A DNA stretch of 64,000 nt from a virus, in IMG/VR virus record IMGVR_UViG_3300027983_000011, positions 1-64,000 of that record; one strand, 5' to 3'. Every line of letters begins with the position of its first letter. The first letter of the stretch is position 1. Below, one piece after another: positions 1-64,000 of this stretch. Made by a program: the position numbers and the translations under genes. The notes beneath the pieces were generated by a model. That model searched no databases and was not told the DNA's origin. It worked only from the letters and a program-made list of their open reading frames with translations.

Positions 1-1
1 A

Positions 2-145
2 GGAATTGCATCGGAGCATAAACAAAAACGCGGTGAGGCGTTCGGAAGAGTAGCAGAGCAATCTGCGAGGGATACGAAGTCTATGAAACGCGGAAAATCC
101 TCTGTCACAGACAGAGAAGCCGTCCCTCTAAAGAAGGGACGGTAA
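2..145 (+). CDS. tnpB: TnpB C-terminal fragment (cut by window edge)
   Basis: An open frame runs from position 2 to a TAA at 143-145 and encodes 47 residues ending SSVTDREAVPLKKGR. TnpB-family proteins of IS200/IS605 elements typically end with a short RE-rich tail encoded inside the right-end hairpin, as seen here. No catalytic RuvC residue lies in the visible part. The assignment rests on this tail, the hairpin and the match in layout with the complete tnpB at 7574-8773. The tail differs in sequence from that second copy, so this is a different element, not a duplicate. Confidence 0.6.
   Translation, partial: GIASEHKQKRGEAFGRVAEQSARDTKSMKRGKSSVTDREAVPLKKGR
120..142 (+). repeat. IS605 right-end hairpin
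   Basis: Perfect 8-bp inverted repeat with a 7-nt loop. It overlaps the 3' end of tnpB on the plus strand and the stop codon of the DUF4326 gene on the minus strand. Hairpins at this position are the substrate recognised by TnpA transposases of the family, and the transcript is normally part of the TnpB guide RNA scaffold. Confidence 0.65.
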
Positions 146-496
146 TTCATGGCGTTCATCATCATAACCGATGAAGTAATGCTCAAGATATTCTTCGATA
201 ACGTCGCCATGACACGCCGCGGGTTTGCAATAGCATACTAGGTTTATATCACGACCATCAGTGTGGGCTTCACGAATTTTATCAATCGACGCCGCCACGA
301 GTGGGTTATTGTTCACGGCATGTTTGAACCACTCACGATATTTTTCAATCGCCTCTTCTCGGGTGGCAACCTTGAATTCTGCTTTTGTGGTGTTGTCCAT
401 ATGACTCCACCTATTTCCAAGGGGAGACCCTCGACCGATGTAAATGTCATTGCGAGTCGGCTTATGCCAATGTTTGTTGACTACGGTAACGCTCAT
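128..496 (-). CDS. DUF4326 protein
   Basis: A 122-residue protein with the hallmarks of DUF4326: YIGRGSPLGN near residue 20, EEAIEKYREW near residue 47, and the C-terminal VCYCKPAACHGDVI (about residues 88-101), whose Cys and His residues are conserved in the family. The biochemical role of DUF4326 is not established; the domain is common in phages. The last residues (ELPSLL and the stop) are encoded by the right end of the IS element, so the original C-terminus has been replaced. The conserved domain is intact, so the protein may still work. Confidence 0.85.
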   Translation of the reverse strand: MSVTVVNKHWHKPTRNDIYIGRGSPLGNRWSHMDNTTKAEFKVATREEAIEKYREWFKHAVNNNPLVAASIDKIREAHTDGRDINLVCYCKPAACHGDVIEEYLEHYFIGYDDERHELPSLL

Positions 497-634
497 AGTA
501 GTTTAATTTTTAGGTTTACGGCTCCGTTTCATCCCCAGACCAAGTGAACGGTTTTATATAAGTGGTGATGAAATACTGTGGATTGCATCCACACATATTC
601 AGTTCGTGTTTGATAGTATCACGACTGTCTGTTT

Positions 635-1012
635 TCATTCTACTTCCTCTACAATTCCAGAAACTTTAAAACCCTTAATGATAGGATACCACTTTTTGAT
701 ATCATTGCTCATAACCGGTTTCCCACCGACAGCTCTGTTAACAGCTATTGTAATATGGGGAACTTTATTATTTGTATAATATCCGGCGACCCGAACAGCA
801 ACAACTTTGTCCGTTGAACCATATCCGGTGACCTCTAATGTTTGTGACGTCCCAATATCTTCGGTGAGGTATGTTGGTAGTTCACCCATTTTAATCGTCA
901 TGTGGTGAGCCACAATATCCCAGTCTTCTCTTTTAACGACAGTAAATTTTTCATTTACCCAGTTAACGAGTTTGTCATGTGATTTTTCATCTAATATAAT
1001 TGCAGAGTACAT
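635..1012 (-). CDS. 2H phosphoesterase family protein
   Basis: A 125-residue protein with the two HxT/S motifs of the 2H phosphoesterase superfamily: HHMTIK near residue 37 and PHITIAV near residue 85. The spacing fits a single 2H domain. Family members hydrolyse 2',3'-cyclic phosphates or other cyclic nucleotide linkages. Phage members include Acb1, which degrades CBASS signal molecules, and proteins of RNA repair. Which substrate this one uses cannot be read from the sequence. It is the last gene of the gp45-gp44 replication cluster and follows a 96-residue unknown protein by about 10 bases. The family assignment is firm; the anti-CBASS role is a hypothesis. Confidence 0.8.
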   Translation of the reverse strand: MYSAIILDEKSHDKLVNWVNEKFTVVKREDWDIVAHHMTIKMGELPTYLTEDIGTSQTLEVTGYGSTDKVVAVRVAGYYTNNKVPHITIAVNRAVGGKPVMSNDIKKWYPIIKGFKVSGIVEEVE

Positions 1013-1024
1013 AAATTTAATGTA

Positions 1025-1315
1025 TTATCCTTGAAATCCAGTAGGACCATTTTCTATAGGAGTAGGAACGTCTGGCTTTTCCGGTGTTTTGAGTCTAATA
1101 ATTTCCTCAACCATCATTTTTAGAATAACATATAGTTCTTCATCTAAAGATACATCGTGGTATTGCAGCAACGAAAACAATGTTCGAGATAATCCTTTAA
1201 AGGCAAGTCGCTTTCCATCAACAACGATGTGTGTGAGCTGACCTTCATTTTTCCAAGTAAATTCGATTTTATTGTCGGGAAAGTCGGCCTGTAATTTTTG
1301 TAGTGGGTTTTTCAT
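1025..1315 (-). CDS. Hypothetical protein downstream of gp44
   Basis: A 96-residue protein I do not recognise. The N-terminal half looks like a small beta-rich unit (KIEFTWKNEGQLTHIVVDG). The middle is helical and the tail is Pro-rich (PEKPDVPTPIENGPTG). It begins one base after the gp44 stop codon, so it is probably translated with it. In T4 this position holds the clamp-loader small subunit gp62 (187 residues). This protein is half that length and shows no obvious gp62 similarity, so gp62 is either very divergent or encoded elsewhere. Confidence 0.65.
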   Translation of the reverse strand: MKNPLQKLQADFPDNKIEFTWKNEGQLTHIVVDGKRLAFKGLSRTLFSLLQYHDVSLDEELYVILKMMVEEIIRLKTPEKPDVPTPIENGPTGFQG

Positions 1316-1316
1316 A

Positions 1317-2270
1317 TTATTTTATCAGTTTAAGAATCTTTACGATTGCTGCCATAAAATTAATTTCTCTGTTTACGACCATGGTATCATCTCGTTGATG
1401 TTCTGCGAGAGTAGCAATCACCATAGCATAATCGTTCGGAGCATATTCCGCTAACGTTTCGTATAGAACCGTGTAAAAGTCTGAATAGTCTGAGATTGAA
1501 TTATCTGCTAACATTTGACGGATAGCTGTGTATGCCGCTTTGCTATTTGGATTCTTCATCTGTTCAACGACTCGGGCTTTTAAATCTCCTTCTATTACAT
1601 CGTTTTTGTCAAGAACCAACTGTCCATCGACGGTATTACGTTGAGCTGTTCCAATACAAGATCGAATGTCGGGATAGTGACTGTTAACAATCAAAACCAA
1701 ATCTTCTTTAGCGAATTTAACATTCTCCTTCGTCAATACATTCATCAGACACACCGCTACATCCTTTTTCGACGGTGGAACGATTTCAAAAACTTGGCAA
1801 CGAGAAACGATTGGGCTACTGATTCTTTCGTGATAATTACACGTTAGAATAAATCTTGTCGAAACACTAAATGCTTCCATGAGATTACGTAGAGCCGCTT
1901 GAGCGTCTGGTGTAAGGTAGTCGGCTTCATCCAAAATAATAACTTTGAGTGAGTTGAAGCCGAGTGTAGACGCAAAACCACGAATCTTTTTTCGGATTGT
2001 TTCAATACCACTTTCATCCGATGCGTTGATATACATTACATCACATTTGATAGATTTTGAAAGAAGTTTGGCCAGTGTAGTCTTACCAGTACCAGCTTTC
2101 CCATGAAAGAGAAGATGTGGTACATCGTTGGTATCTATAAACTGCTTTACCTTAGCTTTTAGCGGACCATTTCCAACATAGTCCTCAAGCTTTTGCGGTC
2201 TGTGTCGCTCAACCCACATGGTATGAGCAACATTCGTGGTTGTTGGTGTTTCTTCTTCTAAGAAATTCAT
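1317..2270 (-). CDS. 44: Sliding clamp loader large subunit (gp44-like)
   Basis: A 317-residue AAA+ ATPase of the RFC-small/gp44 type. It has Walker A HGKAGTGKTT at residues 56-65, Walker B IILDEAD ending near residue 117, and the clamp-loader SRC motif (SRCQVFE) at 156-158, which carries the arginine finger for the neighbouring subunit. Length matches T4 gp44 (319). It loads the gp45 sliding clamp onto primer-template DNA. The gene starts 3 bases after the clamp gene stop codon, the same gp45-gp44 order as in T4. Confidence 0.95.
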   Translation of the reverse strand: MNFLEEETPTTTNVAHTMWVERHRPQKLEDYVGNGPLKAKVKQFIDTNDVPHLLFHGKAGTGKTTLAKLLSKSIKCDVMYINASDESGIETIRKKIRGFASTLGFNSLKVIILDEADYLTPDAQAALRNLMEAFSVSTRFILTCNYHERISSPIVSRCQVFEIVPPSKKDVAVCLMNVLTKENVKFAKEDLVLIVNSHYPDIRSCIGTAQRNTVDGQLVLDKNDVIEGDLKARVVEQMKNPNSKAAYTAIRQMLADNSISDYSDFYTVLYETLAEYAPNDYAMVIATLAEHQRDDTMVVNREINFMAAIVKILKLIK

Positions 2271-2273
2271 AGA

Positions 2274-3005
2274 TTAACTTTCAATCTGTTTCTTGATAAG
2301 ATAATAAGTTGTCTTGAAATCAGTATTTCCAAATTCAATCTTCGCAATACCAGCTTCAGCAATTTTCAAAGCGGCTCCAGTACAATCTGCGTTCTTGGAA
2401 AGAATGTCTCTAAAATAATTAGCGTTGAAACTAATAGGTTTAGCCAATGTATCTTTACCGGTTGATGCTGATACTTCAAGTTTAATACGATTTGAATTGA
2501 TACTGGAGAATCCAATAATCAATTCGAGTTTATCACCCTTTTTATTCATCAGCAGTGTGAAAGAATCAACGTCTGGCAAAGCGTTCTTAGCTTTAACAAA
2601 GCGTGCTGTAAAATCTGCATCTATTGGAATTTCAACGTCGAATGATTTAACCTCTTTGACGGTTGGAGCACTTGGTATGATTGTCAAGTCTGACAACATG
2701 AAGCTGACTTCCATATTCTTATCAGCGAGAGTCAAACTGTTCGGCTTATCATCAACCTTATTCAACTTCAAGGAAATCTCATCGTCAAGCACCTTGAGGA
2801 AGCTCTTAAACTTTGTTGTCTCATAAATACCAAATTCAGCATCTTCAAAATCAAATGCCAACGCTGTTACGCTCCCAGCCATACTCTTGTCTTCTGAGAC
2901 AAATGATGTGGAAAGAACTTTATCCTTAACCGTGTATTTTACAGATTCTACTACGCCATTTAGGTTGTAACGTTCGATGAACGAGATAATATTTGATTTA
3001 TTCAT
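2274..3005 (-). CDS. 45: DNA polymerase sliding clamp (gp45-like)
   Basis: A 243-residue protein with the T4 gp45 layout: two repeated clamp domains, N-terminal FIERYNLNGVVESVKYTV and a second half beginning near DADFTARFVKAKNALPD. T4 gp45 is 228 residues. It forms a trimeric ring that tethers gp43 to DNA and, in T4, also activates late transcription together with gp33 and gp55. It is followed directly by gp44 and preceded by the polymerase gene with a 60-base gap. A conventional ATG is used. Confidence 0.92.
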   Translation of the reverse strand: MNKSNIISFIERYNLNGVVESVKYTVKDKVLSTSFVSEDKSMAGSVTALAFDFEDAEFGIYETTKFKSFLKVLDDEISLKLNKVDDKPNSLTLADKNMEVSFMLSDLTIIPSAPTVKEVKSFDVEIPIDADFTARFVKAKNALPDVDSFTLLMNKKGDKLELIIGFSSINSNRIKLEVSASTGKDTLAKPISFNANYFRDILSKNADCTGAALKIAEAGIAKIEFGNTDFKTTYYLIKKQIES

Positions 3006-3065
3006 AATTTGATTATTGGTTAGTTTGTCTTATTTTGTTCTAAAGGTCAACATAAAATTAGTCGG

Positions 3066-5585
3066 TTACTCAAATGAAAAAAAGGCGTCAATGTTTTTCC
3101 CATCGACACTAAATAAATCCCAACCACATATCTTATAAAAACCCTCAAGTTTCTTTTGTAGTTCGGCGTCCCAAATCTTAGGACAATTTACATAGGTATT
3201 AATAAAATCCATGATAATTTTTGGATCAGTTCCATCATCTTTAAAAGCCAATCCATCTAAACTTAGAGGATTTTTCTGGAGATACACCCACTTGATTTTC
3301 CCGCCGTGCATAATCGGCTCGGTTTCTGACTGTTTGTATTCCTTTAGCATGTCGTTGTATGCTAGAGCCGCTTTAGCTTGAGCTGTGCACCCTTTTATAA
3401 AATTGAACGACTGTCTATCCTTTGGGTCGAAATTTACCTTGGTTGTTGGAGAAATAAATTTGACACCCGTATTTTTAGCCACATCAGACATTTCATACGT
3501 TTTCATTTCTTCTTTAAATTTCAGAATCTTTTCGTCCAAATCTTCTTTATTGGTTCCTCTTAAAATATCTTCGAGAATCGAACTCATGAATTCACGAAAC
3601 TTTTTTGGATAGCTGGAGCGAACAACGTCAATACCTTTGATTTCAATCTTTTCGATGCTCTTACCCAGTTCCATATCATACACCTTTAACATGGCATATC
3701 GTTTTTTCCTCGTCCACAAAGCTGTCTTCGCAACGACGTCAGCCGCAATCTTAATACGATTCAACGATGAGTTGAACATTCTCACGACAAGAACTTCGTA
3801 TAATTGATTCAGTGAATCGGCGACGTTTCCAATCGTCTCAATACAAAAAGCCGTTGGGTCTTTAGGGTTTACGATTTTAATAAGCGGCGCATAGTAGATA
3901 TACAACGAGTCCGTATCCATAGCGATAATGTAATCCGTGTCCACAGTACCACACCGTTCATTTAAATGTGTGTTAACATATTTTTCAGACGCTTTAATAA
4001 TGGCTTGGCCTGACAAAGTAATGGCTTCCGCATTATCTTTATCATAAAATCTCCACCCCTTCATGCCGACAACGCCGTATAATGAATTGAGCAAAATCTT
4101 CTGCACCTGCTGACGTCGTTTCCAAAACACCGTTCCTTCTTTGTCGCCAGAATCGGAGCATCCTTTCATTTTATTTTTAAATTCAACACGTTGATCGAAC
4201 CAGATTTTTAAAATCTCTGGAATACAACCCTTTTTATTTTGGTCATAAACAACTCCATTGGCACTCACCGATAAGTTATTTCCCTTGATTAAGGCCTCAA
4301 ATTCATTTATGGGATAGTTATCTCCGGCGAATTCGACCGACTGTATTTCTTTCTTTAGATACTTTTCAATATCCCACCCTTCAATTTTACAAACTTTCGT
4401 CTCAGGTGAAACGTTAAGTGTCATGATAGCTGACGGATATAGAGAATTGATGTCTGCACTACAAACCCATTCATATCTTCCGGGCACGACTTCTTTAACG
4501 TACGCTCCCTCAAACTTCCCATCATCGTCCTCGTCGTCCTCATCGCCGTAGCTAAAGTCGTCTTGTTTCTCAAATACTTTATTCGGTGCCACTAGGTCCA
4601 ATCTTCGGAGATATGTCAACATAGCACCCTCGAGGAACTTGCTACTAACGTGAAATTCCTCATATCCAACGTGACAGACGTGACAGATGTTCATCGCCAA
4701 ATTGATAAATTGAAGTTTCTCATCCAATAGAACGATTAATTTAATATCATGAATGTTGTATTCAATGAATTTCTCGGGGTCATTTTTCTTCAAGTCGTCT
4801 AAACTACCGGAGTATTCTATTTTACCTTGGGACAATTCCTCTATCGCGACAGTATCGAGTCGAAAATTTGGTAAACTCTTTTGAGAATAACGTTTATAGA
4901 GAAGAAGGTAATCCAAACAGTTAATCCCAGCAATTGTCATTTTATTCTTATATCGATTCCAGTAAGCAATACCAATGGGAGATAAACGTCCGGCGACTGA
5001 CTCATCGAAAACCTTCTCAATACGACCATATAAATAAGGAAAATCGAAACCGTCAATATTCCACCCTGTGGCGATTGTTGGACTGATTTTTTCCCACAAA
5101 CCCAAGAAGGCCATAATTAATTCTTCTTCTGTTTTAAAAGTTTTGATAACCTTATCGCCCGTTTCCAATTCTGTGATAGAACCTTCTTCGTCGAGAACAT
5201 AGCAATAGTATACCTTCTGCTCGCTACAGTAGACCGCTATAGCGGTTATATGTTGATTGAAGGTTTCCATGCTCGGATAACCACCTACCGAATTAACTTC
5301 AATGTCTAGTGAAGCTACTCTGTGTCCTGCACTTGGTTCATCGCTGTCTGAATATGCGTCTACCAAAATACGTGTGTCCATTGGGACATCCGATTCAAAT
5401 AGTCCGGGCGCTGCCGGATTAAATTTTGTAACCTTCTCTAACTCATCCCCATAAATGGATTTATACTTTCCACCCTTTTGCTTTCTATAGGCGTAAGGTT
5501 TATTTTTAATTGAAACGTAACCATTTTTGTCATCCCATAGGTGAATGGTTGAGGATTTTCTATCGAAATACACAGCTTGATACAT
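3066..5585 (-). CDS. 43: DNA polymerase, family B (gp43-like)
   Basis: An 839-residue replicative polymerase with all key motifs. Exonuclease: ExoI SLDIEV (D94, E96), ExoII GWNIDGFDF (D181), ExoIII YNIHD (Y276, D280). Polymerase: motif A DINSLYPS (D378), motif B KILLNSLYG (K496), motif C MDTDS (D557, D559). Both proofreading and polymerase activities should be intact. An acidic stretch (about residues 348-355) sits between the two domains. No intein or intron interrupts it, unlike helicase and ribonucleotide reductase in this genome. The gene is followed by the GT-B gene on the upstream side and by gp45 downstream. Confidence 0.97.
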   Translation of the reverse strand: MYQAVYFDRKSSTIHLWDDKNGYVSIKNKPYAYRKQKGGKYKSIYGDELEKVTKFNPAAPGLFESDVPMDTRILVDAYSDSDEPSAGHRVASLDIEVNSVGGYPSMETFNQHITAIAVYCSEQKVYYCYVLDEEGSITELETGDKVIKTFKTEEELIMAFLGLWEKISPTIATGWNIDGFDFPYLYGRIEKVFDESVAGRLSPIGIAYWNRYKNKMTIAGINCLDYLLLYKRYSQKSLPNFRLDTVAIEELSQGKIEYSGSLDDLKKNDPEKFIEYNIHDIKLIVLLDEKLQFINLAMNICHVCHVGYEEFHVSSKFLEGAMLTYLRRLDLVAPNKVFEKQDDFSYGDEDDEDDDGKFEGAYVKEVVPGRYEWVCSADINSLYPSAIMTLNVSPETKVCKIEGWDIEKYLKKEIQSVEFAGDNYPINEFEALIKGNNLSVSANGVVYDQNKKGCIPEILKIWFDQRVEFKNKMKGCSDSGDKEGTVFWKRRQQVQKILLNSLYGVVGMKGWRFYDKDNAEAITLSGQAIIKASEKYVNTHLNERCGTVDTDYIIAMDTDSLYIYYAPLIKIVNPKDPTAFCIETIGNVADSLNQLYEVLVVRMFNSSLNRIKIAADVVAKTALWTRKKRYAMLKVYDMELGKSIEKIEIKGIDVVRSSYPKKFREFMSSILEDILRGTNKEDLDEKILKFKEEMKTYEMSDVAKNTGVKFISPTTKVNFDPKDRQSFNFIKGCTAQAKAALAYNDMLKEYKQSETEPIMHGGKIKWVYLQKNPLSLDGLAFKDDGTDPKIIMDFINTYVNCPKIWDAELQKKLEGFYKICGWDLFSVDGKNIDAFFSFE

Positions 5586-5600
5586 AGATCATATCCTAAC

Positions 5601-6962
5601 CTAGTCAGTCACTTTGTCAACGTCTTTATACTCATATCGATTTTTTGTAAACACGATTCCTTTTTCTGTGCGAAGCATATTTCTATAAGATGTAAATGCG
5701 ATACGAACACCCCAACCCATGTGCTCCAAAATATCATTTTTCGACACAGATTTGTTCTGTTTTATATATTTGACAATTTTTTTATAACTATCCGTCTTTT
5801 CTTTCAACTTTGTTAGATTATCAAAAGCAGATTGAAACATCTCATTAAATGGTACTATTGTGGAGGACCACATAGATTCTTTAAATCTATCTAACGACTC
5901 CTCTGAGTATTTCAATCTCAAATGTGGATTGTCAAGTATCATTGTTACACTTGAAATAAAGACTGCATCATCTTTATAGAATAAACCAGCTGTCCCGGCT
6001 AACTCATGGTAATAACTCTCATCTGCAAAGATATATGGAACGCCCACACTCATTCCGTCCGTTGCACTAACACTCCAACCGGCGTATTTCTGTTTACCAC
6101 AGACACCGACGATGCAACCGCCTAAATGACTAAGATATTCATATCGGGTCGCATTCATGCCAATATCAATATAATCTCTATCACATTGTTCGGCAAGCGG
6201 AACCCAGACTCTAAAATCTTGACGAATTGCCCAAAGCTTATCCATCTGTGCCAAGAACCATGGATAACTCTTATATTCATGTGGGCGGTGATTAAAAACA
6301 ATTGTTTTAGTTCCCTTCACAATCTTACCGTAATCAGGAACTTCCCATCCAAGGTATTGTGGAACAACTATTTCGTTTAATTTTTCAATAAACGATTTGT
6401 CAAAATGTTTAGCGGCGTGTTTTAATACCAGTGCTTTCTGAGCATCTGTATTAATCCCGCACATCTGCGTCTCAGCCAATCCGAGAAAATTGTGGTCAAT
6501 CAGCGACATTGGATACTCTGTAATTTCCGGGAATTCCGTCCAATGAGTATAACCGAGGAATGCAGGCTTTAAATTTGTTGTATTATAAATAACATTTTTT
6601 ACTTGAAGGGTGTGTTCTGGTAGATGACTATAAATCAAATCAAAGTCGTTATTTTTCCAATCAAGCACTTTTAGAAATGCCACTGTATCAAAATGACATC
6701 GCATCTGATTCGGATAAGTCGGTAGGGAATAAATAATCTGGTCAATGTTATCTCTATTAAAAATAAACAATTTCTCGGGTAATAATAGTGTCCAATGAAT
6801 GTCTTTACGAACTTTCTCCAAGTTTGTTATAATATTGTTTATAACAATTACAAAACTATCCTTGTTCAAATCTTTTGCCCACGTAATATTTGGATAAACT
6901 AGTACCTTATAGGGGTAAGACTTTGTGGAATCCTTCTCGTCTGAAAAATCAAAGATATTCAT
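5601..6962 (-). CDS. GT-B glycosyltransferase-like protein with C-terminal HTH-like tail
   Basis: A 453-residue protein. Residues about 220-380 look like the C-terminal Rossmann half of a GT-B glycosyltransferase: KTIVFNHRPHEYKSYP, then SVSATDGMSVGVPYIFADE (the EA-x-x-G-x-P-type sugar-nucleotide site) and LAGTAGLFYKDD. The last 65 residues (KKIVKYIKQNKSVSKNDILEHMGWG) resemble a small helix-turn-helix unit, which would suit a DNA-directed enzyme. Its position upstream of the polymerase gene makes DNA-base glucosylation a reasonable guess, but no sequence feature proves the acceptor. It could also modify a virion or host glycan. Confidence 0.65.
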   Translation of the reverse strand: MNIFDFSDEKDSTKSYPYKVLVYPNITWAKDLNKDSFVIVINNIITNLEKVRKDIHWTLLLPEKLFIFNRDNIDQIIYSLPTYPNQMRCHFDTVAFLKVLDWKNNDFDLIYSHLPEHTLQVKNVIYNTTNLKPAFLGYTHWTEFPEITEYPMSLIDHNFLGLAETQMCGINTDAQKALVLKHAAKHFDKSFIEKLNEIVVPQYLGWEVPDYGKIVKGTKTIVFNHRPHEYKSYPWFLAQMDKLWAIRQDFRVWVPLAEQCDRDYIDIGMNATRYEYLSHLGGCIVGVCGKQKYAGWSVSATDGMSVGVPYIFADESYYHELAGTAGLFYKDDAVFISSVTMILDNPHLRLKYSEESLDRFKESMWSSTIVPFNEMFQSAFDNLTKLKEKTDSYKKIVKYIKQNKSVSKNDILEHMGWGVRIAFTSYRNMLRTEKGIVFTKNRYEYKDVDKVTD

Positions 6963-7016
6963 ATTTTATGAACATCATGATACAACTGACCCAATTTGTC
7001 AATTTGTAATAACTCG

Positions 7017-7120
7017 TCACGTCCTCGGCCGGCCCACCATCATTTTTGTATAAGGATGACCACCAATTTCTCTAACGTAGGTTCCATCACCGTTCCATTT
7101 AATAAATGACAGAAAGAATT
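7017..7120 (-). pseudogene. C-terminal fragment of a gene cut by the IS insertion
   Basis: From the left end of the IS element the minus strand reads open as EFFLSFIKWNGDGTYVREI then GGHPYTKMMVGRPRT, and stops at 7017-7019. There is no start codon. On the other side of the element the ORF at 8765-9073 breaks off at KGKEI. The two pieces probably belonged to one gene. Both sides carry a TY-x3-GGHP motif, which supports the link. Confidence 0.5.
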
Positions 7121-7143
7121 CCCCTAAGTCTTTAGCTTAGGGG
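7121..7143 (+). repeat. IS left-end hairpin
   Basis: CCCCTAAG / CTTAGGGG stem with loop TCTTTAG. The tnpA stop codon (TAG at 7124-7126, minus strand) lies inside it. The loop is identical to that of the right-end hairpin, consistent with both ends being bound by one TnpA dimer. Confidence 0.8.
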
Positions 7144-7549
7144 ATGAATTTCTGCCTTGATTTTGTATGTAGTTTTCTATAGTTTCTAAAGACATTTCCT
7201 CGCAGGTGGATATGAAATATCCATCGGACCAAAATGTTTTTTCTTTCCAAAAGTGCAATTTCAAAATATTTGGAATAATTTTCCACACTAAGATTGTTGT
7301 TTCTTGTTTTATTTTTCTAACTATTTGCAGTGGAGATAGTTTTGGGGCAGAGTTTATCAATATATGGATATGATTATTATCAAATCCAACGTAGTCAATA
7401 GAAAAATCAAGAAAAGTTTGATTGAAATAACAACGTAAAATATCACATAACCAAATGTCCAACAATGACTTTCTATATTTGACAACTAAAATAATATGAT
7501 ATTTTATCAAGAATTTTGCATGATTTTTAGAAAAATAAGATGTTTTCAT
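7124..7549 (-). CDS. tnpA: TnpA, Y1 (HUH) transposase of IS200/IS605
   Basis: A 141-residue single-strand transposase. The HUH metal site is DNNHIHIL (H60, H62) and the nucleophile is the tyrosine in ENYIQNQ (Y127). Length is typical (130-155). The start LIKYHIILVVKYRKSLL matches the family hallmark (YH-h-h-h-x-x-KYR). The ORF ends inside the left-end hairpin. It lies back to back with tnpB with only 24 bases between the starts, so both promoters must be within or close to this gap. All catalytic residues are present, so the element may still be mobile. Confidence 0.93.
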   Translation of the reverse strand: MKTSYFSKNHAKFLIKYHIILVVKYRKSLLDIWLCDILRCYFNQTFLDFSIDYVGFDNNHIHILINSAPKLSPLQIVRKIKQETTILVWKIIPNILKLHFWKEKTFWSDGYFISTCEEMSLETIENYIQNQGRNSSPKLKT

Positions 7550-7573
7550 CTAAATCGATGATATGTATAGTGG

Positions 7574-8773
7574 ATGTTCAAGTCAACCAAATATCGCTTA
7601 TACCCAAACAAAGAACAAAAGGTTCTTTTGGATAAGCATTTTGGATGCGTAAGATTTATCTACAATTTTGGATTGGAATTAAAAAATAAAACATATCAAG
7701 AGACAGGAAAATCTATTTCCAGATATGAAATTCAAGCTAAAATTCCAATTCTCAAAAAGGAAAAAGGATTTCTAAAAGACGTAAATTCATTATCTCTACA
7801 AGCCTCACTTGTCAATTTAGATAATGCGTTTTCAAAATTCTTCAAAAAGACCGCCGATTATCCGAATTTCAAATCCAAACATATATCGCGGGATTCATTT
7901 CAAGTGGTTCAAAATGTAAAAGTAATCGGTAATAAATTATTTATTCCAAAATTCAAACAAGGAATTGAGGTTGTTATATCCCGTCCGATAATCGGAGAAA
8001 TAAAGACTTGCACTGTTTCTAAATCGCCCTCTGGAAAATATTTCATTTCAATTTTGACTGACACCGGTATTGAAATTCCTACCCAACTTCCACTAAATTT
8101 AGATAAATCTATTGGGTTGGATGTTGGGATAAAAACATTTGTTACATTATCAACCGGAGAAAAAATTGATAATCCAAAATGGATTTCAAAATCTGCTAAA
8201 AAACTGCATAGACAACAGAGAATTATGTCTCGTAGAAATAAACAGTCAAAACGTAGAGATAAACAAAGACAAATAGTTGCTGTCATTCACGAGAAAATAG
8301 CAAACCAAAGAAAAGACTTTCATCATAAAATAAGTAAAAATATCGTTGACGAGAACCAAGTCATTTGTATTGAAGACCTTTCTATAAAAAATATGATTAA
8401 AAATAGGAGACTGTCAAAAGCAATCTCCGATTGTGGATGGGGACAATTCTTGTCTTTCATTCAATACAAAGCAAAATGGAAAGGTCATACTATCATAAAA
8501 ATAGGAAGATTCGAACCATCATCGAAGATGTGCTCATGCGGCAAAATAAATAACAATCTAAAACAGTCCGATAGAACATGGAAATGTTCTTGTGGATTGG
8601 AACATGATAGAGATATATTAGCAGCAAATAACATCAAGAAATTTGCTTTGTTGAAACCAAACTTTGTAGGGCAGGAACTGCCCGAAATTACGCTCGGGGA
8701 GAGTGGCAATATCATTAAAAATGATCTAAAATGCTGCTCAACGAACCGAGAATCCGTTAGGTCTTTAGCCTAG
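7574..8773 (+). CDS. tnpB: TnpB, RNA-guided RuvC-like nuclease of IS605
   Basis: A 399-residue TnpB. The N-terminal YRLYPNKEQKVLLDKHFGC is typical. RuvC motifs are GLDVGIKTF (D183), CIEDLSIKNM (E267) and HDRDILAANNI (D347). A four-Cys zinc ribbon lies at C320/C322 and C338/C340. TnpB uses a guide RNA (omegaRNA) made from the 3' end of its own transcript, and cuts donor sites to favour retention of the element. All catalytic residues are present. The stop codon falls in the right-end hairpin at 8771-8773, so scaffold and coding region overlap as usual. Confidence 0.95.
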   Translation: MFKSTKYRLYPNKEQKVLLDKHFGCVRFIYNFGLELKNKTYQETGKSISRYEIQAKIPILKKEKGFLKDVNSLSLQASLVNLDNAFSKFFKKTADYPNFKSKHISRDSFQVVQNVKVIGNKLFIPKFKQGIEVVISRPIIGEIKTCTVSKSPSGKYFISILTDTGIEIPTQLPLNLDKSIGLDVGIKTFVTLSTGEKIDNPKWISKSAKKLHRQQRIMSRRNKQSKRRDKQRQIVAVIHEKIANQRKDFHHKISKNIVDENQVICIEDLSIKNMIKNRRLSKAISDCGWGQFLSFIQYKAKWKGHTIIKIGRFEPSSKMCSCGKINNNLKQSDRTWKCSCGLEHDRDILAANNIKKFALLKPNFVGQELPEITLGESGNIIKNDLKCCSTNRESVRSLA

Positions 8774-8784
8774 CGGTAGTTCAA
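8754..8784 (+). repeat. IS right-end hairpin and predicted omegaRNA 3' end
   Basis: Stem CCGTTAGG / CCTAGCGG (one G-T pair) with loop TCTTTAG, followed by TAGTTCA. In this family the guide segment starts directly after the right end, so the guide here would begin near 8785 (atttcttttccctttaatac). The 5' end of the RNA cannot be placed by eye. The hairpin also contains the TAA stop of the minus-strand ORF 8765-9073. Confidence 0.6.
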
Positions 8785-9073
8785 TTTCTTTTCCCTTTAA
8801 TACTCTTTCTACAGTGTCCTTATCATCGACAACGGGAACGCCATTTTTTAATAAAATGTCTTGTATTTTCCCGGAGACCTCGGAAAAATAACCCACCATG
8901 CCGAGTAATTCTATTTTGTGTCTAATTATAGAACGAATTGCCTCTTTCGAACCATCATGTGCAGTTGCCACAAACTTTTTTCCTGCGTGGGTATGCTTGA
9001 TAACACCAACCGCGTCTGGCAGTTCATCGGAATTGACATCTATAACTTCATAATCGTTTTTTGGATTCTCCAC
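8765..9073 (-). CDS. N-terminal part of an IS-interrupted gene
   Basis: A 102-residue ORF I do not recognise, starting MENPKNDYEVIDVNSDELPD with a GTG. It contains a mixed alpha/beta segment (AIRSIIRHKIELLGMVGYF) and ends VERVLKGKEIELPLG. The last five codons and the stop come from the IS right end, so the native C-terminus is lost; its remainder is likely the fragment at 7017-7120. The frame is open further upstream to about 9127 (TYKSVGGHPNFKSPKD) without an ATG, so the true start is uncertain. No clear ribosome binding site precedes the GTG. Confidence 0.5.
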   Translation of the reverse strand: MENPKNDYEVIDVNSDELPDAVGVIKHTHAGKKFVATAHDGSKEAIRSIIRHKIELLGMVGYFSEVSGKIQDILLKNGVPVVDDKDTVERVLKGKEIELPLG

Positions 9074-9142
9074 ATCTTTTGGAGATTTGAAATTTGGATG
9101 CCCGCCGACTGATTTATACGTTCTATTGTCAAGTTAATTAAG

Positions 9143-9541
9143 CTACGGAGTCGGAGTCGGAGTCGGGGTCGGAGTCGGAGTCGGGCCACCAGCGGTTGGT
9201 GTAGGTGTAGCAGTAGGCGCTGGAGTGTCAGTAGGTGCTGGGGTTAGTGTCGGATCAGCAAACAATACACTAAATGTATTCAACGTTGTCAATAATTTCC
9301 ATCCAGTTTTTGACAAACTACCACTCTTAGAATAAGTATAGGGTGTTATATCAGTTGCTCTAACCTTTTCCCATTCTCCCGGAACTCTTCGCGGAACGAA
9401 AGTAACGTCTACCCATGACCCAGTTCCACTCACATTTACTCTGTGAAATGTATCTTTTGAGTAAAAAAGACCACCGTTGTCAGCCGAAACTAGACCTTCT
9501 GGTGAACCGCTGACGGGATATGTGTTATAATAGACGACCAT
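9143..9541 (-). CDS. Hypothetical protein with Pro-Thr repeat tail
   Basis: A 132-residue protein with an N-terminal beta-rich region (YYNTYPVSGSPEGLVSADNG) of about 90 residues. A low-complexity tail follows, made of APTDTP, APTATP and finally repeated PTP units. The DNA of the tail is an imperfect 6-base repeat (ggagtc/gggtcg). Such PT linkers are common in virion surface or wall-binding proteins, but no catalytic or binding domain is visible. The repeat is likely to vary in length between relatives by replication slippage. Confidence 0.65.
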   Translation of the reverse strand: MVVYYNTYPVSGSPEGLVSADNGGLFYSKDTFHRVNVSGTGSWVDVTFVPRRVPGEWEKVRATDITPYTYSKSGSLSKTGWKLLTTLNTFSVLFADPTLTPAPTDTPAPTATPTPTAGGPTPTPTPTPTPTP

Positions 9542-9635
9542 TTACCCCAATAAATATTGGGTAATCGCCTTATTATCTAATTCAGACCTTAATTTTTGAG
9601 GACCATATTAGGCTCAGTACCCGAACGAACAGCTT

Positions 9636-9722
9636 CTAGTTGAATAGCATATCTCCGTTCCATCTTCGTTCCACCTCCTCAAATTCGGCCAGCACTTTGT
9701 AAAATTTAAGTTTTTTCTTCAC
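9636..9722 (-). CDS. Possible 28-residue peptide
   Basis: A GTG-started frame (KKKLKFYKVLAEFEEVERRW...) lies directly after the 41-residue ORF. A purine-rich GAGGAGGTGG inside it could alternatively serve as a ribosome binding site for a 23-residue ATG peptide in another frame (MERRYAIQLEAV...). Only one of the two can be real, and both are very short. The rest of 9542-9725 holds only a weak hairpin at about 9545-9562. Confidence 0.25.
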   Translation of the reverse strand: MKKKLKFYKVLAEFEEVERRWNGDMLFN

Positions 9723-9725
9723 CCG

Positions 9726-9851
9726 TCAGGTGCTCTGACTGTGCAGAAGCATGTCATTAAAAGCTTCTACCAATCCTTTGGCTTTTCGATTTAACTTCGA
9801 CCGCTCGGTTTCCATTAGTTCATGTCTATCGATTTTCCATTTTTCTTTCAT
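9726..9851 (-). CDS. Small basic hypothetical protein
   Basis: A 41-residue highly charged helix (MKEKWKIDRHELMETERSKL...). I place the start at the ATG 11 bases after the stop of the DUF4338 gene. A longer in-frame start would overlap that gene by 56 bases and is less likely. No function is apparent. Confidence 0.4.
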   Translation of the reverse strand: MKEKWKIDRHELMETERSKLNRKAKGLVEAFNDMLLHSQST

Positions 9852-9861
9852 GGGTATGTTA

Positions 9862-11061
9862 TTATCTACCAACTTCTCCGAAAAATTCTTTATTGGCTTT
9901 CGTGTAAGACATGTCAATCATTGTATTATAATAAAGAACATCACCTTTGAGTCGGTTCTCATCGTGTAATTTAGAATACCGCTTGATTGCCTTAGCTCTC
10001 CACCACTCAACCATAGTACTAGAATCACCCTCAAAACGCTTTGTGAGTTTCAATTGTGCTTCGTCCGTCAACCGTTTACATAGAAAGTCTCTCGTATTCT
10101 CATAAAATGAAGCATAATAGACGCCTCGTTCAAATCCGTGGTTATATTTGGAGGCTTTGATGCCAAGTTCACGAAAGATAATTTCAAGAATCCGTTGTTT
10201 TACTCCAGTAACGGGACCTGTGTTATTTCCGTCTTTCTTTACGGTCTTTCTCTCATATTCCTCCGCACGGTTTTCTTTGATATAGTTGTGCCACATTTCA
10301 TAATAACTATTGTCAGGTTTGATTGAAATTTTACCAGCGGAGCACCCACATCCGTGCCAATGGGGAATTCCACAATACATTGAGTTAGGACCATATAGAC
10401 TGGTTGTAGTCATTCCTACAAGGGTTTTACCAACAACCTGCTTCCATATATCACGAACATACTTTGATAGCACAAGGGAAGCTATCAGTTTTCCGCCAAG
10501 AAAATTATAACCAAACGGTTGAGTTCCCATAATGCAACTACCAATGGCTGAATGAATGAGCATTTTATCTTTGATGCGATTCTCCGTGGTCCACCCAAGG
10601 TGTTTATCACGACACGTTAGAGCCATAACATCATTGCTGATAGACGTGGCTCCTAAATATTTTCCCGTGTTATCATCAATAATTAAGAATCGAATAAAAC
10701 GACCGGGGGTTTGATCGTAAGCCATTGTATGACAAAATATACGAATCATTAACCAATCTTCCATGTGCGTCTTATTCGTCGGTTCCACATAAAATATACG
10801 TGGTTTCATATCTCGGATTTCCTGCAAGGTCTGTTCCTTGTTAGTAATATCCATTGGCCGATAAATCTTTGCTTTAACTTCTTCGGATTTTGAAGCTGAA
10901 TCTCTATAATTCTTAACCTCCACCCACTTCTTATAAAATACACTCTCTTCTACAGACATAGTTTTTAACTTGTCCATATGAGCAATAAATTTAATTTTCT
11001 CCGCCTCATGGTCGAACACGGTTTGCTCGAAAAATATATCTGCTGAATTTACTTTACTCAT
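9862..11061 (-). CDS. DUF4338 (DruA-like) family protein
   Basis: A 399-residue protein. The central region fits DUF4338: FLIIDDNTGKYLGATSIS, CRDKHLGWTTENRIKDKML, GGKLIASLVLSKYVRDIW and VGMTTTSLYGPNSMYCGIP. A small Cys cluster (CGIPHWHGCGCSAGK) follows. DUF4338 is the domain of DruA from the Druantia defence system, and free-standing copies also occur in mobile elements and phages. The function of the phage copies is not known; they may be decoys, inhibitors or DNA-acting enzymes. It overlaps the upstream small membrane protein gene by four bases (ATGA), so the two are coupled. The family call is by eye. Confidence 0.55.
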   Translation of the reverse strand: MSKVNSADIFFEQTVFDHEAEKIKFIAHMDKLKTMSVEESVFYKKWVEVKNYRDSASKSEEVKAKIYRPMDITNKEQTLQEIRDMKPRIFYVEPTNKTHMEDWLMIRIFCHTMAYDQTPGRFIRFLIIDDNTGKYLGATSISNDVMALTCRDKHLGWTTENRIKDKMLIHSAIGSCIMGTQPFGYNFLGGKLIASLVLSKYVRDIWKQVVGKTLVGMTTTSLYGPNSMYCGIPHWHGCGCSAGKISIKPDNSYYEMWHNYIKENRAEEYERKTVKKDGNNTGPVTGVKQRILEIIFRELGIKASKYNHGFERGVYYASFYENTRDFLCKRLTDEAQLKLTKRFEGDSSTMVEWWRAKAIKRYSKLHDENRLKGDVLYYNTMIDMSYTKANKEFFGEVGR

Positions 11062-11279
11062 TTTTTATCTTCGTCTTCTTCATTCTGAACAACTAGTTCA
11101 ACCGAATCTGAATTCACTGGCCAACCATGGATAATAATTGGTAGTGCGGTAACGAGCAATGTGAATAGATTAATCAATTTCACAAAAATAGCAGTTATCA
11201 GCGATGATATAATTAAGATAAAAGAAACCTGTAGAAAGGCTGACCAGCTGTTGAACAGTGTAATGAATTCAATATACAT
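11058..11279 (-). CDS. Small membrane protein
   Basis: A 73-residue protein with one or two hydrophobic segments (FLQVSFILIISSLITAIFV and LINLFTLLVTALPIIIHG) and an acidic tail ending EEDEDKK. Likely an inner-membrane protein with the tail in the cytoplasm. Its stop overlaps the start of the DUF4338 gene. A promoter with TTGACA-N17-TCTAAT lies immediately upstream. Function unknown. Confidence 0.6.
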   Translation of the reverse strand: MYIEFITLFNSWSAFLQVSFILIISSLITAIFVKLINLFTLLVTALPIIIHGWPVNSDSVELVVQNEEDEDKK

Positions 11280-11285
11280 AATGAT

Positions 11286-11314
11286 ATTAGACCATATATC
11301 GTATGGATTGTCAA
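11286..11314 (-). promoter_or_regulatory. Predicted sigma70-type promoter
   Basis: TTGACA (11314-11309), 17-base spacer, TCTAAT (11291-11286), just ahead of the membrane protein gene starting at 11279. Part of the TTGACA-N16/17 promoter set seen throughout the window. Confidence 0.55.
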
Positions 11315-11496
11315 CTATTTAAACCCATTGTATGAAAGAATGGGATAATTAAATCGTTGTCGGTCTTCGCATAAATGATATATTTTCCATCGATTATAGA
11401 TTCTTCCGTGCTCACGATTTTTATATCATCAAAGAAGGTTTCTGGCAGTTTATCTAAATCGATAAATATTGCCGCTTGTTTTTCCTCATCATTCAT
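11311..11496 (-). CDS. Small acidic hypothetical protein
   Basis: A 61-residue acidic protein (MNDEEKQAAIFIDLDKLPET...). Its ATG follows the upstream gene's stop with no gap, so the two are probably translated together. Not recognised. Confidence 0.55.
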   Translation of the reverse strand: MNDEEKQAAIFIDLDKLPETFFDDIKIVSTEESIIDGKYIIYAKTDNDLIIPFFHTMGLNS

Positions 11497-11790
11497 TTAA
11501 TTTTTTTCGTTTTCTATAACTTTTTTGATTTTAGAAGAAGCTACCGTTTCTTTATTTGGTTTGTATACCCTCTTCATTTTCCAACCACTCCTGTTATCTA
11601 ACTCAAAATAAAATATTGTAGCTTTATTTGACAGTCTCGAAATTGTCGCACCGACAAAATTATTTGATCCATACGCCAGAGGCGTGCTCATAGTTGAGTC
11701 GAACAATGAGTAAGTGCTCGCACTTAGTTTAAAATGAAAAAATAAATCTTCTGTCAGTTCAATCTTTTTTGGATATGGTGGTGGTCGCAT
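11497..11790 (-). CDS. Hypothetical protein
   Basis: A 97-residue protein, beta-rich in the middle (GSNNFVGATISRLSNKATIF) with a basic helical end (SSKIKKVIENEKN). Not recognised. A TATTTATA motif lies four bases upstream of its ATG, and a strong terminator closes the operon before it. Confidence 0.55.
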   Translation of the reverse strand: MRPPPYPKKIELTEDLFFHFKLSASTYSLFDSTMSTPLAYGSNNFVGATISRLSNKATIFYFELDNRSGWKMKRVYKPNKETVASSKIKKVIENEKN

Positions 11791-11793
11791 GTG

Positions 11794-11801
11794 TATAAAT
11801 A
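11794..11801 (-). promoter_or_regulatory. TATTTATA motif
   Basis: TATTTATA on the coding strand, 4 bases upstream of the ATG at 11790. One of nine such sites before minus-strand genes. Confidence 0.4.
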
Positions 11802-11804
11802 TAA

Positions 11805-11834
11805 AAGGCCGGCGACTTTGAAGTCGCCGGCCTT
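11805..11834 (-). terminator. Intrinsic terminator
   Basis: A perfect 14-bp GC-rich inverted repeat (AAGGCCGGCGACTT) with a 2-base centre, followed on the minus strand by TTTTATATTT. It ends transcription of the rIIA-rIIB-12234 operon. Confidence 0.85.
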
Positions 11835-11856
11835 GTGAAGAACCCCTTCTTCTTAA

Positions 11857-12234
11857 TTAAACAGCTACTTGAGCCGTTTGAGTCTTTGCAACCGGCGTTG
11901 CTACCGTAGTAGGTGTTTTGACAACCTCTACTTTTACGTCGGTCACACCAACCTCAGCCTTTTTATCTACCGAGAAAGGTAGAACTCCTGAGGCTGTTGC
12001 AGCTTCAAGAACAGACTTTGCTGAATTCGCCTTTGCGAAGACGAGTCGTGGACGACCAATTGCGGGCTTAATCTTTCCAATGACGGAAATCTCATTATTG
12101 TCAATCGCCTTCTGAAGTCGAAAGCGGAGGGTGATGTTAATCATTGAGGGATACTTCCGCTGAGCATCTTCGATTGTGAAGTGTTTGTCAGAAGGCCACT
12201 CAATTACTGTAGTATTACGTTTGGTATTTGCCAT
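11857..12234 (-). CDS. Hypothetical small DNA-binding-like protein
   Basis: A 125-residue protein. The first 70 residues (FTIEDAQRKYPSMINITLRF then RLQKAIDNNEISVIGK) look like a small helix-turn-helix or winged-helix unit. The tail is Val/Thr/Ala-rich and low in complexity. It lies downstream of rIIB and upstream of the terminator. I do not recognise the family; the DNA-binding idea rests on the helix pattern only. Confidence 0.55.
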   Translation of the reverse strand: MANTKRNTTVIEWPSDKHFTIEDAQRKYPSMINITLRFRLQKAIDNNEISVIGKIKPAIGRPRLVFAKANSAKSVLEAATASGVLPFSVDKKAEVGVTDVKVEVVKTPTTVATPVAKTQTAQVAV

Positions 12235-12249
12235 AAGTGTATTTGTTAA

Positions 12250-13431
12250 TTATTCTTTTCCATTGTATCCCGAACGGTATCCGTCAAGGAAATAAGTAGA
12301 CTCGTAAGAACAGGGCGAGAATTCGATATCGTTTTCCCAATCGGCCTGCCCGGCCTCAACGCCACGAAGATATTCAGTTTCGGTCCAATCCGTAGTGTAG
12401 GACTCAACATCTTCATCGTCTGTATCACTGTCATATGGCCGCCAATTATAAGCACTGTCATATGGCCGCCCATTATAAGCGTCATTATATCCGTTGGAAT
12501 AGTTAGATTTTGGCGTGTGATTCTTTCGTCCAAAACCGTATGCCTCACCATCATCACGGGCGGTGATTCCATCACCCCAACCCGCATTGTAATCGTCTTC
12601 GAAATCGTCTTCGAAATCGTCTTCATCACGATCGGGGGCGAGGACAGTTGCAGACGAAGTATAAACAACCTTTTCGAGTTCTTTTACAACGTCCTTGATT
12701 TCAGAAACAACCGTGTAGGTTGATACACGCATCTTCGTGTGGTCAGCATACTTTGGAACGCTTACAACGTCTTTGGGATTGACCTTGACGATTAGCAGGC
12801 GATTTCCACTTTCACCAACTGACTGACCTTTGACAAAGTGACCAAACTCGATAACGTAACCAAGAGATCCACAGTGTAATCCATTAGAACAGTCTGCCTC
12901 ATAGTTGTCGTCAACCAGTCCACGGAGCATCACCGGTGACTTACCGATGTGGTTGTCAAAAGTCCCTGTATGAATATCCGTATAGTTGTTGCGAACCGCC
13001 TTATAGGCCAGAAAACAACCATCGTCCGTAATTGGGAGGCCATGATTTTCGAGGAAAGTGTAAGTTTCGTCAATTGAACGCCGTGATGGATTCGCCAACA
13101 TGTTCTCAAGGAACTTGAGCATGTGGTCAAACTTGAAACCCTCATTCATCATAGCTATAACACGAGCGGTAAGAGTATTATGAAGTGCGGTTTGGCCAAA
13201 GTAAATTTGTCCATCTTTGACCTGAACTTGATTGCCAGTATAACTGATAACAGCTCTGGAGATATTAACCAACAGGTCGATATTATCAAACTTACCGGCC
13301 TTTAGGGCATCCACAATCTTTGTAAAATTAGGATGGTCATTTTCAACTGTCATGGTCTCACCATTGAGATACATGCTGATGCTTCCATCTGTCTTTAGAA
13401 CATAAGGAACGTGTTTAATTTTATTACTCAT
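12250..13431 (-). CDS. rIIB: rIIB-like protein
   Basis: A 393-residue homologue of T4 rIIB (312 residues). The conserved core is MLKFLENMLANPSRRSIDET followed by LENHGLPITDDGCFLAYKAV, then GLHCGSLGYVIEFGHF and RLLIVKVNPKDVVSVP. In T4, rIIA and rIIB act at the membrane, affect lysis inhibition and protect against RexAB exclusion. The last 120 residues are an extra acidic, Tyr/Gly/Asn-rich low-complexity tail with short repeats (DDFEDDFEDDY; two copies of RPYDS) that T4 rIIB lacks. rIIA lies directly upstream, as in T4. Confidence 0.9.
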   Translation of the reverse strand: MSNKIKHVPYVLKTDGSISMYLNGETMTVENDHPNFTKIVDALKAGKFDNIDLLVNISRAVISYTGNQVQVKDGQIYFGQTALHNTLTARVIAMMNEGFKFDHMLKFLENMLANPSRRSIDETYTFLENHGLPITDDGCFLAYKAVRNNYTDIHTGTFDNHIGKSPVMLRGLVDDNYEADCSNGLHCGSLGYVIEFGHFVKGQSVGESGNRLLIVKVNPKDVVSVPKYADHTKMRVSTYTVVSEIKDVVKELEKVVYTSSATVLAPDRDEDDFEDDFEDDYNAGWGDGITARDDGEAYGFGRKNHTPKSNYSNGYNDAYNGRPYDSAYNWRPYDSDTDDEDVESYTTDWTETEYLRGVEAGQADWENDIEFSPCSYESTYFLDGYRSGYNGKE

Positions 13432-13483
13432 AATTTTTGTTATTTTTTAACTGTCATTATACTATGTTACTATACAAAATATG

Positions 13484-15661
13484 TCAACTGTTTTTATCGA
13501 TGAAGTTAATAATGCTGGCCACACTAGCGGCACTGCTATGATAATTGTTAACAATATCAAATATCCCCATATACTTCGTGGTGATATCCTTAGCAACATC
13601 GCCAATATCATCGACAAACGTGGCTGATTTCTCAGCTTTAATTCCGAAGACTTGTGCTATAATATCATCTTTTCCAACAACTTGTTCAAAGTTTTGAGAT
13701 TTTTCAAGACGCCGGAATTTTTCTACAGTATCCTTATTATCGATATTGGAAATAATATCTTGCCTACTGCATCGGCTGGCTAGATCAGAATACTTCCGAC
13801 ATTCTGGCAGATACGTATTTTTAATATACAACTGATGAGCAAAATGAGCCGTCTTTTTATCAATGTTCTTTTTGACTAGATCGATGACATTGACCCACGT
13901 ACCGGTCTTGAGCATAAAAACGTTTTTACGGTTGATTCCGTAGATTTCCGCTTTTGCATCAATGAGTTTATGTTCAACGGCATACTTGAAAAGGCAGGTG
14001 ATTTGGCGCTTGGAAAGCTCCTTGGTTTTATACGTCACATCAGAATAATAAAAATCAACATAATAATACGACTTTGTAGAAGAGACCGTCAGTGCCCGAT
14101 GATCCCAATATTCAAAGTCCATATTATAGAAGTGAATTCCATCTGTCTTGGAAGTCGTCGGCGACCGAGGAGCGCGTGGTGGCTTCGGCAACGATTCAAT
14201 CTCAACCATTTGGCTTGCGTCCCACCCAAAAAACTTGGCATGGGCCTTAAAAACTTGCCCGCCGACCGATTGGTCTGAGATGATGTAAATTTGTGGATGA
14301 TCACCACCCGGATAATTTGTTTTAATCCAGTTCCGAATACGGGCCCGCTTGATATTATCACCAAACGTGTATAAGAATACAGTTCCATACACATCGTCAC
14401 TTTGTTCTGCGATATAATGACCACTACCAACTTTACGAAACTTCGCAGTGACTCGGTTGAAATCGTATTGCTCTACTTTGAAGAATCCATAGTGTTCCTC
14501 AAATCTCTTTCCCGTCGGCAAGGAGTCGGCAATGCCCGATGAACGGTGGACCTCAGACACGTTACAGCTGTAGTAGGTGACATCTTTGTTACCAAATTTA
14601 ATACCAACACCACCAATAATGTTAGTTATAAAATGGAGAGGACTGTTATAAGAATTGTATCGCTTGTATAGCTCCATACCGTTCCAAACACTCTTGGGCT
14701 TCTCAACCGATTTTAGCGCCAACTCTTTTAGTTCATCATAAGCGACAAGAGCAGCAGCGATAACGGCCTTTTGAGTTTTTTGGTCGGCATCATACTGCAA
14801 TTGTTCCTTGTTGGGAGCCACTTCAAGGTCGCCGATATTGAAATATAATTCAAACGAACCATCTCCGAGACAGGTGTTGATCTTCTGATAATCAGGATTT
14901 CCATATTTATCGCCGGTAAATAGAGCACTAACATTGATGGGATATGAATAATTTCCCATGTAGGCGTAGCTCTGATTGCTGTGTCGTTGTGAACTCTTTC
15001 GAAGCGCCCAATTCTTTCCTTCGAAATGGTATTCAACCTTTTCATAGACGATACTCGCCCCAGTAATTATGGGACGAAAACGAAAAGGGGCGTACGCTTG
15101 GCGAATTTTGTCAACGAACATCGCAATGTCCCCCGACTTCACTGCGAACTTAACTTCTACACCATTGTGCTCCTTCGTCATTTCAGTAGCAAACTGTAAA
15201 ATATTTGGAGAGCCGGTCTCATCAATGAAACAGTTATAGACATACTTGATTCCGTTGTAATATGAAATTACCGAAAAGTTCTCAGTATAATTGAAAGGTG
15301 TCTTCGACCCAAGACCCATACAACCATCAGAATCATTGTCGTCTGTCTTGGTGCTCTCAAAATATGTGGTATAAATTTGTTCAATTGCCTTAGGCGACAA
15401 ACCGGTTCCAAAATCACGAATTGAGAACCATGGTTCCAATGTGTTAGGGGCGTGGACCTCAAACATACGATCGGTATTTTCTGCATCTACGTGACTGTCC
15501 CACGCGTTAGCACCAAGTTCACGCGGAATGGCGAGGATGGGTTCAGAGTAAAATCCACTTAGAATTTTGAACGCCTTAGCGCTGGCTTTAATCTTAAACT
15601 TGGAAGGAGTCAGCCCAGCACTTGTGAAGACCGGCTTGGAGGTTTCTTGCGTAATAATCAT
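13484..15661 (-). CDS. rIIA: rIIA-like protein with GHKL ATPase fold
   Basis: A 725-residue homologue of T4 rIIA (725 residues). The N-terminus carries a GHKL (HSP90/MutL type) nucleotide site: PRELGANAWDSHVDA (N-box, about residues 46-60), IRDFGTGLSPKAIEQIY (G1) and GCMGLGSKTPFNYT (G2). It is the partner of rIIB. In T4 the pair suppresses host exclusion by lambda RexAB and influences lysis timing. A strong TTGACA-N17-TATTGT promoter sits about 45 bases upstream, consistent with early expression. Confidence 0.93.
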   Translation of the reverse strand: MIITQETSKPVFTSAGLTPSKFKIKASAKAFKILSGFYSEPILAIPRELGANAWDSHVDAENTDRMFEVHAPNTLEPWFSIRDFGTGLSPKAIEQIYTTYFESTKTDDNDSDGCMGLGSKTPFNYTENFSVISYYNGIKYVYNCFIDETGSPNILQFATEMTKEHNGVEVKFAVKSGDIAMFVDKIRQAYAPFRFRPIITGASIVYEKVEYHFEGKNWALRKSSQRHSNQSYAYMGNYSYPINVSALFTGDKYGNPDYQKINTCLGDGSFELYFNIGDLEVAPNKEQLQYDADQKTQKAVIAAALVAYDELKELALKSVEKPKSVWNGMELYKRYNSYNSPLHFITNIIGGVGIKFGNKDVTYYSCNVSEVHRSSGIADSLPTGKRFEEHYGFFKVEQYDFNRVTAKFRKVGSGHYIAEQSDDVYGTVFLYTFGDNIKRARIRNWIKTNYPGGDHPQIYIISDQSVGGQVFKAHAKFFGWDASQMVEIESLPKPPRAPRSPTTSKTDGIHFYNMDFEYWDHRALTVSSTKSYYYVDFYYSDVTYKTKELSKRQITCLFKYAVEHKLIDAKAEIYGINRKNVFMLKTGTWVNVIDLVKKNIDKKTAHFAHQLYIKNTYLPECRKYSDLASRCSRQDIISNIDNKDTVEKFRRLEKSQNFEQVVGKDDIIAQVFGIKAEKSATFVDDIGDVAKDITTKYMGIFDIVNNYHSSAASVASIINFIDKNS

Positions 15662-15707
15662 TTTTTAATAGTTAATTAGATTTAGGGGTTTAATTGAATA
15701 AGACTTA

Positions 15708-15736
15708 ACAATAGGCATGTGTTTATAAAATGTCAA
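15708..15736 (-). promoter_or_regulatory. Predicted early promoter of rIIA
   Basis: TTGACA (15736-15731), 17-base spacer, TATTGT (15713-15708). The -35 is followed by TTTTATAAAC, a feature shared with the promoters at 18780 (-) and 55520 (+). Confidence 0.75.
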
Positions 15737-15744
15737 TGTTTATT

Positions 15745-17790
15745 TTAACGATTTAGAAATTTTTTATTCATCGTGTGAGCAATTTCCATAACATTATTAA
15801 TATCAATGATTAAGGCATCTTTACCATACATTTTTTTAAATGCTAGTGTGTTGACTGTAGAACGTCTTTTATCACCAAGTCCATCATTTTCAAGGTAATA
15901 ACTAATAATTTGGACTCCGTTTTTTCTAAGGTAATCGACTTGTTTTTTGGTGTGGCTCCACGCTTCTTCACCTCTATAACTTCCGCCGCCGAAATAGGGT
16001 TCGCCGTCGGACAGATTAACAAAAAAGCAATCGAGTTCGGGTGTTGCTCTTGGAAGATAATCCAAGATAGCTTCGAAAGCCAATCCTTCTGGAGTTGTTC
16101 CAGAACAGTTGAGTGAAGGAAACAATTGAATGATTTTACTAAATTTATCTTTGCGTGAATCGTAAGCAATAAGAATGTAGGGATTTTCCGACTTCCCAAA
16201 CTCTCCAACTGAACTACGAAATGAGATGGTGACGTCTAAATTCTTTACCATTGAAGCCGCCTTGGCCATAGCAACCACGGATGTTAAAGTTTTTCCCCAC
16301 GCGCTCGACATCGAAGTGGAAGCATCAACGGAAATGTGCATGTGGGTGTTTTTATACTTATCTTCAGCGGTTTTATAAAATATTTGTTCAGAACCAAAGC
16401 CCAAATCAGCGATTAGTCGCTTTTCAATCCGCCCACCGTTTTGCCGTGTAAACCGTGTAACATGTGAGTCATTGCGTATCTGTAACTTTCGTCCCAACAT
16501 TCTTCCAAGACGAACGCCATCCAACACCGATTTTTCGTGCTGATTTTTTAGAAGGGTTGTGTGTGAAGAGTATGGAAAATTTTCATCCTCAATCAGTTGT
16601 TTCGTGAAATTTTTCACAAGAATGCAATCAACGATAGGAACACCAAAATCGCCGCCGACTGGAATAAGTTCAATATCACTATTGTCCAGCGACTCAAGTT
16701 TTTTAATAACTTCATCTGAAAATGATTTATGTTGAGGATTTCCATCTATCAAATCATCTTGTTCCTGAATTTTCTTTTTGACACGATTAATCTGTTCTTT
16801 CGTCAGGTCATCGGACGACTCATCTTCTTCTGCCTCACCCTTTAATTCGTCCTGTTTTGAAATTGTATCAACATGTTCGCTCTCACCATTTTCTCCGCCA
16901 ATAACATCATCTACATCATCTGCGTCATTTTTGTCTATATCATCGGTAGGCGATATTTCGTCGGAAGATTTCTCTCCAGAATCACTTCCATCAGAGTCGC
17001 CCTTTTGCGGCTTTTTGTCTTCTTTCTTTTTCGGAGAATTGTCTTCCTCTACAATCGCCTCCAAAACGATTGTAGCAATCTCACACGCAAGTTCGAGTCG
17101 GTCTTTTGGAGTAGAGAGTCGAAGAATGTTATCTAAGTCTAATTTTTCGTAAATCTCTTCAAGCCGAGGCAAAGCGTCTAGTGGAGATTCCGGATTAGTA
17201 ATATTGATGATGCGAAATTTATAATTTCTGAGGGTTGGTTTTCTGGCAAAACCTTTGGACAGAAGTCCCTTGGTAACTTCCGGATCATTAAAGTAGCGGT
17301 TGTATAACGCAACATAATATCCGCGATATCCCGGAGCCGTTTTAAACGCCCAAGCGTCAATGTATCTATCTTCAACGTAGTTAAGCATCTTCTTTGTGAA
17401 AGTGTTAATATCTGTTTTTGACATCTTCTTCTGTCCAGCCAAATAAACAGAGTTTGGAATCTTTCCCCAAAAATTTACTAACATGGCAAAGTCGGATTTT
17501 ACAATGTGGGAACCTTCGTGTAAAGCAAGGCCGACTGTTGAATCGATGTGGCCGCGGGAGAGTTCTCCGCCGATGTTAATAGATTTACCATCAGTGGACG
17601 ATGTGGTTTTCTCCGCAAATTTTACCGGAATCTTTTCTCCAGTCAAAATCATTACAAAGTTGGAAATGGCACGGCGACAAGCTGACAATCGAATTAAATC
17701 TAACTGTGTGGGCTTCTTACCATCGAATTCAAAATCGTCATCAAGCCAGAATTTTGAATTTTCTGAGTCGGTTTTTTTGTTTCGTGACAT
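15745..17790 (-). CDS. Putative metallopeptidase/VWA-domain protein (DUF2201- or CobT-like)
   Basis: A 681-residue protein. Near the N-terminus there is an HExxH motif (LALHEGSHIVKSD, H91-E92-H95). The middle is a very acidic, Asp/Glu/Ser-rich linker (about residues 245-330). The C-terminal third is a von Willebrand A domain with a MIDAS motif HISVDASTSMSS and a second site in NLSDGEPYF. Proteins of this build pair with MoxR-type AAA+ ATPases, and the MoxR gene lies immediately upstream here (2 bases apart). Such pairs remodel or insert metal into partner proteins in bacteria; the target in phages is unknown. Confidence 0.8.
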   Translation of the reverse strand: MSRNKKTDSENSKFWLDDDFEFDGKKPTQLDLIRLSACRRAISNFVMILTGEKIPVKFAEKTTSSTDGKSINIGGELSRGHIDSTVGLALHEGSHIVKSDFAMLVNFWGKIPNSVYLAGQKKMSKTDINTFTKKMLNYVEDRYIDAWAFKTAPGYRGYYVALYNRYFNDPEVTKGLLSKGFARKPTLRNYKFRIINITNPESPLDALPRLEEIYEKLDLDNILRLSTPKDRLELACEIATIVLEAIVEEDNSPKKKEDKKPQKGDSDGSDSGEKSSDEISPTDDIDKNDADDVDDVIGGENGESEHVDTISKQDELKGEAEEDESSDDLTKEQINRVKKKIQEQDDLIDGNPQHKSFSDEVIKKLESLDNSDIELIPVGGDFGVPIVDCILVKNFTKQLIEDENFPYSSHTTLLKNQHEKSVLDGVRLGRMLGRKLQIRNDSHVTRFTRQNGGRIEKRLIADLGFGSEQIFYKTAEDKYKNTHMHISVDASTSMSSAWGKTLTSVVAMAKAASMVKNLDVTISFRSSVGEFGKSENPYILIAYDSRKDKFSKIIQLFPSLNCSGTTPEGLAFEAILDYLPRATPELDCFFVNLSDGEPYFGGGSYRGEEAWSHTKKQVDYLRKNGVQIISYYLENDGLGDKRRSTVNTLAFKKMYGKDALIIDINNVMEIAHTMNKKFLNR

Positions 17791-17792
17791 AA

Positions 17793-18761
17793 TCAGTATG
17801 GTGGACTATCATCGTCTGCCTTAACCTTTCTTGTCCCAAATGGGTTTGACGCAGTGACGTTGACAATGTACTTTTGAACAGCCTGTTTAATCAACGTTCT
17901 CTCACTATCGATTCCACCCGAATCGTCGAAATCGGGATAGACCACAGCTTCCATAATATTTAGAAGAGAAAATCCATCAACAGCCATTCCGGCCATCTCA
18001 ACCGCTGCTCGTGTTGAAATAGATTTGCTTAACTGGTCATCTTTTTCCATTTTACGAGAATCTGTTGTAACACCAGCGATAGCATCAATTAGGGCATCCT
18101 CAGCGGATGGATAAATCATTCTCAGTAACGCCTTTTCTTGTTCCTCAGTCAATGTATCCATCTCAATTTTAACCTGAAAACGGTCAAGCAGCGCTCGGTC
18201 CATAACCCGCGTTGCTGTATAATCACTACCAATATTTGCTGTTGCTATAAAAGAAACGCCTTCGGCAACCCTTACAATCTCAGAACCCTGTTTCTCATCC
18301 AACCTCAAATACCGTTGTAGTTCATCAAGAACGGGTACAAGGATGTTCCAAGCCTCAGGATGACCTCTGGAAAGCTCGTCCAGTAAAATCACTGCGTTGG
18401 GTGTCTTGATTGCTTTGACGAACGCACTTTCGTCAAAAAAGGTGCCATCTGCCTTGCTGAAGTGTGTGTTGCCAATCAAAGCTGCTCGGGGGTCTTGAGT
18501 CGCACCCATGTTGATATAAAAATATTTGTCTTCCCGTCCCAAGGATTTCACAAGTGACTGTGCAGCAAGGGTTTTTCCGCTTCCAGTCGGACCGACCAAA
18601 AGAATATTTTTTCCACGTAACCCACTGCGTACCAAATATTTCCACTTGAGTTCACTGATAATTAACTTTTCTGGCTTAAATTTATACGATTCTTTAATCG
18701 CTTCGGAAATATCCTCATAGTCTGAAAGTGATTTTGATTTACTCATAACTTCACGATACAT
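17793..18761 (-). CDS. MoxR-type AAA+ ATPase
   Basis: A 322-residue AAA+ ATPase with Walker A VGPTGSGKTLAAQ (about residue 60), Walker B VILLDELSRG and the sensor/arginine region TRVMDRALLDRFQVKIEMD. It resembles MoxR, CobS and porphyrin chelatase subunits. It is the first gene of a two-gene operon with the VWA protein and is preceded by a TTGACA promoter. Probably acts as an unfoldase or chaperone together with the VWA partner. Confidence 0.88.
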   Translation of the reverse strand: MYREVMSKSKSLSDYEDISEAIKESYKFKPEKLIISELKWKYLVRSGLRGKNILLVGPTGSGKTLAAQSLVKSLGREDKYFYINMGATQDPRAALIGNTHFSKADGTFFDESAFVKAIKTPNAVILLDELSRGHPEAWNILVPVLDELQRYLRLDEKQGSEIVRVAEGVSFIATANIGSDYTATRVMDRALLDRFQVKIEMDTLTEEQEKALLRMIYPSAEDALIDAIAGVTTDSRKMEKDDQLSKSISTRAAVEMAGMAVDGFSLLNIMEAVVYPDFDDSGGIDSERTLIKQAVQKYIVNVTASNPFGTRKVKADDDSPPY

Positions 18762-18780
18762 ACTTTTTATAAACTGTCAA
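18753..18780 (-). promoter_or_regulatory. Predicted promoter of the MoxR-VWA operon
   Basis: TTGACA (18780-18775), 16-base spacer beginning GTTTATAAAA, TATCGT (18758-18753). The -35 plus GTTTATAAA is identical to the promoter before the RNA ligase at 49686 (+). Confidence 0.6.
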
Positions 18781-18815
18781 TGTATTTTTCTTCATTGTTA
18801 TAACTATTTATGTAA

Positions 18816-19457
18816 GTGTATAGATATAAAGATTTTTTCAATTTAAATGAAGACTACCCTCAGGGGTTTAGTTTAGAAGAATTAAAAAAAGTATCGTCTT
18901 TCGCTGGAAAATATCGGTATGTTAACTCACGCCTTCCAAAACTCGCCAGTGGTTCTGGCCGAACGGTGTTTAAGGTAGATGACACCAAAGTAATAAAACT
19001 TGCTAAGAATAAAAAAGGTATAGCGCAGAATAGTATTGAAGCTGAAGCGTATATTCAAACTTCCGGTGTAACAGCTAAGGTATTCGATTCTGACGAATAT
19101 GATTTTTGGGTAGAAATGGAATTGGCGAAAAAAGTGGGGCGAAAAAGATTTGAACAACTCTCTGGAGTAAAAATAGATGAATTGGGCTCGTACCTCAGAT
19201 ACAGAGCAAATCAGATGAGACCAACGAATTCATTTAATCGTCCACCAGCAACTTCCGAAGAATTGAATAGGAAAATGGAAAACAATGAATTTGTCGCCGG
19301 CATCGAATCGTTGATTGTAGATTATGATATGGAAGTAGTCGATCTAGCTAGACTTTCGACTTATGGTGAAGTTGAGCGAGAGGGTTCTCCGTCAGTTGTG
19401 TTGGTTGACTTTGGATTAACCAAATCGATATATAACGACTTCTATCGGGCCCATTAA
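18816..19457 (+). CDS. Protein-kinase-fold protein (degenerate)
   Basis: A 213-residue protein starting at GTG. It shows a Gly-rich loop (LASGSGRTVFKVDD, 43-56), the Lys of the ATP site (VIKLAKN, K61), the stretch KGIAQNSIEAEAY typical of a viral kinase-like family, and VLVDFGLTKS with DFG at 198-200. No HRD motif is visible; DLARLSTYG may stand in its place, so activity is uncertain. The N-terminus RYKDFFNLNEDY contains an [LI]-x-E site like the CTS-like tags of other proteins here. It is transcribed against its neighbours and convergent with the protease gene, with stops one base apart. Confidence 0.7.
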   Translation: MYRYKDFFNLNEDYPQGFSLEELKKVSSFAGKYRYVNSRLPKLASGSGRTVFKVDDTKVIKLAKNKKGIAQNSIEAEAYIQTSGVTAKVFDSDEYDFWVEMELAKKVGRKRFEQLSGVKIDELGSYLRYRANQMRPTNSFNRPPATSEELNRKMENNEFVAGIESLIVDYDMEVVDLARLSTYGEVEREGSPSVVLVDFGLTKSIYNDFYRAH

Positions 19458-20231
19458 TTATTTACGAATAGTCCAAGCGTCAGCTGCTAGATTTGGGTTG
19501 GATATGTAAGAAAATGGCATTTTAAAATATCCATTTTGCCCCCAACCTTCGCCCCAGCTATTTCTAACTAAAAGCTGACCATCTGAAATATTGTAACCAA
19601 CTGCACACACCGCGTGCCCACCTAGAAATGTTTCGTTCGGTTTTGGAAGTTCGAGAATTCCCGTTTTAGCAACATTCGGACCTTCAAATTCTGTGTAGAC
19701 AGAGAATCCAAACACAAAGGGAAAACCCGCTGCCAAACACGCCAACATGTCTGGCAACGAATTTAAGCGAGCATACTCAGTAATCTTGTGAGTCTTAGCT
19801 GCTTCATAACAATTCGCCAATGGTTTAATCTTAAATTTGTTAATGTCATAGTCCCACAACCGTTCGTCACATGTTCCGTGAGTTGCTAAAGCCTGTATCG
19901 TTGAGCGTAATGACGCTCCACTGTCAACTTCAATATTTCCTTCAATTTCCCGTGTGTTGTAGTACACAAACAATCGACTAAAATTCTCACAATCTGTTTC
20001 CATACTTTCATCTAAAATTTCAAGATACTCCAAAGCTCCAACAACAGAATTTGCTGTACATGAACCGAGAGTAGACTGATTCTCCACAGTAGAGCATTTC
20101 CCCCGTAAATCAATTTGATTTGGAATCGTCGATAAATTTTTAGGCACACCAACTGTTAAGACTCTATCACGAGAGTCAGCTATATCAGGTTTCCAACCGT
20201 ATTTTGAATTTTTCTTAGAGTGATGTGTCAT
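19458..20231 (-). CDS. Papain-family (C1A) cysteine protease
   Basis: A 257-residue protease-like protein with the full C1A set: oxyanion Gln and catalytic Cys in NQSTLGSCTAN (Q52, C58), catalytic His in GGHAVCAVGY (H206) and Asn in VRNSWGEGWGQNGYFKMP (N224). No signal peptide is seen, and the propeptide is only about 35 residues, so it should act inside the cell or in the virion. C1A proteases occur in several giant viruses and large phages, with unknown targets. The start codon lies within a perfect 12-bp inverted repeat that may control translation. Confidence 0.92.
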   Translation of the reverse strand: MTHHSKKNSKYGWKPDIADSRDRVLTVGVPKNLSTIPNQIDLRGKCSTVENQSTLGSCTANSVVGALEYLEILDESMETDCENFSRLFVYYNTREIEGNIEVDSGASLRSTIQALATHGTCDERLWDYDINKFKIKPLANCYEAAKTHKITEYARLNSLPDMLACLAAGFPFVFGFSVYTEFEGPNVAKTGILELPKPNETFLGGHAVCAVGYNISDGQLLVRNSWGEGWGQNGYFKMPFSYISNPNLAADAWTIRK

Positions 20232-20260
20232 GACCTATAATTATAATATATAGGTCATGA
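20228..20260 (-). promoter_or_regulatory. Inverted repeat over the protease start codon
   Basis: TCATGACCTATA (20228-20239) and TATAGGTCATGA (20249-20260) are perfect complements separated by 9 AT bases. On the minus strand the second arm contains AGG and the ATG of the protease. In mRNA it could hide the start; in DNA it could be an operator. Confidence 0.6.
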
Positions 20261-20317
20261 ACACACACTTATTTTATCATTGGTCGATTTTTAGTTAAAC
20301 TCAATCGTTCAACACGT

Positions 20318-20416
20318 TTACGTCCTACGAATCTTGATAGCCTGACGCACCACGAGCATGTAACGAATGTAGGTGTAGTAGCTGGGGCAGTACATTTTCA
20401 TACCGTATTCGGCCAT
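20318..20416 (-). CDS. Possible 32-residue peptide or gene remnant
   Basis: The minus strand reads MAEYGMKMYCPSYYTYIRYM then LVVRQAIKIRRT and stops. The frame is open for a few codons before the ATG (NHAFVAQ). Composition looks coding, but there is no clear ribosome site. It could be the tail of a lost gene. The remainder of 20261-20483 holds only a TTGACATTTGATAAAC stretch near 20475-20460 (minus). Confidence 0.3.
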   Translation of the reverse strand: MAEYGMKMYCPSYYTYIRYMLVVRQAIKIRRT

Positions 20417-20483
20417 CTGAGCTACGAATGCATGATTTGTTTATGACGCCTATCTTGGAAGACGGTTTATCAAATGTCAAGCC

Positions 20484-21104
20484 CTAATATGTAAATTTCT
20501 GTTCCACTTGGTATGGCAAATTTAAAGCCTGTAACGCAATCTCGACCTCTTTAAAACATTCGTTTACTCCACCACCAGTAAGTATGATGTTACGAAATTG
20601 TTTGATATAATCCATCAAGTCGGGAATATTCACGCAGTCGCCGGAATCTCGTAGCAACTCATAGACTTCCTTCCTATCAGTCCGCCTGTATTCTCGGAGA
20701 TATTTTGCCCACATACCACGGTCCATGTCTCGTGAGTCTCTCACGTCATTCTGATACATGAATCTCACAAAGTTCGAAATAACTGAATCCTCTAGGTTGT
20801 TGTCCATACAATATCTAAAAAACGCATACCCTTTATCATAAAATTTTATGGTATTGAGTGTCTCTTCGGTCAGTCCGGCTTCAAACAACCAATATTTATA
20901 ATCTTCTTCCGTGACCATTCCCAACGTCTCATGCCCGTTGTACAAAAAAATCAATCGCCCAAAATCGTTCTCGTTTAAGTAGTCACAATATTCATGAATC
21001 TTAAAACCGAATGCCTTTTCGTATTCCGGTTGAATATCAACTGATATAAAGGTCTTTCCAACGCGAGAAGTCTCAGATAATATACTCTTCAACTTCATAG
21101 TCAT
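20484..21104 (-). CDS. Hypothetical protein, isochorismatase-like ends
   Basis: A 206-residue protein. The start TFISVDIQPEYEK resembles the first strand and Asp of isochorismatase-type hydrolases. The end IILTGGGVNECFKEVEIALQ resembles their nucleophile-Cys motif (G-x3-x-E-C). The middle (residues 70-150) is a charged helical region not typical of that family, and no catalytic Lys is obvious. The first 11 residues MTMKLKSILSE fit the [LI]-x-E tag seen in other proteins of this phage. The fold call is tentative. Confidence 0.5.
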   Translation of the reverse strand: MTMKLKSILSETSRVGKTFISVDIQPEYEKAFGFKIHEYCDYLNENDFGRLIFLYNGHETLGMVTEEDYKYWLFEAGLTEETLNTIKFYDKGYAFFRYCMDNNLEDSVISNFVRFMYQNDVRDSRDMDRGMWAKYLREYRRTDRKEVYELLRDSGDCVNIPDLMDYIKQFRNIILTGGGVNECFKEVEIALQALNLPYQVEQKFTY

Positions 21105-21112
21105 GAAATTGA

Positions 21113-21796
21113 TTATTTCTTCTTATCTTTGAGCACTGGAGTGTCTTTCAACTTCGTGGTCAACTTATCAGGACTTGCTTTGTCTTTATCTGGTTTCAAA
21201 TTAACCTTCTTTTGGAGAGCCATATCGATGATGCGTTCAATTTTGTCGACGAGGTCGCCGCCCATTTGCATTGTGTTATCATCACCTGTTGGAGAGAGCT
21301 TTTTATCAACCTTTTTCTCCGCCTTCTCATCACTATCATCGGAGATGTCAAGTTGAGTCTCATCTTCAACATCGGTCATTTGGTCTTCAACCTCTTCTTT
21401 ATCATCTTCAACCCTCTTTCCAAATCCTTTCTCAGATTTATCATAGGCTTTTTTAGTTGATGGTTTTTCAGTATCTTTAGCGTGACCCTTGATAAATTCA
21501 ACCGCATCTTCCAATTTGAGGCTCTTGGCGACCTTACGTTCAGCTCCATTGGTGACAGACTCAACATCATACAAGTCGTTCGCATTTTTAACTAATTTGA
21601 CCGTATGTTTAGGAGTGTTGGCAATAACCTTCCCTGAGCCTGGTGGGTTAGATACGTTTCCGTCCTTACCAACGGCCTTTTCCAAGGCCTTAACACCCTC
21701 TTCGTCTTTCGAGTGATCGGATGTGCCAAATTGATTCATGGTAATTTCTTTTAATACCATCTTTTTGATAACAGACTTTAGTTTTTCGCGGTTCAT
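21113..21796 (-). CDS. CTS-tagged, highly charged hypothetical protein
   Basis: I start this gene at the ATG giving MNREKLKSVIKKMVLKEI, not 20 codons upstream. This N-terminus matches the helical tag with a [LI]-x-E site (LKE) shared by many proteins here. The remaining 210 residues are rich in Lys, Asp and Glu (DDKEEVEDQMTDVEDETQLD) and probably disordered; a short folded unit (NTPKHTVKLVKNANDLYDVE) is possible. It resembles T4 internal head proteins in style only. A TATTTATA motif lies about 25 bases upstream. Confidence 0.55.
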   Translation of the reverse strand: MNREKLKSVIKKMVLKEITMNQFGTSDHSKDEEGVKALEKAVGKDGNVSNPPGSGKVIANTPKHTVKLVKNANDLYDVESVTNGAERKVAKSLKLEDAVEFIKGHAKDTEKPSTKKAYDKSEKGFGKRVEDDKEEVEDQMTDVEDETQLDISDDSDEKAEKKVDKKLSPTGDDNTMQMGGDLVDKIERIIDMALQKKVNLKPDKDKASPDKLTTKLKDTPVLKDKKK

Positions 21797-21820
21797 ACTT
21801 GTATAGGGGGTTGTGTTGTA

Positions 21821-21828
21821 TATAAATA
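21821..21828 (-). promoter_or_regulatory. TATTTATA motif
   Basis: Coding-strand TATTTATA 24 bases upstream of the ATG at 21796. Confidence 0.45.
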
Positions 21829-21880
21829 GTTCTCCAATGGAGAAAACAACAAACAAAGCACCAATAATTCTGTCTGCTTA

Positions 21881-22681
21881 TTATACAAAAAATGCCTCTG
21901 CCGTGTTAGGGTCAAAGTCTTTTGGATTTACAAATACTTCTGAAATTTCATCCGAATGAACATCCTGTTTCGGATATGGGTAAGTTTTGTGCTTTAGGTT
22001 CTCCATTATCTTTTTTCTCTCTTTACCCTTTAACAAGATGTAAATGTAGCGGTGTTTTGAGGATTCCTTTTTTCTCCAAAATGTGTGGCCAATAGCTTCC
22101 TTTAAGTGGTCAACATTATGACTACCATATCTTTCTGAAACAGTTCGGCTATGAATCCACTCATATGGATTACGTGTAAGGGACACGCTGTAGTTTGGCA
22201 TAAGGGCTAATTGTGAGTTTCCTTGGTATAACCAATTGGTACTCTGATATATAATACCCGTGTGTCCAGCTTCATTGTCAGCATAGCTCAATAGTGCTTT
22301 GATTTTTGGTCGGTTCTGACGTAACCAGTGAAAGCTTTGGCCGATGCAGTAGCTCTCCATATTCTTTGCATTGGGTATATCGGCTATCCACAGTCTGACA
22401 AGTTCATAAACCTCATTGATATTAAGGCTTTCGGAGATTGATGCTGCAGCAGACCGCCCAACGGGATTCCCATAAATGAGACACCCAATCAATTTTTCCG
22501 TGTCGTTTTCAAAAAAACTGGATTCACTCGGTTCTTGTTTTAAAAATACACCTAAGGCCACCGAACACAAACTCCACTTGTGGGAATAATGGTTCTTAAC
22601 AATTATATCTTTAGCGATGAGATGATTAATCTCCCGTAGGAATATTTTAGATGTATCTACGAACGAAATAGAGTTGCTCAT
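21881..22681 (-). CDS. Mom-like DNA modification protein (GNAT fold)
   Basis: A 266-residue protein. Its centre matches the Mom family: NEVYELVRLWIADIPNA, ESYCIGQSFHWLRQ, IKALLSYADNEAGHTGIIYQ and STNWLYQG. The start IVKNHYSHKW is also typical. Mu Mom converts adenine to a carbamoylmethyl form and protects phage DNA from restriction. Homologues are found in many phages. The protein probably modifies the phage DNA. It has its own TTGACA-N17-TATTGT promoter, consistent with early or middle expression. The family match is strong; the exact base product is unknown. Confidence 0.8.
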   Translation of the reverse strand: MSNSISFVDTSKIFLREINHLIAKDIIVKNHYSHKWSLCSVALGVFLKQEPSESSFFENDTEKLIGCLIYGNPVGRSAAASISESLNINEVYELVRLWIADIPNAKNMESYCIGQSFHWLRQNRPKIKALLSYADNEAGHTGIIYQSTNWLYQGNSQLALMPNYSVSLTRNPYEWIHSRTVSERYGSHNVDHLKEAIGHTFWRKKESSKHRYIYILLKGKERKKIMENLKHKTYPYPKQDVHSDEISEVFVNPKDFDPNTAEAFFV

Positions 22682-22691
22682 TTAATAACCC

Positions 22692-22720
22692 ACAATACAA
22701 AATGTAGGTCACAATGTCAA
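22692..22720 (-). promoter_or_regulatory. Predicted promoter of the Mom-like gene
   Basis: TTGACA (22720-22715), 17-base spacer, TATTGT (22697-22692), 11 bases from the ATG. It overlaps the last codons of the upstream gene. Confidence 0.75.
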
Positions 22721-23253
22721 CGCTTAAAATTCAAAATTTGCTTTTCTGAGAATTGGATATTTCTTACCAATTCAAATAACACTACGAAGCCGAGGTTCCC
22801 GAAAAGAGATTTGATATAAAATACCCACGCCGGTGTATATTGTGGCATGCCATAAACCACCGCGTTGAACCATTCATGTATTCCGTTTCCGTAGATTGGA
22901 TTAATCGACCACGCAAATGTACTTGTCAACAGAAAATACGATGTCGTCGCAACAAATGTCTTTAGAATTAAATTCATCTGTTTTAATCTTCCAAGACAGT
23001 GTATTGAATATAAAAATAACATCATGAACATCATGTTCCAGCCAACCATGGGCATATTATAGTGCCAATTAATGACGCAATCGGAAATAATATAACCTAT
23101 AAGTGGAATATGAACATAATTGGTTAATTCTTTTCGAAAGCATAAAAACAATGCAAACAGCGGCGTCACGTTAAGAAGGATATCATATTCAATTCCGGCG
23201 AGCCGGAAAAGAACAACAAATGCGGTAAGGAGTAGGGGGAATGTGTATTTCAT
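22717..23253 (-). CDS. DUF6580-like integral membrane protein
   Basis: A 178-residue protein with about five membrane segments (FPLLLTAFVVLFRLAG, VTPLFALFLCF, IPLIGYIISDCVI, MMFMMLFLYSI, FGNLGFVVLFELV). NVTPLFALFLC and the following ISD pattern fit DUF6580, a bacterial family resembling the S-components of ECF vitamin transporters. The gene lies after the BFD-type protein and the B12-dependent reductase NrdJ, with a four-base ATGA overlap. A role in cofactor uptake, possibly cobalamin, is an inference from this neighbourhood only. Confidence 0.6.
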   Translation of the reverse strand: MKYTFPLLLTAFVVLFRLAGIEYDILLNVTPLFALFLCFRKELTNYVHIPLIGYIISDCVINWHYNMPMVGWNMMFMMLFLYSIHCLGRLKQMNLILKTFVATTSYFLLTSTFAWSINPIYGNGIHEWFNAVVYGMPQYTPAWVFYIKSLFGNLGFVVLFELVRNIQFSEKQILNFKR

Positions 23254-23438
23254 ATTTCAAATTCTAGTTGACCCGTTTTTAACATCGTTTCTATAAACGG
23301 AAAGCATAATTGACACATTGTACCGCAACCGGTTTCTTCACGGATTTCTTGTAGAGTTGTTAGATTTTTTTGGTCGGCCATAATTTTTAATTTATCAAAA
23401 GTTGTATCGAAACACACACACATATTTATCGTACTCAT
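23250..23438 (-). CDS. BFD-like [2Fe-2S] protein
   Basis: I start at the ATG that shares one base with the nrdJ stop (TAATG). The 62-residue product has CVCFDTTFDKLK near the N-terminus and GCGTMCQLCFPFIE near the C-terminus, the C-x-C ... C-x2-C layout of BFD-type [2Fe-2S] ferredoxins. Such domains carry electrons to ferritins or reductases. Tight coupling with NrdJ suggests it could feed electrons to ribonucleotide reduction, which is an inference. Confidence 0.7.
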   Translation of the reverse strand: MSTINMCVCFDTTFDKLKIMADQKNLTTLQEIREETGCGTMCQLCFPFIETMLKTGQLEFEI

Positions 23439-24484
23439 TATTTGATAGGACATGCCCCTCCGGCACATTCAACGTCGAGACTCTCCGAACCAATGTCATG
23501 TTTTATGGTTGATATCGGCTTAACGTTTTTTGAGAGCTCTTTGTATTTTTCTTCAGTAATTTCTTCGTATGGGGCTTGGCGAAATCCGTGTCCAGAATGA
23601 AGAAGGAAGCTGACCGATTTAAGACTGGTCTCGTAATTCTTCTTCATCCAGTCTTTGATGTCAGTCAATTCCTCTTCCTTATAATAAATGGTAACAGAGA
23701 CAGCATTATCGGCCCAAATGGTTTGTAATTTTTTAACAAGTTCAAGTTGGTTTATCGCTCCCATGTCATTTGCTAAAATAGCATTTTTCCCATCAGCACA
23801 TGGAAATTCGACAACCACATTCTCTCGGTCAAGAGTTCCATCTAATCGAACGAGATATTCAATATTATAACCAAGTTCTTTACAAATCGGAATCAGTTTA
23901 TCGCCAGAGCCCATTTGGACTCGACGAATGTAGTAGTTGGCGAAGGCCGGATGGCCGCCTGGTGTGGAGCCAGCCAATAAACTTAACGTTCCAGAAGGCT
24001 TTACTGTTGTGAGTTTAATACTAACAGGATAGCCACAGGCCTTGCTCCATTCAGCATCATACTTACGAAGTTCCTTATAGCAGTTATCCAACCAATCGAG
24101 CTTATCCATAGACTGACAGACTCCTGTTACGCCAAGACCGATTCTCATATTCTTTTTAACAATCGCTTTTGTTTTTTCATAGTGAAATGGTAGAGTCCAA
24201 ATAGCTTTTTGTGTCTTGTAAAGAAGTTTGGCGCATTCGTTCAATTCTTCTTGTGATGTAATGTTGTTTAAATACAATTCACATAGGTTACAAGCTTCAC
24301 CATCTCCCAAAGTAATTTCTGCGCAGTTATGAACTAACACATCGTTCGCAAAAAAGTTTTCGTTTTTCGCGACCGTTATATCATACACATCAGCGTTTTC
24401 AACAACTCTAATGCTTTTGATTTTTATACGTTTATAGGGTAAGTCCGTATTTTCTACGCGTTCTGTTTGATTAGTTGTTTCCAT
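23438..24484 (-). CDS. nrdJ: NrdJ C-terminal part with split intein IntC
   Basis: A 348-residue ORF. Residues 1-53 are a C-terminal split intein (VYDITVAKNENFFANDVLVHN) with the terminal His-Asn. Residue C54 begins the extein CAEITLGDGEACNLCELYL, a class II ribonucleotide reductase sequence. The C-extein continues through STPGGHPAFANYYIRRVQMG and ends ECAGGACPIK with two redox Cys. By analogy with the Lactobacillus enzyme, C54 is the thiyl-radical Cys and the Cys 11 residues later is a redox partner. The N-terminal half is the ORF at 24669-26555. Trans-splicing would join them. Confidence 0.92.
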   Translation of the reverse strand: METTNQTERVENTDLPYKRIKIKSIRVVENADVYDITVAKNENFFANDVLVHNCAEITLGDGEACNLCELYLNNITSQEELNECAKLLYKTQKAIWTLPFHYEKTKAIVKKNMRIGLGVTGVCQSMDKLDWLDNCYKELRKYDAEWSKACGYPVSIKLTTVKPSGTLSLLAGSTPGGHPAFANYYIRRVQMGSGDKLIPICKELGYNIEYLVRLDGTLDRENVVVEFPCADGKNAILANDMGAINQLELVKKLQTIWADNAVSVTIYYKEEELTDIKDWMKKNYETSLKSVSFLLHSGHGFRQAPYEEITEEKYKELSKNVKPISTIKHDIGSESLDVECAGGACPIK

Positions 24485-24690
24485 AATTTTAATTCTTTTC
24501 TATAGCTGCTTGTGTATGTCTTTATATTATCTATGACTATAATTTTTATGTCGGGGTATTCCTTTTTTAGAATATCCACCTTATACAGCCTGTCCTTGAA
24601 GTACCCCTTTAATTCGACGATGTATTCTCCTACGGTATCCTTTATTGTAAAATCCGTGCGACATTTCTTCAGATTATTTTTAGCAAAACG
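24454..24690 (-). pseudogene. Remnant of a PD-(D/E)XK homing endonuclease between intein halves
   Basis: Between the two nrdJ ORFs a third minus-strand frame is open for 78 codons without a start codon. It reads FAKNNLKKCRTDFTIKD, VGEYIVELKGYFKDRLYKVD and so on, with D...ExK spacing (D13, E26, K28) typical of PD-(D/E)XK and Vsr-like nucleases. It overlaps the 3' end of IntN and the 5' end of IntC. Free-standing endonucleases of this kind are known inside genes fractured at split inteins. This one looks truncated and dead. Confidence 0.5.
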
Positions 24691-26555
24691 TCATCGGGTG
24701 TTAAAATTGAGGCCTTAACATATCCCCTGTTTTCTGTGTATACAAGATGATTTGGTGTCATCTTTATCGTTGTTCCATCTTCGAGTTCCAGCTCTATGAT
24801 GTCGGCCTGTTTTCTTGTAAGGTCGCCGGTTTCTATTGGAGAATTTTCTAAAATTCCTGTTTTTATGTCAAGAGATGAAGCCCACACAATATCTCCATTT
24901 TTTACATCTTTGATAACATCTTCAAGTTTTTTATTTCCGCGAGAAGTGTGTATCAGTGTATCACCTGTTAGACAAGGATTCACGCCTTCACAGTTATCTT
25001 TGTTTGTCGGATACATTTTATTATCCTTCATCGGACCATCAATCAAGCGTCCAAATTTTTGAGCCAATGGAATATTGATAAATCCATAAGGTTCTCCCTT
25101 AGCCATTCCTGTTTCAGCATCTTTCTGATAGCCGGTCTCCCAAATGTCCCGAGATATTTGATTGAAACTATCAGCATAGATTGAGTTGTTGGATTTATTT
25201 CTCCAATTAGGAATGTTTCCATCCGCCCAATTTTTAGCGCGAATGTAAAGATGGTCATCTGGGTCGCCAATAGCAATCTGAGCAGAATTATGACTTACAA
25301 TAAATGTATTATTTTCTGGATTCGCTACATAGAAATAATTTTTCTCATCAACTTCAATGTCTATAGTTTTAGTCGTGTGAGTATCATATTCAATTTCCAC
25401 TATTGGAATAAGGTCATAATCTTCAAGATTGAAATCTTCTAAATTTTTTTCTTTTTTAATCTCATAAGTGTATTTACTTTTTGTTTCGATTACAAGATTT
25501 TTAGGTTTTACTAGAAAATCTGTCTCCTTGTTGATTTCATCTACACTCTTCCATTCCATACCATTTACTTTATTATAAATAAGAAGTCTGTGGTTTTTGG
25601 TTGCTGAAAAGGTTTCTCCGTCGATAGTCTTTATGGTTGATACATTCTGTGTTCCCTGGTCAAATACTGCATTTACTTTTTTATATCCATAAGCGGTTTT
25701 AACATTATCCCCAACTTTTATATCTGACAATGCAACACTCCCCCTTTCAGTATATACTAGGTAGTTATCAGGCAAACATCTTCTCACATTACCGGCCACC
25801 ACGACTGAACCAATGATATTATTGATATCGAGTACGTCAATGGAGCGCAGTTTCTTGCCCTCACGACCTTGTAGAACAGAAATGATTTGTTCGATACCAG
25901 TTACCAATATCGTAGGACCGGAAGCGGTTCCACCAAATCCAGAAATCTTCTCACCAGACCCACGGACTAAAATTGTAGAATATGTAAATGATTTTCCAGA
26001 TACAAAAAATGAATCAACCACTTTTCTCAAAAGACTAACCCAACCTTCGCGAGAGTCTGGGACAATGAAGTCTGTATCTTTTGTAGATTGGTGTATGACA
26101 CTGACGCCAGCTTTTACTTTTGGTAATTCGTGAATATCAGCCCTCTGAACGGAAAACCCTACTCCGCCGCCTAGCATGAGATTTTCAAATACAAAGCAGA
26201 AATCTTCAATATCATTCATGGAGACAAACCAGCAGTTTAAAAGCGAAGCGCCACCGTAACGAGCCACCGTAGGTGCACCAAGTTGCCACAACATACGTCC
26301 GGCAAAATTACACTTTAGATTGAATACCAAGTCGTATAGTCGCTCAGCTTCTTCTTTTGTATACTTTGCTCCAATATCTTGGGCACCATTTATACAACGT
26401 TCGACTGTCTCAAACCATTCTTCTTTTGTTCCATCGCCCTTGATGCGTGAATATGTTCGCTTATATACGATATAACCGAGACCATTAAATCCCCAGTCTG
26501 GGTTTTTATTTTTATATTTGTTGACGAACGCATCTGATAGAATTTTTTCTGACAT
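24669..26555 (-). CDS. nrdJ: NrdJ N-terminal part with cis-intein and split intein IntN
   Basis: A 628-residue ORF of a monomeric class II (B12-dependent) ribonucleotide reductase. Extein residues 1-259 include GRMLWQLGAPTVARYGGASL and the redox Cys in LLNCWF (C108). A mini-intein spans C260-N423 (164 residues; TKNH block B, ends SHN, next residue S424) between GNVRR and SAQIAIGD. Extein resumes 424-527. A split IntN starts at C528 (CLTGDTLIHTSRGNKK) and ends the ORF at 628 with a TPNHLVYTENRGYVKA block. With the C-half the spliced protein would be about 658 residues. It reduces ribonucleotides using adenosylcobalamin. Confidence 0.93.
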   Translation of the reverse strand: MSEKILSDAFVNKYKNKNPDWGFNGLGYIVYKRTYSRIKGDGTKEEWFETVERCINGAQDIGAKYTKEEAERLYDLVFNLKCNFAGRMLWQLGAPTVARYGGASLLNCWFVSMNDIEDFCFVFENLMLGGGVGFSVQRADIHELPKVKAGVSVIHQSTKDTDFIVPDSREGWVSLLRKVVDSFFVSGKSFTYSTILVRGSGEKISGFGGTASGPTILVTGIEQIISVLQGREGKKLRSIDVLDINNIIGSVVVAGNVRRCLPDNYLVYTERGSVALSDIKVGDNVKTAYGYKKVNAVFDQGTQNVSTIKTIDGETFSATKNHRLLIYNKVNGMEWKSVDEINKETDFLVKPKNLVIETKSKYTYEIKKEKNLEDFNLEDYDLIPIVEIEYDTHTTKTIDIEVDEKNYFYVANPENNTFIVSHNSAQIAIGDPDDHLYIRAKNWADGNIPNWRNKSNNSIYADSFNQISRDIWETGYQKDAETGMAKGEPYGFINIPLAQKFGRLIDGPMKDNKMYPTNKDNCEGVNPCLTGDTLIHTSRGNKKLEDVIKDVKNGDIVWASSLDIKTGILENSPIETGDLTRKQADIIELELEDGTTIKMTPNHLVYTENRGYVKASILTPDDVLLKII

Positions 26556-26624
26556 ATAACAGTTTTTGGTTAGAGGTTTATTGTTGGCTGGGTCAATAAG
26601 TAGTTTTGGATTTGGTGAAATTTA

Positions 26625-27116
26625 TCACAAATCTTTATTATTACCAAAGTCGTCTTTACGATATCCTCTCCATTTTGAGCTAAGTTGTTTTTTGACATCA
26701 TTTTCCCCATCATCGGATTCCATGTTAGATTTTATGTTGGAAGATTCTGCTGATTTTTCGTCATAAATACGTATATCACCATTGCCCGTGTCCATCTTCG
26801 AGTATAAGGTTATACCATCTGGTCCAAAGCGGTTCTTAATGATGTGCATTCGTGCCGTACTATTAGCCTTATCAGAAATATTTCGTGAAGCGCTCATCAC
26901 AAAGTCCGCCGTCATAATTTTACGGTAACTGTCGGAAACGTTATGTGCCTGAACAATATCTTCGCCTGCGCCGCTATTGTGAGTGTATACGTCATTGGCA
27001 AAAAACATATGCGTGTCGGCAACGGTTATGTCGATGGTTGGCCGGTCGCCCAACAGCTGAATACTCTCAATTTCGTCTAAGATAAAATCTTCGGGGTTTA
27101 GGTCATGTTCTTTCAT
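26625..27116 (-). CDS. 41: Helicase gp41 C-terminal part with split intein IntC
   Basis: A 163-residue ORF. Residues 1-47 are IntC (TIDITVADTHMFFANDVYTHN) ending His-Asn, followed by S48 as the +1 residue. The C-extein SGAGEDIVQAHNVSDSYRKI through MHIIKNRFGPDGITLYSKMD is the end of a DnaB/gp41-type helicase. Helicase ends of this kind hold the arginine finger and last RecA-fold strands, so the fragment alone cannot work. It follows the N-half by only 36 bases; no endonuclease is between them. An acidic tail follows the fold. Confidence 0.92.
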   Translation of the reverse strand: MKEHDLNPEDFILDEIESIQLLGDRPTIDITVADTHMFFANDVYTHNSGAGEDIVQAHNVSDSYRKIMTADFVMSASRNISDKANSTARMHIIKNRFGPDGITLYSKMDTGNGDIRIYDEKSAESSNIKSNMESDDGENDVKKQLSSKWRGYRKDDFGNNKDL

Positions 27117-27152
27117 AATTTTTGTTGATAAATTTGATGCAATTTTCTATGA

Positions 27153-28478
27153 TTACTTTTTAGTAAAAAGTTTATCGCCAACCGATAGGCCGGTCTGAAT
27201 ATTTTTAAAATTTCCATATTGAGTCGGAAACAGATGCCGTGAAGAGCAGTCGATATATTTTCCACTTTTTAACTTAATTCGATACACTGGTTGGTTTTCT
27301 ATCGGAAAAATTTTTGTGACAGACTTATATCCGGCGTGTGTTAATACTTTATCTCCAGAAACTAAATCCCTAGCCTGGATGATTCCTTTCGTATCTACTT
27401 GAATATTAGTGTCTAATGAAAAACAGCGATTTGTTTGTGAGGCGGTCCAGATAGGCACCCCCAACTCACCCGCAATCATACGAAGTTCTTCATAGATTCC
27501 ACCCATTTCTGAGTAGCTATTAGAATTCTTTTCTTTTTCAATCGGCCGGAGAATGTCAGCGTAATCAACGATGATAAGGTCTGGTTTAATTCCCTCTAAC
27601 ATAGCAACTCTCTCAAAGTGAAATTTGAGTGATTGAGCGCTCACCGTTTTGATTGGAAAATATTTCACAAACAACTTTCCTGGTACAGACTTGAGTTTTT
27701 CCTTAACTGCGTCAGCGTAATTTTTAACATTTTGAAATTGAATTCCTGTAAAACAACAATCATATCGAAGTCCGACATAATTTTCATTCAATTCTAAGGT
27801 GTAATGTAGTACATTTTTTCCCTTCAACATTGCAGATGCACCGACTCGCGCCAAAAGCCAACTCTTACCAATACCAGCGGGAGCAACAAATACTCCAAGT
27901 TCTCCTGGCCCAAGACCCCCGTCGATAAGCGAATCAACTACATCCCAGCCAGTTGAAACCGTCTTGCGTGACATTTCACTCATACGTTTGTCAACTTCGA
28001 TGTGATAGTTGTGGCCGAGATTTCTTTCCATGCCGGCTTTAAGAGCTTCATCAACTAAATGTTTAACCTTTTCATACTCACCCACCTTAATCAAATCGAC
28101 CGAATTAATAATCGCTCCCTTTAGTTTTTGATTCTTACAAAATTCAAGAAACTGTTCACGAACAAAATCTAAATCCGAATCAGTCAATTTCAAGAACACC
28201 GATTTCAAATTGTCAATTACCATAGCCTTCAATATTTCATTATTGATGGTAGAAATTCTAACCTTGAATACCTGTAACGTTGGAACGGAACTGTATTCAA
28301 GATAGTATGAAAACGTCTCTTTCAAAATCCAACGGTGTGCTTCGTTCTCAAAGGCCTCTGGGTCTGCAATGTCAAGAACTCTTTCTAAGAAAGTTTTTTC
28401 TGAAAGGATACCAGCGATGATTTTTGCTTGAAATTCAAGTCCATACTTGTGTAGATTATCTATAATGATTGGTGACAT
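27153..28478 (-). CDS. 41: Helicase gp41 N-terminal part with split intein IntN
   Basis: A 441-residue ORF. Residues 1-351 are a DnaB-family replicative helicase: N-terminal helical domain, Walker A APAGIGKSWLLA (199-210), Walker B LIIVDYADIL (301-310) and WTASQTNR (344-351). At C352 an IntN begins (CFSLDTNIQVDTKG) and runs 90 residues to the stop, with block B SSRHLFPTQYG. Insertion after TNR is the site of the gp41-type split inteins found in environmental phage sequences. Exteins sum to about 467 residues, close to T4 gp41 (475). Confidence 0.94.
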   Translation of the reverse strand: MSPIIIDNLHKYGLEFQAKIIAGILSEKTFLERVLDIADPEAFENEAHRWILKETFSYYLEYSSVPTLQVFKVRISTINNEILKAMVIDNLKSVFLKLTDSDLDFVREQFLEFCKNQKLKGAIINSVDLIKVGEYEKVKHLVDEALKAGMERNLGHNYHIEVDKRMSEMSRKTVSTGWDVVDSLIDGGLGPGELGVFVAPAGIGKSWLLARVGASAMLKGKNVLHYTLELNENYVGLRYDCCFTGIQFQNVKNYADAVKEKLKSVPGKLFVKYFPIKTVSAQSLKFHFERVAMLEGIKPDLIIVDYADILRPIEKEKNSNSYSEMGGIYEELRMIAGELGVPIWTASQTNRCFSLDTNIQVDTKGIIQARDLVSGDKVLTHAGYKSVTKIFPIENQPVYRIKLKSGKYIDCSSRHLFPTQYGNFKNIQTGLSVGDKLFTKK

Positions 28479-28530
28479 AATTGTTAAGTGTATATTAGGT
28501 TATTTGGGTTAAAGGTCAATTGATAATAAT

Positions 28531-28674
28531 TCACGGGCCAAAACTTTCCCGCAACTGCTTAGCGTAAGCTTGCATGATATTTTCTCTACTACTTAATTTA
28601 TTGCGACCCTCCCACGCTAGGTAGAAGTTTAAATTCGGAAATGTGCCATTGTTGGTTTTTACGTATGCTTTCAT
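28531..28674 (-). CDS. Small hypothetical protein
   Basis: A 47-residue ORF starting MKAYVKTNNGTFPNLNFYLA and ending KQLRESFGP. It begins 4 bases after the stop of the RNase H-type gene and reads as coding in composition. No function is known. The remaining gap to gp41 (28479-28530) has a weak TTGACC-N16-TAATAT promoter. Confidence 0.6.
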   Translation of the reverse strand: MKAYVKTNNGTFPNLNFYLAWEGRNKLSSRENIMQAYAKQLRESFGP

Positions 28675-28678
28675 AAAT

Positions 28679-29737
28679 TTACTTTGACAGACAGTCGAGT
28701 GGATAAAATACTTCTTGAAGCCAAAGGTGGTAGTTTGGAATAGCTGTGTGCATCCCGTGTTGGGTCAACCGTTGTATGAATTGAAATTTATTGAGACTAT
28801 AATCTCTACCCAAAGCATCTGTAATTCCCATTTGTAAAGTTGGTGAAAAATCGGGCTCCTTTAACTGCATCAATTTATAGTTTAATTTAACTGTATCGAT
28901 ATTGCTAACAACGTCGGCATAACACTTTGATTCGTTTATTTTATCCTTGGCAAATGTTTCAATTTTATCGACACTTGTCTCTGTCGATTCGGTAATCATT
29001 GGAAATCTTTTAATTGCTGTTTTGATAGCAATACCTTTAATACCAGGAATATTGTCAGAAGTATCGCCGGTCAGAGTTCGGTAATAGACAAAGTTTGTCG
29101 GATGAATACCGTATTGATTAACAACATCCATTGTGCTGTAAAGTTTTTTCTTGATTGGACTCCATACATTTACGCGGTCGTTCACCAACTGCAAAAAATC
29201 CCTATCAGCGCTCATGATTGTAATTTTATTCTCTGGCTTGTTGTAAACACTTGTGGCAATATAAGCTATAGCATCATCGGCTTCAATGTTATCTACTGCA
29301 ATTACTGATACCGGTAGGCAATCGAGGAAGTCGTTGACCAGTACGGACATTTGGTGCATCATCGCTTTTCGCTCATCTTCTGGATTACTCATTTCTTCGT
29401 AAGCTCGATTTACTCGCATCGTAACTTTACTTTTATTTTTATAATCCGGATAGAGTTTGCGCCGTCGTTGACTTCCACCTTTTCCGTCAAATACAACAAT
29501 TACACGCGTCGGCTTCAGTAATTTAACAGCATAGCCAATCGTGGTTAAGAATCCAGAGATTCCTCCACAGTGTTCACCATTTTCTGTTAGAGTTGGCACG
29601 ACCAGAAATACCCTGATATAATTATTAGTTCCGTCCACTATAAGTATATCACTATTGCGGGTTCTGGATGATACTGGAGCTGCATTTTTGTGCACTTCTT
29701 TTATTTCTGCAAAAATTGATTTGTATTTATTGTTCAT
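28679..29737 (-). CDS. rnh: RNase H / 5'-3' exonuclease (FEN-1-like)
   Basis: A 352-residue nuclease of the T4 RNase H / FEN-1 superfamily. Acidic residues appear in LIVDGTNNY, VFDGKGGSQRRRKLYPDYK, VDNIEADDAIAYIA and IMSADRDFLQLV. The helix-3-turn-helix DNA site is GDTSDNIPGIKGIAIKTA (about residues 225-242). It removes RNA primers and flaps on the lagging strand. T4 RNase H is 305 residues. The gene overlaps the upstream ORF by four bases (ATGA). Confidence 0.9.
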   Translation of the reverse strand: MNNKYKSIFAEIKEVHKNAAPVSSRTRNSDILIVDGTNNYIRVFLVVPTLTENGEHCGGISGFLTTIGYAVKLLKPTRVIVVFDGKGGSQRRRKLYPDYKNKSKVTMRVNRAYEEMSNPEDERKAMMHQMSVLVNDFLDCLPVSVIAVDNIEADDAIAYIATSVYNKPENKITIMSADRDFLQLVNDRVNVWSPIKKKLYSTMDVVNQYGIHPTNFVYYRTLTGDTSDNIPGIKGIAIKTAIKRFPMITESTETSVDKIETFAKDKINESKCYADVVSNIDTVKLNYKLMQLKEPDFSPTLQMGITDALGRDYSLNKFQFIQRLTQHGMHTAIPNYHLWLQEVFYPLDCLSK

Positions 29738-30078
29738 GATTTAGAATTCTCCCAATCGTTTGCCCAATCTAGTGTGTTATAAACCTCGCCACTTTTGTTA
29801 TGAATCAATTTACCATTGAAGTGTTGCCAGTGATGCCGCCATTCGTGCGCTAATGACGCCCTAGCCCCCGCATCAGTATTCCAGTGAGATGTGTTAATAA
29901 TAATTACCCCGTTATTTGTAGATATACCACAATCATCTTTCTCGATTGGATATTCGTGGTTCGGTCGTGGGGTAATGTAGCCCGTTTTTCCTTCGTATCC
30001 ACCTTGCGCAAATACCAAACTAGGATACGGAAGCCACTTATCCATTTTCCATAACCAATGTAATTCTATGCTTCTCAT
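29734..30078 (-). CDS. Small HExxH zincin-like protein
   Basis: A 114-residue protein with HEWRH at residues 78-82 within LAHEWRHHWQHFNG, matching the zinc-metallopeptidase HExxH motif. A third ligand is not obvious. The rest is a small alpha/beta fold (GVIIINTSHWNTDAG). Its stop overlaps the start of the RNase H gene. It may be a tiny metallopeptidase; with only one motif this is not certain. Confidence 0.55.
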   Translation of the reverse strand: MRSIELHWLWKMDKWLPYPSLVFAQGGYEGKTGYITPRPNHEYPIEKDDCGISTNNGVIIINTSHWNTDAGARASLAHEWRHHWQHFNGKLIHNKSGEVYNTLDWANDWENSKS

Positions 30079-30089
30079 AAAATGAAAGC

Positions 30090-30115
30090 TGTATGGAGAT
30101 GTTTCACTCCATACA
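30090..30115 (-). terminator. Hairpin after uvsX
   Basis: Nine-bp stem TGTATGGAG/CTCCATACA with an 8-base loop, 9 bases after the uvsX stop, followed on the minus strand by GCTTTCATTTT. A weak terminator or RNA-stabilising hairpin. Confidence 0.55.
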
Positions 30116-30123
30116 ACAATTTG

Positions 30124-31353
30124 TTATTCGTCGATACCCTCTTGGCTCGAATCAACCTCAACGTCATCCTCCAACTCAGAATCTGGTGACTTGTATTTCA
30201 TGATACAAATATCACACAGTTGGTTGTAAAGAAACTCATTTACGTCCGATCGAGATGTCAGAAGTTTTGGGAAATCCCTCTTCTCAAAGAATATCTGTTC
30301 CTCACCGTCAGCAACAGGAAGAAGAATTTGGAGAGACTTAGCTGACTTACTCTCTTCCTTTTCTGCCTCCTGTTCCTTCTTAGTTTTCTTAACATTCTTG
30401 TCTTCCTTTACCTTCTTAGCATTGGTGACAACTTTATTTTCGAGTAGTGTTTCTAACCAACTACCGTAAGCATCGATACCACGATCGAAGAAGATATTAA
30501 ATTCACATCCTCGTAAAGGCGGCCCCATGCGATTCTTAATAACAACTGCCTTGGTTTTAATACCAATTGGCACTGTTCCAAGCTTAATACTTCCTGTCGA
30601 TTTAAGACGAATGCGAACTGAAGCGTGGAAGGCGAGAGCCTTACCGCCACTCGTTGTCCAAGGGTCGCCAAAACCTACAAAACCAATCTTTTGACGGAGT
30701 TGGTTTGTGAACACGAGACAGATGCGTTGCCGAGCGATTAATTCTGTAACTTTACGCATAGCCTTGCTGATAGCAATAGCTTTTCCTGTAGCATATCCGT
30801 CCGCTCCGTGGTCTGACGCCATTTCTTTCTTCGTTGAAGCAGCAGCGATGGAATCGACAACAATTGTAACAAGTCGATTCTTATTAGAATTACGAACCTT
30901 AGCCACTATAGTTTCGATATTATCAAATATGTCTTCAATGGTATTAACATTGATATACAACATCTTTTGAACATCTACACCAATTGCTGATAAGAACTCA
31001 GGCGAAACGGCATATTCGGTATCAATGAATACAGCTACTCCACCTTGTTTCTGTGTGTCGGCGAGCAAATGTGCTGCAACCAAACTTTTTCCCGAAGCTT
31101 CCAAACCGGTTAATTCAGTAATACGCCCAACGGGCAAACCGCCACCAGGACGATTAGCGATAGCAATATTGAGTTGGTGTTCTCCGGTTGAAATCCAGTC
31201 TGTGATTTTAGAAGGGTCTTCTGAATCACTTAGGAAAAAAGCTACTTTTCCACTGTCTTTATTTGCTTTGTTTAATGTCTCGGCGAGGGAATCAGCCAGT
31301 TCATCGCGGACAGGAGCAACTTCGTGCTCAATTCTATTTTTCTTTGTAGCCAT
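30124..31353 (-). CDS. uvsX: RecA/UvsX recombinase
   Basis: A 409-residue recombinase. Walker A is GLEASGKS (83-90), Walker B lies in RLVTIVVDSIAAAST, and the L1/L2 region includes LVFTNQLRQKIG and TTSGGKALAFHASVRIRLK. It catalyses strand exchange for recombination-dependent replication. It is slightly longer than T4 UvsX (391), with a Lys/Glu-rich insertion (about residues 310-335) and an acidic C-terminus. gp32 lies just upstream in the same direction. Confidence 0.95.
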   Translation of the reverse strand: MATKKNRIEHEVAPVRDELADSLAETLNKANKDSGKVAFFLSDSEDPSKITDWISTGEHQLNIAIANRPGGGLPVGRITELTGLEASGKSLVAAHLLADTQKQGGVAVFIDTEYAVSPEFLSAIGVDVQKMLYINVNTIEDIFDNIETIVAKVRNSNKNRLVTIVVDSIAAASTKKEMASDHGADGYATGKAIAISKAMRKVTELIARQRICLVFTNQLRQKIGFVGFGDPWTTSGGKALAFHASVRIRLKSTGSIKLGTVPIGIKTKAVVIKNRMGPPLRGCEFNIFFDRGIDAYGSWLETLLENKVVTNAKKVKEDKNVKKTKKEQEAEKEESKSAKSLQILLPVADGEEQIFFEKRDFPKLLTSRSDVNEFLYNQLCDICIMKYKSPDSELEDDVEVDSSQEGIDE

Positions 31354-31375
31354 AATTATTTTGGGTTAAGTAATA

Positions 31376-31403
31376 GCAGCGGTTGGAATCTACCAACCGC
31401 TGC
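31376..31403 (-). terminator. Hairpin between gp32 and uvsX
   Basis: Perfect 11-bp stem GCAGCGGTTGG/CCAACCGCTGC with a 6-base loop. A second small hairpin (GGTTCT/AGAACC) lies at 31418-31432. The T-tract on the minus strand (TATTACTT) is poor, so termination may be partial. Confidence 0.65.
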
Positions 31404-31434
31404 CTTACAATTAGCTGGGTTCTTTCAGAACCGA

Positions 31435-32238
31435 TTACGAACTGAACAACTTGTCGAAGTCTTCTGCAACTTCTTTAGCCGTCGCCGTTACCTTCTTTCC
31501 AGAAGCAGCAACTGGGCTCTCCGTTGGCGTTTCTTCCGTAGATGCGACATCGGCAGATGGTGTACCAACCTCGTCATCACTCTCGGGAGCGTTGAAGTAG
31601 CTGTCCATAATTGCTGCCAATTCTTCGTATGTTAGTTCCGGGAATAGTTCAAGAATGTCCTTCTGGTCTCTGAACTTTTCCAATACAACCTTGTTGGTCA
31701 TATCAAACGCTGGAGTCTGATTTGGCTTGACGCGGATATTTGTCTCCGGAAAGCTCTTACCAGTTTCTTCAGCCGATTTGAATTCAACAAGAATATCACG
31801 GCCCGTCTTCGGGTCCGTAATATCACCGTAGTCAGGATCGGCGATGATACCAAGGATTTCTTGATAAACCGTCTTTCCCATACCCCAGAACTTAACTCCC
31901 TGATCCTCTTCTCCACGAACGAGAATTGGAACATAAGTACGCATCTTTGGTTCAAGCTTGCGTCCTTCTTTCCAACTTTCCTTATCTCCGGTGCTCTTCA
32001 ACTTATTGGCGAACTCAACGATTGGGTCAGGCCGATTGAACGAAGCAGGACTTAGATAAGTCTTGTTATTGATACCGTAGTGAAAGAGAAGCTCGATGAA
32101 TGGGTTCTCTGGGTTGAACTTATAAGGGACAATGCGAATTACGCTTTTTCCCTGTGGTTTCCACAAATGTGCTGACTTTCCGTTTGTGGTCTTGAGTGCC
32201 TCAAGGCGACTCTTAATCTTACTCATGTCTAATGCCAT
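31435..32238 (-). CDS. 32: ssDNA-binding protein (gp32-like)
   Basis: A 267-residue homologue of T4 gp32 (301). It has the basic N-terminus for cooperative binding, the core start WKPQGKSVIRIVPYKFNPEN, and aromatic/basic stretches typical of the OB fold. A flexible acidic C-terminus ends EVAEDFDKLFSS, which binds partner proteins. The Cys-rich zinc site of T4 gp32 is not visible. It has its own promoter (TTGACA-N17-CATATT) about 60 bases upstream. Confidence 0.93.
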   Translation of the reverse strand: MALDMSKIKSRLEALKTTNGKSAHLWKPQGKSVIRIVPYKFNPENPFIELLFHYGINNKTYLSPASFNRPDPIVEFANKLKSTGDKESWKEGRKLEPKMRTYVPILVRGEEDQGVKFWGMGKTVYQEILGIIADPDYGDITDPKTGRDILVEFKSAEETGKSFPETNIRVKPNQTPAFDMTNKVVLEKFRDQKDILELFPELTYEELAAIMDSYFNAPESDDEVGTPSADVASTEETPTESPVAASGKKVTATAKEVAEDFDKLFSS

Positions 32239-32299
32239 AATTTTCCTTAGTTATTTTTTATTTGTTAATACGAATTGAATTTTCAATTAGTAAGTGTGT

Positions 32300-32328
32300 A
32301 ATATGATTGATTAATGCACGTTTGTCAA
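32300..32328 (-). promoter_or_regulatory. Predicted promoter of gene 32
   Basis: TTGACA (32328-32323), 17-base spacer, CATATT (32305-32300), in the 175-base gap before gp32. A hairpin overlapping the stop of the upstream ORF (CCGG...CCGG at about 32400-32424) may terminate the preceding transcript. Confidence 0.5.
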
Positions 32329-32413
32329 TTTGAAATAAGCCTTTGTCATTTTTTAATCGTTAATTGTGAGCATTAATCGCTCGCAATAAATATCAATCCG
32401 CCGGCAAAATATC

Positions 32414-32797
32414 TTATTTTACCGGATAAAGCGTCAACAATTTTGTTGGAACTATTTTCAGACCAGAGTCACAGTTTATGATAATACTGTTTTTATATTT
32501 TGACCAATCCACTTCTCTGTTTGGGTTATTATCCCTGTCCGCCAATACGTTCAAAGCGTTGATTGAATAAATTACATTGAAGTCTTTTTTTCGGTGCACA
32601 GAAATTGTTTTGTAATGTCGGAGATTTGTTGTTTTTTCCACATTGTAAGTTAGAAAAACTTCTCGGGTGTCCTCTAAATTCTGCAAAACAAAAATTGACC
32701 GCCCTATTATATTATATGAACCTATAATTGAGGATATATCTTTTTTATACCCTTCCATTGTAGAAAAGGTGCACAGCAGCTGGGAATAAAATTCCAT
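32414..32797 (-). CDS. Hypothetical protein
   Basis: A 127-residue protein whose ATG shares its A with the stop of the upstream tagged gene (TAATG). An inner ATG (MEGYKKDISSIIGSYN) 13 codons later is possible. The protein looks like a small mixed fold (IIGRSIFVLQNLEDTREVFL). Not recognised. Confidence 0.55.
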   Translation of the reverse strand: MEFYSQLLCTFSTMEGYKKDISSIIGSYNIIGRSIFVLQNLEDTREVFLTYNVEKTTNLRHYKTISVHRKKDFNVIYSINALNVLADRDNNPNREVDWSKYKNSIIINCDSGLKIVPTKLLTLYPVK

Positions 32798-33699
32798 TAC
32801 GTTTGAGGTAGAGCTCTCTTTATGAAAACAGATAGAGCTTCTCTATCTGGGTGATTCACCGGAACAACCTGTTCGTCATATCCTACAACGGCAACTTTTT
32901 CACCTTCGCCGCCGTGCCATTCACCATATGGAGTCTCTTTCCAATTTTTTGAAAGAGCAAATTTCTTTGTCAGCTCTGGAATTGAAGGTCCGCTTGGAGC
33001 TGCTGGAGCCGGTGCCGGAGCTGCTGGAGGCTTCGGAGTCGAATCGGTTGCTGCAACTGTCCCACCAGCTGAGCTTTCGGGTGACGCTGGAGCAGCCGGC
33101 TCTGTTTCTGGACTTCCCGCGCTCGGTAATTCAGAATCACCAGAAGGTTGTGGTTTTGGAGTTGTATTGGTTGGTTCATCTTTAGCTGGGACAGCCGGAG
33201 ATTGAGGGTCCACCTTTACACCACCAGCAGCCGGAGCAGTTTGTTGAGCTGGTGCAACAGCTTTGGCTGGCACCGGTGTATCTGGTGCTGTTGGTTGTTC
33301 TCCTTGCACTGGTTCACTTGTGCTCACATCTTGCTGAGATTGGTGAGCCGTCTTACCCTTCTTTTTATAATACGTGTTCATCCCGCCTCGGCCGTGAGTA
33401 GGATCATTTTGGAAATGCGTACCCTTTTGAATAGCGGCATTACGATAATCGGCTGATGGAAATGTTACTAACCAACCTTCTTTATTGTAAGCCTGTCTAT
33501 CTGGATGTTTTCCCTCACGTAGTATTAAATTGTTTACAAGCTCTGTAACCATACCCGCGTCAAACCCAGCATCAAATAGACGCTCAGCTAAAACCTCAAC
33601 GTGTTCGGGGTTACTCATTTCTAAGATACCACTCTCAATCCTTTCATCGAGAGTGACTTCCATTAAAATCTCTTGAATAAAGTCATTTGTCTTTTTCAT
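32797..33699 (-). CDS. CTS-tagged protein with Pro/Ala-rich linker
   Basis: A 300-residue protein. The N-terminus MKKTNDFIQEILMEVTL carries two [LI]-x-E sites (IQE, LME) and resembles the tag of other proteins here. Residues 65-110 form a small unit (GWLVTFPSADYRNAAIQKGT; HGRGGMNTYY). A long Pro/Ala/Thr/Ser linker follows (about 120-245). The C-terminal 60 residues are another small unit (KNWKETPYGEWHGGEGE, VVPVNHPDREAL). Probably a virion or internal head protein. Function unknown. Confidence 0.55.
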   Translation of the reverse strand: MKKTNDFIQEILMEVTLDERIESGILEMSNPEHVEVLAERLFDAGFDAGMVTELVNNLILREGKHPDRQAYNKEGWLVTFPSADYRNAAIQKGTHFQNDPTHGRGGMNTYYKKKGKTAHQSQQDVSTSEPVQGEQPTAPDTPVPAKAVAPAQQTAPAAGGVKVDPQSPAVPAKDEPTNTTPKPQPSGDSELPSAGSPETEPAAPASPESSAGGTVAATDSTPKPPAAPAPAPAAPSGPSIPELTKKFALSKNWKETPYGEWHGGEGEKVAVVGYDEQVVPVNHPDREALSVFIKRALPQT

Positions 33700-33712
33700 A
33701 TTGTGTCGCCCT

Positions 33713-33720
33713 TATAAATA
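33713..33720 (-). promoter_or_regulatory. TATTTATA motif
   Basis: Coding-strand TATTTATA 13 bases upstream of the ATG at 33699. Confidence 0.45.
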
Positions 33721-33725
33721 TACAT

Positions 33726-35096
33726 TCAAAGTTCTATCTGACTCATCTCAGCGTAATTTTTTCCAACATATACTTTTACCGGAAATTTGTTATCAACCAT
33801 GATGTCACGCAGCTGACGTATCGTTTCCTGACCATCCTGACGATGTGCGTCGAATAAGAGGCTATCATACGTGTAGAGTGTAGGTTGAGTCAGGCGACCC
33901 TTTAAATGGTCAAGAATCCTTCCCAACGTCAAAACACCTATTTCTGTCTCATAGGCTTGTAGTATATAGTTGAAAAGCTTGTTCGGCGACGGGTTTTCGA
34001 TGTGACATTCCTTTATTTTACGAAAATAGACTGGCGTCTCTACAAATCCATTAGCTTCAAAATACTGCCATCTGTGGTCGATGTATTCTTGGATTTTCTT
34101 AAAATATGGTATATGTGCCCACCGTTGTTGAATTCCACCATAAAATTGTTGAAATGTGTAACCTTTTGTTTCACCAATCTCTTTCATACTAACATTCTTT
34201 TTCTTAAAGAAGTGTTTGGCAAGATATTCGTATGGATTGACGTCAAAACCCATCTGATAGTTAATCAATCTAGTAATCAACCGTGGGTGGAATGCGCTGT
34301 AGTCTATCATAACAAGCATTCCATCCGGCCCGTGGCGGGAAACAAAAAGATTACGAGAACCATCGGTTTTGTTCAGTGCGGCATAGTTTACTCCACCGAA
34401 ACGGTTACTTGGTCGACCTGTAGATGTAAACAAGTTATACTGGCTGTAAATTAGATTATTTTTAACGTTCTTCTCCTGCTCTTCTCCGAATTGAAGAATT
34501 AACTTTTCTTTATCGACCGCTATTCCTATCCTTTCGAGTTCAGCAAACCGTGTGATGGCAATATTATTTACAAATTCAAAACTTTTATCGAATGAGGTTT
34601 CTTTCGGTGGAAACACGAATTTTAAATATTTCTGCATGAATAAGTCACAGTGTTTCATAATAGGAATCGATTTATTTAAATTTGAAAATCGTCGGAACGT
34701 ACCTGATATAAAAACTGATGCACTATTTGAAACGTCCTCAAATTCTTCAAAGCATCCTGTGTCCAAATATTTTACAACATTTAAATCAACAAATCCACAG
34801 TCTTCGCCAAATACATGAACCAGAGTTTTTTTATCAAACGTGCACTTTCTTCCCATACACATTTTTAAATTTTCCCGAACTTTATCCAACGAGCCATCTA
34901 AAGAAAGTCCTTCATTGTGTGATATTGGGATAACCCATAAATCTCCCTGTGCTGGGAATATTGTAATAATAAGAGACGGTAGATTATTTAAAGCGTGTTT
35001 CTCTACATCGCACATAACTACGTCCACAATACAACTGTCTACTCGTAGTTTGGATAAAAATAAGTCAAGCTCGTGAGCCGTTTCAACAATGACCAT
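33726..35096 (-). CDS. Family A DNA polymerase-like protein
   Basis: A 456-residue protein. The second half shows family A polymerase features: YNLFTSTGRPSNRFGGVNYA, motif A MIDYSAFHPRLI, a motif B-like KGYTFQQFYG and a motif C-like TYDSLLFD. The two metal-binding Asp are in place, but motif C lacks the usual HDE. The N-terminal 180 residues may be a decayed 3'-5' exonuclease. The phage already has a family B replicase, so this is a second polymerase, perhaps for repair or primer synthesis, or a non-catalytic relative. It has its own promoter. Confidence 0.75.
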   Translation of the reverse strand: MVIVETAHELDLFLSKLRVDSCIVDVVMCDVEKHALNNLPSLIITIFPAQGDLWVIPISHNEGLSLDGSLDKVRENLKMCMGRKCTFDKKTLVHVFGEDCGFVDLNVVKYLDTGCFEEFEDVSNSASVFISGTFRRFSNLNKSIPIMKHCDLFMQKYLKFVFPPKETSFDKSFEFVNNIAITRFAELERIGIAVDKEKLILQFGEEQEKNVKNNLIYSQYNLFTSTGRPSNRFGGVNYAALNKTDGSRNLFVSRHGPDGMLVMIDYSAFHPRLITRLINYQMGFDVNPYEYLAKHFFKKKNVSMKEIGETKGYTFQQFYGGIQQRWAHIPYFKKIQEYIDHRWQYFEANGFVETPVYFRKIKECHIENPSPNKLFNYILQAYETEIGVLTLGRILDHLKGRLTQPTLYTYDSLLFDAHRQDGQETIRQLRDIMVDNKFPVKVYVGKNYAEMSQIEL

Positions 35097-35102
35097 TGAA
35101 CA

Positions 35103-35130
35103 AACATATCAGCATTCAACGGACTGTCAA
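35103..35130 (-). promoter_or_regulatory. Predicted promoter of the family A polymerase gene
   Basis: TTGACA (35130-35125), 16-base spacer, TATGTT (35108-35103), seven bases before the ATG. Confidence 0.55.
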
Positions 35131-35132
35131 CT

Positions 35133-35525
35133 TTAATACCCACGCCAAAATTCTAATGGATTTTTTAAGAACGGTGTTAAAGAAACTTTTGAATTAATTT
35201 TTACTTTTTCTATCTGCTGAAGATTTTGGTTTTGAACACCGTAGTCCTCTATAATATTCCCAACCTTAGTGAAATCTTTTTTGCCAGTTATTCTCCACAA
35301 TATTTGATAAACAGTGTAAACTCGGTCGTCGATATTTTCTATAGTATTAGAATTTATCTCGCATCCAGATTTATCACTGTTTCTAATTGCTATGTATCTT
35401 TCAATATAGCCTCTGGAAAAATCACCTGATGCGGGAATTGGTTTATATGGCACGGGTGTGTTGTAACTTTTTAAAAAAATGTTTGATCGCCCATACTCAA
35501 AAACTAGATTGTTGTTCGTAATCAT
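35133..35525 (-). CDS. Hypothetical protein of the baseplate cluster
   Basis: I start at the ATG overlapping the upstream stop (ATGA at 35522-35525), giving MITNNNLVFEYGRSNIFLKS and 130 residues. A longer ORF would run 48 bases into the structural gene. The protein is small and beta-rich with SRGYIERYIAIRNSD. Its coupling to a large virion gene suggests a baseplate or tail role. Not recognised. Confidence 0.55.
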   Translation of the reverse strand: MITNNNLVFEYGRSNIFLKSYNTPVPYKPIPASGDFSRGYIERYIAIRNSDKSGCEINSNTIENIDDRVYTVYQILWRITGKKDFTKVGNIIEDYGVQNQNLQQIEKVKINSKVSLTPFLKNPLEFWRGY

Positions 35526-37846
35526 TGTGTTATTACTATTGGTCTGACACGAGCCATTATACTTGTGGTCCACCGGTTTCCTTCAACGACACTCTTCACA
35601 CCTTCGATTTGCCAAACGGCCCGCTTCGAAGTATAGGCATCGTGGGTTTTGTCCACAGCAAACATGTCGAGATATCTGATTCCGCCAATACCCAAGGTTG
35701 TAAGATTCATTTCAGTCCCTGGCATCATCGGAGAAGCCAACTCTAAAGTCTTTTTTCCAAATTTTATTAACTGTTTAATCATACTAGGATCGTGCTCAGT
35801 TAGAATGTGAGATTTTCCATTTTCTGACGATATAATTGCGTCTTTATTATTATACCGTGACATTACTTTTTTAAATTTGTCTTCCACCGATTCAATCTTA
35901 ACGTTGGAAAACGCTAGTCCAAATAATCTGTCATCTGATGTAAACATAGTAACCTGTGGACCATTGCTTGTTATAATCTGCCCGTTAGCATAAGTGGGCT
36001 TGGTGCTTGGTGAGGAGGAATGATATTGATATTTACTTTGACCCAAGATGGCTTGGTTGGCCATTTCTTGACTCATCTTTACGTCCATGCTCATTTCTGT
36101 AAAGTGAGCGCTACCAATCGAACCAAGTATAAATGTCGGAACCTTTGGTATTCCACCAGAATAGCTATTATCGATTACTGAATACTTTGTATTTCCAATA
36201 GGCTCAGGTATAACCCTAAACTCCCAAATATTAGACCCAGCATCAGATATTCTCATGAGAACGCTTTCGATGAACTTTAACGTGGTATCATTAGCATTAG
36301 CCTCCTGTGTAATCATCTTTTCTGAAATGTAGATATCTTTTAAGTACCCATAGTAACCCGAGTGGTGCTTCGTGTCGCCAGAAACATTTAAATCTTTAGA
36401 CCGTGGAAATTCGTGACCAATGGGTCTGTCATAATTAATGACGGCATTCAAATCATCATAATCAAATTCCACATTCAACTCTTTGAATTTGTCCTTGAAC
36501 TCTGCAAATTCTATATTTACAACGTTGGGTGTCAGTGTATCATAAGAAATTGCTGCTATATTTTCCTGACGACCCCTCGTCACAGATTTTCTGTCTAAGG
36601 AGGCGGCTTGAATTCCTTCCAAAGCCTTGGCGGAAAGATTTTCGGTGTTACCATATTTATCTTTCAATTTTTTTGCTAACGTGATGTTATCTAACACACT
36701 TTTAATAATGTCCATCGAAGGACGTAAATTTGGAGAATATTTGTTAGGTATCAAAACATCTACATCGGATGATTTTAGAAGTGGATGAGCGGTAATAATT
36801 GTATCATCAATGTCAAATCTCAATATTCCGTGGGCGGGCGCTCCGGTTCCAGATGTAGATTGGTTGAGAGATAACTGTTCGTTTACAAGTTGAGCAAATC
36901 TGCTCATAGGAACCCATATACTGTCCTCATCTTCTTCACCGTTCTTTTTTTTCTTAAAGTTTGTTCCATGATTAGCCCAATTTTTCAAATCGTTTTCGAC
37001 AAAACTGCGGAATGATTTCATCGAGCTGTTGACATTCCCTTCCTTTTTTACAGACGACATTCCTAATGATTGACCTTCAAGTAAAAATAAACTACTAGCG
37101 ACTATAGTGGTGCAGTCATATCCACCAGCTGAATTCATTTTGAAATTATAATCAAAGACTTTTCCAAGATGGCAATCGTAATTTCCTCGTGATTTTTCAA
37201 TTTGTTCATAAATTAGATTGGAGTTGGTGAACATGCCTATTATACCACTCCCCGAACTGGTTTCACTGGCGGCAGTTCCAACAGCAGTCAAATCGATTAA
37301 GGATGATGGGTTATAATTATTCCAACCCCACTCAACTATAATGCTGACGCCCGGACTTAAAAAATATGGAAACATGTAATTCAACTGATCCACGGAATTA
37401 CAACGCCACGTAATTGTAGCCTTTCTACACAGGCCTGGGTAACTAGAACCTGCCCCGTAGAATTCAGTCTCAATTCCAACTATACCCGGCGCTGGTCGAT
37501 GAGGAAATACAGCCGCCTCATTATTTTCAATCTCATGCGGCTCTCCATACGCCGTATAGCCCAAAGTCGTAAAGTTTGTTTTTCCCGTGATACTACTTTT
37601 GTCGAATCCATAGGTATCATTAAACCCATGAACATCACCCATAACAAATCCTTTTTTCTTTCTACCATTAGTTTCAACCATTCCATTTGAACAAACGCGC
37701 ATCCAAGCGGTTCTTGGTCCGGAGTATGTTTTAAAATCACCCGGATTAATTCCGTATTCAGACGCCCGGTGCTTCAATTCATCTTCAACGTATGATGCTA
37801 AAGGACGCAGCGCCCAAGGATTAATTTTTTTAAAATCTGTAGCCAT
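35522..37846 (-). CDS. Large virion structural protein (baseplate-associated)
   Basis: A 774-residue protein with no T4 name that I can assign. A conserved-looking segment is PGIVGIETEFYGAGSSYPGL, then ATITWRCNSVDQLNYMFPYF and SPGVSIIVEWGWNNYNP. This type is found in tail gene clusters of environmental T4-like phages. It lies between a gp53-like gene and a small ORF, all coupled or nearly so. Probably a baseplate or hub component. Confidence 0.65.
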   Translation of the reverse strand: MATDFKKINPWALRPLASYVEDELKHRASEYGINPGDFKTYSGPRTAWMRVCSNGMVETNGRKKKGFVMGDVHGFNDTYGFDKSSITGKTNFTTLGYTAYGEPHEIENNEAAVFPHRPAPGIVGIETEFYGAGSSYPGLCRKATITWRCNSVDQLNYMFPYFLSPGVSIIVEWGWNNYNPSSLIDLTAVGTAASETSSGSGIIGMFTNSNLIYEQIEKSRGNYDCHLGKVFDYNFKMNSAGGYDCTTIVASSLFLLEGQSLGMSSVKKEGNVNSSMKSFRSFVENDLKNWANHGTNFKKKKNGEEDEDSIWVPMSRFAQLVNEQLSLNQSTSGTGAPAHGILRFDIDDTIITAHPLLKSSDVDVLIPNKYSPNLRPSMDIIKSVLDNITLAKKLKDKYGNTENLSAKALEGIQAASLDRKSVTRGRQENIAAISYDTLTPNVVNIEFAEFKDKFKELNVEFDYDDLNAVINYDRPIGHEFPRSKDLNVSGDTKHHSGYYGYLKDIYISEKMITQEANANDTTLKFIESVLMRISDAGSNIWEFRVIPEPIGNTKYSVIDNSYSGGIPKVPTFILGSIGSAHFTEMSMDVKMSQEMANQAILGQSKYQYHSSSPSTKPTYANGQIITSNGPQVTMFTSDDRLFGLAFSNVKIESVEDKFKKVMSRYNNKDAIISSENGKSHILTEHDPSMIKQLIKFGKKTLELASPMMPGTEMNLTTLGIGGIRYLDMFAVDKTHDAYTSKRAVWQIEGVKSVVEGNRWTTSIMARVRPIVITQ

Positions 37847-37848
37847 TA

Positions 37849-38145
37849 TTAGACGCCATTCTCTGCATTGAATTTAGCCACTATTGACTGAATATTCCTT
37901 GGTATTCTCAGCTGTGTTCCAACTGGAGGACGTAGAGTAGCCTTCAATCTATTTGCTTGAGCAATAACCCACCAATAGGATTTATCAGAATAATACTTTT
38001 CTGCTAATGTGTCTAAATAATCCGCCTCAGTTGATATGATGTAGATATCAGTTCCAGAAAATGGAATTTTTGGATATAACGTAGAACGCATTACACGCTT
38101 TCCATCAAAGCGGTTAAATGTGGGGTTTGATTGATATCTGTTCAT
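37849..38145 (-). CDS. 53: Baseplate wedge protein gp53/LysM-like
   Basis: A 98-residue protein with IISTEADYLDTLAEKYY followed by WWVIAQANRL and PPVGTQLRIPRNI. This is the pattern of gp53-like proteins and LysM modules (Y-x-D-x-L-A-x-x-YY...YWW-x-IA-x-AN). T4 gp53 (196 residues) links inner and outer baseplate. The gene stops two bases before the next large structural gene starts. Confidence 0.75.
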   Translation of the reverse strand: MNRYQSNPTFNRFDGKRVMRSTLYPKIPFSGTDIYIISTEADYLDTLAEKYYSDKSYWWVIAQANRLKATLRPPVGTQLRIPRNIQSIVAKFNAENGV

Positions 38146-38190
38146 GGCGAGCCTATTGTATAATTATAATTTGATGTGCTTGTGGTATTA

Positions 38191-40425
38191 TCAAAAAGAT
38201 GTTTGATCCAACGTAGATGGTCCGCGAGGTGCCAAAACATCTTCTCCAAAATATTTACCACCAGGAGAGAAATCGCTGGTAGCTATTTTAGCATTTTCTA
38301 CAGCCTTAGCATTCTCACGTAATCTACGTTCGTTTCTATATTGGGTGTACTGTTTGGCTCCCGACTCGTTAAATCCTTTTAGTGTATCATCGAAATATCT
38401 CAAAGCGTCTGTTTGTGACCGTTCCTTTTCAATCAACGCCATAGAAACTGTAATATCGACTTTCATCGGCAATTGAGCAACGTTGCGCGTAGATGAAATT
38501 TTTCCATTATTATAGCTGTAGATAGTTGCTCTCAATGTTTCCCAAGGACTATCGTCCGGAACATTCACACCAAAATTTCGTATCACGGCTGGTTGGTCCA
38601 CAAACAAATCACCAATTCTAAATTTGAGCATTGGAGGATACATAAATTCACCCAATCCACCTTCGGCTTTACCCTCGGTATATTTAGCTGGCCGGGTAAG
38701 ACCGGATAGATAATTTATTCTGTTCCACATTGGTTCAAGGTCTGAAACACTAGAAGCGTACACCGAAAATGTGAAATAAATTTCTCGGCTGAAACCTTTG
38801 TACATGTATAGTTTATCAGCACGACCAATGTATTGAAAATCTTCCCACTCAACACTTGTATTTTCACTCATACCGGTCATGGTGGCTCTAAACGGAATAT
38901 AGACCTCATTCACAACGTCGTAGAAGTAAAAGAAAATTATGTCTCTAGATGTATTTTCGGTTCTATCTAACAGTTGTTTCGGAATATTCTTCGACTTAAT
39001 TGGTTTATATTGATTATAACCATCTGACTTCATCGACCCGGCCATATCTTTTCCATCGCCGCTGTCTAATACCTTCGTCTTATCTATAATAGAATTTTCG
39101 TAATTTGCTCCGATGGTATCCCGAATATCTTTATATGTCTTATAGGCACCCTTAAACAATTCAGATGAAATTGCATCATAATCTTTGTTGGCTTTTTGGA
39201 TGGTATTCCATTTTATTACAGCCGAATTAATTCTATTCACGGTGCTGTCACCCAAAGCCTCATCCACGGTCTTCTTTGTAACAGTTGAATTGATATTTGA
39301 CGGTTTACCAAGTGTCTTTCCATGAACATCGACCGACGGATCGAAATTTTGTGTCTTTAATGTATCAGTTAATTTCTCTATTGGAGAACTAAAATTACCA
39401 TTCGAAGACTGTGTTGGACCATAGTACCAGTTATCTTTCGTGTCTCTATCATCGGTTGACGGATAAAAACGGTGGACATGTTCTGTGGTGTATATTTGCC
39501 CATTGATGTTATAGCTAAGAAGTCCAGAACGATCTTCGTAAAATGCGTGGTAAGCCTTAACCTTGTCAGAATATTCTACGCGATATTTCCAGTCAGCCTC
39601 TTTACTTTTCGTCGATGGTATCAGACTTGTTACCTTAGAAATAATTGAATTACCAAGCGACTTTAAAAATGTTGAGAAGACGGATTGACCTTGGGCGTTT
39701 GTTCCATTCGAAACAAACTTAGCCATGAAATGATCCCGTCCGGCAACCGATGTTTGATATCGTGTCAATCCCTTTGCTGCCCACCCTGCTCCACTTTTAG
39801 ATTCAATTGAAAGAGCCTCAAGTCCGAGTTTAGCCGTGCCAGGAGGCGCAACCTTGTCCAGAATAGCTTTTGTCTTAATCCCAACACTGCTTAACAGTCC
39901 GTCACCAATTGTAGCAAAGAATCCTCCACCGGAAGATTCGATGTGGCGCATTGGGTATTTATCTTGAGCCCCGAATAACCGTGCCAATGAACTTATTCCA
40001 CCAGAAGTTACAATGCTGGCTGGATTCCAAATTCTAGTTTCGTTGAAAGCGTTCTGATTCTGGATTGAAAACTGAATGGCTGAGAATACCAATCCCGTTC
40101 CACTTGCCATAAACTTAGTCAACCGTTGGGTGTCTTGGATAGATGATCCGACTGGAAAAGTAGTATTATCGTATTTCTTTAGGTATTTTTTTACCCTTGA
40201 GTCGTTTAACCCAGTCCACACGTATGGCTGTTGATAGCCCAATGAGAATCCCCCGCCACTAGCATCGTAGGGAGAAAACTTGGAGTAAATGGCTACAGAC
40301 GAATCAGTAAATCGGTCAGCCAACGTAATTCCCGATTCAACCGATGGGCGGTTAATTGGAACAAGTGCGTTTGGTTGAGAGTTGGTTGTCGGAATCATGT
40401 ATATGTGAGGTGGTATCTCTATCAA
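38191..40425 (-). CDS. Large virion structural protein
   Basis: A 744-residue protein. The N-terminus is Gly/Ser-rich (SPYDASGGGFSLGYQQPYVW). The C-terminal third (FYFYDVVNEVYIPFRATMTG; YKGFSREIYFTFSVYASSVS; MWNRINYLSGLTRPAKY) has a tail-protein look. It lies directly after the tape measure gene, so a baseplate or tail-hub role is likely. An AATAAATA/TATTTATT variant of the late motif is upstream near 40425. Specific function unknown. Confidence 0.6.
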   Translation of the reverse strand: MIEIPPHIYMIPTTNSQPNALVPINRPSVESGITLADRFTDSSVAIYSKFSPYDASGGGFSLGYQQPYVWTGLNDSRVKKYLKKYDNTTFPVGSSIQDTQRLTKFMASGTGLVFSAIQFSIQNQNAFNETRIWNPASIVTSGGISSLARLFGAQDKYPMRHIESSGGGFFATIGDGLLSSVGIKTKAILDKVAPPGTAKLGLEALSIESKSGAGWAAKGLTRYQTSVAGRDHFMAKFVSNGTNAQGQSVFSTFLKSLGNSIISKVTSLIPSTKSKEADWKYRVEYSDKVKAYHAFYEDRSGLLSYNINGQIYTTEHVHRFYPSTDDRDTKDNWYYGPTQSSNGNFSSPIEKLTDTLKTQNFDPSVDVHGKTLGKPSNINSTVTKKTVDEALGDSTVNRINSAVIKWNTIQKANKDYDAISSELFKGAYKTYKDIRDTIGANYENSIIDKTKVLDSGDGKDMAGSMKSDGYNQYKPIKSKNIPKQLLDRTENTSRDIIFFYFYDVVNEVYIPFRATMTGMSENTSVEWEDFQYIGRADKLYMYKGFSREIYFTFSVYASSVSDLEPMWNRINYLSGLTRPAKYTEGKAEGGLGEFMYPPMLKFRIGDLFVDQPAVIRNFGVNVPDDSPWETLRATIYSYNNGKISSTRNVAQLPMKVDITVSMALIEKERSQTDALRYFDDTLKGFNESGAKQYTQYRNERRLRENAKAVENAKIATSDFSPGGKYFGEDVLAPRGPSTLDQTSF

Positions 40426-40456
40426 TAAATATAACCACTCACTTATTTTTTGTCCA

Positions 40457-43153
40457 TTAACGTCCGTAGTTAGTCAACTGCTTAGACACCAACCGTCCGT
40501 CCATATATACAGAGACCTTCCCACCAACTAAGGCGTCCAATATATTATCAAGTTTCTTTCCAAGCACATCAACTTTTTCAGATTGCGAATTGTCCTTCAC
40601 CGCCGCTTTAGATATTTCGTTGAGTTTTCCAACATCAATGTCTGGAATATCACTTAGTTTTTGAACAGCAGCAGCGATTCTTTCCAATGCTGTAGCTGTT
40701 TCCATCAATTGACTGCTGAGTGAACCGAGTGTTATTAACTTATCAACCAAACCGTCACCGCCTGTAAGTTTTCCAATAATTGACCCAACACCGGCCCCAA
40801 TTCCAAAAGAACCTAAGGCGGCTGAGATAGCGTATATTCCTCCAGATGCCAACCACAAATCTTTGGCAGAATCGCCTAACGATTTAAGAGGTCGAATCAT
40901 GGCTTCAAAACCAACACTAAGGGGTATCATAGCTTCACCAGCTAATTTGGCAGCATACGCAAATGGGACCAGTGCCAATCCGAGAAGTCCGAGGACGACG
41001 GCACCAGTACCAACAAGCGCAGCTACGGCGGGAATTCCTATAATAGCTGCGGCACCAGCTACAAGTCCAATAGCAGCGGCTGCCATGCCGAGGGCAGACA
41101 AATCGAGACCGACAAAATTATGTAAAGCTTTCCCCAGAATCCAAAGTGACCCAGCCATAATTACCATTGAGACCGCACCTCTCATAACCAATGGATCTCC
41201 CAAAAACTTAATACCTTTTCCAATACCTTGCACCATTCCTGCAAAAGAATTTCCAACGGATTTACCAATTCCCGCCATCGATTTTGCTATACCTCCACCG
41301 GCAGAACCCGCCTTTCCAAATATATCTCCAAAGAGTCCACCCTTGATTGCTTTAAAGGCAATAACAGCGGCCCCTACGCCGACTATCGCTCTGATTATTT
41401 TACCAATCATTGACATTGTTTCTTTACCCTTTTCACTCCACGAATTAAATATCTCATCTGTGTAATCCCTAATATCTTTTAGTGGTTTGAAAAACAATTG
41501 GAATCCTTTTGCTATCCAACTCACTGCATCCGCGATTCCTGGTAGAATTATCAATCCGATTGGGAGTAAAAGATCACTAATCGAGGTGAGTATCGACTTT
41601 AGAGAGTTATTAATATTCTCCATCTGCGTTTGTCTCTGTTTGTCCTTCAACCAAGCGGCTCCACGTTTAGCATCTGTATCTGTTATTCCGTTTTTAATTC
41701 GGCTATTACTTTTCTCATACTCTTGTAGCATGGCAACTTGGTCCGCCGTTCCACTCGTTCTAACAGCCGCTAACATCTTTTCTTGGTTCTGTTGTTCGAT
41801 GATTTCCTTGACGGTCATACCGGACACCTTAGACAGTGCTTCTTGTTGGTAGAGATTTAATTTAGAGAAGTCCCCAATGTCTTTCAACTGTTTCATCGCC
41901 GCTTTACGTGAGCCTTCGATGTCTCCCTCAAAAGCCAATTGACGAGCTAATTGGAAATTAACGCTCTTACCGAGAAGAGCGGAAGCTTCCATTTCAGAGT
42001 TAATAGAATCTTGGAAATTTAATAGTTGTCTAGCCGACTTAGCCATCGACTCCAAACTTGTCCCAGCCAATCTAGCAGCAACCGCCGTCCTAACCAATTC
42101 CATTGGATTCTTTCCGAGGAATTTTAAAGTGTCTTCTGAAGCTCTGGCCATGTCCTCGAACACCTGCTTTACAGGAACACCGGCTGATTTAGCTAAACTT
42201 ATAGCGACATTTGAAATGTCCGATGATGTGGTCCCAGCGGCCTTTGAAAGCGAATTAAATAACTGTACGACCTTTGCCGAATCTTCGCCAGCAACCCCAA
42301 TATTAGCTGCCAGCAGCGCTACTAATTTTGTATTTTTCGAAGATTCCAAAGCTGTAGTTTGAAACACGGCTTGGAGTTCTGCGGCGGCCGCGAACGCCTC
42401 TTTTATATTGATTCCAAAATCCGCGTATTCTAAATTTATCTCTCTAGCGGAGTCGGCAATACCACCCATTTGACTTCTCATCAAGCCTGTCTTTTTACGA
42501 AAATCCCCAGCGGCCGTATCAAGTTCTATAAAACGATCCAATCCTAACCCCATAACAGCCGCCCAACCCGATGCAGCCGATGTCATAGCTGAAAATAATT
42601 CACCCATGCGCTTATAACCATCGCCTATTTTTTCTCCAACGCCTAAAGCCACTTTCTGCAGAGGGCCCCATCTTTTTTCAAGTTTGAGTTTTTCCAACTG
42701 TGTCGCAAGTTGATTTCGCTGTTGGTCTGTTAGACTCTCTTCCAATTCAATAAGTTTTTTTGTATCCGTCATTTTTCTTTTAATGTCGGATAGAATAGAT
42801 TGGAGGTGAGCTTTTTCATGGCCGTCGAAAACAGCCAATCCTTCCTTAGCTAACTTTTCCATAACCATTTCCTCAGCCAAATCAGATTTAATAGCCTTTC
42901 TATCAGCTCGCATTGCTGTCAAATCTGATTTCATTCTATTCATTAAGGATGTTCTATCTACTTCGTATCGATATATCTCCTTCGTTTTAGACTGAATTTG
43001 TTTGGTGAGGTCGAGAGTTTCCCTCGAAGACTTTGTAATCGAGTCAGATACATCTTCCAACTCACGCTCAACAGCCAAGATATCACGTTTACTCTTAGCG
43101 TAGTCTGCTGTGAGTTTTTGGATTTCTGATAATCTTTCTTTTTCGTTGGCCAT
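40457..43153 (-). CDS. Tail tape measure protein
   Basis: An 898-residue protein. Residues 1-160 are coiled coil (EKERLSEIQKLTADYAKSKR). The central region has the repeated Ala/Gly helix pattern of tape measure proteins (LAKSAGVPVKQVFEDMARAS; MAKSARQLLNFQDSINSEME). Residues 520-780 contain several hydrophobic segments (PIGLIILPGIADAVSWIA; GTGAVVLGLLGLALVPFA). It sets tail length and may enter the cell membrane during injection. The gp26/gp51-like chaperone pair lies immediately upstream, as expected for a tape measure gene. Confidence 0.9.
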   Translation of the reverse strand: MANEKERLSEIQKLTADYAKSKRDILAVERELEDVSDSITKSSRETLDLTKQIQSKTKEIYRYEVDRTSLMNRMKSDLTAMRADRKAIKSDLAEEMVMEKLAKEGLAVFDGHEKAHLQSILSDIKRKMTDTKKLIELEESLTDQQRNQLATQLEKLKLEKRWGPLQKVALGVGEKIGDGYKRMGELFSAMTSAASGWAAVMGLGLDRFIELDTAAGDFRKKTGLMRSQMGGIADSAREINLEYADFGINIKEAFAAAAELQAVFQTTALESSKNTKLVALLAANIGVAGEDSAKVVQLFNSLSKAAGTTSSDISNVAISLAKSAGVPVKQVFEDMARASEDTLKFLGKNPMELVRTAVAARLAGTSLESMAKSARQLLNFQDSINSEMEASALLGKSVNFQLARQLAFEGDIEGSRKAAMKQLKDIGDFSKLNLYQQEALSKVSGMTVKEIIEQQNQEKMLAAVRTSGTADQVAMLQEYEKSNSRIKNGITDTDAKRGAAWLKDKQRQTQMENINNSLKSILTSISDLLLPIGLIILPGIADAVSWIAKGFQLFFKPLKDIRDYTDEIFNSWSEKGKETMSMIGKIIRAIVGVGAAVIAFKAIKGGLFGDIFGKAGSAGGGIAKSMAGIGKSVGNSFAGMVQGIGKGIKFLGDPLVMRGAVSMVIMAGSLWILGKALHNFVGLDLSALGMAAAAIGLVAGAAAIIGIPAVAALVGTGAVVLGLLGLALVPFAYAAKLAGEAMIPLSVGFEAMIRPLKSLGDSAKDLWLASGGIYAISAALGSFGIGAGVGSIIGKLTGGDGLVDKLITLGSLSSQLMETATALERIAAAVQKLSDIPDIDVGKLNEISKAAVKDNSQSEKVDVLGKKLDNILDALVGGKVSVYMDGRLVSKQLTNYGR

Positions 43154-43168
43154 ATTTTATAGTGTACC

Positions 43169-43176
43169 TATAAATA
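43169..43176 (-). promoter_or_regulatory. TATTTATA motif
   Basis: Coding-strand TATTTATA 15 bases upstream of the tape measure ATG (43153). Confidence 0.45.
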
Positions 43177-43201
43177 TTATCAGTTCCGGCCTTTTGAACT
43201 A

Positions 43202-43417
43202 TCATTTTCTGACAACTTGACCCGGCTGTGGGCCCTTGTCAGCCGCTTTCTGCTGCTTGGCTTCACCTTCCTTAACTGACACCAGTTTTCTTAGGTAAAA
43301 TCGACGCATTTGGACAGGAAGTGAGTATACGCCCTCATGTGTGAAACCCCCTTGTCCGTAATAACAGAGATTGAAGAGTTCGTCGTGTAACTGAGACTTA
43401 TAATTACTCGCTAGGCC
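43202..43417 (-). CDS. gp51-like tail chaperone part, likely made by frameshift
   Basis: A 71-codon frame after the T7 run, reading NYKSQLHDELFNLCYYGQGG then FTHEGVYSLPVQMRRFYLRK. This pattern occurs in T4-like phages beside gp26. No ATG or ribosome site is present after the gp26 stop; the only upstream ATG in this frame would lie in the conserved zinc motif of gp26 (94-residue ORF). The frame is entered from gp26 by +1 (or -2) at the T7 run. It lies just ahead of the tape measure gene, the classic place for a frameshifted tail assembly chaperone. Confidence 0.65.
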   Translation of the reverse strand, partial: GLASNYKSQLHDELFNLCYYGQGGFTHEGVYSLPVQMRRFYLRKLVSVKEGEAKQQKAADKGPQPGQVVRK

Positions 43418-44234
43418 AAAAAAAGTCCACACCAAGTGGCAATGCCATCCTCGCGGTGTGGCCGCACGCTGGACATGTGAAATCAAAGTTCATGTCCAAG
43501 TCGGGGTTGTTTCCCCTAATATGTGAACGAAGGGATCGTGAATCCATAGCGGTTAATTCCGTATCAACAAATTTCTTAATCAAGTTACGGTCTTCGTTAC
43601 CGTCGATAGCAACAATCATGTATTTGAGGCGGGTGGTCATCTCAGGAGAAACACCGTTTGGTGAAATCTTGGAGAGGCTCTTCAGTTCCGTGTCAATGGA
43701 TTGTTCGTCCCGATGAGTCAATAACTTGTATGAAATATTCTTTTTAGACTGTGGAAGTTCGTAGTTAAAACGATTTACTCCCTTTGAAAGTTTTGAAAAG
43801 TCAAACTCTTTCGAATGAAGTTCGGAAAGATTAACTACAAATTCGCTTTCTTCACCACACTCAGTACACTTAATTTTGGCTGGATATTTATCACCATATG
43901 CTAAACGACGAGCAGCAATGAAAATAGCATTCTTATCACCAATCAAAATATCATCCAATTTTATTGCTGGGTTGATGATTAAAGCTTTTAGAAGTTCATC
44001 CAATACGATACCTTTCTTAATGAGATTCTGACTTGTCAAAATATCTTCTTCCTTAGCCGTCATGAATTTTAACTCAATGCGACCTGATGATAGCGGAGAC
44101 TCTGGTGGATAAAAATGTCCTTCAGTCGGAAGGTCGATGAATTCTGTTGGGTATGTCTGTTTTACAGGGATATCCGATTGTCCCACTTGGACTGGCTGCG
44201 GCGCTCTTGCGATTGGTATATTTTGGTTTTCCAT
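43404..44234 (-). CDS. 26: gp26-like baseplate hub/tail assembly protein
   Basis: A 276-residue protein of the T4 gp26 type. The start TEFIDLPTEGHFYPPESPLS and the block LKFMTAKEEDILTSQNLI are conserved. It has two zinc-ribbon-like Cys pairs: IKCTECGEESEF (about 122-133) and FTCPACGHTARM near the C-terminus. It ends LPLGVDFFWPSE. T4 gp26 and gp51 are needed for hub assembly around the tape measure. The gene sits between a terminator and the gp51-like frame and likely shares a ribosomal frameshift with it. Confidence 0.8.
   Translation of the reverse strand: MENQNIPIARAPQPVQVGQSDIPVKQTYPTEFIDLPTEGHFYPPESPLSSGRIELKFMTAKEEDILTSQNLIKKGIVLDELLKALIINPAIKLDDILIGDKNAIFIAARRLAYGDKYPAKIKCTECGEESEFVVNLSELHSKEFDFSKLSKGVNRFNYELPQSKKNISYKLLTHRDEQSIDTELKSLSKISPNGVSPEMTTRLKYMIVAIDGNEDRNLIKKFVDTELTAMDSRSLRSHIRGNNPDLDMNFDFTCPACGHTARMALPLGVDFFWPSE
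43415..43424 (-). promoter_or_regulatory. Candidate slippery site (T7 run)
   Basis: On the minus strand: GGT GTG GAC TTT TTT TGG CCT, with the gp26 stop five codons past the second TTT codon. A +1 or -2 slip on the seven T's yields TTT GGC CTA and opens the gp51-like frame. A -1 slip would hit TAG at once. Confidence 0.55.
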
Positions 44235-44303
44235 AAACTTTTGAATAATCTTGTTTCGTATATATATCGTTTAAATAAAACTTTTTGACGAAAAGAAGGC
44301 ATA

Positions 44304-44335
44304 AAAAAAGGATTGGTATTTCACAATCCTTTTTT
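44304..44335 (-). terminator. Intrinsic terminator, probably bidirectional
   Basis: AAAAAAGGATTG (44304-44315) pairs with CAATCCTTTTTT (44324-44335); loop of 8 bases. T-tracts occur in both directions. It separates the tagged gene 44368-45336 from gp26. Confidence 0.8.
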
Positions 44336-44367
44336 AAGTATAAACGTTGGCGTCTTGTTATAACCAA

Positions 44368-45336
44368 TTATGTTTTTGAACCTGTTATTTTAATTTCCTT
44401 TGAGCCGGGGTCGAATCTCAAAATGAAGCGCTTTAATCCCTGTACCTTTTCTGGAGTAACCTTTATCATGTTCAAAATTTTTAATACATCGGGAGAAAGT
44501 TTAGCATCTATCTTTCCTGTAAATGCCATGACTTCTTTTTCCAAATATGACTGCAATTGATTTGGCCCGTAGTATGGTAAATCTGGGTCTAACTCTATAA
44601 CATTGCCCGATGGGTCGATGAATTCAAATGCATAGACATCATCAACAACCTCCGGCGCCGTATCAGAGGATGCATCAGAAAACGCATCGGCTGGAACTGA
44701 TGCTTTACCTTTATAATTTAGGCCAGTATTTTTTACAGCGGTTGTCCGGTTAGCATTGCCAGCACCAAGGGCGCCCTTGGTGCGATATTCATCAACCGCC
44801 TCTTTTACCAAAAACTGCAGGGCCTCTTTGAGACTCTTTTTCTTAGGAGCGGTTCCTCCGACGGGACGTTTAGTACCTTCCTTCTTCTCACCAACAGGAA
44901 CCTTTGGTGTGTCGGACTTCTTCACGACACGCTTGGTCTCAGTGTTTTTCTTCTTTTCCTTGACCGGCAACTTTGTGCCTTCCTTCTTTTCCTTTGGTTT
45001 ATCCGTCGAGGTGATTGATTTGGAATCAGATTTCATCTTCGTATTAGGAGTTTTCTTGGATGCCACGGTATTGCCGGATAATCCTTTTTTAGCTTCGGTC
45101 AGGGTGGTTTCTTCGATTTCTACTTCTTCGAGAACCTCGCGTATCATTTGTTTAAGTTCGTTCTTCTTCATAATATTTTCGTGTTGGGTACTTTTTTCCA
45201 ACTTGTTTAAAGCAATGTCCTCTGCGGATTCTTTATCTTGTGAATCCTGATGAGCGCCGACCAAATCCGAAGGGATCTCATTGGAACCGTCTTCTAACAT
45301 TTCCCGTATCATTTGTTTTAGTTCTGATTTTTTCAT
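44368..45336 (-). CDS. Tagged protein with a duplicated N-terminal tag
   Basis: A 322-residue protein. It begins MKKSELKQMIREMLEDGSNE and repeats the module about 55 residues later as MKKNELKQMIREVLEEVEIE. Each copy has a helical basic stretch and [LI]-x-E sites (IRE, LED/LEE). A Lys-rich linker of repeated units (PKEKKEGTKLPVKEKK; GEKKEGTKRPVGG) follows. The C-terminal 90 residues look folded (VYAFEFIDPSGNVIELDPDL; MIKVTPEKVQGLKRFILRFD). Either one protein with two tags or two nested starts. Function unknown; probably an internal virion protein. Confidence 0.6.
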   Translation of the reverse strand: MKKSELKQMIREMLEDGSNEIPSDLVGAHQDSQDKESAEDIALNKLEKSTQHENIMKKNELKQMIREVLEEVEIEETTLTEAKKGLSGNTVASKKTPNTKMKSDSKSITSTDKPKEKKEGTKLPVKEKKKNTETKRVVKKSDTPKVPVGEKKEGTKRPVGGTAPKKKSLKEALQFLVKEAVDEYRTKGALGAGNANRTTAVKNTGLNYKGKASVPADAFSDASSDTAPEVVDDVYAFEFIDPSGNVIELDPDLPYYGPNQLQSYLEKEVMAFTGKIDAKLSPDVLKILNMIKVTPEKVQGLKRFILRFDPGSKEIKITGSKT

Positions 45337-45339
45337 GTA

Positions 45340-45942
45340 TTATACCTTCGATTGTATTCGTTGTAGTTCGGCGTTTTTGCGAGCCAACTCGGTTTCTTTA
45401 CGACTAATTTGGTTCTGTAGTGGTGTAACGGCTTTGGCCAATTTACCCTTTAAATTCTGCATGTCGGTTTGAATCTTGTTTTTGTCTCTTTCAAGATTAG
45501 CAATTTTTTTCTGATCATTTGGATTCGCCGATTGAGATGTGCTAAGAGCATCTACCATGGCATCGGCCGGACTCATTGGTTCTCCAATTTCCTCTAAATG
45601 CGACTTCTTTAGATAGTTTGGTTTTGCCTCCTCAATGTCGTGGATTAAATTGACCATTGAATTGATAATACCGTCCGGCTTTAATTGATAAGCAACGTTC
45701 CGCAAATTCCCATTTTTAGCATCTTTAGCTACAACTTCTAAATCATTAGCAATTTTCTGTTTCCATTGACTGTATAACATATTACCGTAACCATTTAACT
45801 GAATAATTGGATCTGCACTGCGGCGATTCCCTACAGGCTTGTCCATGATATATCCATACTTCGATCCAGCTTTATCCATAGCCTCATTTAATCGGTTTCG
45901 GATAATGGACTTGACAATCTCCTTTAATTCAGCTTTTTTCAT
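45340..45942 (-). CDS. Tagged coiled-coil protein
   Basis: A 200-residue protein starting MKKAELKEIVKSIIRNRLNE, with an L-N-E site at 18-20. The middle is an unrecognised helical domain (QWKQKIANDLEVVAKDAKNG). The end is a coiled coil (ANLERDKNKIQTDMQNLKGK; NQISRKETELARKNAELQRI). It sits between two other tagged genes with gaps of 3-4 bases, so the three form one operon. Function unknown. Confidence 0.6.
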   Translation of the reverse strand: MKKAELKEIVKSIIRNRLNEAMDKAGSKYGYIMDKPVGNRRSADPIIQLNGYGNMLYSQWKQKIANDLEVVAKDAKNGNLRNVAYQLKPDGIINSMVNLIHDIEEAKPNYLKKSHLEEIGEPMSPADAMVDALSTSQSANPNDQKKIANLERDKNKIQTDMQNLKGKLAKAVTPLQNQISRKETELARKNAELQRIQSKV

Positions 45943-45946
45943 GATA

Positions 45947-46396
45947 TTATTCGTCCCATCCGACCGTCATTTCAACCTGTAAAATAAGAGTTTTTTCTCC
46001 ATTAAGCCGCCCTCGCTTTATAACTTCTGCAAAACCAGATGTGTATGGAGACCCAGGTCTAGCTTCCGACCTTAGTCTCTTAGCAATTGTCTCTAACAAA
46101 CGCTCTTCATAGGTCTCCTCGTCTTCGGTCAAATTAGAAATCACCTCAGGATCATCAACGGGTACAGCTAATTTCCATGAATAAATTGTTGTCCCACTCT
46201 CTTCTTCCGAATTATCAACTTTGATGGATAGCGGAACAATGTATTTATCAAATGGAAATCCTAAAATACCCCTCACATCTTGTTCAGTGCCCGCTTTTAC
46301 AGCTTCAGTAAAGACCTCTTCCACACATTCCATGATAATATCACGAATAAAATTGGTTTTGCTATGAACAGCACGTTGGTTTTTTGGGGGATGCAT
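45947..46396 (-). CDS. Tagged hypothetical protein
   Basis: A 149-residue protein. The start (HSKTNFIRDIIMECVEEVFTE) is a variant of the helical tag. The body is beta-rich (DKYIVPLSIKVDNSEEESGT; LKLAVPVDDPEV-like, KTLILQVEMTVGWDE). It is the first gene of the three-gene tagged operon and has a TATTTATA motif 18 bases upstream. Not recognised. Confidence 0.55.
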   Translation of the reverse strand: MHPPKNQRAVHSKTNFIRDIIMECVEEVFTEAVKAGTEQDVRGILGFPFDKYIVPLSIKVDNSEEESGTTIYSWKLAVPVDDPEVISNLTEDEETYEERLLETIAKRLRSEARPGSPYTSGFAEVIKRGRLNGEKTLILQVEMTVGWDE

Positions 46397-46414
46397 TAGG
46401 TAGGTGAAGTTTTC

Positions 46415-46422
46415 TATAAATA
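46415..46422 (-). promoter_or_regulatory. TATTTATA motif
   Basis: Coding-strand TATTTATA 18 bases upstream of the ATG at 46396. Confidence 0.45.
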
Positions 46423-46448
46423 TACACCAAACCGCAGAATCCGCTGAT

Positions 46449-46628
46449 TTAGCGTATCAAGTTTCTCAGAAAGTCAAGATGGTGGACGCCTTCATACTTT
46501 GCGACGAAATAACAGAAAGACGCCACCACATGGGGAGTTTCTTTTTTTAATAACTCTGACATCTTTTGATATTCTTCGTCCCTGAACATCTCAAGGTATT
46601 CTTCGCATCTACTGTCTAAATTTTCCAT
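46449..46628 (-). CDS. Small acidic hypothetical protein
   Basis: A 59-residue ORF (MENLDSRCEEYLEMFRDEEY ... LDFLRNLIR). It begins one base after the stop of the HNH gene, so both are likely co-translated. Mostly helical. Function unknown. Confidence 0.6.
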   Translation of the reverse strand: MENLDSRCEEYLEMFRDEEYQKMSELLKKETPHVVASFCYFVAKYEGVHHLDFLRNLIR

Positions 46629-46629
46629 G

Positions 46630-46893
46630 TCACTTTTTAGTCTTGAAACATGGTAGAAATTCCGGAGGCTTATTTCGTATCCATTTAAGATATTTTTGAA
46701 ACCGTGGTTGATCTTTTAAAGCCGCGGGTGTATTATAGACGTTACTTAACTCATTGTTAGTAAATAAATCGTGGATTGTATTATGACACGGTATACAGAT
46801 GGTAGTTTTCTCCTTACCACCCTTTGCTCGTGGGACAAAGTGGTGATCGTTAGAGTATTCAACATCACGACGGCATAAGGGGCAATTAAACAT
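46630..46893 (-). CDS. HNH endonuclease
   Basis: An 87-residue HNH nuclease. Zinc Cys pair CPLC near the N-terminus, core DHHFVPRAKGGKEKTTICI and second pair CIPCHNTIHDLF with the final His of the motif. Small free-standing HNH proteins in phages are homing nucleases or, in some cases, packaging or DNA-repair nucleases. There is no intron next to it. It has its own TTGACA-N17-TAAATG promoter. Confidence 0.88.
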   Translation of the reverse strand: MFNCPLCRRDVEYSNDHHFVPRAKGGKEKTTICIPCHNTIHDLFTNNELSNVYNTPAALKDQPRFQKYLKWIRNKPPEFLPCFKTKK

Positions 46894-46900
46894 CCACCAA

Positions 46901-46929
46901 CATTTACAAGACTATTGGTAGTTTGTCAA
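46901..46929 (-). promoter_or_regulatory. Predicted promoter of the HNH gene
   Basis: TTGACA (46929-46924), 17-base spacer, TAAATG (46906-46901), eight bases upstream of the ATG. Confidence 0.55.
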
Positions 46930-46939
46930 CCACCAACTT

Positions 46940-47881
46940 TTACATCCATTGACCCGGACGTTGATTTCGCGGAGAATAACTCTTCCCAGCAACATACTTG
47001 TCTAACACCAACTCACCAAGCTGGTCCAAAATAGCCTTATCTGTAACCGGCCGCTCACTCGCGTCAAATGCTCCCACCCTTTCCACCGATTCCGGAACTT
47101 CTGCCAAAGTGTCGCGGCCCTGGCCAGAGTAACCTCTTCGGGCATCAAACTCGTGGTCCACAGAGACTTCGTTCCACCCAAATTCAGCGCTTACAAAATA
47201 AATTTGTCCATTCAAAGTTACTTCTTCATCTTCTACATCCCATTCCTCATTTGGTGCTTCTTGCATTACACGATTTTTTAAACCAGCGATTTGTCCACCC
47301 AATTCTTTCAAACCGTGCATCTGAATAAGCTCATCGGCCAAAGCGACGATTTGAGTTAATTTTGCTTGTTGATTGTTGGCTGGACTTATCGTGTTAATGA
47401 TCCTCTTTATAAGTCTACCAATTTCAACCTCGCGTTTTTCTTCCGGGTTATTTACATCACCCTCGGCGTGTTCAAATACACCCTCTTCACTATCTGCACA
47501 ATCCTTATATTGGTATCCTTGTTTTTTCTCCCACGAACTTAGTGCGTTTGGGGTTTTGCGGGTAGGACACGGAAATCTAGAAGGATGTGATTGATTGTGT
47601 CGATTTATTTTTCTATCAAAATCGTCACGCTCATCTTGGTCCGGGTCATGGTCTTCCGAAACGTCTTTGTTTTCCCAAGCTGCCCACATCTCATTTACAC
47701 GAACATCGCCTTCATTTTTCTTATTGTGAATTGCCCACATGGTAGAATATGCTTTCGGCGTCTCTCCATAGTGCTTAATAAGTTTATCATGTAGAGATTT
47801 TGGAAAATTTGGTGGGGCTGTTTCCGTCATCATCTCATTAATCGATTCACGGATGAGTTTTTGAATTTCTGTTTTTTTCAT
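46940..47881 (-). CDS. CTS-tagged hypothetical protein
   Basis: I start at MKKTEIQKLIRESINEMMTE (17 codons inside the longest ORF), because this matches the tag found in other proteins here and lies downstream of a TATTTATA motif. The 313-residue product has two [LI]-x-E sites (IRE, INE) at the N-terminus. Recognisable parts are a small unit (LHDKLIKHYGETPKAYSTMW) common in phage internal proteins and a C-terminal domain (GQIYFVSAEFGWNEVSVDHE). Function unknown. Confidence 0.6.
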   Translation of the reverse strand: MKKTEIQKLIRESINEMMTETAPPNFPKSLHDKLIKHYGETPKAYSTMWAIHNKKNEGDVRVNEMWAAWENKDVSEDHDPDQDERDDFDRKINRHNQSHPSRFPCPTRKTPNALSSWEKKQGYQYKDCADSEEGVFEHAEGDVNNPEEKREVEIGRLIKRIINTISPANNQQAKLTQIVALADELIQMHGLKELGGQIAGLKNRVMQEAPNEEWDVEDEEVTLNGQIYFVSAEFGWNEVSVDHEFDARRGYSGQGRDTLAEVPESVERVGAFDASERPVTDKAILDQLGELVLDKYVAGKSYSPRNQRPGQWM

Positions 47882-47899
47882 AGTATCAGGGTGTCGATA

Positions 47900-47907
47900 T
47901 ATAAATA
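47900..47907 (-). promoter_or_regulatory. TATTTATA motif
   Basis: Coding-strand TATTTATA 18 bases upstream of the ATG at 47881. It is one reason for choosing the internal start. Confidence 0.45.
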
Positions 47908-47937
47908 GAAGTGTGGTGTGTGAAAGAAGCACAAAAA

Positions 47938-47959
47938 ATCCCCTATTTTCATAGAGGAT
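47938..47959 (-). terminator. Intrinsic terminator after gp19
   Basis: On the minus strand ATCCTCTAT-GAAA-ATAGGGGAT (nine pairs, one G-U) followed by TTTTTT, 19 bases beyond the gp19 stop. Confidence 0.85.
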
Positions 47960-47978
47960 ATTTTTAGACTTATCTATT

Positions 47979-48467
47979 TTAGTATTGGAGTATAGCGTAA
48001 TCGTACCGCAGAGTGACGTTCATCATAAGTGCGTCACTTGTTCCCCAATCAAGGTTGTTACCATTGAAAGATTCAACAAATGCACCTTTAAGTGTCCACT
48101 CTTCAACTTTATCAAGTGCTGGGCCGAGAACGTTGATGGTGACATCTTTCTTATAGAAATCAGCGTAACCGTTGCGGCCGGTGACAGATTCATGACTCAA
48201 ACGAACCCATTCCATAACAGCTTGAGCTGCGGAAGGAACAACTGGGTCATAGAGGGTAATTTCAATAGGTTGCCATTCAGACTTACCTTTGACGTAACGC
48301 TTCAAGTTGATGTGTTCTAATGTAATTGGGTTGTTGTTGAACGAAGGCCGTCCAGCTGTTTTAATCATGTACGCTGGAATTCCGTCGATGTACATCGTGA
48401 AACGATTTTGTACCTTTGGTTCCCAGCTTTGAAAGAATGCCTCATTTTGGTCTAGTAGTTCTGCCAT
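47979..48467 (-). CDS. 19: Tail tube protein (gp19-like)
   Basis: A 162-residue protein of the gp19 family (T4: 163). The pattern VQNRFTMYIDGIPAYMIKTA, PITLEHINLKRYVKGKSEWQ and PIEITLYDPVVPSAAQAVME is diagnostic. It forms the inner tube of the contractile tail. It is monocistronic, with a terminator after it and a TATTTATA motif about 46 bases upstream. In T4 it lies next to the sheath gene; here 10.8 kb separate them. Confidence 0.95.
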   Translation of the reverse strand: MAELLDQNEAFFQSWEPKVQNRFTMYIDGIPAYMIKTAGRPSFNNNPITLEHINLKRYVKGKSEWQPIEITLYDPVVPSAAQAVMEWVRLSHESVTGRNGYADFYKKDVTINVLGPALDKVEEWTLKGAFVESFNGNNLDWGTSDALMMNVTLRYDYAILQY

Positions 48468-48513
48468 ATTAGTGTGTAGTTAAATTTAGTTTAAGCGTAT
48501 TGCCCGTCTACAC

Positions 48514-48521
48514 TATAAATA
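48514..48521 (-). promoter_or_regulatory. TATTTATA motif
   Basis: Coding-strand TATTTATA 46 bases upstream of the tail tube ATG (48467). Confidence 0.5.
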
Positions 48522-48586
48522 AAACAAAACTCAAAAAATTGTGCAATTCTCATAGTATTTATCAGTAGTCGAACCAATCTACATTA

Positions 48587-49684
48587 ATGGCAAGAACAAG
48601 AGACCCAAAAACAGATTTACACAAGACATGCCCAACTTGTGGCGCTAAATTTGTCTGTAAACCAAGTAGAAATAAAACATATTGCACCAAACGTTGTGCA
48701 GCCAACTCCACTACCGTGAAGGGCAAGAATAGAACAAACGTTAAGAATACTTTTAAGAGAGTGTATGGTGGCCATCCTATGTCTCTAAAGAAACCGATTT
48801 TAAAAAACCCGCCACTTGAACCGATATTATCGGATTTTAAAAGTGAAATCAAAGAATACGTAAGCGGTTTAATTGAAATATCCATTGATAAGTCTACGTT
48901 GTATCCAATTGATGTGGACATATTCATCCCCTTAAAAAATATTGCTATAGACTTAGTTAGAATAAGCGACAATTCAGAGGTAATGGGACAGCGGCACAAG
49001 AATTACCATTTGAATAAAACAAAGATATGTTCGCTCAAAGGAATCCGATTACTCCACATCTTCGAGAACGATTGGTCTGAACACAAAATCGCAACAAAGT
49101 CTGTTTTGGCAAACATTCTAATACATAGAAATGAAAAGATATCCGCTCGTGAATGTGAAGTGTGTAGCGTATCGTCACGTTGGAAAGATGAATTCTTATC
49201 AAAGAACCACATTAAGGGAAAAGATAGATCATCAATCAAACTTGGACTAATCCACGAAAAAGAGTTGGTTGCAGTTATGACTGCTAATAAATCTAAATTT
49301 TCAAAATCTGATGGAATAGAAATTAACCGATTTTGTTCAAAGGCGGGTTATACGATAGTGGGGGGAATGAGTAAATTGTTTGATACTATATTAAAGTCGT
49401 ACGAGCCTGCAACCGTGGTCGCTCACTGTGATAGGAGATACTTCTCGGGTGAGACATACCTAAAACTCGGATTTCATTTTGTGGATAATACTCGACCTGA
49501 GTATCGGTATGTAACAGAATCTTATGATCACCTCGAAACCAAGAATAATTGGAGAAGAGACGTGTTAAAGAAAAAACTTAAAAAATTTCAACCAGAAAAA
49601 TCTGAGTGGGAGAATATGAAGGCCAATGGTTTCGACAGGATTTGGGATTGTGGTCATTCTAAGTGGGTCTGGGCCAAAAAATGA
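48587..49684 (+). CDS. Homing-endonuclease-like protein (EDxHD/Vsr type), possibly inactive
   Basis: A 365-residue protein. An N-terminal zinc finger (CPTCGAKFVCKPSRNKTYC) is followed by a Vsr-like nuclease domain: DVDIFIPLKNIAIDLVRISD, KNYHLNKTKICSLKGIRLLH, IFENDW. In active members the strand normally reads E-F-N-G-x-x-W-H-S; here it is DLVRISDNSE, so key residues are missing. The C-terminal half (GLIHEKELVAVMTANKSKF; GYTIVGGMSKLFDT; YRYVTESY) is a DNA-recognition region common to these proteins. It is the first gene of the plus-strand island beside gp19. Confidence 0.75.
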   Translation: MARTRDPKTDLHKTCPTCGAKFVCKPSRNKTYCTKRCAANSTTVKGKNRTNVKNTFKRVYGGHPMSLKKPILKNPPLEPILSDFKSEIKEYVSGLIEISIDKSTLYPIDVDIFIPLKNIAIDLVRISDNSEVMGQRHKNYHLNKTKICSLKGIRLLHIFENDWSEHKIATKSVLANILIHRNEKISARECEVCSVSSRWKDEFLSKNHIKGKDRSSIKLGLIHEKELVAVMTANKSKFSKSDGIEINRFCSKAGYTIVGGMSKLFDTILKSYEPATVVAHCDRRYFSGETYLKLGFHFVDNTRPEYRYVTESYDHLETKNNWRRDVLKKKLKKFQPEKSEWENMKANGFDRIWDCGHSKWVWAKK

Positions 49685-49685
49685 C

Positions 49686-49714
49686 TTGACAGTTTATAAA
49701 AACCTGTATACGGT
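49686..49714 (+). promoter_or_regulatory. Predicted promoter of the RNA ligase gene
   Basis: TTGACA (49686-49691), 17-base spacer starting GTTTATAAA, TACGGT (49709-49714). The -35 plus spacer start matches the promoter at 18780 (-). Confidence 0.5.
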
Positions 49715-49721
49715 TGTGGTG

Positions 49722-50729
49722 GTGAAACATATTCCGTATCCATCTATCGAGCAGTTCCGCAGCGCAATTCATAAAGTCCGAGCCAAGGCTCGCCAAACAG
49801 GCGTTGACGTGAACGGAGACCCTGTTTATGATGACACAATTCCCGCTCCTACACTCACTTACGAAGGTACGGTGAAGCTACATGGGACCAATGCTGCTAT
49901 CGGGTGGAGAAATGGAGAGGGAGTCTGGTTTCAATCCAGAGAAAACGTCATTACACTTGAAAAGGATAACGCTGGGTTCGTGCGTAGTTTTGAGGGTAAA
50001 GACCTAAACACTTGGCTTTCAACGATGTTTGCCCACGCCGACGAAAAAGTCTTGTTTGGGGAATGGTGTGGGGGAAATATCCAACCAAACGTGGCTCTGT
50101 CCGGCCTCTCAAAGAGATTTGTGATATTTGCTGCGCTTATTGATGGCGAATGGCAATCACGTTCTACGGTGTCATTGATAAGTTCAGACGAATTTGGTAT
50201 CGAAAACATTTACGACTATCAAACCGAGCAAATTGAAATCGACTTCAATAAGCCAGAACTCTCCCAAAACGAACTTGTCCGGTTAACTACACGGGTTGAA
50301 TCTGAGTGCCCGTTTAGTAAGGCTCATGGGATTTCGGGAATTGGTGAAGGGATAGTATGGCAATGTAAAACAATTGGTTGGGATTTCCCAGAATATACCT
50401 TCAAGGTGAAGGGAGATGCACATGCCAATTCTAAAGTAACTAAACTTAAAACTGTAAATCGTCCGGAACTTAATAAAGCGATTGAAATTGCGGAGGTGGT
50501 CACGCCGCCGTGGCGGCTATCACAGATGTTGGAAGCTTCTTGTGATTTGATGAATGGGGGTATTGTTGACCGCAGAAAACTCGGCGAATATATAAGGTTA
50601 GTCACCGCCGATGTTGAAAAGGAAGATTTGGATATTATTACATCCGCTGGACTTGAAATGAAAGATGTGGCTGGAAATATCTCTAAAATTGCCAAAAATT
50701 ACTTTTTTGAACAGGAAAAATATAAATAG
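49722..50729 (+). CDS. RNA ligase (nucleotidyltransferase superfamily)
   Basis: A 335-residue ligase starting at GTG (KHIPYPSIEQF). The longer ORF start lies inside the upstream gene and before the promoter. Motif I is VKLHGTNAAIG with the adenylated Lys in KLHGTN. Motif III is FGEWCGGNI, motif IV GEGIVWQCK and motif V YTFKVKGDAH. This resembles Rnl2-type and related phage RNA ligases. Likely repairs tRNA or other RNA cleaved by host defence nucleases. No kinase-phosphatase partner (Pnkp) is visible here. Confidence 0.88.
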   Translation: MKHIPYPSIEQFRSAIHKVRAKARQTGVDVNGDPVYDDTIPAPTLTYEGTVKLHGTNAAIGWRNGEGVWFQSRENVITLEKDNAGFVRSFEGKDLNTWLSTMFAHADEKVLFGEWCGGNIQPNVALSGLSKRFVIFAALIDGEWQSRSTVSLISSDEFGIENIYDYQTEQIEIDFNKPELSQNELVRLTTRVESECPFSKAHGISGIGEGIVWQCKTIGWDFPEYTFKVKGDAHANSKVTKLKTVNRPELNKAIEIAEVVTPPWRLSQMLEASCDLMNGGIVDRRKLGEYIRLVTADVEKEDLDIITSAGLEMKDVAGNISKIAKNYFFEQEKYK

Positions 50730-50737
50730 TCATTATG

Positions 50738-51123
50738 TAAGCGTTTCCAGCCCCATCAAATTTCTACGCGAAACAAACTGCCACCAGAAGTCTCATTATT
50801 TTGGCATGTCTGTTTCATGACGTTGGGAAGATGTGGGACTATGCAGAAGCGGATGATGGTACGTGGTTCGGTACTGACCACAAGCGGAACGTCCATCACA
50901 TCTCTCGCTCGGCTATTGAATGGTCTAAGGCGGTAGAAAAAACAAATACATGTCGTGACATAGAGGATGAAGATTACATGCAATTCTGACTCATCACGGC
51001 CAACGAGAATTTGGTTCTCCAGTAGCACCTAAATCCCGATTGGCGTGGATTCTACATCTGTGTGATAACATGAGCGCTAGAATGAATGACGCCGATACGT
51101 TGGATGTAATTAGAAGAAAATAA
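50738..51123 (+). pseudogene. Decayed HD-domain phosphohydrolase (YhaM-like)
   Basis: The frame is open from a TAA at 50738 as FPAPSNFYAKQTATRSLIIL then ACLFHDVGKMWDYAEADDG and HHISRSAIEWSKAVEK, and ends at a TGA near 50989. The next frame continues LHAILTHHGQREFGSPVAPK then SRLAWILHLCDNMSARM and stops at 51123. Together they give the LFHDVGK...THHG...D order of YhaM-type HD hydrolases, with one frameshift near 50970-50980. The region between FPAP and the HD motif is too short, so an internal deletion is also likely. No start codon is obvious. Confidence 0.65.
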
Positions 51124-51124
51124 G

Positions 51125-51153
51125 TTGACAAACTGAAATAAGTCCTATAGGGT
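51125..51153 (+). promoter_or_regulatory. Predicted promoter
   Basis: TTGACA (51125-51130), 17-base spacer, TAGGGT (51148-51153), 6 bases ahead of the ATG at 51160. Close in form to the promoter at 49686. Confidence 0.45.
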
Positions 51154-51159
51154 TATATT

Positions 51160-51471
51160 ATGTCGAATATAAATGTCGGTGAATTAAAAAATTTTATTAA
51201 ACAAAATGCCGATGGTGTATGCTTTCAGTCGGTGGACTTCTCTACCGAAAGTGAGGAGCTTTCATCAAAAATCAAACAGATACTAACGAACATGTTTTCA
51301 AACTTGAGGGATGTTGAAGGAAAGGAAATCGTCAAAGAGACCGTTATCACCATTGAAAACACAGCTGAAAAATTGGGTGGAAGTGTAACTTTTACTTTAA
51401 TCGGAACTGGCGAAAAAATTTCTGTAGATTTCGGGGTCGATATTGAAACAACTCCTATTAAAAATGAATAA
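51160..51471 (+). CDS. Hypothetical protein, possibly truncated by a stop codon
   Basis: A 103-residue protein (MSNINVGELKNFIKQNADGV ... FGVDIETTPIKNE). The body looks like a small alpha/beta fold. After the TAA the same frame stays open for 15 codons (KPTVETPDATETVLA) and then stops, in a Pro/Thr-rich style that continues the tail before it. The TAA may therefore be a recent mutation shortening the protein. Not recognised. Confidence 0.5.
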   Translation: MSNINVGELKNFIKQNADGVCFQSVDFSTESEELSSKIKQILTNMFSNLRDVEGKEIVKETVITIENTAEKLGGSVTFTLIGTGEKISVDFGVDIETTPIKNE

Positions 51472-51528
51472 AAGCCCACAGTCGAAACACCCGATGCAAC
51501 TGAGACTGTGTTGGCGTAATCCAAAATT

Positions 51529-51816
51529 ATGAAAACAAGAATCGTACTCACACTAATACTCACATCCATTTAGGGATTCCTCAACCGTGGACTGTTTTAT
51601 ACCGACGATGTAATCATTAAGAATACACTGGCCGTAAACACTGTAAACGGAGGGGACGCGGGGAGGGGCGACGGCGCACTTCTTGCACAGAATACCTACG
51701 CCACTTCAGGTCCAACATTAGTGTTGTTCAGCACTCTAGCCGTTCTTACACTTCTATTCGTGGTGTGGTCTAAGCCGCTCTCAAATCTGTTCAAGTTTTC
51801 CGAAGATAAAATTTAA
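51529..51816 (+). pseudogene. Small membrane protein gene with an internal amber codon
   Basis: The frame starts MKTRIVLTLILTSI, meets TAG at 51571-51573, then runs open: GFLNRGLFYTDDVIIKNTLA ... GPTLVLFSTLAVLTLLFVVW and SKPLSNLFKFSEDKI with a stop at 51814. It looks like an N-terminal signal or membrane anchor and a C-terminal membrane helix joined by a soluble loop. The amber codon would cut the protein after 14 residues. Either a broken gene or an assembly error; recoding is less likely. Confidence 0.45.
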
Positions 51817-51838
51817 CCTGCTCAGTAACAAATACAAA

Positions 51839-52009
51839 ATGAAAAATAAAATCAATACGCTAGTCGTAATTCCAATCAGTGCCTTGGAACTTTCTCTCAC
51901 GGGGTGTGCATTCGTCCCGTTGAACCAAAGGTGCTGGAAACAGCCCAATCGAACGAAACTAGACCCAACAAAAGTCAAGGAGTTTGCTGATGCCTTGCAC
52001 GACCTCTAA
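51839..52009 (+). CDS. Small predicted lipoprotein
   Basis: A 56-residue protein: MKNKINTLVVIPISALELSL then TGCAFVPLNQ. The lipobox L-T-G-C puts the modified Cys at residue 23 after a hydrophobic signal. The mature part is only 34 residues with several Pro and basic residues. Short lipoproteins of this kind include outer-membrane spanins (Rz1-like) and superinfection-exclusion proteins. It directly follows the membrane protein remnant, which could be the inner partner. Function is not shown. Confidence 0.5.
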   Translation: MKNKINTLVVIPISALELSLTGCAFVPLNQRCWKQPNRTKLDPTKVKEFADALHDL

Positions 52010-52014
52010 TTTAA

Positions 52015-52422
52015 ATGAAAGACAATTACACACTAGAACCCGATAAAATCACAATCACGGAGTTGTGGGGTTTGGGCCATATTACATTCAACCCACCACT
52101 GGTGATTGAGGTATATTTACCCGAGGCACCCGAAAAGGACTATGCCCATATTGTATATGACTTTGGTATGAGTGACCGTGTTCCCATTACAAAAGAGAAA
52201 AATTGGTTAATCAATTACGCTAAAAACAATGAGGAATGTGACCCATTAAAGACCGTGTTCTCCACCATCAAGTTTGATTTGATGCATGCGTTTTTTCATT
52301 TCAACGAAGACCCGAACTACGGCCACACCCATTGGGCGTTGTATGGGAACTTGGAGAATCGGGTTGACTGCAACGATGTAGAAGAATACGGTGGAAAACC
52401 GAACCGACCTATTGAAACGTGA
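52015..52422 (+). CDS. Hypothetical protein
   Basis: A 135-residue acidic protein (ITITELWGLGHITFNPPLVI; VYDFGMSDRVPITKEKNWLI; FFHFNEDPNYGHTHWALYGN). The ATG lies 5 bases after the lipoprotein stop. Not recognised. The downstream NUMOD ORF overlaps its end in another frame. Confidence 0.5.
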   Translation: MKDNYTLEPDKITITELWGLGHITFNPPLVIEVYLPEAPEKDYAHIVYDFGMSDRVPITKEKNWLINYAKNNEECDPLKTVFSTIKFDLMHAFFHFNEDPNYGHTHWALYGNLENRVDCNDVEEYGGKPNRPIET

Positions 52423-52783
52423 GGCAGCGCTAAAGTTGGGCACAAAAAACACGGAAGCATCTAATCGGAAGACGAGCATGACCATGAAAAAAAGCAAACG
52501 AGCGCAGCAACACATTAAAGAAGTATCCAAAGAACAGCGAGCACAAATTAGCAAAGCCCTGAGCGGAAGAACTCAATCGGACAAAACGAAAGCTAAAAAA
52601 AGTAAACCAGTACTCCAACTCGGGTTGGACGGCAAGTTAATACGCAGATGGAAATCCTTGAGAGAAGCAATCGGGGAAGGCAAATTTACTCCACAACTAA
52701 TGCGAGAGTGCATTGCCGGTAGTCGAGATGAATATAAAAACTCAAATAGATGTACGAGAATAAATAACTGCGTTTGCACTTGA
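52391..52783 (+). CDS. NUMOD-only DNA-binding protein (homing endonuclease remnant)
   Basis: A 130-residue basic ORF (GTG start; an inner ATG at 52478 is also possible). It has a NUMOD3-like stretch (RAQISKALSGRTQSDKTKAK) followed by a NUMOD1/IENR1-like module (SKPVLQLGLDGKLIRRWKSL; TPQLMRECIAGSRDEYKN). These modules are the DNA-binding parts of GIY-YIG and HNH homing endonucleases. No nuclease domain is present, so it is a leftover or a domesticated DNA-binding protein. Confidence 0.6.
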   Translation: MENRTDLLKREAALKLGTKNTEASNRKTSMTMKKSKRAQQHIKEVSKEQRAQISKALSGRTQSDKTKAKKSKPVLQLGLDGKLIRRWKSLREAIGEGKFTPQLMRECIAGSRDEYKNSNRCTRINNCVCT

Positions 52784-52807
52784 CATTTATAAAGTGCCGT
52801 ATATATT
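52780..52807 (+). promoter_or_regulatory. Predicted promoter of the NAD+ salvage operon
   Basis: TTGACA (52780-52785), 16-base spacer beginning TTTATAAAG, TATATT (52802-52807), about 74 bases before the NMN adenylyltransferase ATG. Confidence 0.6.
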
Positions 52808-52880
52808 TATGAGTGTAGCAAGAGTGTTATTGATGACTCGAACTACATTACAACTCAAAAACTAGATAAAGGATAAGTTT

Positions 52881-53867
52881 ATGAATATGAAACCAGTAGA
52901 AAAGGATTATACCGTGGGCGTAATTGTGGCGCGTTTTCAGTGTGCCTCTCTCCACGAAGCACACAAAGAACTGATTGATACAGTTCTTTCTAACCATCCT
53001 AAAGTGATGATATTCCTTGGGTTAAGTCCCGTAAGAGGAAGTATTTACGACCCGCTAGACTTCCAGCCCCGCAAACAAATGATTCTTGAGGCATATCCCC
53101 ACGATAAATTTCCAAACTTGTCTATTGGCTACGTCAAAGACAATCGTTCTGATTCCGATTGGTCCACTAAGCTGGATGAAAATATCAGAACGGAAATGGA
53201 ACCAAATGACACAGTTGTTCTTTATGGCAGCCGAGATTCATTTTTGACCCACTACACTGGCAAATTCGATGTTCGCGAGTTGCAGTCCACTCGTTACGTC
53301 TCAGGCACCGAACTGAGAGCCAAGATTGCTCAGGCACCTCAGAATAATCCACAATTTCGGGCGGGAGCTATTTGGGCAACGGCCCAGCGATACCCACTGG
53401 TTTACTCCACTGTTGATATCCTGGTATTCGACCCTAAAGAACGTCGAGTTCTTTTGGCCCGTAAGCCCCTCGAAAGCCAGTATCGTTTCGTAGGTGGTTT
53501 TGCCGACCCAAAGGATGATTCGTTTGAAGTTTCCGCTCTTCGTGAACTGTCTGAGGAAACTGGTCTAGCCGTTGGTCTGGTCGGACTCCGTTACGTCGGG
53601 AGCAAGAAGGTTGATGACTGGCGCTATGCTAACAATCCTTCTGAAAAAATCATGACCCATTTGTACGTTGGAGTTTACTCCATGGGCTGCCCAAAGGCGA
53701 ATGATGACATTGCTGAGGTTCGTTGGTTTGATTATGACAAATTGAACACGACCACTACAAATAGCGAAGGAACCAAATCCGCCGCTGAATTTACATTGGT
53801 GGAAGAGCACCGCCCTCTTTGGGTGATGGTTAAAAATTACATTGATACAAACTTTCCGAAGGCTTGA
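52881..53867 (+). CDS. nadM: Bifunctional NMN adenylyltransferase / Nudix hydrolase
   Basis: A 328-residue two-domain protein. N-terminal nucleotidyltransferase: GVIVARFQCASLHEAHKELI (HxxH of the ATP site) and VSGTELRAKI, the (I/V)SxTxxR motif. C-terminal Nudix domain: GGFADPKDDSFEVSALREL then SEETGL. KVP40 NatV has the same architecture. The first domain makes NAD+ from NMN and ATP; the second cleaves ADP-ribose or similar. With the NAMPT gene it forms a two-step route from nicotinamide to NAD+. An operon promoter lies upstream. Confidence 0.93.
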   Translation: MNMKPVEKDYTVGVIVARFQCASLHEAHKELIDTVLSNHPKVMIFLGLSPVRGSIYDPLDFQPRKQMILEAYPHDKFPNLSIGYVKDNRSDSDWSTKLDENIRTEMEPNDTVVLYGSRDSFLTHYTGKFDVRELQSTRYVSGTELRAKIAQAPQNNPQFRAGAIWATAQRYPLVYSTVDILVFDPKERRVLLARKPLESQYRFVGGFADPKDDSFEVSALRELSEETGLAVGLVGLRYVGSKKVDDWRYANNPSEKIMTHLYVGVYSMGCPKANDDIAEVRWFDYDKLNTTTTNSEGTKSAAEFTLVEEHRPLWVMVKNYIDTNFPKA

Positions 53868-53924
53868 TATAACATAAGCCGACGAAACAACAAACAGAAA
53901 TCCTGATAAAGATAAGGAAATTAT

Positions 53925-55364
53925 ATGAACAACATAATGACACAGACTGACAGTTACAAGATGGGTGGACACTGGAATATGTACCCCGCAAACACCAATG
54001 GAGTGTATTCATACTTTGAATCCCGTAAAGGGGCAAAGTTTGACAAGACTCCGTTTTTCGGGCTTCAATACATCATCAAGAAATACCTCGTTGGTATCGT
54101 GGTAACACGAGCCAAGATTGAGCAGGCAGCAATGCTGGCCACGGCTCACTTTGGCAACAGCACCTATTTCAATCGCTCCGGTTGGGAATACATTCTCAAA
54201 GCGCACGGCGGCAAGCTGCCCCTTCGCATTAGGGCAGTGCCCGAAGGGATGCCCGTCACCGTGAATAACATTCTCATGTCGGTGGAGAACACCGACCCAA
54301 AGACCCCGTGGTTGACCAACTACGTTGAGTCTTTGCTAACTCACGTGTGGTATTCGTCTACCGTTGCCGCATTGAGTCGGTCCACCAAGGAAATGTTTAC
54401 TGAATTCCTCAGTCGCACGAGCGATAATCCGGGTTGCATCAACTTCATGTTGCACGATTTTGGATATCGCGGAGCCACGACCGCCGAAGCCGCTGGTATT
54501 GGTGGATGTGCTCACATCACTAACTTTCTTGGGACCGATACGCTTCCCGCGTTGGAATTCGCCGCCGAATACTATGGTGGCATCTGGGCCGACCGTGCCG
54601 GGGAAGACGTCAACCCTTACAGCGGTCTCGCTTACAGTGTAGCCGCTACCGAGCACAGTGTAATGACTGCATTAGGACCAAAGGGAGAGATCGATATTCT
54701 TGAAGACCTTTTAAACAAATACCCAACCGGTATTTTGAGCGTGGTCTCAGACTCATACGACATTTACAACTTTGTTGAAAACTTTGTGTGTAAGCAGTTC
54801 AAAGACCGCATCCTTGCCCGTGATGGTGTATTCGTGGTTCGCCCTGACAGTATTTCGCCAACCCACCCAACACCGGAAGGTGAAACGTTGTGGATTGTCG
54901 AGACGTTGGCCAACAACATGGGCTACACCACCAATAGCAAGGGCTTCAAGGTTCTCAATCCTAAGACCCGCGTATTGTGGGGCGATGGTATTGATAAGGA
55001 CGGAATTGAAAAGATTCTCACCACACTTGAGAAGGCCGGATATTCTTCCGAGAACATGGTCTTCGGTATGGGCGGCGGATTGTTACAGAAGTTGAACCGC
55101 GATACTCAGAGTTTTGCATTCAAGTCGAGTGCTCAGAAGCGTGATGGTAAGTGGCACGACATTTACAAACAGCCTAAGGATTTGTCCAAGGCTTCTAAGC
55201 GTGGCAAGTTGAAGTTGTTCAAAGATGGTGATGGATTCAAAACAGTGAGCAGCAATGACGTCGGCTACAACAACGAAACCGACATTTTGGAGACGGTCTT
55301 TGAAGATGGTGACATCATCAAAGAATACACCTTCGATGAAGTTAGAAACAATATCAAACTATGA
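53925..55364 (+). CDS. nadV: Nicotinamide phosphoribosyltransferase (NAMPT)
   Basis: A 479-residue NAMPT/NadV. The N-terminus TQTDSYKMGGHWNMYPAN is typical. FHDFGYRG-type motif is present as LHDFGYRGATTAEAAGIGG, and the PRPP loop region as VSDSYDIYNF and RPDSISPTHPTPEG; GMGGGLLQKLNRDTQSFAFK is the conserved C-terminal site. It converts nicotinamide and PRPP to NMN, which the upstream enzyme turns into NAD+. Together they can rebuild NAD+ destroyed by host defence systems such as Thoeris or DSR. Confidence 0.96.
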   Translation: MNNIMTQTDSYKMGGHWNMYPANTNGVYSYFESRKGAKFDKTPFFGLQYIIKKYLVGIVVTRAKIEQAAMLATAHFGNSTYFNRSGWEYILKAHGGKLPLRIRAVPEGMPVTVNNILMSVENTDPKTPWLTNYVESLLTHVWYSSTVAALSRSTKEMFTEFLSRTSDNPGCINFMLHDFGYRGATTAEAAGIGGCAHITNFLGTDTLPALEFAAEYYGGIWADRAGEDVNPYSGLAYSVAATEHSVMTALGPKGEIDILEDLLNKYPTGILSVVSDSYDIYNFVENFVCKQFKDRILARDGVFVVRPDSISPTHPTPEGETLWIVETLANNMGYTTNSKGFKVLNPKTRVLWGDGIDKDGIEKILTTLEKAGYSSENMVFGMGGGLLQKLNRDTQSFAFKSSAQKRDGKWHDIYKQPKDLSKASKRGKLKLFKDGDGFKTVSSNDVGYNNETDILETVFEDGDIIKEYTFDEVRNNIKL

Positions 55365-55513
55365 AAGCATCAGAAGCAAGACAAATAACAGACAGATGTG
55401 AATCACAGGATATCGGTCGCATCATAAAAATACTCGAACGTGACGGATACACCGTCAAGCGTGAGTATGGGGACCAGAGAGACCCGTATGACATACTTAA
55501 AATATCCTGGTGA
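55361..55513 (+). CDS. Small hypothetical protein
   Basis: A 50-residue protein (MKASEARQITDRCESQDIGR; RDGYTVKREYGDQRDPYDIL). Its ATG overlaps the nadV stop (ATGA), so it is coupled to the NAD+ operon. Mostly helical and charged. Function unknown. Confidence 0.55.
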   Translation: MKASEARQITDRCESQDIGRIIKILERDGYTVKREYGDQRDPYDILKISW

Positions 55514-55519
55514 ATTCTA

Positions 55520-55548
55520 TTGACATTTTATAAACGGTTGGGTATTGT
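55520..55548 (+). promoter_or_regulatory. Predicted promoter
   Basis: TTGACA (55520-55525), 17-base spacer starting TTTTATAAAC, TATTGT (55543-55548). Same -35, spacer start and -10 as the rIIA promoter on the other strand. The -10 is 8 bases before the ATG at 55556. Confidence 0.7.
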
Positions 55549-55555
55549 TGTGCTT

Positions 55556-55954
55556 ATGAATCATCAGTCAGATAAATATACACAACTGCTTCTTGAGAAT
55601 GGATTTAAGCCACTCGACCACGAAAATCATTTCGGGAAGGGTGGCGTTCCATATGTTTACTATGCTTCACGAAAGCGTGGTACGGTCCATGAGTATGTTT
55701 CCCTAATCTATTACATGGAAGAGTTTTGTGAATCTGTATACGAACTATACTGTTCAGAAAAAAATACTCGGTCGCCAAAAGGAAACCTAAAAAAGTCTGA
55801 ATCTGCAAAGCGGGGGTTCACCACGTTGCTGAGTGCTCTTCCACACACAGTGGAACAACTTCGTGAGTATGTAACTAAGTCAGAAGAAGATACAAAACTA
55901 TTATCAAACACTCTATTTGAGCATCTGCTCGATTTAGAGAAAAAGAAAGACTGA
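55556..55954 (+). CDS. Hypothetical protein
   Basis: A 132-residue protein. I start at ATG 55556 (MNHQSDKYTQLLLENGF), because the longer ORF start lies inside the promoter. The N-terminal half has a small unit with VYYASRKRGTVHEYVSLIYY; the C-terminal half is helical (TVEQLREYVTKSEEDTKLLS). Not recognised. Confidence 0.55.
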   Translation: MNHQSDKYTQLLLENGFKPLDHENHFGKGGVPYVYYASRKRGTVHEYVSLIYYMEEFCESVYELYCSEKNTRSPKGNLKKSESAKRGFTTLLSALPHTVEQLREYVTKSEEDTKLLSNTLFEHLLDLEKKKD

Positions 55955-55970
55955 CTATTAAGGGAACGTT

Positions 55971-56006
55971 ATGATGAAAATCGGAGTCGAGAAGTACGGT
56001 GAATAA
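55971..56006 (+). pseudogene. Short gene remnant
   Basis: AGGGAACG then ATGATG starts MMKIGVEKYGE and stops. After the TAA the frame reads LHTNPVSY and stops again. It looks like the first codons of a gene broken by a stop. Nothing else coding is seen before 56067. Confidence 0.25.
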
Positions 56007-56066
56007 CTCCACACAAACCCAGTATCATATTGACTAATGGTAGGTTAACTACATAGTTACAGTTAA

Positions 56067-56504
56067 AGGAAGCCAACGAATAAATTTAACATACAAAGAA
56101 CTTTTAAAGATAAGAAGGAACGCAATTGGGAAAAGATTTCCATCTGCGTCGATTTGCACGATGTTGTACTGGAGGGAAAGTTCAATCGATTTAATGAAGG
56201 AGCGAATTTTTTTCCGAATGCTGTAAGAGTTTTGAAACAGTTTTCGTTTCGCAAAGACATTGTTTTGATTCTATGGACCTCCTCTCACGACGATGCTATG
56301 AAAAATATCATTGACCGAATGAGTGGGGAGGGTATTGAGTTTCGGTATATTAACGAAAATCCAGAATGTCCCAACACTGAACTCTGCAATTTTAATTCTA
56401 AATTTTATTTCAACATTCTCCTTGACGATAAGGCGGGGTTCGAAGGTGAAACCGATTGGTTACTGGTTGAGGAAGAATTTAAGCGTCTGGGTGAATGGGA
56501 TTAA
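56067..56504 (+). pseudogene. HAD-like phosphatase-like gene lacking a normal start
   Basis: The frame opens after a TAA at 56066 and reads KFNIQRTFKDKKERNWEKIS then ICVDLHDVVLEGKFNRF, KDIVLILWTSSHDDAM, PNTELCNFNSKFYFNILLDD and KAGFEGETDW. This fits a HAD-like phage protein with motif I at VDLHDV and motif II at LWTSS. No ATG precedes motif I; the only start before the second half is a TTG at 56154, which would remove the first Asp. The start is probably mutated (AAT AAA TTT where ATG AAA TTT would fit). It is the last plus-strand gene of the island. Confidence 0.5.
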
Positions 56505-57043
56505 TTATATCCAAGTCGGTTAAACATTACATGAAAAATAGGACATACAACTTTCTTAAAACTTTCTGTTTTGCTTAGCCAAACAATGTTACCAGAGTCT
56601 TCTCCGGTAGCTTCACCCGCGGTCTTGCCAGATACGTCTAAAGCGTATAAATGGTACATTGTATCACAACTCTTGGTCCCTCTACATGTTCCAAGTGGCT
56701 CTAAATCTTTTTCTTCACATTCATATCCACCTTCTTCTTTCAATTCCTTAATAGCTGCTTGAATTGGCGTGTCTCCCTCATCTACTCCACCCGTTAACGA
56801 GCTAATTTCCGCTTGTCCACCCCAACATGGAGTCTTTTCTTTTCTAACACCGTATTTCCAACTATCTAGACCGTTTCTTTCATACAATAGAACTGCTATA
56901 ATATTTCCATTACACCGTGTTTCATGACTATAAACGTAGGTTTCTCCATCTGGAGTATCCTTGCTCATCAAAGAAACCCAATCATTTTTATAAAGTACCT
57001 TTTCTCCAGATACATCTTCACGGAGTAAATTTTTTAATAACAT
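56501..57043 (-). CDS. Nudix hydrolase with CTS-like start
   Basis: A 180-residue Nudix protein. The Nudix box is GGVDEGDTPIQAAIKELKEE then GGY, with Lys in place of the usual Arg of the RE motif. The first residues MLLKNLLREDV carry an LRE site like the tag of other proteins here. It may hydrolyse nucleoside diphosphate derivatives. It overlaps the plus-strand HAD-like gene by four bases at the 3' end and is followed upstream by the nucleotidyltransferase gene with one base between. Confidence 0.85.
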   Translation of the reverse strand: MLLKNLLREDVSGEKVLYKNDWVSLMSKDTPDGETYVYSHETRCNGNIIAVLLYERNGLDSWKYGVRKEKTPCWGGQAEISSLTGGVDEGDTPIQAAIKELKEEGGYECEEKDLEPLGTCRGTKSCDTMYHLYALDVSGKTAGEATGEDSGNIVWLSKTESFKKVVCPIFHVMFNRLGYN

Positions 57044-57044
57044 A

Positions 57045-57764
57045 TTATACCTTATTTCTAGTTTCGTGTAGAGTCATTTCTTCGTCATAAATCTTGGCTG
57101 AATATGATTTCATGACATCTAACAATCCCTGTGCCCTTAAAATTTTGAAGACTAGATTTTCAGTAGAAAACTCTCCCTTTTTATCCAAACCAGCTTGACG
57201 AAATTTATACAATTTTGCCAGGATGATTCGTAACTCATCGTCATCTTTGCTATTTATGGCTTTCTCAATTTCACCCTTTAGTAATGTATACTTTTTCTTA
57301 ATTAGCGGCTTGTCAAACTTGATGGTTTTTCTTACTGGTTTTTTCAGCCAAACTTTATCCTGTACTGAATAAACAGAAACGGATTCTGGCTCCTCGTTAA
57401 CATTCTGAACATATAGTTCGACGTCATGATCCTTTACTTTTATTTCGTGGGACTTATTCCAATTTGTCTTGATTGCCGTGAGCATAATCCCCGCATATTT
57501 TTCATCCATGTCGAGTTCGTCATAATCTACAACGACGTGTAAATCCAAATCAGAATACGGGGTCCAATTGTAGTTTGTTCCTGAGCCAATTAAAATAACA
57601 TCTTGGATTCTTAAAGATAATTCTGCTTCGGCCAGATACTCATTGATAAAGTCTTCAACAATCTGCATGAGACGTTCTTGAACATCCGCCTTCATTACAT
57701 ACTCTTCATCCTTTTTGTCCCAAATATCGGGACACAATTCGTCATTGTAAAGTGGATATTTCAT
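57045..57764 (-). CDS. Nucleotidyltransferase (minimal NTase fold)
   Basis: A 239-residue protein with the pol beta-type signature IQDVILIGSGTNYNWTPYSD then LDLHVVVDYDEL: the GS motif and the D-x-D metal site. A third acidic residue is likely in VELYV. The C-terminal half is helical. The helix before the NTase motif (LMQIVEDFINEYLAEAELS) contains INE and LAE sites, although not at the N-terminus. Substrate unknown (tRNA, protein or antibiotic-like). It overlaps the upstream phosphatase gene by four bases (ATGA). Confidence 0.8.
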   Translation of the reverse strand: MKYPLYNDELCPDIWDKKDEEYVMKADVQERLMQIVEDFINEYLAEAELSLRIQDVILIGSGTNYNWTPYSDLDLHVVVDYDELDMDEKYAGIMLTAIKTNWNKSHEIKVKDHDVELYVQNVNEEPESVSVYSVQDKVWLKKPVRKTIKFDKPLIKKKYTLLKGEIEKAINSKDDDELRIILAKLYKFRQAGLDKKGEFSTENLVFKILRAQGLLDVMKSYSAKIYDEEMTLHETRNKV

Positions 57765-58339
57765 ACATCTAATTCATTAAGAGCACGAATGCTGCTTGCA
57801 GCATCTCTGTGTAGAATCGCTAAATAGTTTTCTCCAGCAGCGTTCCAAGCGTCTATATTTTTTGGGGTATCGTCTACTAAAATGTGTCGAGTGTTTGGTT
57901 GATCGATAACAAACTGTGGTTTCTTTATTCCACCCGGAGCTAGGATTACTGTAATATTTTGGCCGATGTGGGTCTTAATCCACTGAGTCTTTCCGTTCAA
58001 GATGCCGGTACCCTGGCCAGCAGATAGGACAACCGGTGCTGGATTAGTATATTTCTTTTTGACATAGTTCCACAGTACCATGGCGTCAGGCATCGGGTCG
58101 AGATTGACCCAAAAATCAGGAACAGAACTAATCAATTTCCAAAACTTTTTTCGAGCAATTTTTTCATCCCCGCCGCACATCGGTGCATCTTTAAAATTAC
58201 GAGGAGAGAAGCCACCGGACAGTTTCTTAAATCCCTTATCTATATCGACAAGTACACCGTCCATGTCCATGTAAATTTGTGTCTTTAACGGGTTACCCTG
58301 TTCAATTTCGTTTATTATATTTCTTAGTAGTATACTCAT
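57761..58339 (-). CDS. HAD-family phosphatase with CTS-like start
   Basis: A 192-residue HAD hydrolase similar to 5'(3')-nucleotidases. Motif I is YMDMDGVLVDIDKGF (nucleophile Asp), motif II VVLSAGQGTG, motif III includes GGIKKPQF and motif IV HILVDDTPKNIDAWNAAGE. The start MSILLRNIINEIEQGNPL has an INE site like the shared tag. It may dephosphorylate nucleotides. A TATTTATA motif is only 5 bases upstream. Confidence 0.82.
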   Translation of the reverse strand: MSILLRNIINEIEQGNPLKTQIYMDMDGVLVDIDKGFKKLSGGFSPRNFKDAPMCGGDEKIARKKFWKLISSVPDFWVNLDPMPDAMVLWNYVKKKYTNPAPVVLSAGQGTGILNGKTQWIKTHIGQNITVILAPGGIKKPQFVIDQPNTRHILVDDTPKNIDAWNAAGENYLAILHRDAASSIRALNELDV

Positions 58340-58343
58340 CCTT

Positions 58344-58351
58344 TATAAATA
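58344..58351 (-). promoter_or_regulatory. TATTTATA motif
   Basis: Coding-strand TATTTATA 5 bases upstream of the ATG at 58339, followed by AAGG. If this is a promoter, the mRNA would be leaderless or nearly so. Confidence 0.4.
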
Positions 58352-59152
58352 TCAGATTTTCATTCGATTGTCCAATCTTTTCTTGGATTTTTCCCACCCA
58401 ACTTCAACTATATACCCCGCTTTACGGAGGCGATCAATCCGGATAGCATCTTTCGACCAACGCTCCGAAGCGAACATTTTAAGAGATTTGTTATAATAAT
58501 CGGAAAAACACTTAGCAGGATTGCAATGCCAATAATCCCCAAAACACTCAACTACCTTATTGATAGACGGTATGTAGATATCAACAGCTACTCTGACATC
58601 TTCTAAATATTTTTCGAGTTGGGCGTCTGGATAATTTTTAAGAATTTCGTCGTAAATTCGCCTCTGAAATTTAGACACTCGCTTTCCATTAGATTTGATA
58701 CCATGTGGTGAATCGAGGAAACAAGCGGTTCCATATTTAGTCAAGCATGTCTGAACAGTTTTCTCCTGATTATTACACTGAACATCACCATAACGTTTTA
58801 ATTTAGTCTCTGATATTTTGAGGCGAGACTTTTCACTACGCATGGGTTGATTTTTAATTGTCCAATCTCTAGCCTTTTCTCTATGATTGTCAGATTTGGC
58901 CGCACAGTCTTGCGAACAATATTGTGGAGGCAGATTGCTCCGATAATGTTTTTCACGCTTTCTTCTACTAAACATCTTTCTGCAATGTTTACATGGTACG
59001 GTTTCGTGATTCTGAGATTTTCTCCATTCATACATTGCCTCTCTATCTATAAATCTCTGTTTGCGGTGCTTCCAATCGGTTGTGAATTTATTTCCTGTCC
59101 ACTCACAAATTTTTTCTACTGCCGCCGGGTTTCCATGGGATGTTATACTCAT
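58352..59152 (-). CDS. Homing endonuclease, Vsr/EDxHD-like with zinc finger
   Basis: A 266-residue protein. It has a zinc finger CKHCRKMFSRRKREKHYRS ... YCSQDCAAKS, a short NUMOD-like repeat (KRYGDVQCNNQEKTVQTCLT; KYGTACFLDSPHGI) and a C-terminal nuclease: RVAVDIYIPSINKVVECFGD then YWHCNP, and RIDRLRKAGYIVEVGWE. The D...E-x-x-G-x-x-W-H arrangement is complete, unlike the protein at 48587. Such nucleases spread themselves between related phages. It sits just downstream of the sheath gene. Confidence 0.8.
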   Translation of the reverse strand: MSITSHGNPAAVEKICEWTGNKFTTDWKHRKQRFIDREAMYEWRKSQNHETVPCKHCRKMFSRRKREKHYRSNLPPQYCSQDCAAKSDNHREKARDWTIKNQPMRSEKSRLKISETKLKRYGDVQCNNQEKTVQTCLTKYGTACFLDSPHGIKSNGKRVSKFQRRIYDEILKNYPDAQLEKYLEDVRVAVDIYIPSINKVVECFGDYWHCNPAKCFSDYYNKSLKMFASERWSKDAIRIDRLRKAGYIVEVGWEKSKKRLDNRMKI

Positions 59153-59236
59153 ACCCTATAAGTATAAACTTAAAATCCAAAAATGGCAAAAAGAAACCCA
59201 ATTTTTCAATTGGGTAACTCGTTGAATTATAATACG

Positions 59237-62221
59237 TTACGCTGTTGGGAACACAGCACCTGTGGGCAATACGTTGAAATCCAGTACGATGAACTCAGCG
59301 GTACGCGATGGTTTCAAGTAGATTTGCCCGTAGAGGATACCACGGTCAACCATGTCTGGAGTGTTATTAGTATCATCCATTACAACCTTGAAGGCGTATA
59401 GACCACTACGTTGTTGAACTGATTCCAAGTAAGGGTTGACGATACTTAGGAAACGGTTACGTGTTGCCGATACGTTCTGTTCGAATACAAGGAAACGTGA
59501 AGACGATGCGATGTATTTCTTGAGAGCAATCATCAAACGACGAACGCTTACACGGTCGAGAGCCGATGGACTACGTTGAAGTGTTTTTTGACCCCAAGCC
59601 ACGATACCTTGACCAGGGAAAGCGGCGATTGGGTTGACCTTACCTTCGTAAAGTCCATCACGCTCAACGTGTGTTAGACGGTCAACAACTTGAACAGCGG
59701 CTGGGATGCCACCACGGTTGAGACCAGCTGGTGCGAACCACTCTGCAGCAACCGCGTCATTGGCAGCGTAAACAGCCATCATAACAACGGAAGGAGGTGA
59801 AGCGATAATCTTATTTGTGTTCGTGTCCTTGATTTTCACCCATGGGTAATAAGTAGCAGCGTAATTCGTATCGAACTCACTTGCCAAATCAACTGCGTTC
59901 AACTGTGAGGACTCTCCAGCCAATTGGTTAGGAGCGATATCAAAGATATAGAACGCATCTCCACGATTTTCACACATTTCAACCGTTAGGTTAACGACGT
60001 ATGGGTGTTGCTCGTAGTTAACACCTGGTGTGGTGATAAGATTGAAATCGTATTCATCAGAATTACTTAGAGCAGCAATCGCTTGACGATATCCATAGGT
60101 TCCACGAGAAACGTTGGTAGAACAATCAAGTCCTTGTTGGTTAGTGGAGAGTATGTCATCTCCACTGAGAACAGGAAGAGATGGGCTCTGACCGTCAAAG
60201 CCGCCTTGGAAACCAAGAACGAAGCGGCGTTTCTTAACTGTAGTTGATTCGGTAGAAGCAACGTATAGTGGGGAAACTCCACAATCGTCTTCCAAGTCGA
60301 AAGCGTCATTTGAAGCGGCGCTTGCACCTTGTGGGATTGGAGCGAAGTATTGTTTGTTGTCACGTTCAGGTCCAACGGCGGAGCCAGAAGGATAGAGGGC
60401 CAACAGAGTAGCGTCCGCGTCCGAAGGAGCTGGATTGAACAATACGCCGGAAGTCCAACGACCAGGTTGTAGTAAATAAGTTGAAGCGGAGCTGTATGCC
60501 ATCTTCGGAAGAACACCTCGGCGAGCGTATTCTCCACCTGTTGGTGAAGCGTAAGCAGCGAATCCGAATGGAAGGGAGTCTGTTGGCCAAGGAGCAACGG
60601 CTGTTTCAATACGAATCAACTTGCTCTTGTTAGCATAACTTCCGAAACTTAGAACCTTACCGTTATAATCGATGTATGAATAAGTGTCACCGATACGACG
60701 GGCAACAAAGTCCGAAGAATCTGGATTCAAGTTTAGGTTATCAAACTTTTCCAAGACGATTGGACGCTTGTCTGTATCCGTGTAAGAACGGAGGATAAGA
60801 GAGAACGTGCCGTAATCTGAACCTGGGATTGAACCAGCCGACTTTACGTTAGCGATTTCAACCTTATAGGTTGTGTTCATATCAGTTCCGTCACCGGCGG
60901 TGTGAACCTTGAACAATTGGTAGTGGTAAGAACCTGTTCCACCTGTTGAACCTGCCCAATTTGCTACTGCCTGAGATTGAATCCAAGGTGTGTAAGCGTT
61001 GGTTAGGTCGTATGTAGAAGTACCGACATCAGGTGTGATACCGTCAGAGAACGAGAGAGCGTCACGAGTTTGAACTTGAATCTTCCAACTTCCGGAAGCA
61101 AGTAACTCAGTCATGACCGTAGCCATCTTGTCGTCGAATACGTTATAGATGTAAGCAGCTTCAATTTTTGCTCCAGCAGGAACAGCTACATATCCAGCTT
61201 GTGGATTATCACCAAATACATTCGAAATGTATGCGGAACTTTCTCCATCGATGGAGAAATCATATGTTCCATAGCTTGAAGTTACGTTATTATCATCTTT
61301 GGTGTTGAGGACCAAACGATATGAGGTTGTCACATCGGTTGTAATTGATGGGGTTAACACCGAACCACTGAATCCGTCGAGGTTTTGTCCACGGTCGAGT
61401 GCGGTATTAGCCAATACAGCCAATACAACTTCGTCACTTCCTATGGAAGCAGTCAAGCCGCCACACGCGTCTTCGATAGAAATTCCTATATTAGCTTCCC
61501 AGGTGCTTGTATTAAATTTACCATATTCTCCTGTAATCCATCCTACAACGGAGGCTTCGGTTGCACATGCACTAACAGAGGTTATTTCAACGGAACCGCT
61601 GAATGAGATTGCTTTGTTGGCAGCGTGTGGGAGATATGATACCGACATTGTTGGTGAACCAACTAAGTTACCAGCGACGAAAGATGAACCTGTGTAGTTA
61701 GTAGCACTAATTTGTGCGGCAAAGGTTCCAACTACAATTGTCTCTCCGGCGTAAACACCATCAACAAATGTAGCACTTAGTGTTCCGGTGATATCAAATA
61801 CATCAGCGCCGTTCGATTGGCTAATAACTGTTCCAATGGACTTGCCTGTGAACGAACTACTTTCAGTAAAGCGGTCTTGTGTTCCAGGGATAGCTGTGAC
61901 GAATAGAGCAGCACTCTGCGTATAACCGGCAAGACCACCAACACGAACAATCGTTACTTCACCTTGTTGACGAATGTATTGTTGAGCGGTATAAGGGCCA
62001 TATAGTTTGCCGTCGGGATCACCAAAGATACTGGTGAGGTCAGCTTCACTACGGATTACGGTTGGGGTGAAACCAGGTCCTTTTGGGAAAGGAGCGACGA
62101 CTACGCCGCCAATCTGCTCAATTCCTTGAGCGAGATATGATGAATCAATCTCCTTTGTGAAAACGCCTGGTGAAACGATGCGTTCGGATGGGCTATATTT
62201 GCCGTTTTGTTCTAATGCCAT
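59237..62221 (-). CDS. 18: Tail sheath protein (gp18-like)
   Basis: A 994-residue sheath protein, longer than T4 gp18 (659). The N-terminus SPGVFTKEIDSSYLAQGIEQ is typical, and so is the C-terminal block (WFAPAGLNRGGIPAAVQVVD; VKVNPIAAFPGQGIVAWG-like KTLQRSPSALDRVSVRRLMI; TRNRFLSIVNPYLESVQQRS). The extra length is in a beta-rich Thr/Ser/Gly-rich middle (about residues 150-480), probably surface domains. It forms the contractile layer around the gp19 tube. A TATTTATA motif lies 44 bases upstream and a ribosome site AGGAG precedes the ATG. Confidence 0.95.
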   Translation of the reverse strand: MALEQNGKYSPSERIVSPGVFTKEIDSSYLAQGIEQIGGVVVAPFPKGPGFTPTVIRSEADLTSIFGDPDGKLYGPYTAQQYIRQQGEVTIVRVGGLAGYTQSAALFVTAIPGTQDRFTESSSFTGKSIGTVISQSNGADVFDITGTLSATFVDGVYAGETIVVGTFAAQISATNYTGSSFVAGNLVGSPTMSVSYLPHAANKAISFSGSVEITSVSACATEASVVGWITGEYGKFNTSTWEANIGISIEDACGGLTASIGSDEVVLAVLANTALDRGQNLDGFSGSVLTPSITTDVTTSYRLVLNTKDDNNVTSSYGTYDFSIDGESSAYISNVFGDNPQAGYVAVPAGAKIEAAYIYNVFDDKMATVMTELLASGSWKIQVQTRDALSFSDGITPDVGTSTYDLTNAYTPWIQSQAVANWAGSTGGTGSYHYQLFKVHTAGDGTDMNTTYKVEIANVKSAGSIPGSDYGTFSLILRSYTDTDKRPIVLEKFDNLNLNPDSSDFVARRIGDTYSYIDYNGKVLSFGSYANKSKLIRIETAVAPWPTDSLPFGFAAYASPTGGEYARRGVLPKMAYSSASTYLLQPGRWTSGVLFNPAPSDADATLLALYPSGSAVGPERDNKQYFAPIPQGASAASNDAFDLEDDCGVSPLYVASTESTTVKKRRFVLGFQGGFDGQSPSLPVLSGDDILSTNQQGLDCSTNVSRGTYGYRQAIAALSNSDEYDFNLITTPGVNYEQHPYVVNLTVEMCENRGDAFYIFDIAPNQLAGESSQLNAVDLASEFDTNYAATYYPWVKIKDTNTNKIIASPPSVVMMAVYAANDAVAAEWFAPAGLNRGGIPAAVQVVDRLTHVERDGLYEGKVNPIAAFPGQGIVAWGQKTLQRSPSALDRVSVRRLMIALKKYIASSSRFLVFEQNVSATRNRFLSIVNPYLESVQQRSGLYAFKVVMDDTNNTPDMVDRGILYGQIYLKPSRTAEFIVLDFNVLPTGAVFPTA

Positions 62222-62265
62222 AGTGTTGTATTCTCCTGTTAAATGTCAGAAATAAAAAGTCTATC

Positions 62266-62273
62266 TATAAATA
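62266..62273 (-). promoter_or_regulatory. TATTTATA motif
   Basis: Coding-strand TATTTATA 44 bases upstream of the sheath ATG (62221), beyond the terminator of the preceding gene. It is a good candidate for the late promoter of gp18. Confidence 0.55.
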
Positions 62274-62313
62274 TGAGTTATTTTTTCAAAACATGTAAAA
62301 TGTCAAAAAATTA

Positions 62314-62333
62314 GGGAGATGCGAGCATCTCCC
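62314..62333 (-). terminator. Intrinsic terminator
   Basis: GGGAGATGC/GCATCTCCC stem, two-base loop, with TAATTTTTT following on the minus strand. Ends transcription of the 62631 gene before the sheath promoter. Confidence 0.85.
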
Positions 62334-62358
62334 CAATTTCAATATAACCAATGACAAA

Positions 62359-62631
62359 TTAGACTTTTTTAGGTGCCGGTGTGAATATCCCTGACTGTGG
62401 ATCGAGCTGACCTTCTCCATATCGGGCAACAATCTTGTCGAGGAACTCTCGCTCACGCGTTTGAAGAGCAGCGTGTTCAGCGTCTTGTTTCTTTTCAGCC
62501 GATTCCAATTGCTTCTTCTGAAGGGTAATATTACCATAAACCATGGTAATCTGGCTGTATGAATCTCTAATAGCGGCGACCTCAGCTAACTCAGCTTCGT
62601 CGAATTTAATAGGTTGTGGTGTATTTTCCAT
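62359..62631 (-). CDS. Small coiled-coil hypothetical protein
   Basis: A 90-residue protein (PIKFDEAELAEVAAIRDSYS; ITLQKKQLESAEKKQDAEHA), mainly a long helix likely to form a coiled coil. The tail ends FTPAPKKV. Similar short helical proteins occur in tail gene clusters of T4-like phages. Function unknown. Confidence 0.6.
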   Translation of the reverse strand: MENTPQPIKFDEAELAEVAAIRDSYSQITMVYGNITLQKKQLESAEKKQDAEHAALQTREREFLDKIVARYGEGQLDPQSGIFTPAPKKV

Positions 62632-62672
62632 AATGTGTATGTATATATAGGTATTATAATTAAAAAACAGTG

Positions 62673-63449
62673 TTAAAAGCCTAAATTCTTTTGGCGAACA
62701 AAACCCAAGTCATAAGTTGTTTGAGATATTGGTTTATCGCCAAAGGGTAGTATCGATGGAGAACAGTATCTCCAATCTGGCCCCCACTTCTTGTCAAGGT
62801 ACTCAATGTTCTTACGAGTTACATCGTTTAACTTCTCATATAATTCCGGATTTGTTCTTGTCGTTTGCCTTCCTTCGGAAGAATATTGAGTTTCGTCGCC
62901 GTTACCATGAAGATAACCAGCTTTCAAAGACATAATCTTCTTTATGGGCTGGTGAACGAACCTAAGAAAATAGTCGGAATCCTCACAATACGCCGGATAT
63001 AGATTTTCATCAAATAGTCCAAATAGCTGAATAATACTGTCTCTGATAAGGAATAGATCCCAGCTTCCGACATCGAATTCGCCTTCATGTGCATGGATGA
63101 GTCCAACTTCTGGATCAGCCTCCGCCGCTTCATACATTTCCTTTAAAAGACCTGGACCGAACGCAACGTCGTCATTTACAATAACCCAATATGGGCAATT
63201 CATATAACATTTGATAATCAAATTCCACGCTCCAGAAACTCCCACATTCGATGGCATGTGAGACACCACAATGTTTTTTATAAATTTGTGTTTGATTTTT
63301 TTTAATAAATCGAGTTGTTCATCTAACTCACCCTTCCCATTATTATCGATGATTACAAAGGTGTCCACGGGAAAATCAACACTCATTAGTAGCCGGGTCA
63401 CCCAATACGCACTATTTACAACAGCCGTTCCTATTACTGGTATACTCAT
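62673..63449 (-). CDS. Family 2-like (GT-A) glycosyltransferase
   Basis: A 258-residue GT-A enzyme. VIGTAVVNSAYWVTRLLMSV opens the Rossmann-like fold, and FVIIDNNGKGELDEQLD follows. The DxD-like metal motif is VIVNDDVAFGPGLLKEM. The acceptor side includes FDVGSWDLFLIRD and CEDSDYFLRFV. It transfers a sugar to an unknown acceptor. It lies near the sheath gene and a SPASM-like gene, so virion glycosylation is possible. Its ATG overlaps the stop of the SPASM-like gene by four bases (ATGA). Confidence 0.85.
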   Translation of the reverse strand: MSIPVIGTAVVNSAYWVTRLLMSVDFPVDTFVIIDNNGKGELDEQLDLLKKIKHKFIKNIVVSHMPSNVGVSGAWNLIIKCYMNCPYWVIVNDDVAFGPGLLKEMYEAAEADPEVGLIHAHEGEFDVGSWDLFLIRDSIIQLFGLFDENLYPAYCEDSDYFLRFVHQPIKKIMSLKAGYLHGNGDETQYSSEGRQTTRTNPELYEKLNDVTRKNIEYLDKKWGPDWRYCSPSILPFGDKPISQTTYDLGFVRQKNLGF

Positions 63450-64000
63450 ATTTTTATAAAATTCCTCTCATATTTAAAAATTTCATCATCTGGACTTGCT
63501 CCATTTTCGCACCGACGACACATATCAAAACATGAATATGGTTTTGGAATAATGTCGTCATAACTCTGCGTCAATAGATTCCCTATAATGTTTTCTAGCC
63601 CGTAGTCCATACAACACAACATCACAATTTGGCAACATGACATTGTGATATAACCGCTCTTCACATTTGCAAGTTTTTGGAACATCGGATATGCCCGCCG
63701 ACTTAAATCTATCTCTTAGTTTGAGAAGTTCGGGCTTCATCGTTGCTTCGCCTAAAAGATTACCGGCACGGTCCCACATCTGATATACTACAGCACTTTC
63801 GTAAATGTGTTTAACATCCTTGTGCACCGCACCCATGGCCATCACGCTAAAATTAGTAATTTCACACTCAACCGTTTTTATTCGCTCTATCACTTCAATG
63901 TATCGTTTAGAAATCGGATGTTTAGCCAACCTTTCATCGTCTGGTAAGTGTAAAACAAATCCACCGTTAGGATTGGGTGAAAATGGTATATTTTTAATTC
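63446..64000 (-). pseudogene. SPASM/radical-SAM-like C-terminal region with a frameshift (cut by window edge)
   Basis: Two frames join. The first, open to the window end, reads NIPFSPNPNGGFVLHLPDDE ... SDVPKTCKCEERLYHNVMLP then NCDVVLYGLRARK and stops at 63558. The second continues CCMDYGLENIIGNLLTQSYD and PYSCFDMCRRCENG to 63446. Together they give a typical SPASM pattern: C...NVMLPNCDVVL-CCMDYG...GNLL...C-x2-C. The break lies in GTTGTGTTGT at about 63609-63618. Losing one 5-base unit of a TTGTG repeat would explain it. Either a disrupted gene, a slippage site or a read error. The radical SAM core, if present, is outside the window. Confidence 0.6.

What the first reader, a model, noticed from the sequence alone, without database searches (positions are those of the whole stretch)
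23438..26555. Ribonucleotide reductase broken at a split intein directly before the thiyl-radical cysteine
The class II NrdJ is in two ORFs. The first ends with IntN after NCEGVNP; the second starts with IntC and then CAEITL. The +1 residue of the intein is the Cys that corresponds, by spacing (11 residues to the next redox Cys), to the thiyl-radical Cys of class II enzymes. No active enzyme can exist without trans-splicing, and the intein's own +1 nucleophile is the catalytic residue. The first ORF also carries a complete mini-intein at NVRR|SAQI, so one enzyme needs one cis- and one trans-splicing event. This fits the known NrdJ split-intein type.
Basis: partly seen in the sequence, partly recalled or inferred. 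Interest (0 to 1): 0.9.

Follow-up and report, generated by a model that had tools for sequence, protein, structure and literature searches.

The report
Phage DNA-precursor enzyme assembled by trans-splicing
A phage encodes ribonucleotide reductase, the enzyme that makes DNA building blocks, in two genes whose protein halves must be joined by a split intein exactly at the enzyme's catalytic cysteine; this belongs to a known kind of broken phage gene, but the comparison shows the arrangement is common in uncultured phages, and here the DNA-cutting gene that normally sits in the break has decayed to a stub.

Summary
On the minus strand, nrdJ is split between ORF1 (24669-26555: N-extein, 164-aa cis mini-intein at NVRR|SAQI, middle extein, 101-aa IntN) and ORF2 (23438-24484: 53-aa IntC, then CAEITL to the end). 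In-silico splicing gives 658 aa that align with L. leichmannii RTPR (1L1L, E 4e-95); the intein's +1 Cys falls on the radical Cys C408, with C419 eleven residues on. A close relative (L184) has intein-free sequence at both junctions. Corrections: NrdJ-1 is the nearest solved intein, but lies one residue later (NPC|SEI) and does not use the radical Cys; the window site is NP|C. The break is not unique: 48 distinct phage RNR inteins fall into an NP|C (or NL|C) group (26 split, 6 cis) and an NPC|C/S group (14 split, 2 cis). Most split loci carry an endonuclease gene between the halves; here only its 3' tail survives, overlapping the IntC start codon. Sister phages show the same kind of deletion, and an in-frame fusion to a cis intein. 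Splicing itself is inferred; warning signs are Pro at -1 (bad for NrdJ-1) and Glu at the usual block-F His. A new member of the known 'fractured gene' kind.

The parts
25779..26555 (-). nrdJ ORF1, N-extein 1 (259 aa, M...NVRR)
   Evidence: Pfam RNR_Alpha 4.9e-23, RNR-II_ins_dom 5.8e-11, TIGR02505 RTPR 3.7e-48; 84% aa identity to L184
25287..25778 (-). cis mini-intein, 164 aa, NVRR|CLPD...SHN|SAQI, no endonuclease domain
   Evidence: Pfam Intein_splicing, TIGR01443; L184 reads NVRRSAQIAIGD uninterrupted; only the near-identical contig found in IMG/VR by this query
24975..25286 (-). nrdJ middle extein (104 aa, SAQI...CEGVNP)
   Evidence: 80% aa identity to L184
24672..24974 (-). IntN of the split intein, 101 aa (CLTGDT...LLKII), stop at 24669-24671
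   Evidence: TIGR01445 1.4e-13; best PDB match NrdJ-1 8UBS E 2.3e-13
24454..24690 (-). remnant of a homing-endonuclease gene: open frame of 78 codons without a usual start at its 5' end, in another frame than IntN and IntC, overlapping the IntC start by about 30 nt
   Evidence: 35 of 65 residues identical to the tail of the 255-aa endonuclease frame in L025, differences by codon position 23/14/43; 3' tail also matches L008 and L023
24326..24484 (-). IntC of the split intein, 53 aa (METTNQ...NENFFANDVLVHN)
   Evidence: TIGR01443 3.9e-8, Pfam Intein_splicing 5.8e-9; best PDB match NrdJ-1
24323..24325 (-). codon of the intein +1 Cys = RNR radical Cys (residue 364 of the spliced protein, RTPR C408)
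   Evidence: alignment to 1L1L, spliced numbering
23438..24325 (-). nrdJ C-extein (295 aa, CAEITL...ECAGGACPIK)
   Evidence: TIGR02505 6.9e-52, Ribonuc_red_lgC 1.3e-12; 52% identity to the intein-free RNR of MW202701
27153..28478 (-). neighbouring fractured gene: DnaB/gp41-type helicase N part plus IntN (27156-27425)
   Evidence: phage_DnaB 2.3e-23, intein_Nterm 2.1e-5; L184 helicase reads SQTNRGGAGEDVV without an intein
26625..27116 (-). helicase IntC (26976-27116) plus C-extein SGAGEDIV..., 36-nt gap to the N part, no endonuclease left
   Evidence: intein_Cterm 1.1e-4; coordinates; L023 keeps a 352-aa endonuclease gene at this place

Best explanation
This is a 'fractured' phage nrdJ gene. 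Two polypeptides are translated. Their intein halves (101 + 53 aa) associate and trans-splice by the class 1 route: Cys1 N-S acyl shift after Pro, transthioesterification onto Cys+1, Asn cyclisation, S-N acyl shift. This joins NP to CAEITL and thereby rebuilds the NPCxE finger-loop motif of a monomeric class II (AdoCbl) RNR. The +1 nucleophile becomes the thiyl-radical Cys of the mature 658-aa enzyme, so the halves should not be active before splicing. A cis mini-intein at NVRR|SAQI must also leave. In relatives a free-standing, T7-endonuclease-I-like homing endonuclease gene lies between the halves; in this lineage that gene has been deleted down to its 3' tail, probably retained because it carries the ribosome-binding region and start codon of the IntC half. 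Shown by sequence: the anatomy, the intein-free sites, the kinship and the endonuclease remnant. Inferred: splicing, its chemistry, the enzyme's activity and the translational role of the tail.
For: The junctions are fixed by a close relative without these inteins: L184 reads CEGYNPCAEISLGDGEACNLCEL and NVRRSAQIAIGD. The spliced product aligns over its length with intein-free phage RNRs and with RTPR, C364 on C408. All class 1 nucleophiles and main motifs are present: Cys1, block B TPNH, block F Asp, HN at the C-terminus, Cys+1. dN/dS against L184 is about 0.05 in the two extein parts where it could be computed (dS is near saturation, so this is rough). The same architecture occurs in 26 distinct NP|C or NL|C split loci. 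L035 is an in-frame fusion of the two halves by an 841-nt deletion against its split sister L039, with flanks about 98% identical, which indicates that the halves of this family form one intein. Endonuclease deletion without fusion is seen in L047 against L052, and shortened gaps in L023, L065 and L028. The IntC start codon lies within the endonuclease tail ...ELKxWK in most split loci.
Against: No splicing has been observed. The residue before the intein is Pro; a -1 Pro seriously compromised NrdJ-1 in vitro (PMC13123727). The block-F His before NF is Glu here (Asn in L025), while nearly all other members scored have His (the search pattern favoured H or E). However, the TFIIB intein chain 5o9i in PDB shows AENF at this place. 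The 69,937-base record may be incomplete, so a second RNR gene or use of the host enzyme is not excluded.
Confidence: 0.88

Rival explanations
1. The gene is decaying: the intein no longer splices (Pro at -1, Glu in block F, endonuclease gone), and the phage relies on the host RNR or another copy.
For: -1 Pro and the F-block Glu depart from the best-studied relative NrdJ-1; the endonuclease gene is truncated.
Against: Both ORFs are fully open, all RNR catalytic residues are present, and dN/dS against L184 is about 0.05. -1 Pro is shared by all 29 NP|C nrdJ inteins scored and by the cis intein of the cultured Thermus phage G20c. No second RNR in the record.
Confidence: 0.07
2. The two polypeptides assemble non-covalently into an active enzyme without splicing, as reported for the gene-in-pieces NrdA of Aeromonas phage Aeh1 (Friedrich et al. 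2007, cited in PMC3653736 and PMC10448857).
For: A precedent for a phage RNR working in two pieces exists.
Against: Here complete intein halves with catalytic residues flank the break and would sit at the active-site finger loop, directly next to the radical Cys; intein-free and fused relatives exist.
Confidence: 0.03
3. The intervening region is an intron or other RNA-level element and the mRNA is spliced.
For: Group I introns are common in phage RNR genes (PMC3653736).
Against: Both halves carry protein intein domains with curated-family support, and each ORF has its own stop or start. The gap of 184 nt is largely filled by an endonuclease-tail frame. RNA families were not searched.
Confidence: 0.02

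Closest known systems
NrdJ-1 split intein (PDB 8UBS / 9OMB), first found in a marine metagenome
   Same: Same host gene type (nrdJ) and same active-site loop, naturally split at the same place in the intein fold; best PDB sequence match of both halves.
   Different: NrdJ-1 splices after NPC onto Ser (NPC|SEI, PMC13123727); the window splices after NP onto the radical Cys itself. -1 is Pro rather than Cys; block-F His is Glu.
Fractured genes (Dassa et al. 2009; its content known to me from memory, and from PMC3653736, which cites it for 7 nrdA and 2 nrdJ cases in ocean metagenomes)
   Same: Essential DNA-metabolism gene broken by a split intein in phage; related loci have a free-standing endonuclease gene between the halves.
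   Different: The endonuclease is reduced to a tail; the endonuclease of the nearest nrdJ locus looks T7-endonuclease-I-like (PF05367, E 0.0012, below its cut-off) rather than Vsr-like; two neighbouring genes are fractured, and a cis intein is present as well.
Intein in NrdJ of Thermus phage G20c (KX987127; 'likely intein', PMC6459318)
   Same: Inserted at exactly GLNP|CAEI, directly before the radical Cys, in a cultured phage.
   Different: Continuous cis intein with a large insert, not split.
L025 (IMGVR_UViG_3300037042_006844) fractured nrdJ
   Same: NP|C split intein, 54% intein identity and 69% identity of the adjoining extein; its endonuclease tail matches the window remnant.
   Different: Endonuclease frame complete; nrdJ appears broken a second time further downstream.

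Membership tests
Class 1 split intein | IntN with block A Cys1 and block B TxxH; IntC with block F and block G ending His-Asn, followed by Cys/Ser/Thr | tested here: met
   Sequence and family models; Cys1, TPNH, YDI, VHN|C all present
Class 1 split intein | Usual block-F His (described as less conserved in PMC4031507) | tested here: not met
   Glu instead (NENFF), Asn in L025; not obligatory for membership
Class 1 split intein | Trans-splicing activity | not testable with these tools
   needs expression; the cis fusion in a sister phage is indirect support
NrdJ-1 type insertion (NPC|S) | Insertion after the radical Cys with Ser +1 | tested here: not met
   window is NP|C; intein kinship to NrdJ-1 is met, the site is one residue earlier
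Fractured gene (split intein with free-standing endonuclease between the halves) | Conserved gene broken in two by split-intein halves | tested here: met
Fractured gene (split intein with free-standing endonuclease between the halves) | Free-standing endonuclease gene in the break | tested here: not met
   only a 78-codon remnant in the window; a full-length frame is present in relatives L025, L008, L027, L052. I read the window as a derived member that has lost it; the claim is 'derived from', not 'intact example of'
Monomeric class II RNR (RTPR, TIGR02505) | Radical Cys, paired redox Cys, C-terminal Cys pair, NPCxE motif, end-to-end alignment | tested here: met
   alignment to 1L1L E 4e-95; C364/C375/C108/C650/C655. 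Each unspliced ORF alone stays under the TIGR02505 cut-off
Monomeric class II RNR (RTPR, TIGR02505) | AdoCbl-dependent NTP reduction | not testable with these tools
   needs enzyme assay

The most novel reading that the evidence does not exclude
The NP|C inteins form a natural, widespread group of phage inteins that splice efficiently straight after proline and onto the enzyme's own catalytic cysteine. They would be a Pro(-1)-tolerant counterpart to NrdJ-1, and the sequestered radical Cys would keep the RNR strictly inactive until both halves are made and joined.
Probability: 0.4. Interest if true: 0.65.

Novelty: new member of a known kind. Interest (0 to 1): 0.5.

Why it matters
If these inteins splice, the phage cannot make deoxynucleotides with this enzyme until a protein ligation happens at the radical site itself. 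The family offers two practical things. It gives a natural set of split inteins with Pro at -1, a position reported to spoil NrdJ-1. It also gives a set of relatives (intein-free, cis, split with endonuclease, split without) that makes the evolution of split inteins directly testable.

Tried and rejected
Intein tree: the NP|C and NPC|C/S groups are clustered (4 changes of state against about 15 in shuffles), but deep branches are open, so how often the one-residue shift happened cannot be told. A scan with the cis mini-intein found only the near-identical contig. A genome-contig scan with the IntC alignment gave 5 weak matches, none in an RNR that I recognised. The idea that the gap hides a frameshifted fusion of IntN to an endonuclease tail was dropped: relatives show the same tail as the end of a full endonuclease frame. 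PF02867 proved a weak probe for this RNR branch, so the search for a second copy was repeated with the protein. The residue after block-F YDI/L differs between the two groups (T/S in 27 of 31, Q/E/N in 14 of 16), but the rows are related and this is only a lead. Dassa et al. 2009 is not held, so its exact insertion sites could not be compared. The literature searches returned nothing that I recognised as describing natural inteins with Pro at -1; most of those papers were not read. No structure prediction was run.

Full report
What is there. On the minus strand of a 69,937-base viral record, ORF 24669-26555 (628 aa) holds the N-terminal part of an RTPR-type class II ribonucleotide reductase, a 164-aa cis mini-intein at NVRR|SAQI (25287-25778), a middle extein, and after CEGVNP a 101-aa IntN (24672-24974). 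After 184 nt, ORF 23438-24484 begins with a 53-aa IntC (24326-24484) and continues with CAEITL...ECAGGACPIK. Family models support every piece. Removing both inteins gives 658 aa (73,453 Da) that align with the intein-free RNRs of MW202701 and Maribacter phage Panino and with L. leichmannii RTPR 1L1L at E 4e-95. Residues 364, 375, 108 and 650/655 fall on C408, C419, C119 and C731/C736.

Junctions. In contig L184, the nearest relative found (helicase extein identity 388/467 residues), the sequence reads CEGYNPCAEISLGDGEACNLCEL and NVRRSAQIAIGD without inteins, and the helicase reads SQTNRGGAGEDVVQAHN without one. The extein parts are 84, 80, 86 and 68% identical; dN/dS is about 0.05 in the two parts where it could be computed, with dS near saturation. 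L184's own nrdJ is broken elsewhere, at KPSG|T, with an endonuclease-like ORF in the break. So related phages carry differently placed breaks in the same gene. A second IMG/VR contig (L003) has the window arrangement with 2 SNPs in 11 kb, which speaks against an assembly error.

Kinship and site. Both halves match the solved NrdJ-1 intein best (IntN E 2.3e-13, IntC 4e-4). NrdJ-1's native exteins are NPC and SEI with an obligate Ser +1 (PMC13123727), so it sits one residue further on. A scan of IMG/VR with IntC plus C-extein gave 162 relatives, of which 80 were kept. After removal of duplicates, and with the window and a few loci from other calls, 48 inteins could be placed. The NP|C group (two of them NL|C, in class I nrdA) has 26 split and 6 cis; the NPC|C/S group has 14 split and 2 cis. 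All 29 NP|C nrdJ members scored have Pro at -1 and Cys at +1. The cultured Thermus phage G20c has a cis intein at GLNP|CAEI (called a likely intein in PMC6459318). An NCBIfam model for a B12-dependent RNR of 1684 positions (PRK08332) aligns across the IntC-extein junction over equal lengths (17-79 with 1205-1267), which suggests an intein at the same site there (inference).

The break itself. Most split loci have 700-900 nt between the halves with an endonuclease frame. The one in L025 matches PF05367 Phage_endo_I at E 0.0012, under its cut-off. The tail of this gene...ELKxWK, contains the IntC start codon in another frame in most loci. In the window only 78 codons of that frame survive (24454-24690). 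They are 35/65 identical to L025's tail, with differences by codon position 23/14/43, so coding constraint acted during much of the divergence; but the upstream part with the presumed catalytic Glu (WLRSTWE in relatives) is gone. A similar loss with the tail retained is seen in L023 (130 nt), L065 (115 nt) and L047 (288 nt). L047 against L052 is a recent deletion with 98-99% identical flanks, and L035 against L039 is an 841-nt deletion that fuses IntN and IntC in frame into a cis intein. The direction of these changes (loss rather than gain) is my inference.

Mechanism. I infer class 1 trans-splicing that rebuilds NPCAE; until then the radical Cys is tied up as the +1 residue and the enzyme should be inactive. 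Arguments for caution: a -1 Pro disrupted the first step in NrdJ-1, the block-F His is Glu, and no experiment exists. Against decay: open frames, intact catalytic residues, low dN/dS, the spread of NP|C inteins, and no other RNR found in the record. A PDB match to a TFIIB intein chain (5o9i) shows AENF at the block-F place, so Glu there is not unheard of.

Novelty. Fractured nrdJ genes and active-site RNR inteins are known. This is a new member, one residue off NrdJ-1 and past the loss of its endonuclease. The survey of two insertion registers and of split, cis and endonuclease-less sisters is the useful extension; I could not check it against the full list of Dassa et al. 2009.

Noticed in passing
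23250-23468 (-): 72-aa BFD-like [2Fe-2S] protein (PF04324, E 4.3e-8) overlapping the end of nrdJ; a similar CxC...CxxC frame lies just after nrdJ in relatives L119 and L184. Possibly an electron carrier linked to the RNR.
   Followed up: partly
26625-28478 (-): Neighbouring DnaB/gp41-type helicase is also fractured by a split intein (SQTNR|S...), endonuclease lost, 36-nt gap; L023 keeps a 352-aa DUF559/MTES_1575-type endonuclease at that place.
   Followed up: partly
L184 4434-7877; L023 3664-7648: nrdJ fractured at another place, KPSG|T (KPEG in L023; IntN starts CVVP, IntC ends HN|T), with an endonuclease-like ORF in the break; in L023 the gene is in three pieces.
   Followed up: partly
52881-55364 (+): Nudix-domain protein (PF00293) next to a NAMPT-like gene (PF18127, PF04095): looks like a phage NAD salvage pair.
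   Followed up: no
7124-8773: IS200/IS605-type Y1 transposase next to a TnpB gene (PF01385, PF07282) in opposite orientation inside the phage.
   Followed up: no
9862-11061 (-): DruA-like protein (PF14236, E 1.1e-22), a family named after the Druantia defence system, in a phage.
   Followed up: no
21881-22681 (-): Mom-family protein (PF25680, E 4.1e-46), suggesting DNA base modification by the phage.
   Followed up: no
starts at 33699, 45336, 45942 and 47881 (-): Several ORFs share a similar N-terminus (MKKxELKxxIRExL...), which could be a common leader or targeting peptide.
   Followed up: no
19458-20231 (-): Papain-family cysteine protease (PF00112, E 2.5e-15) in the phage.
   Followed up: no
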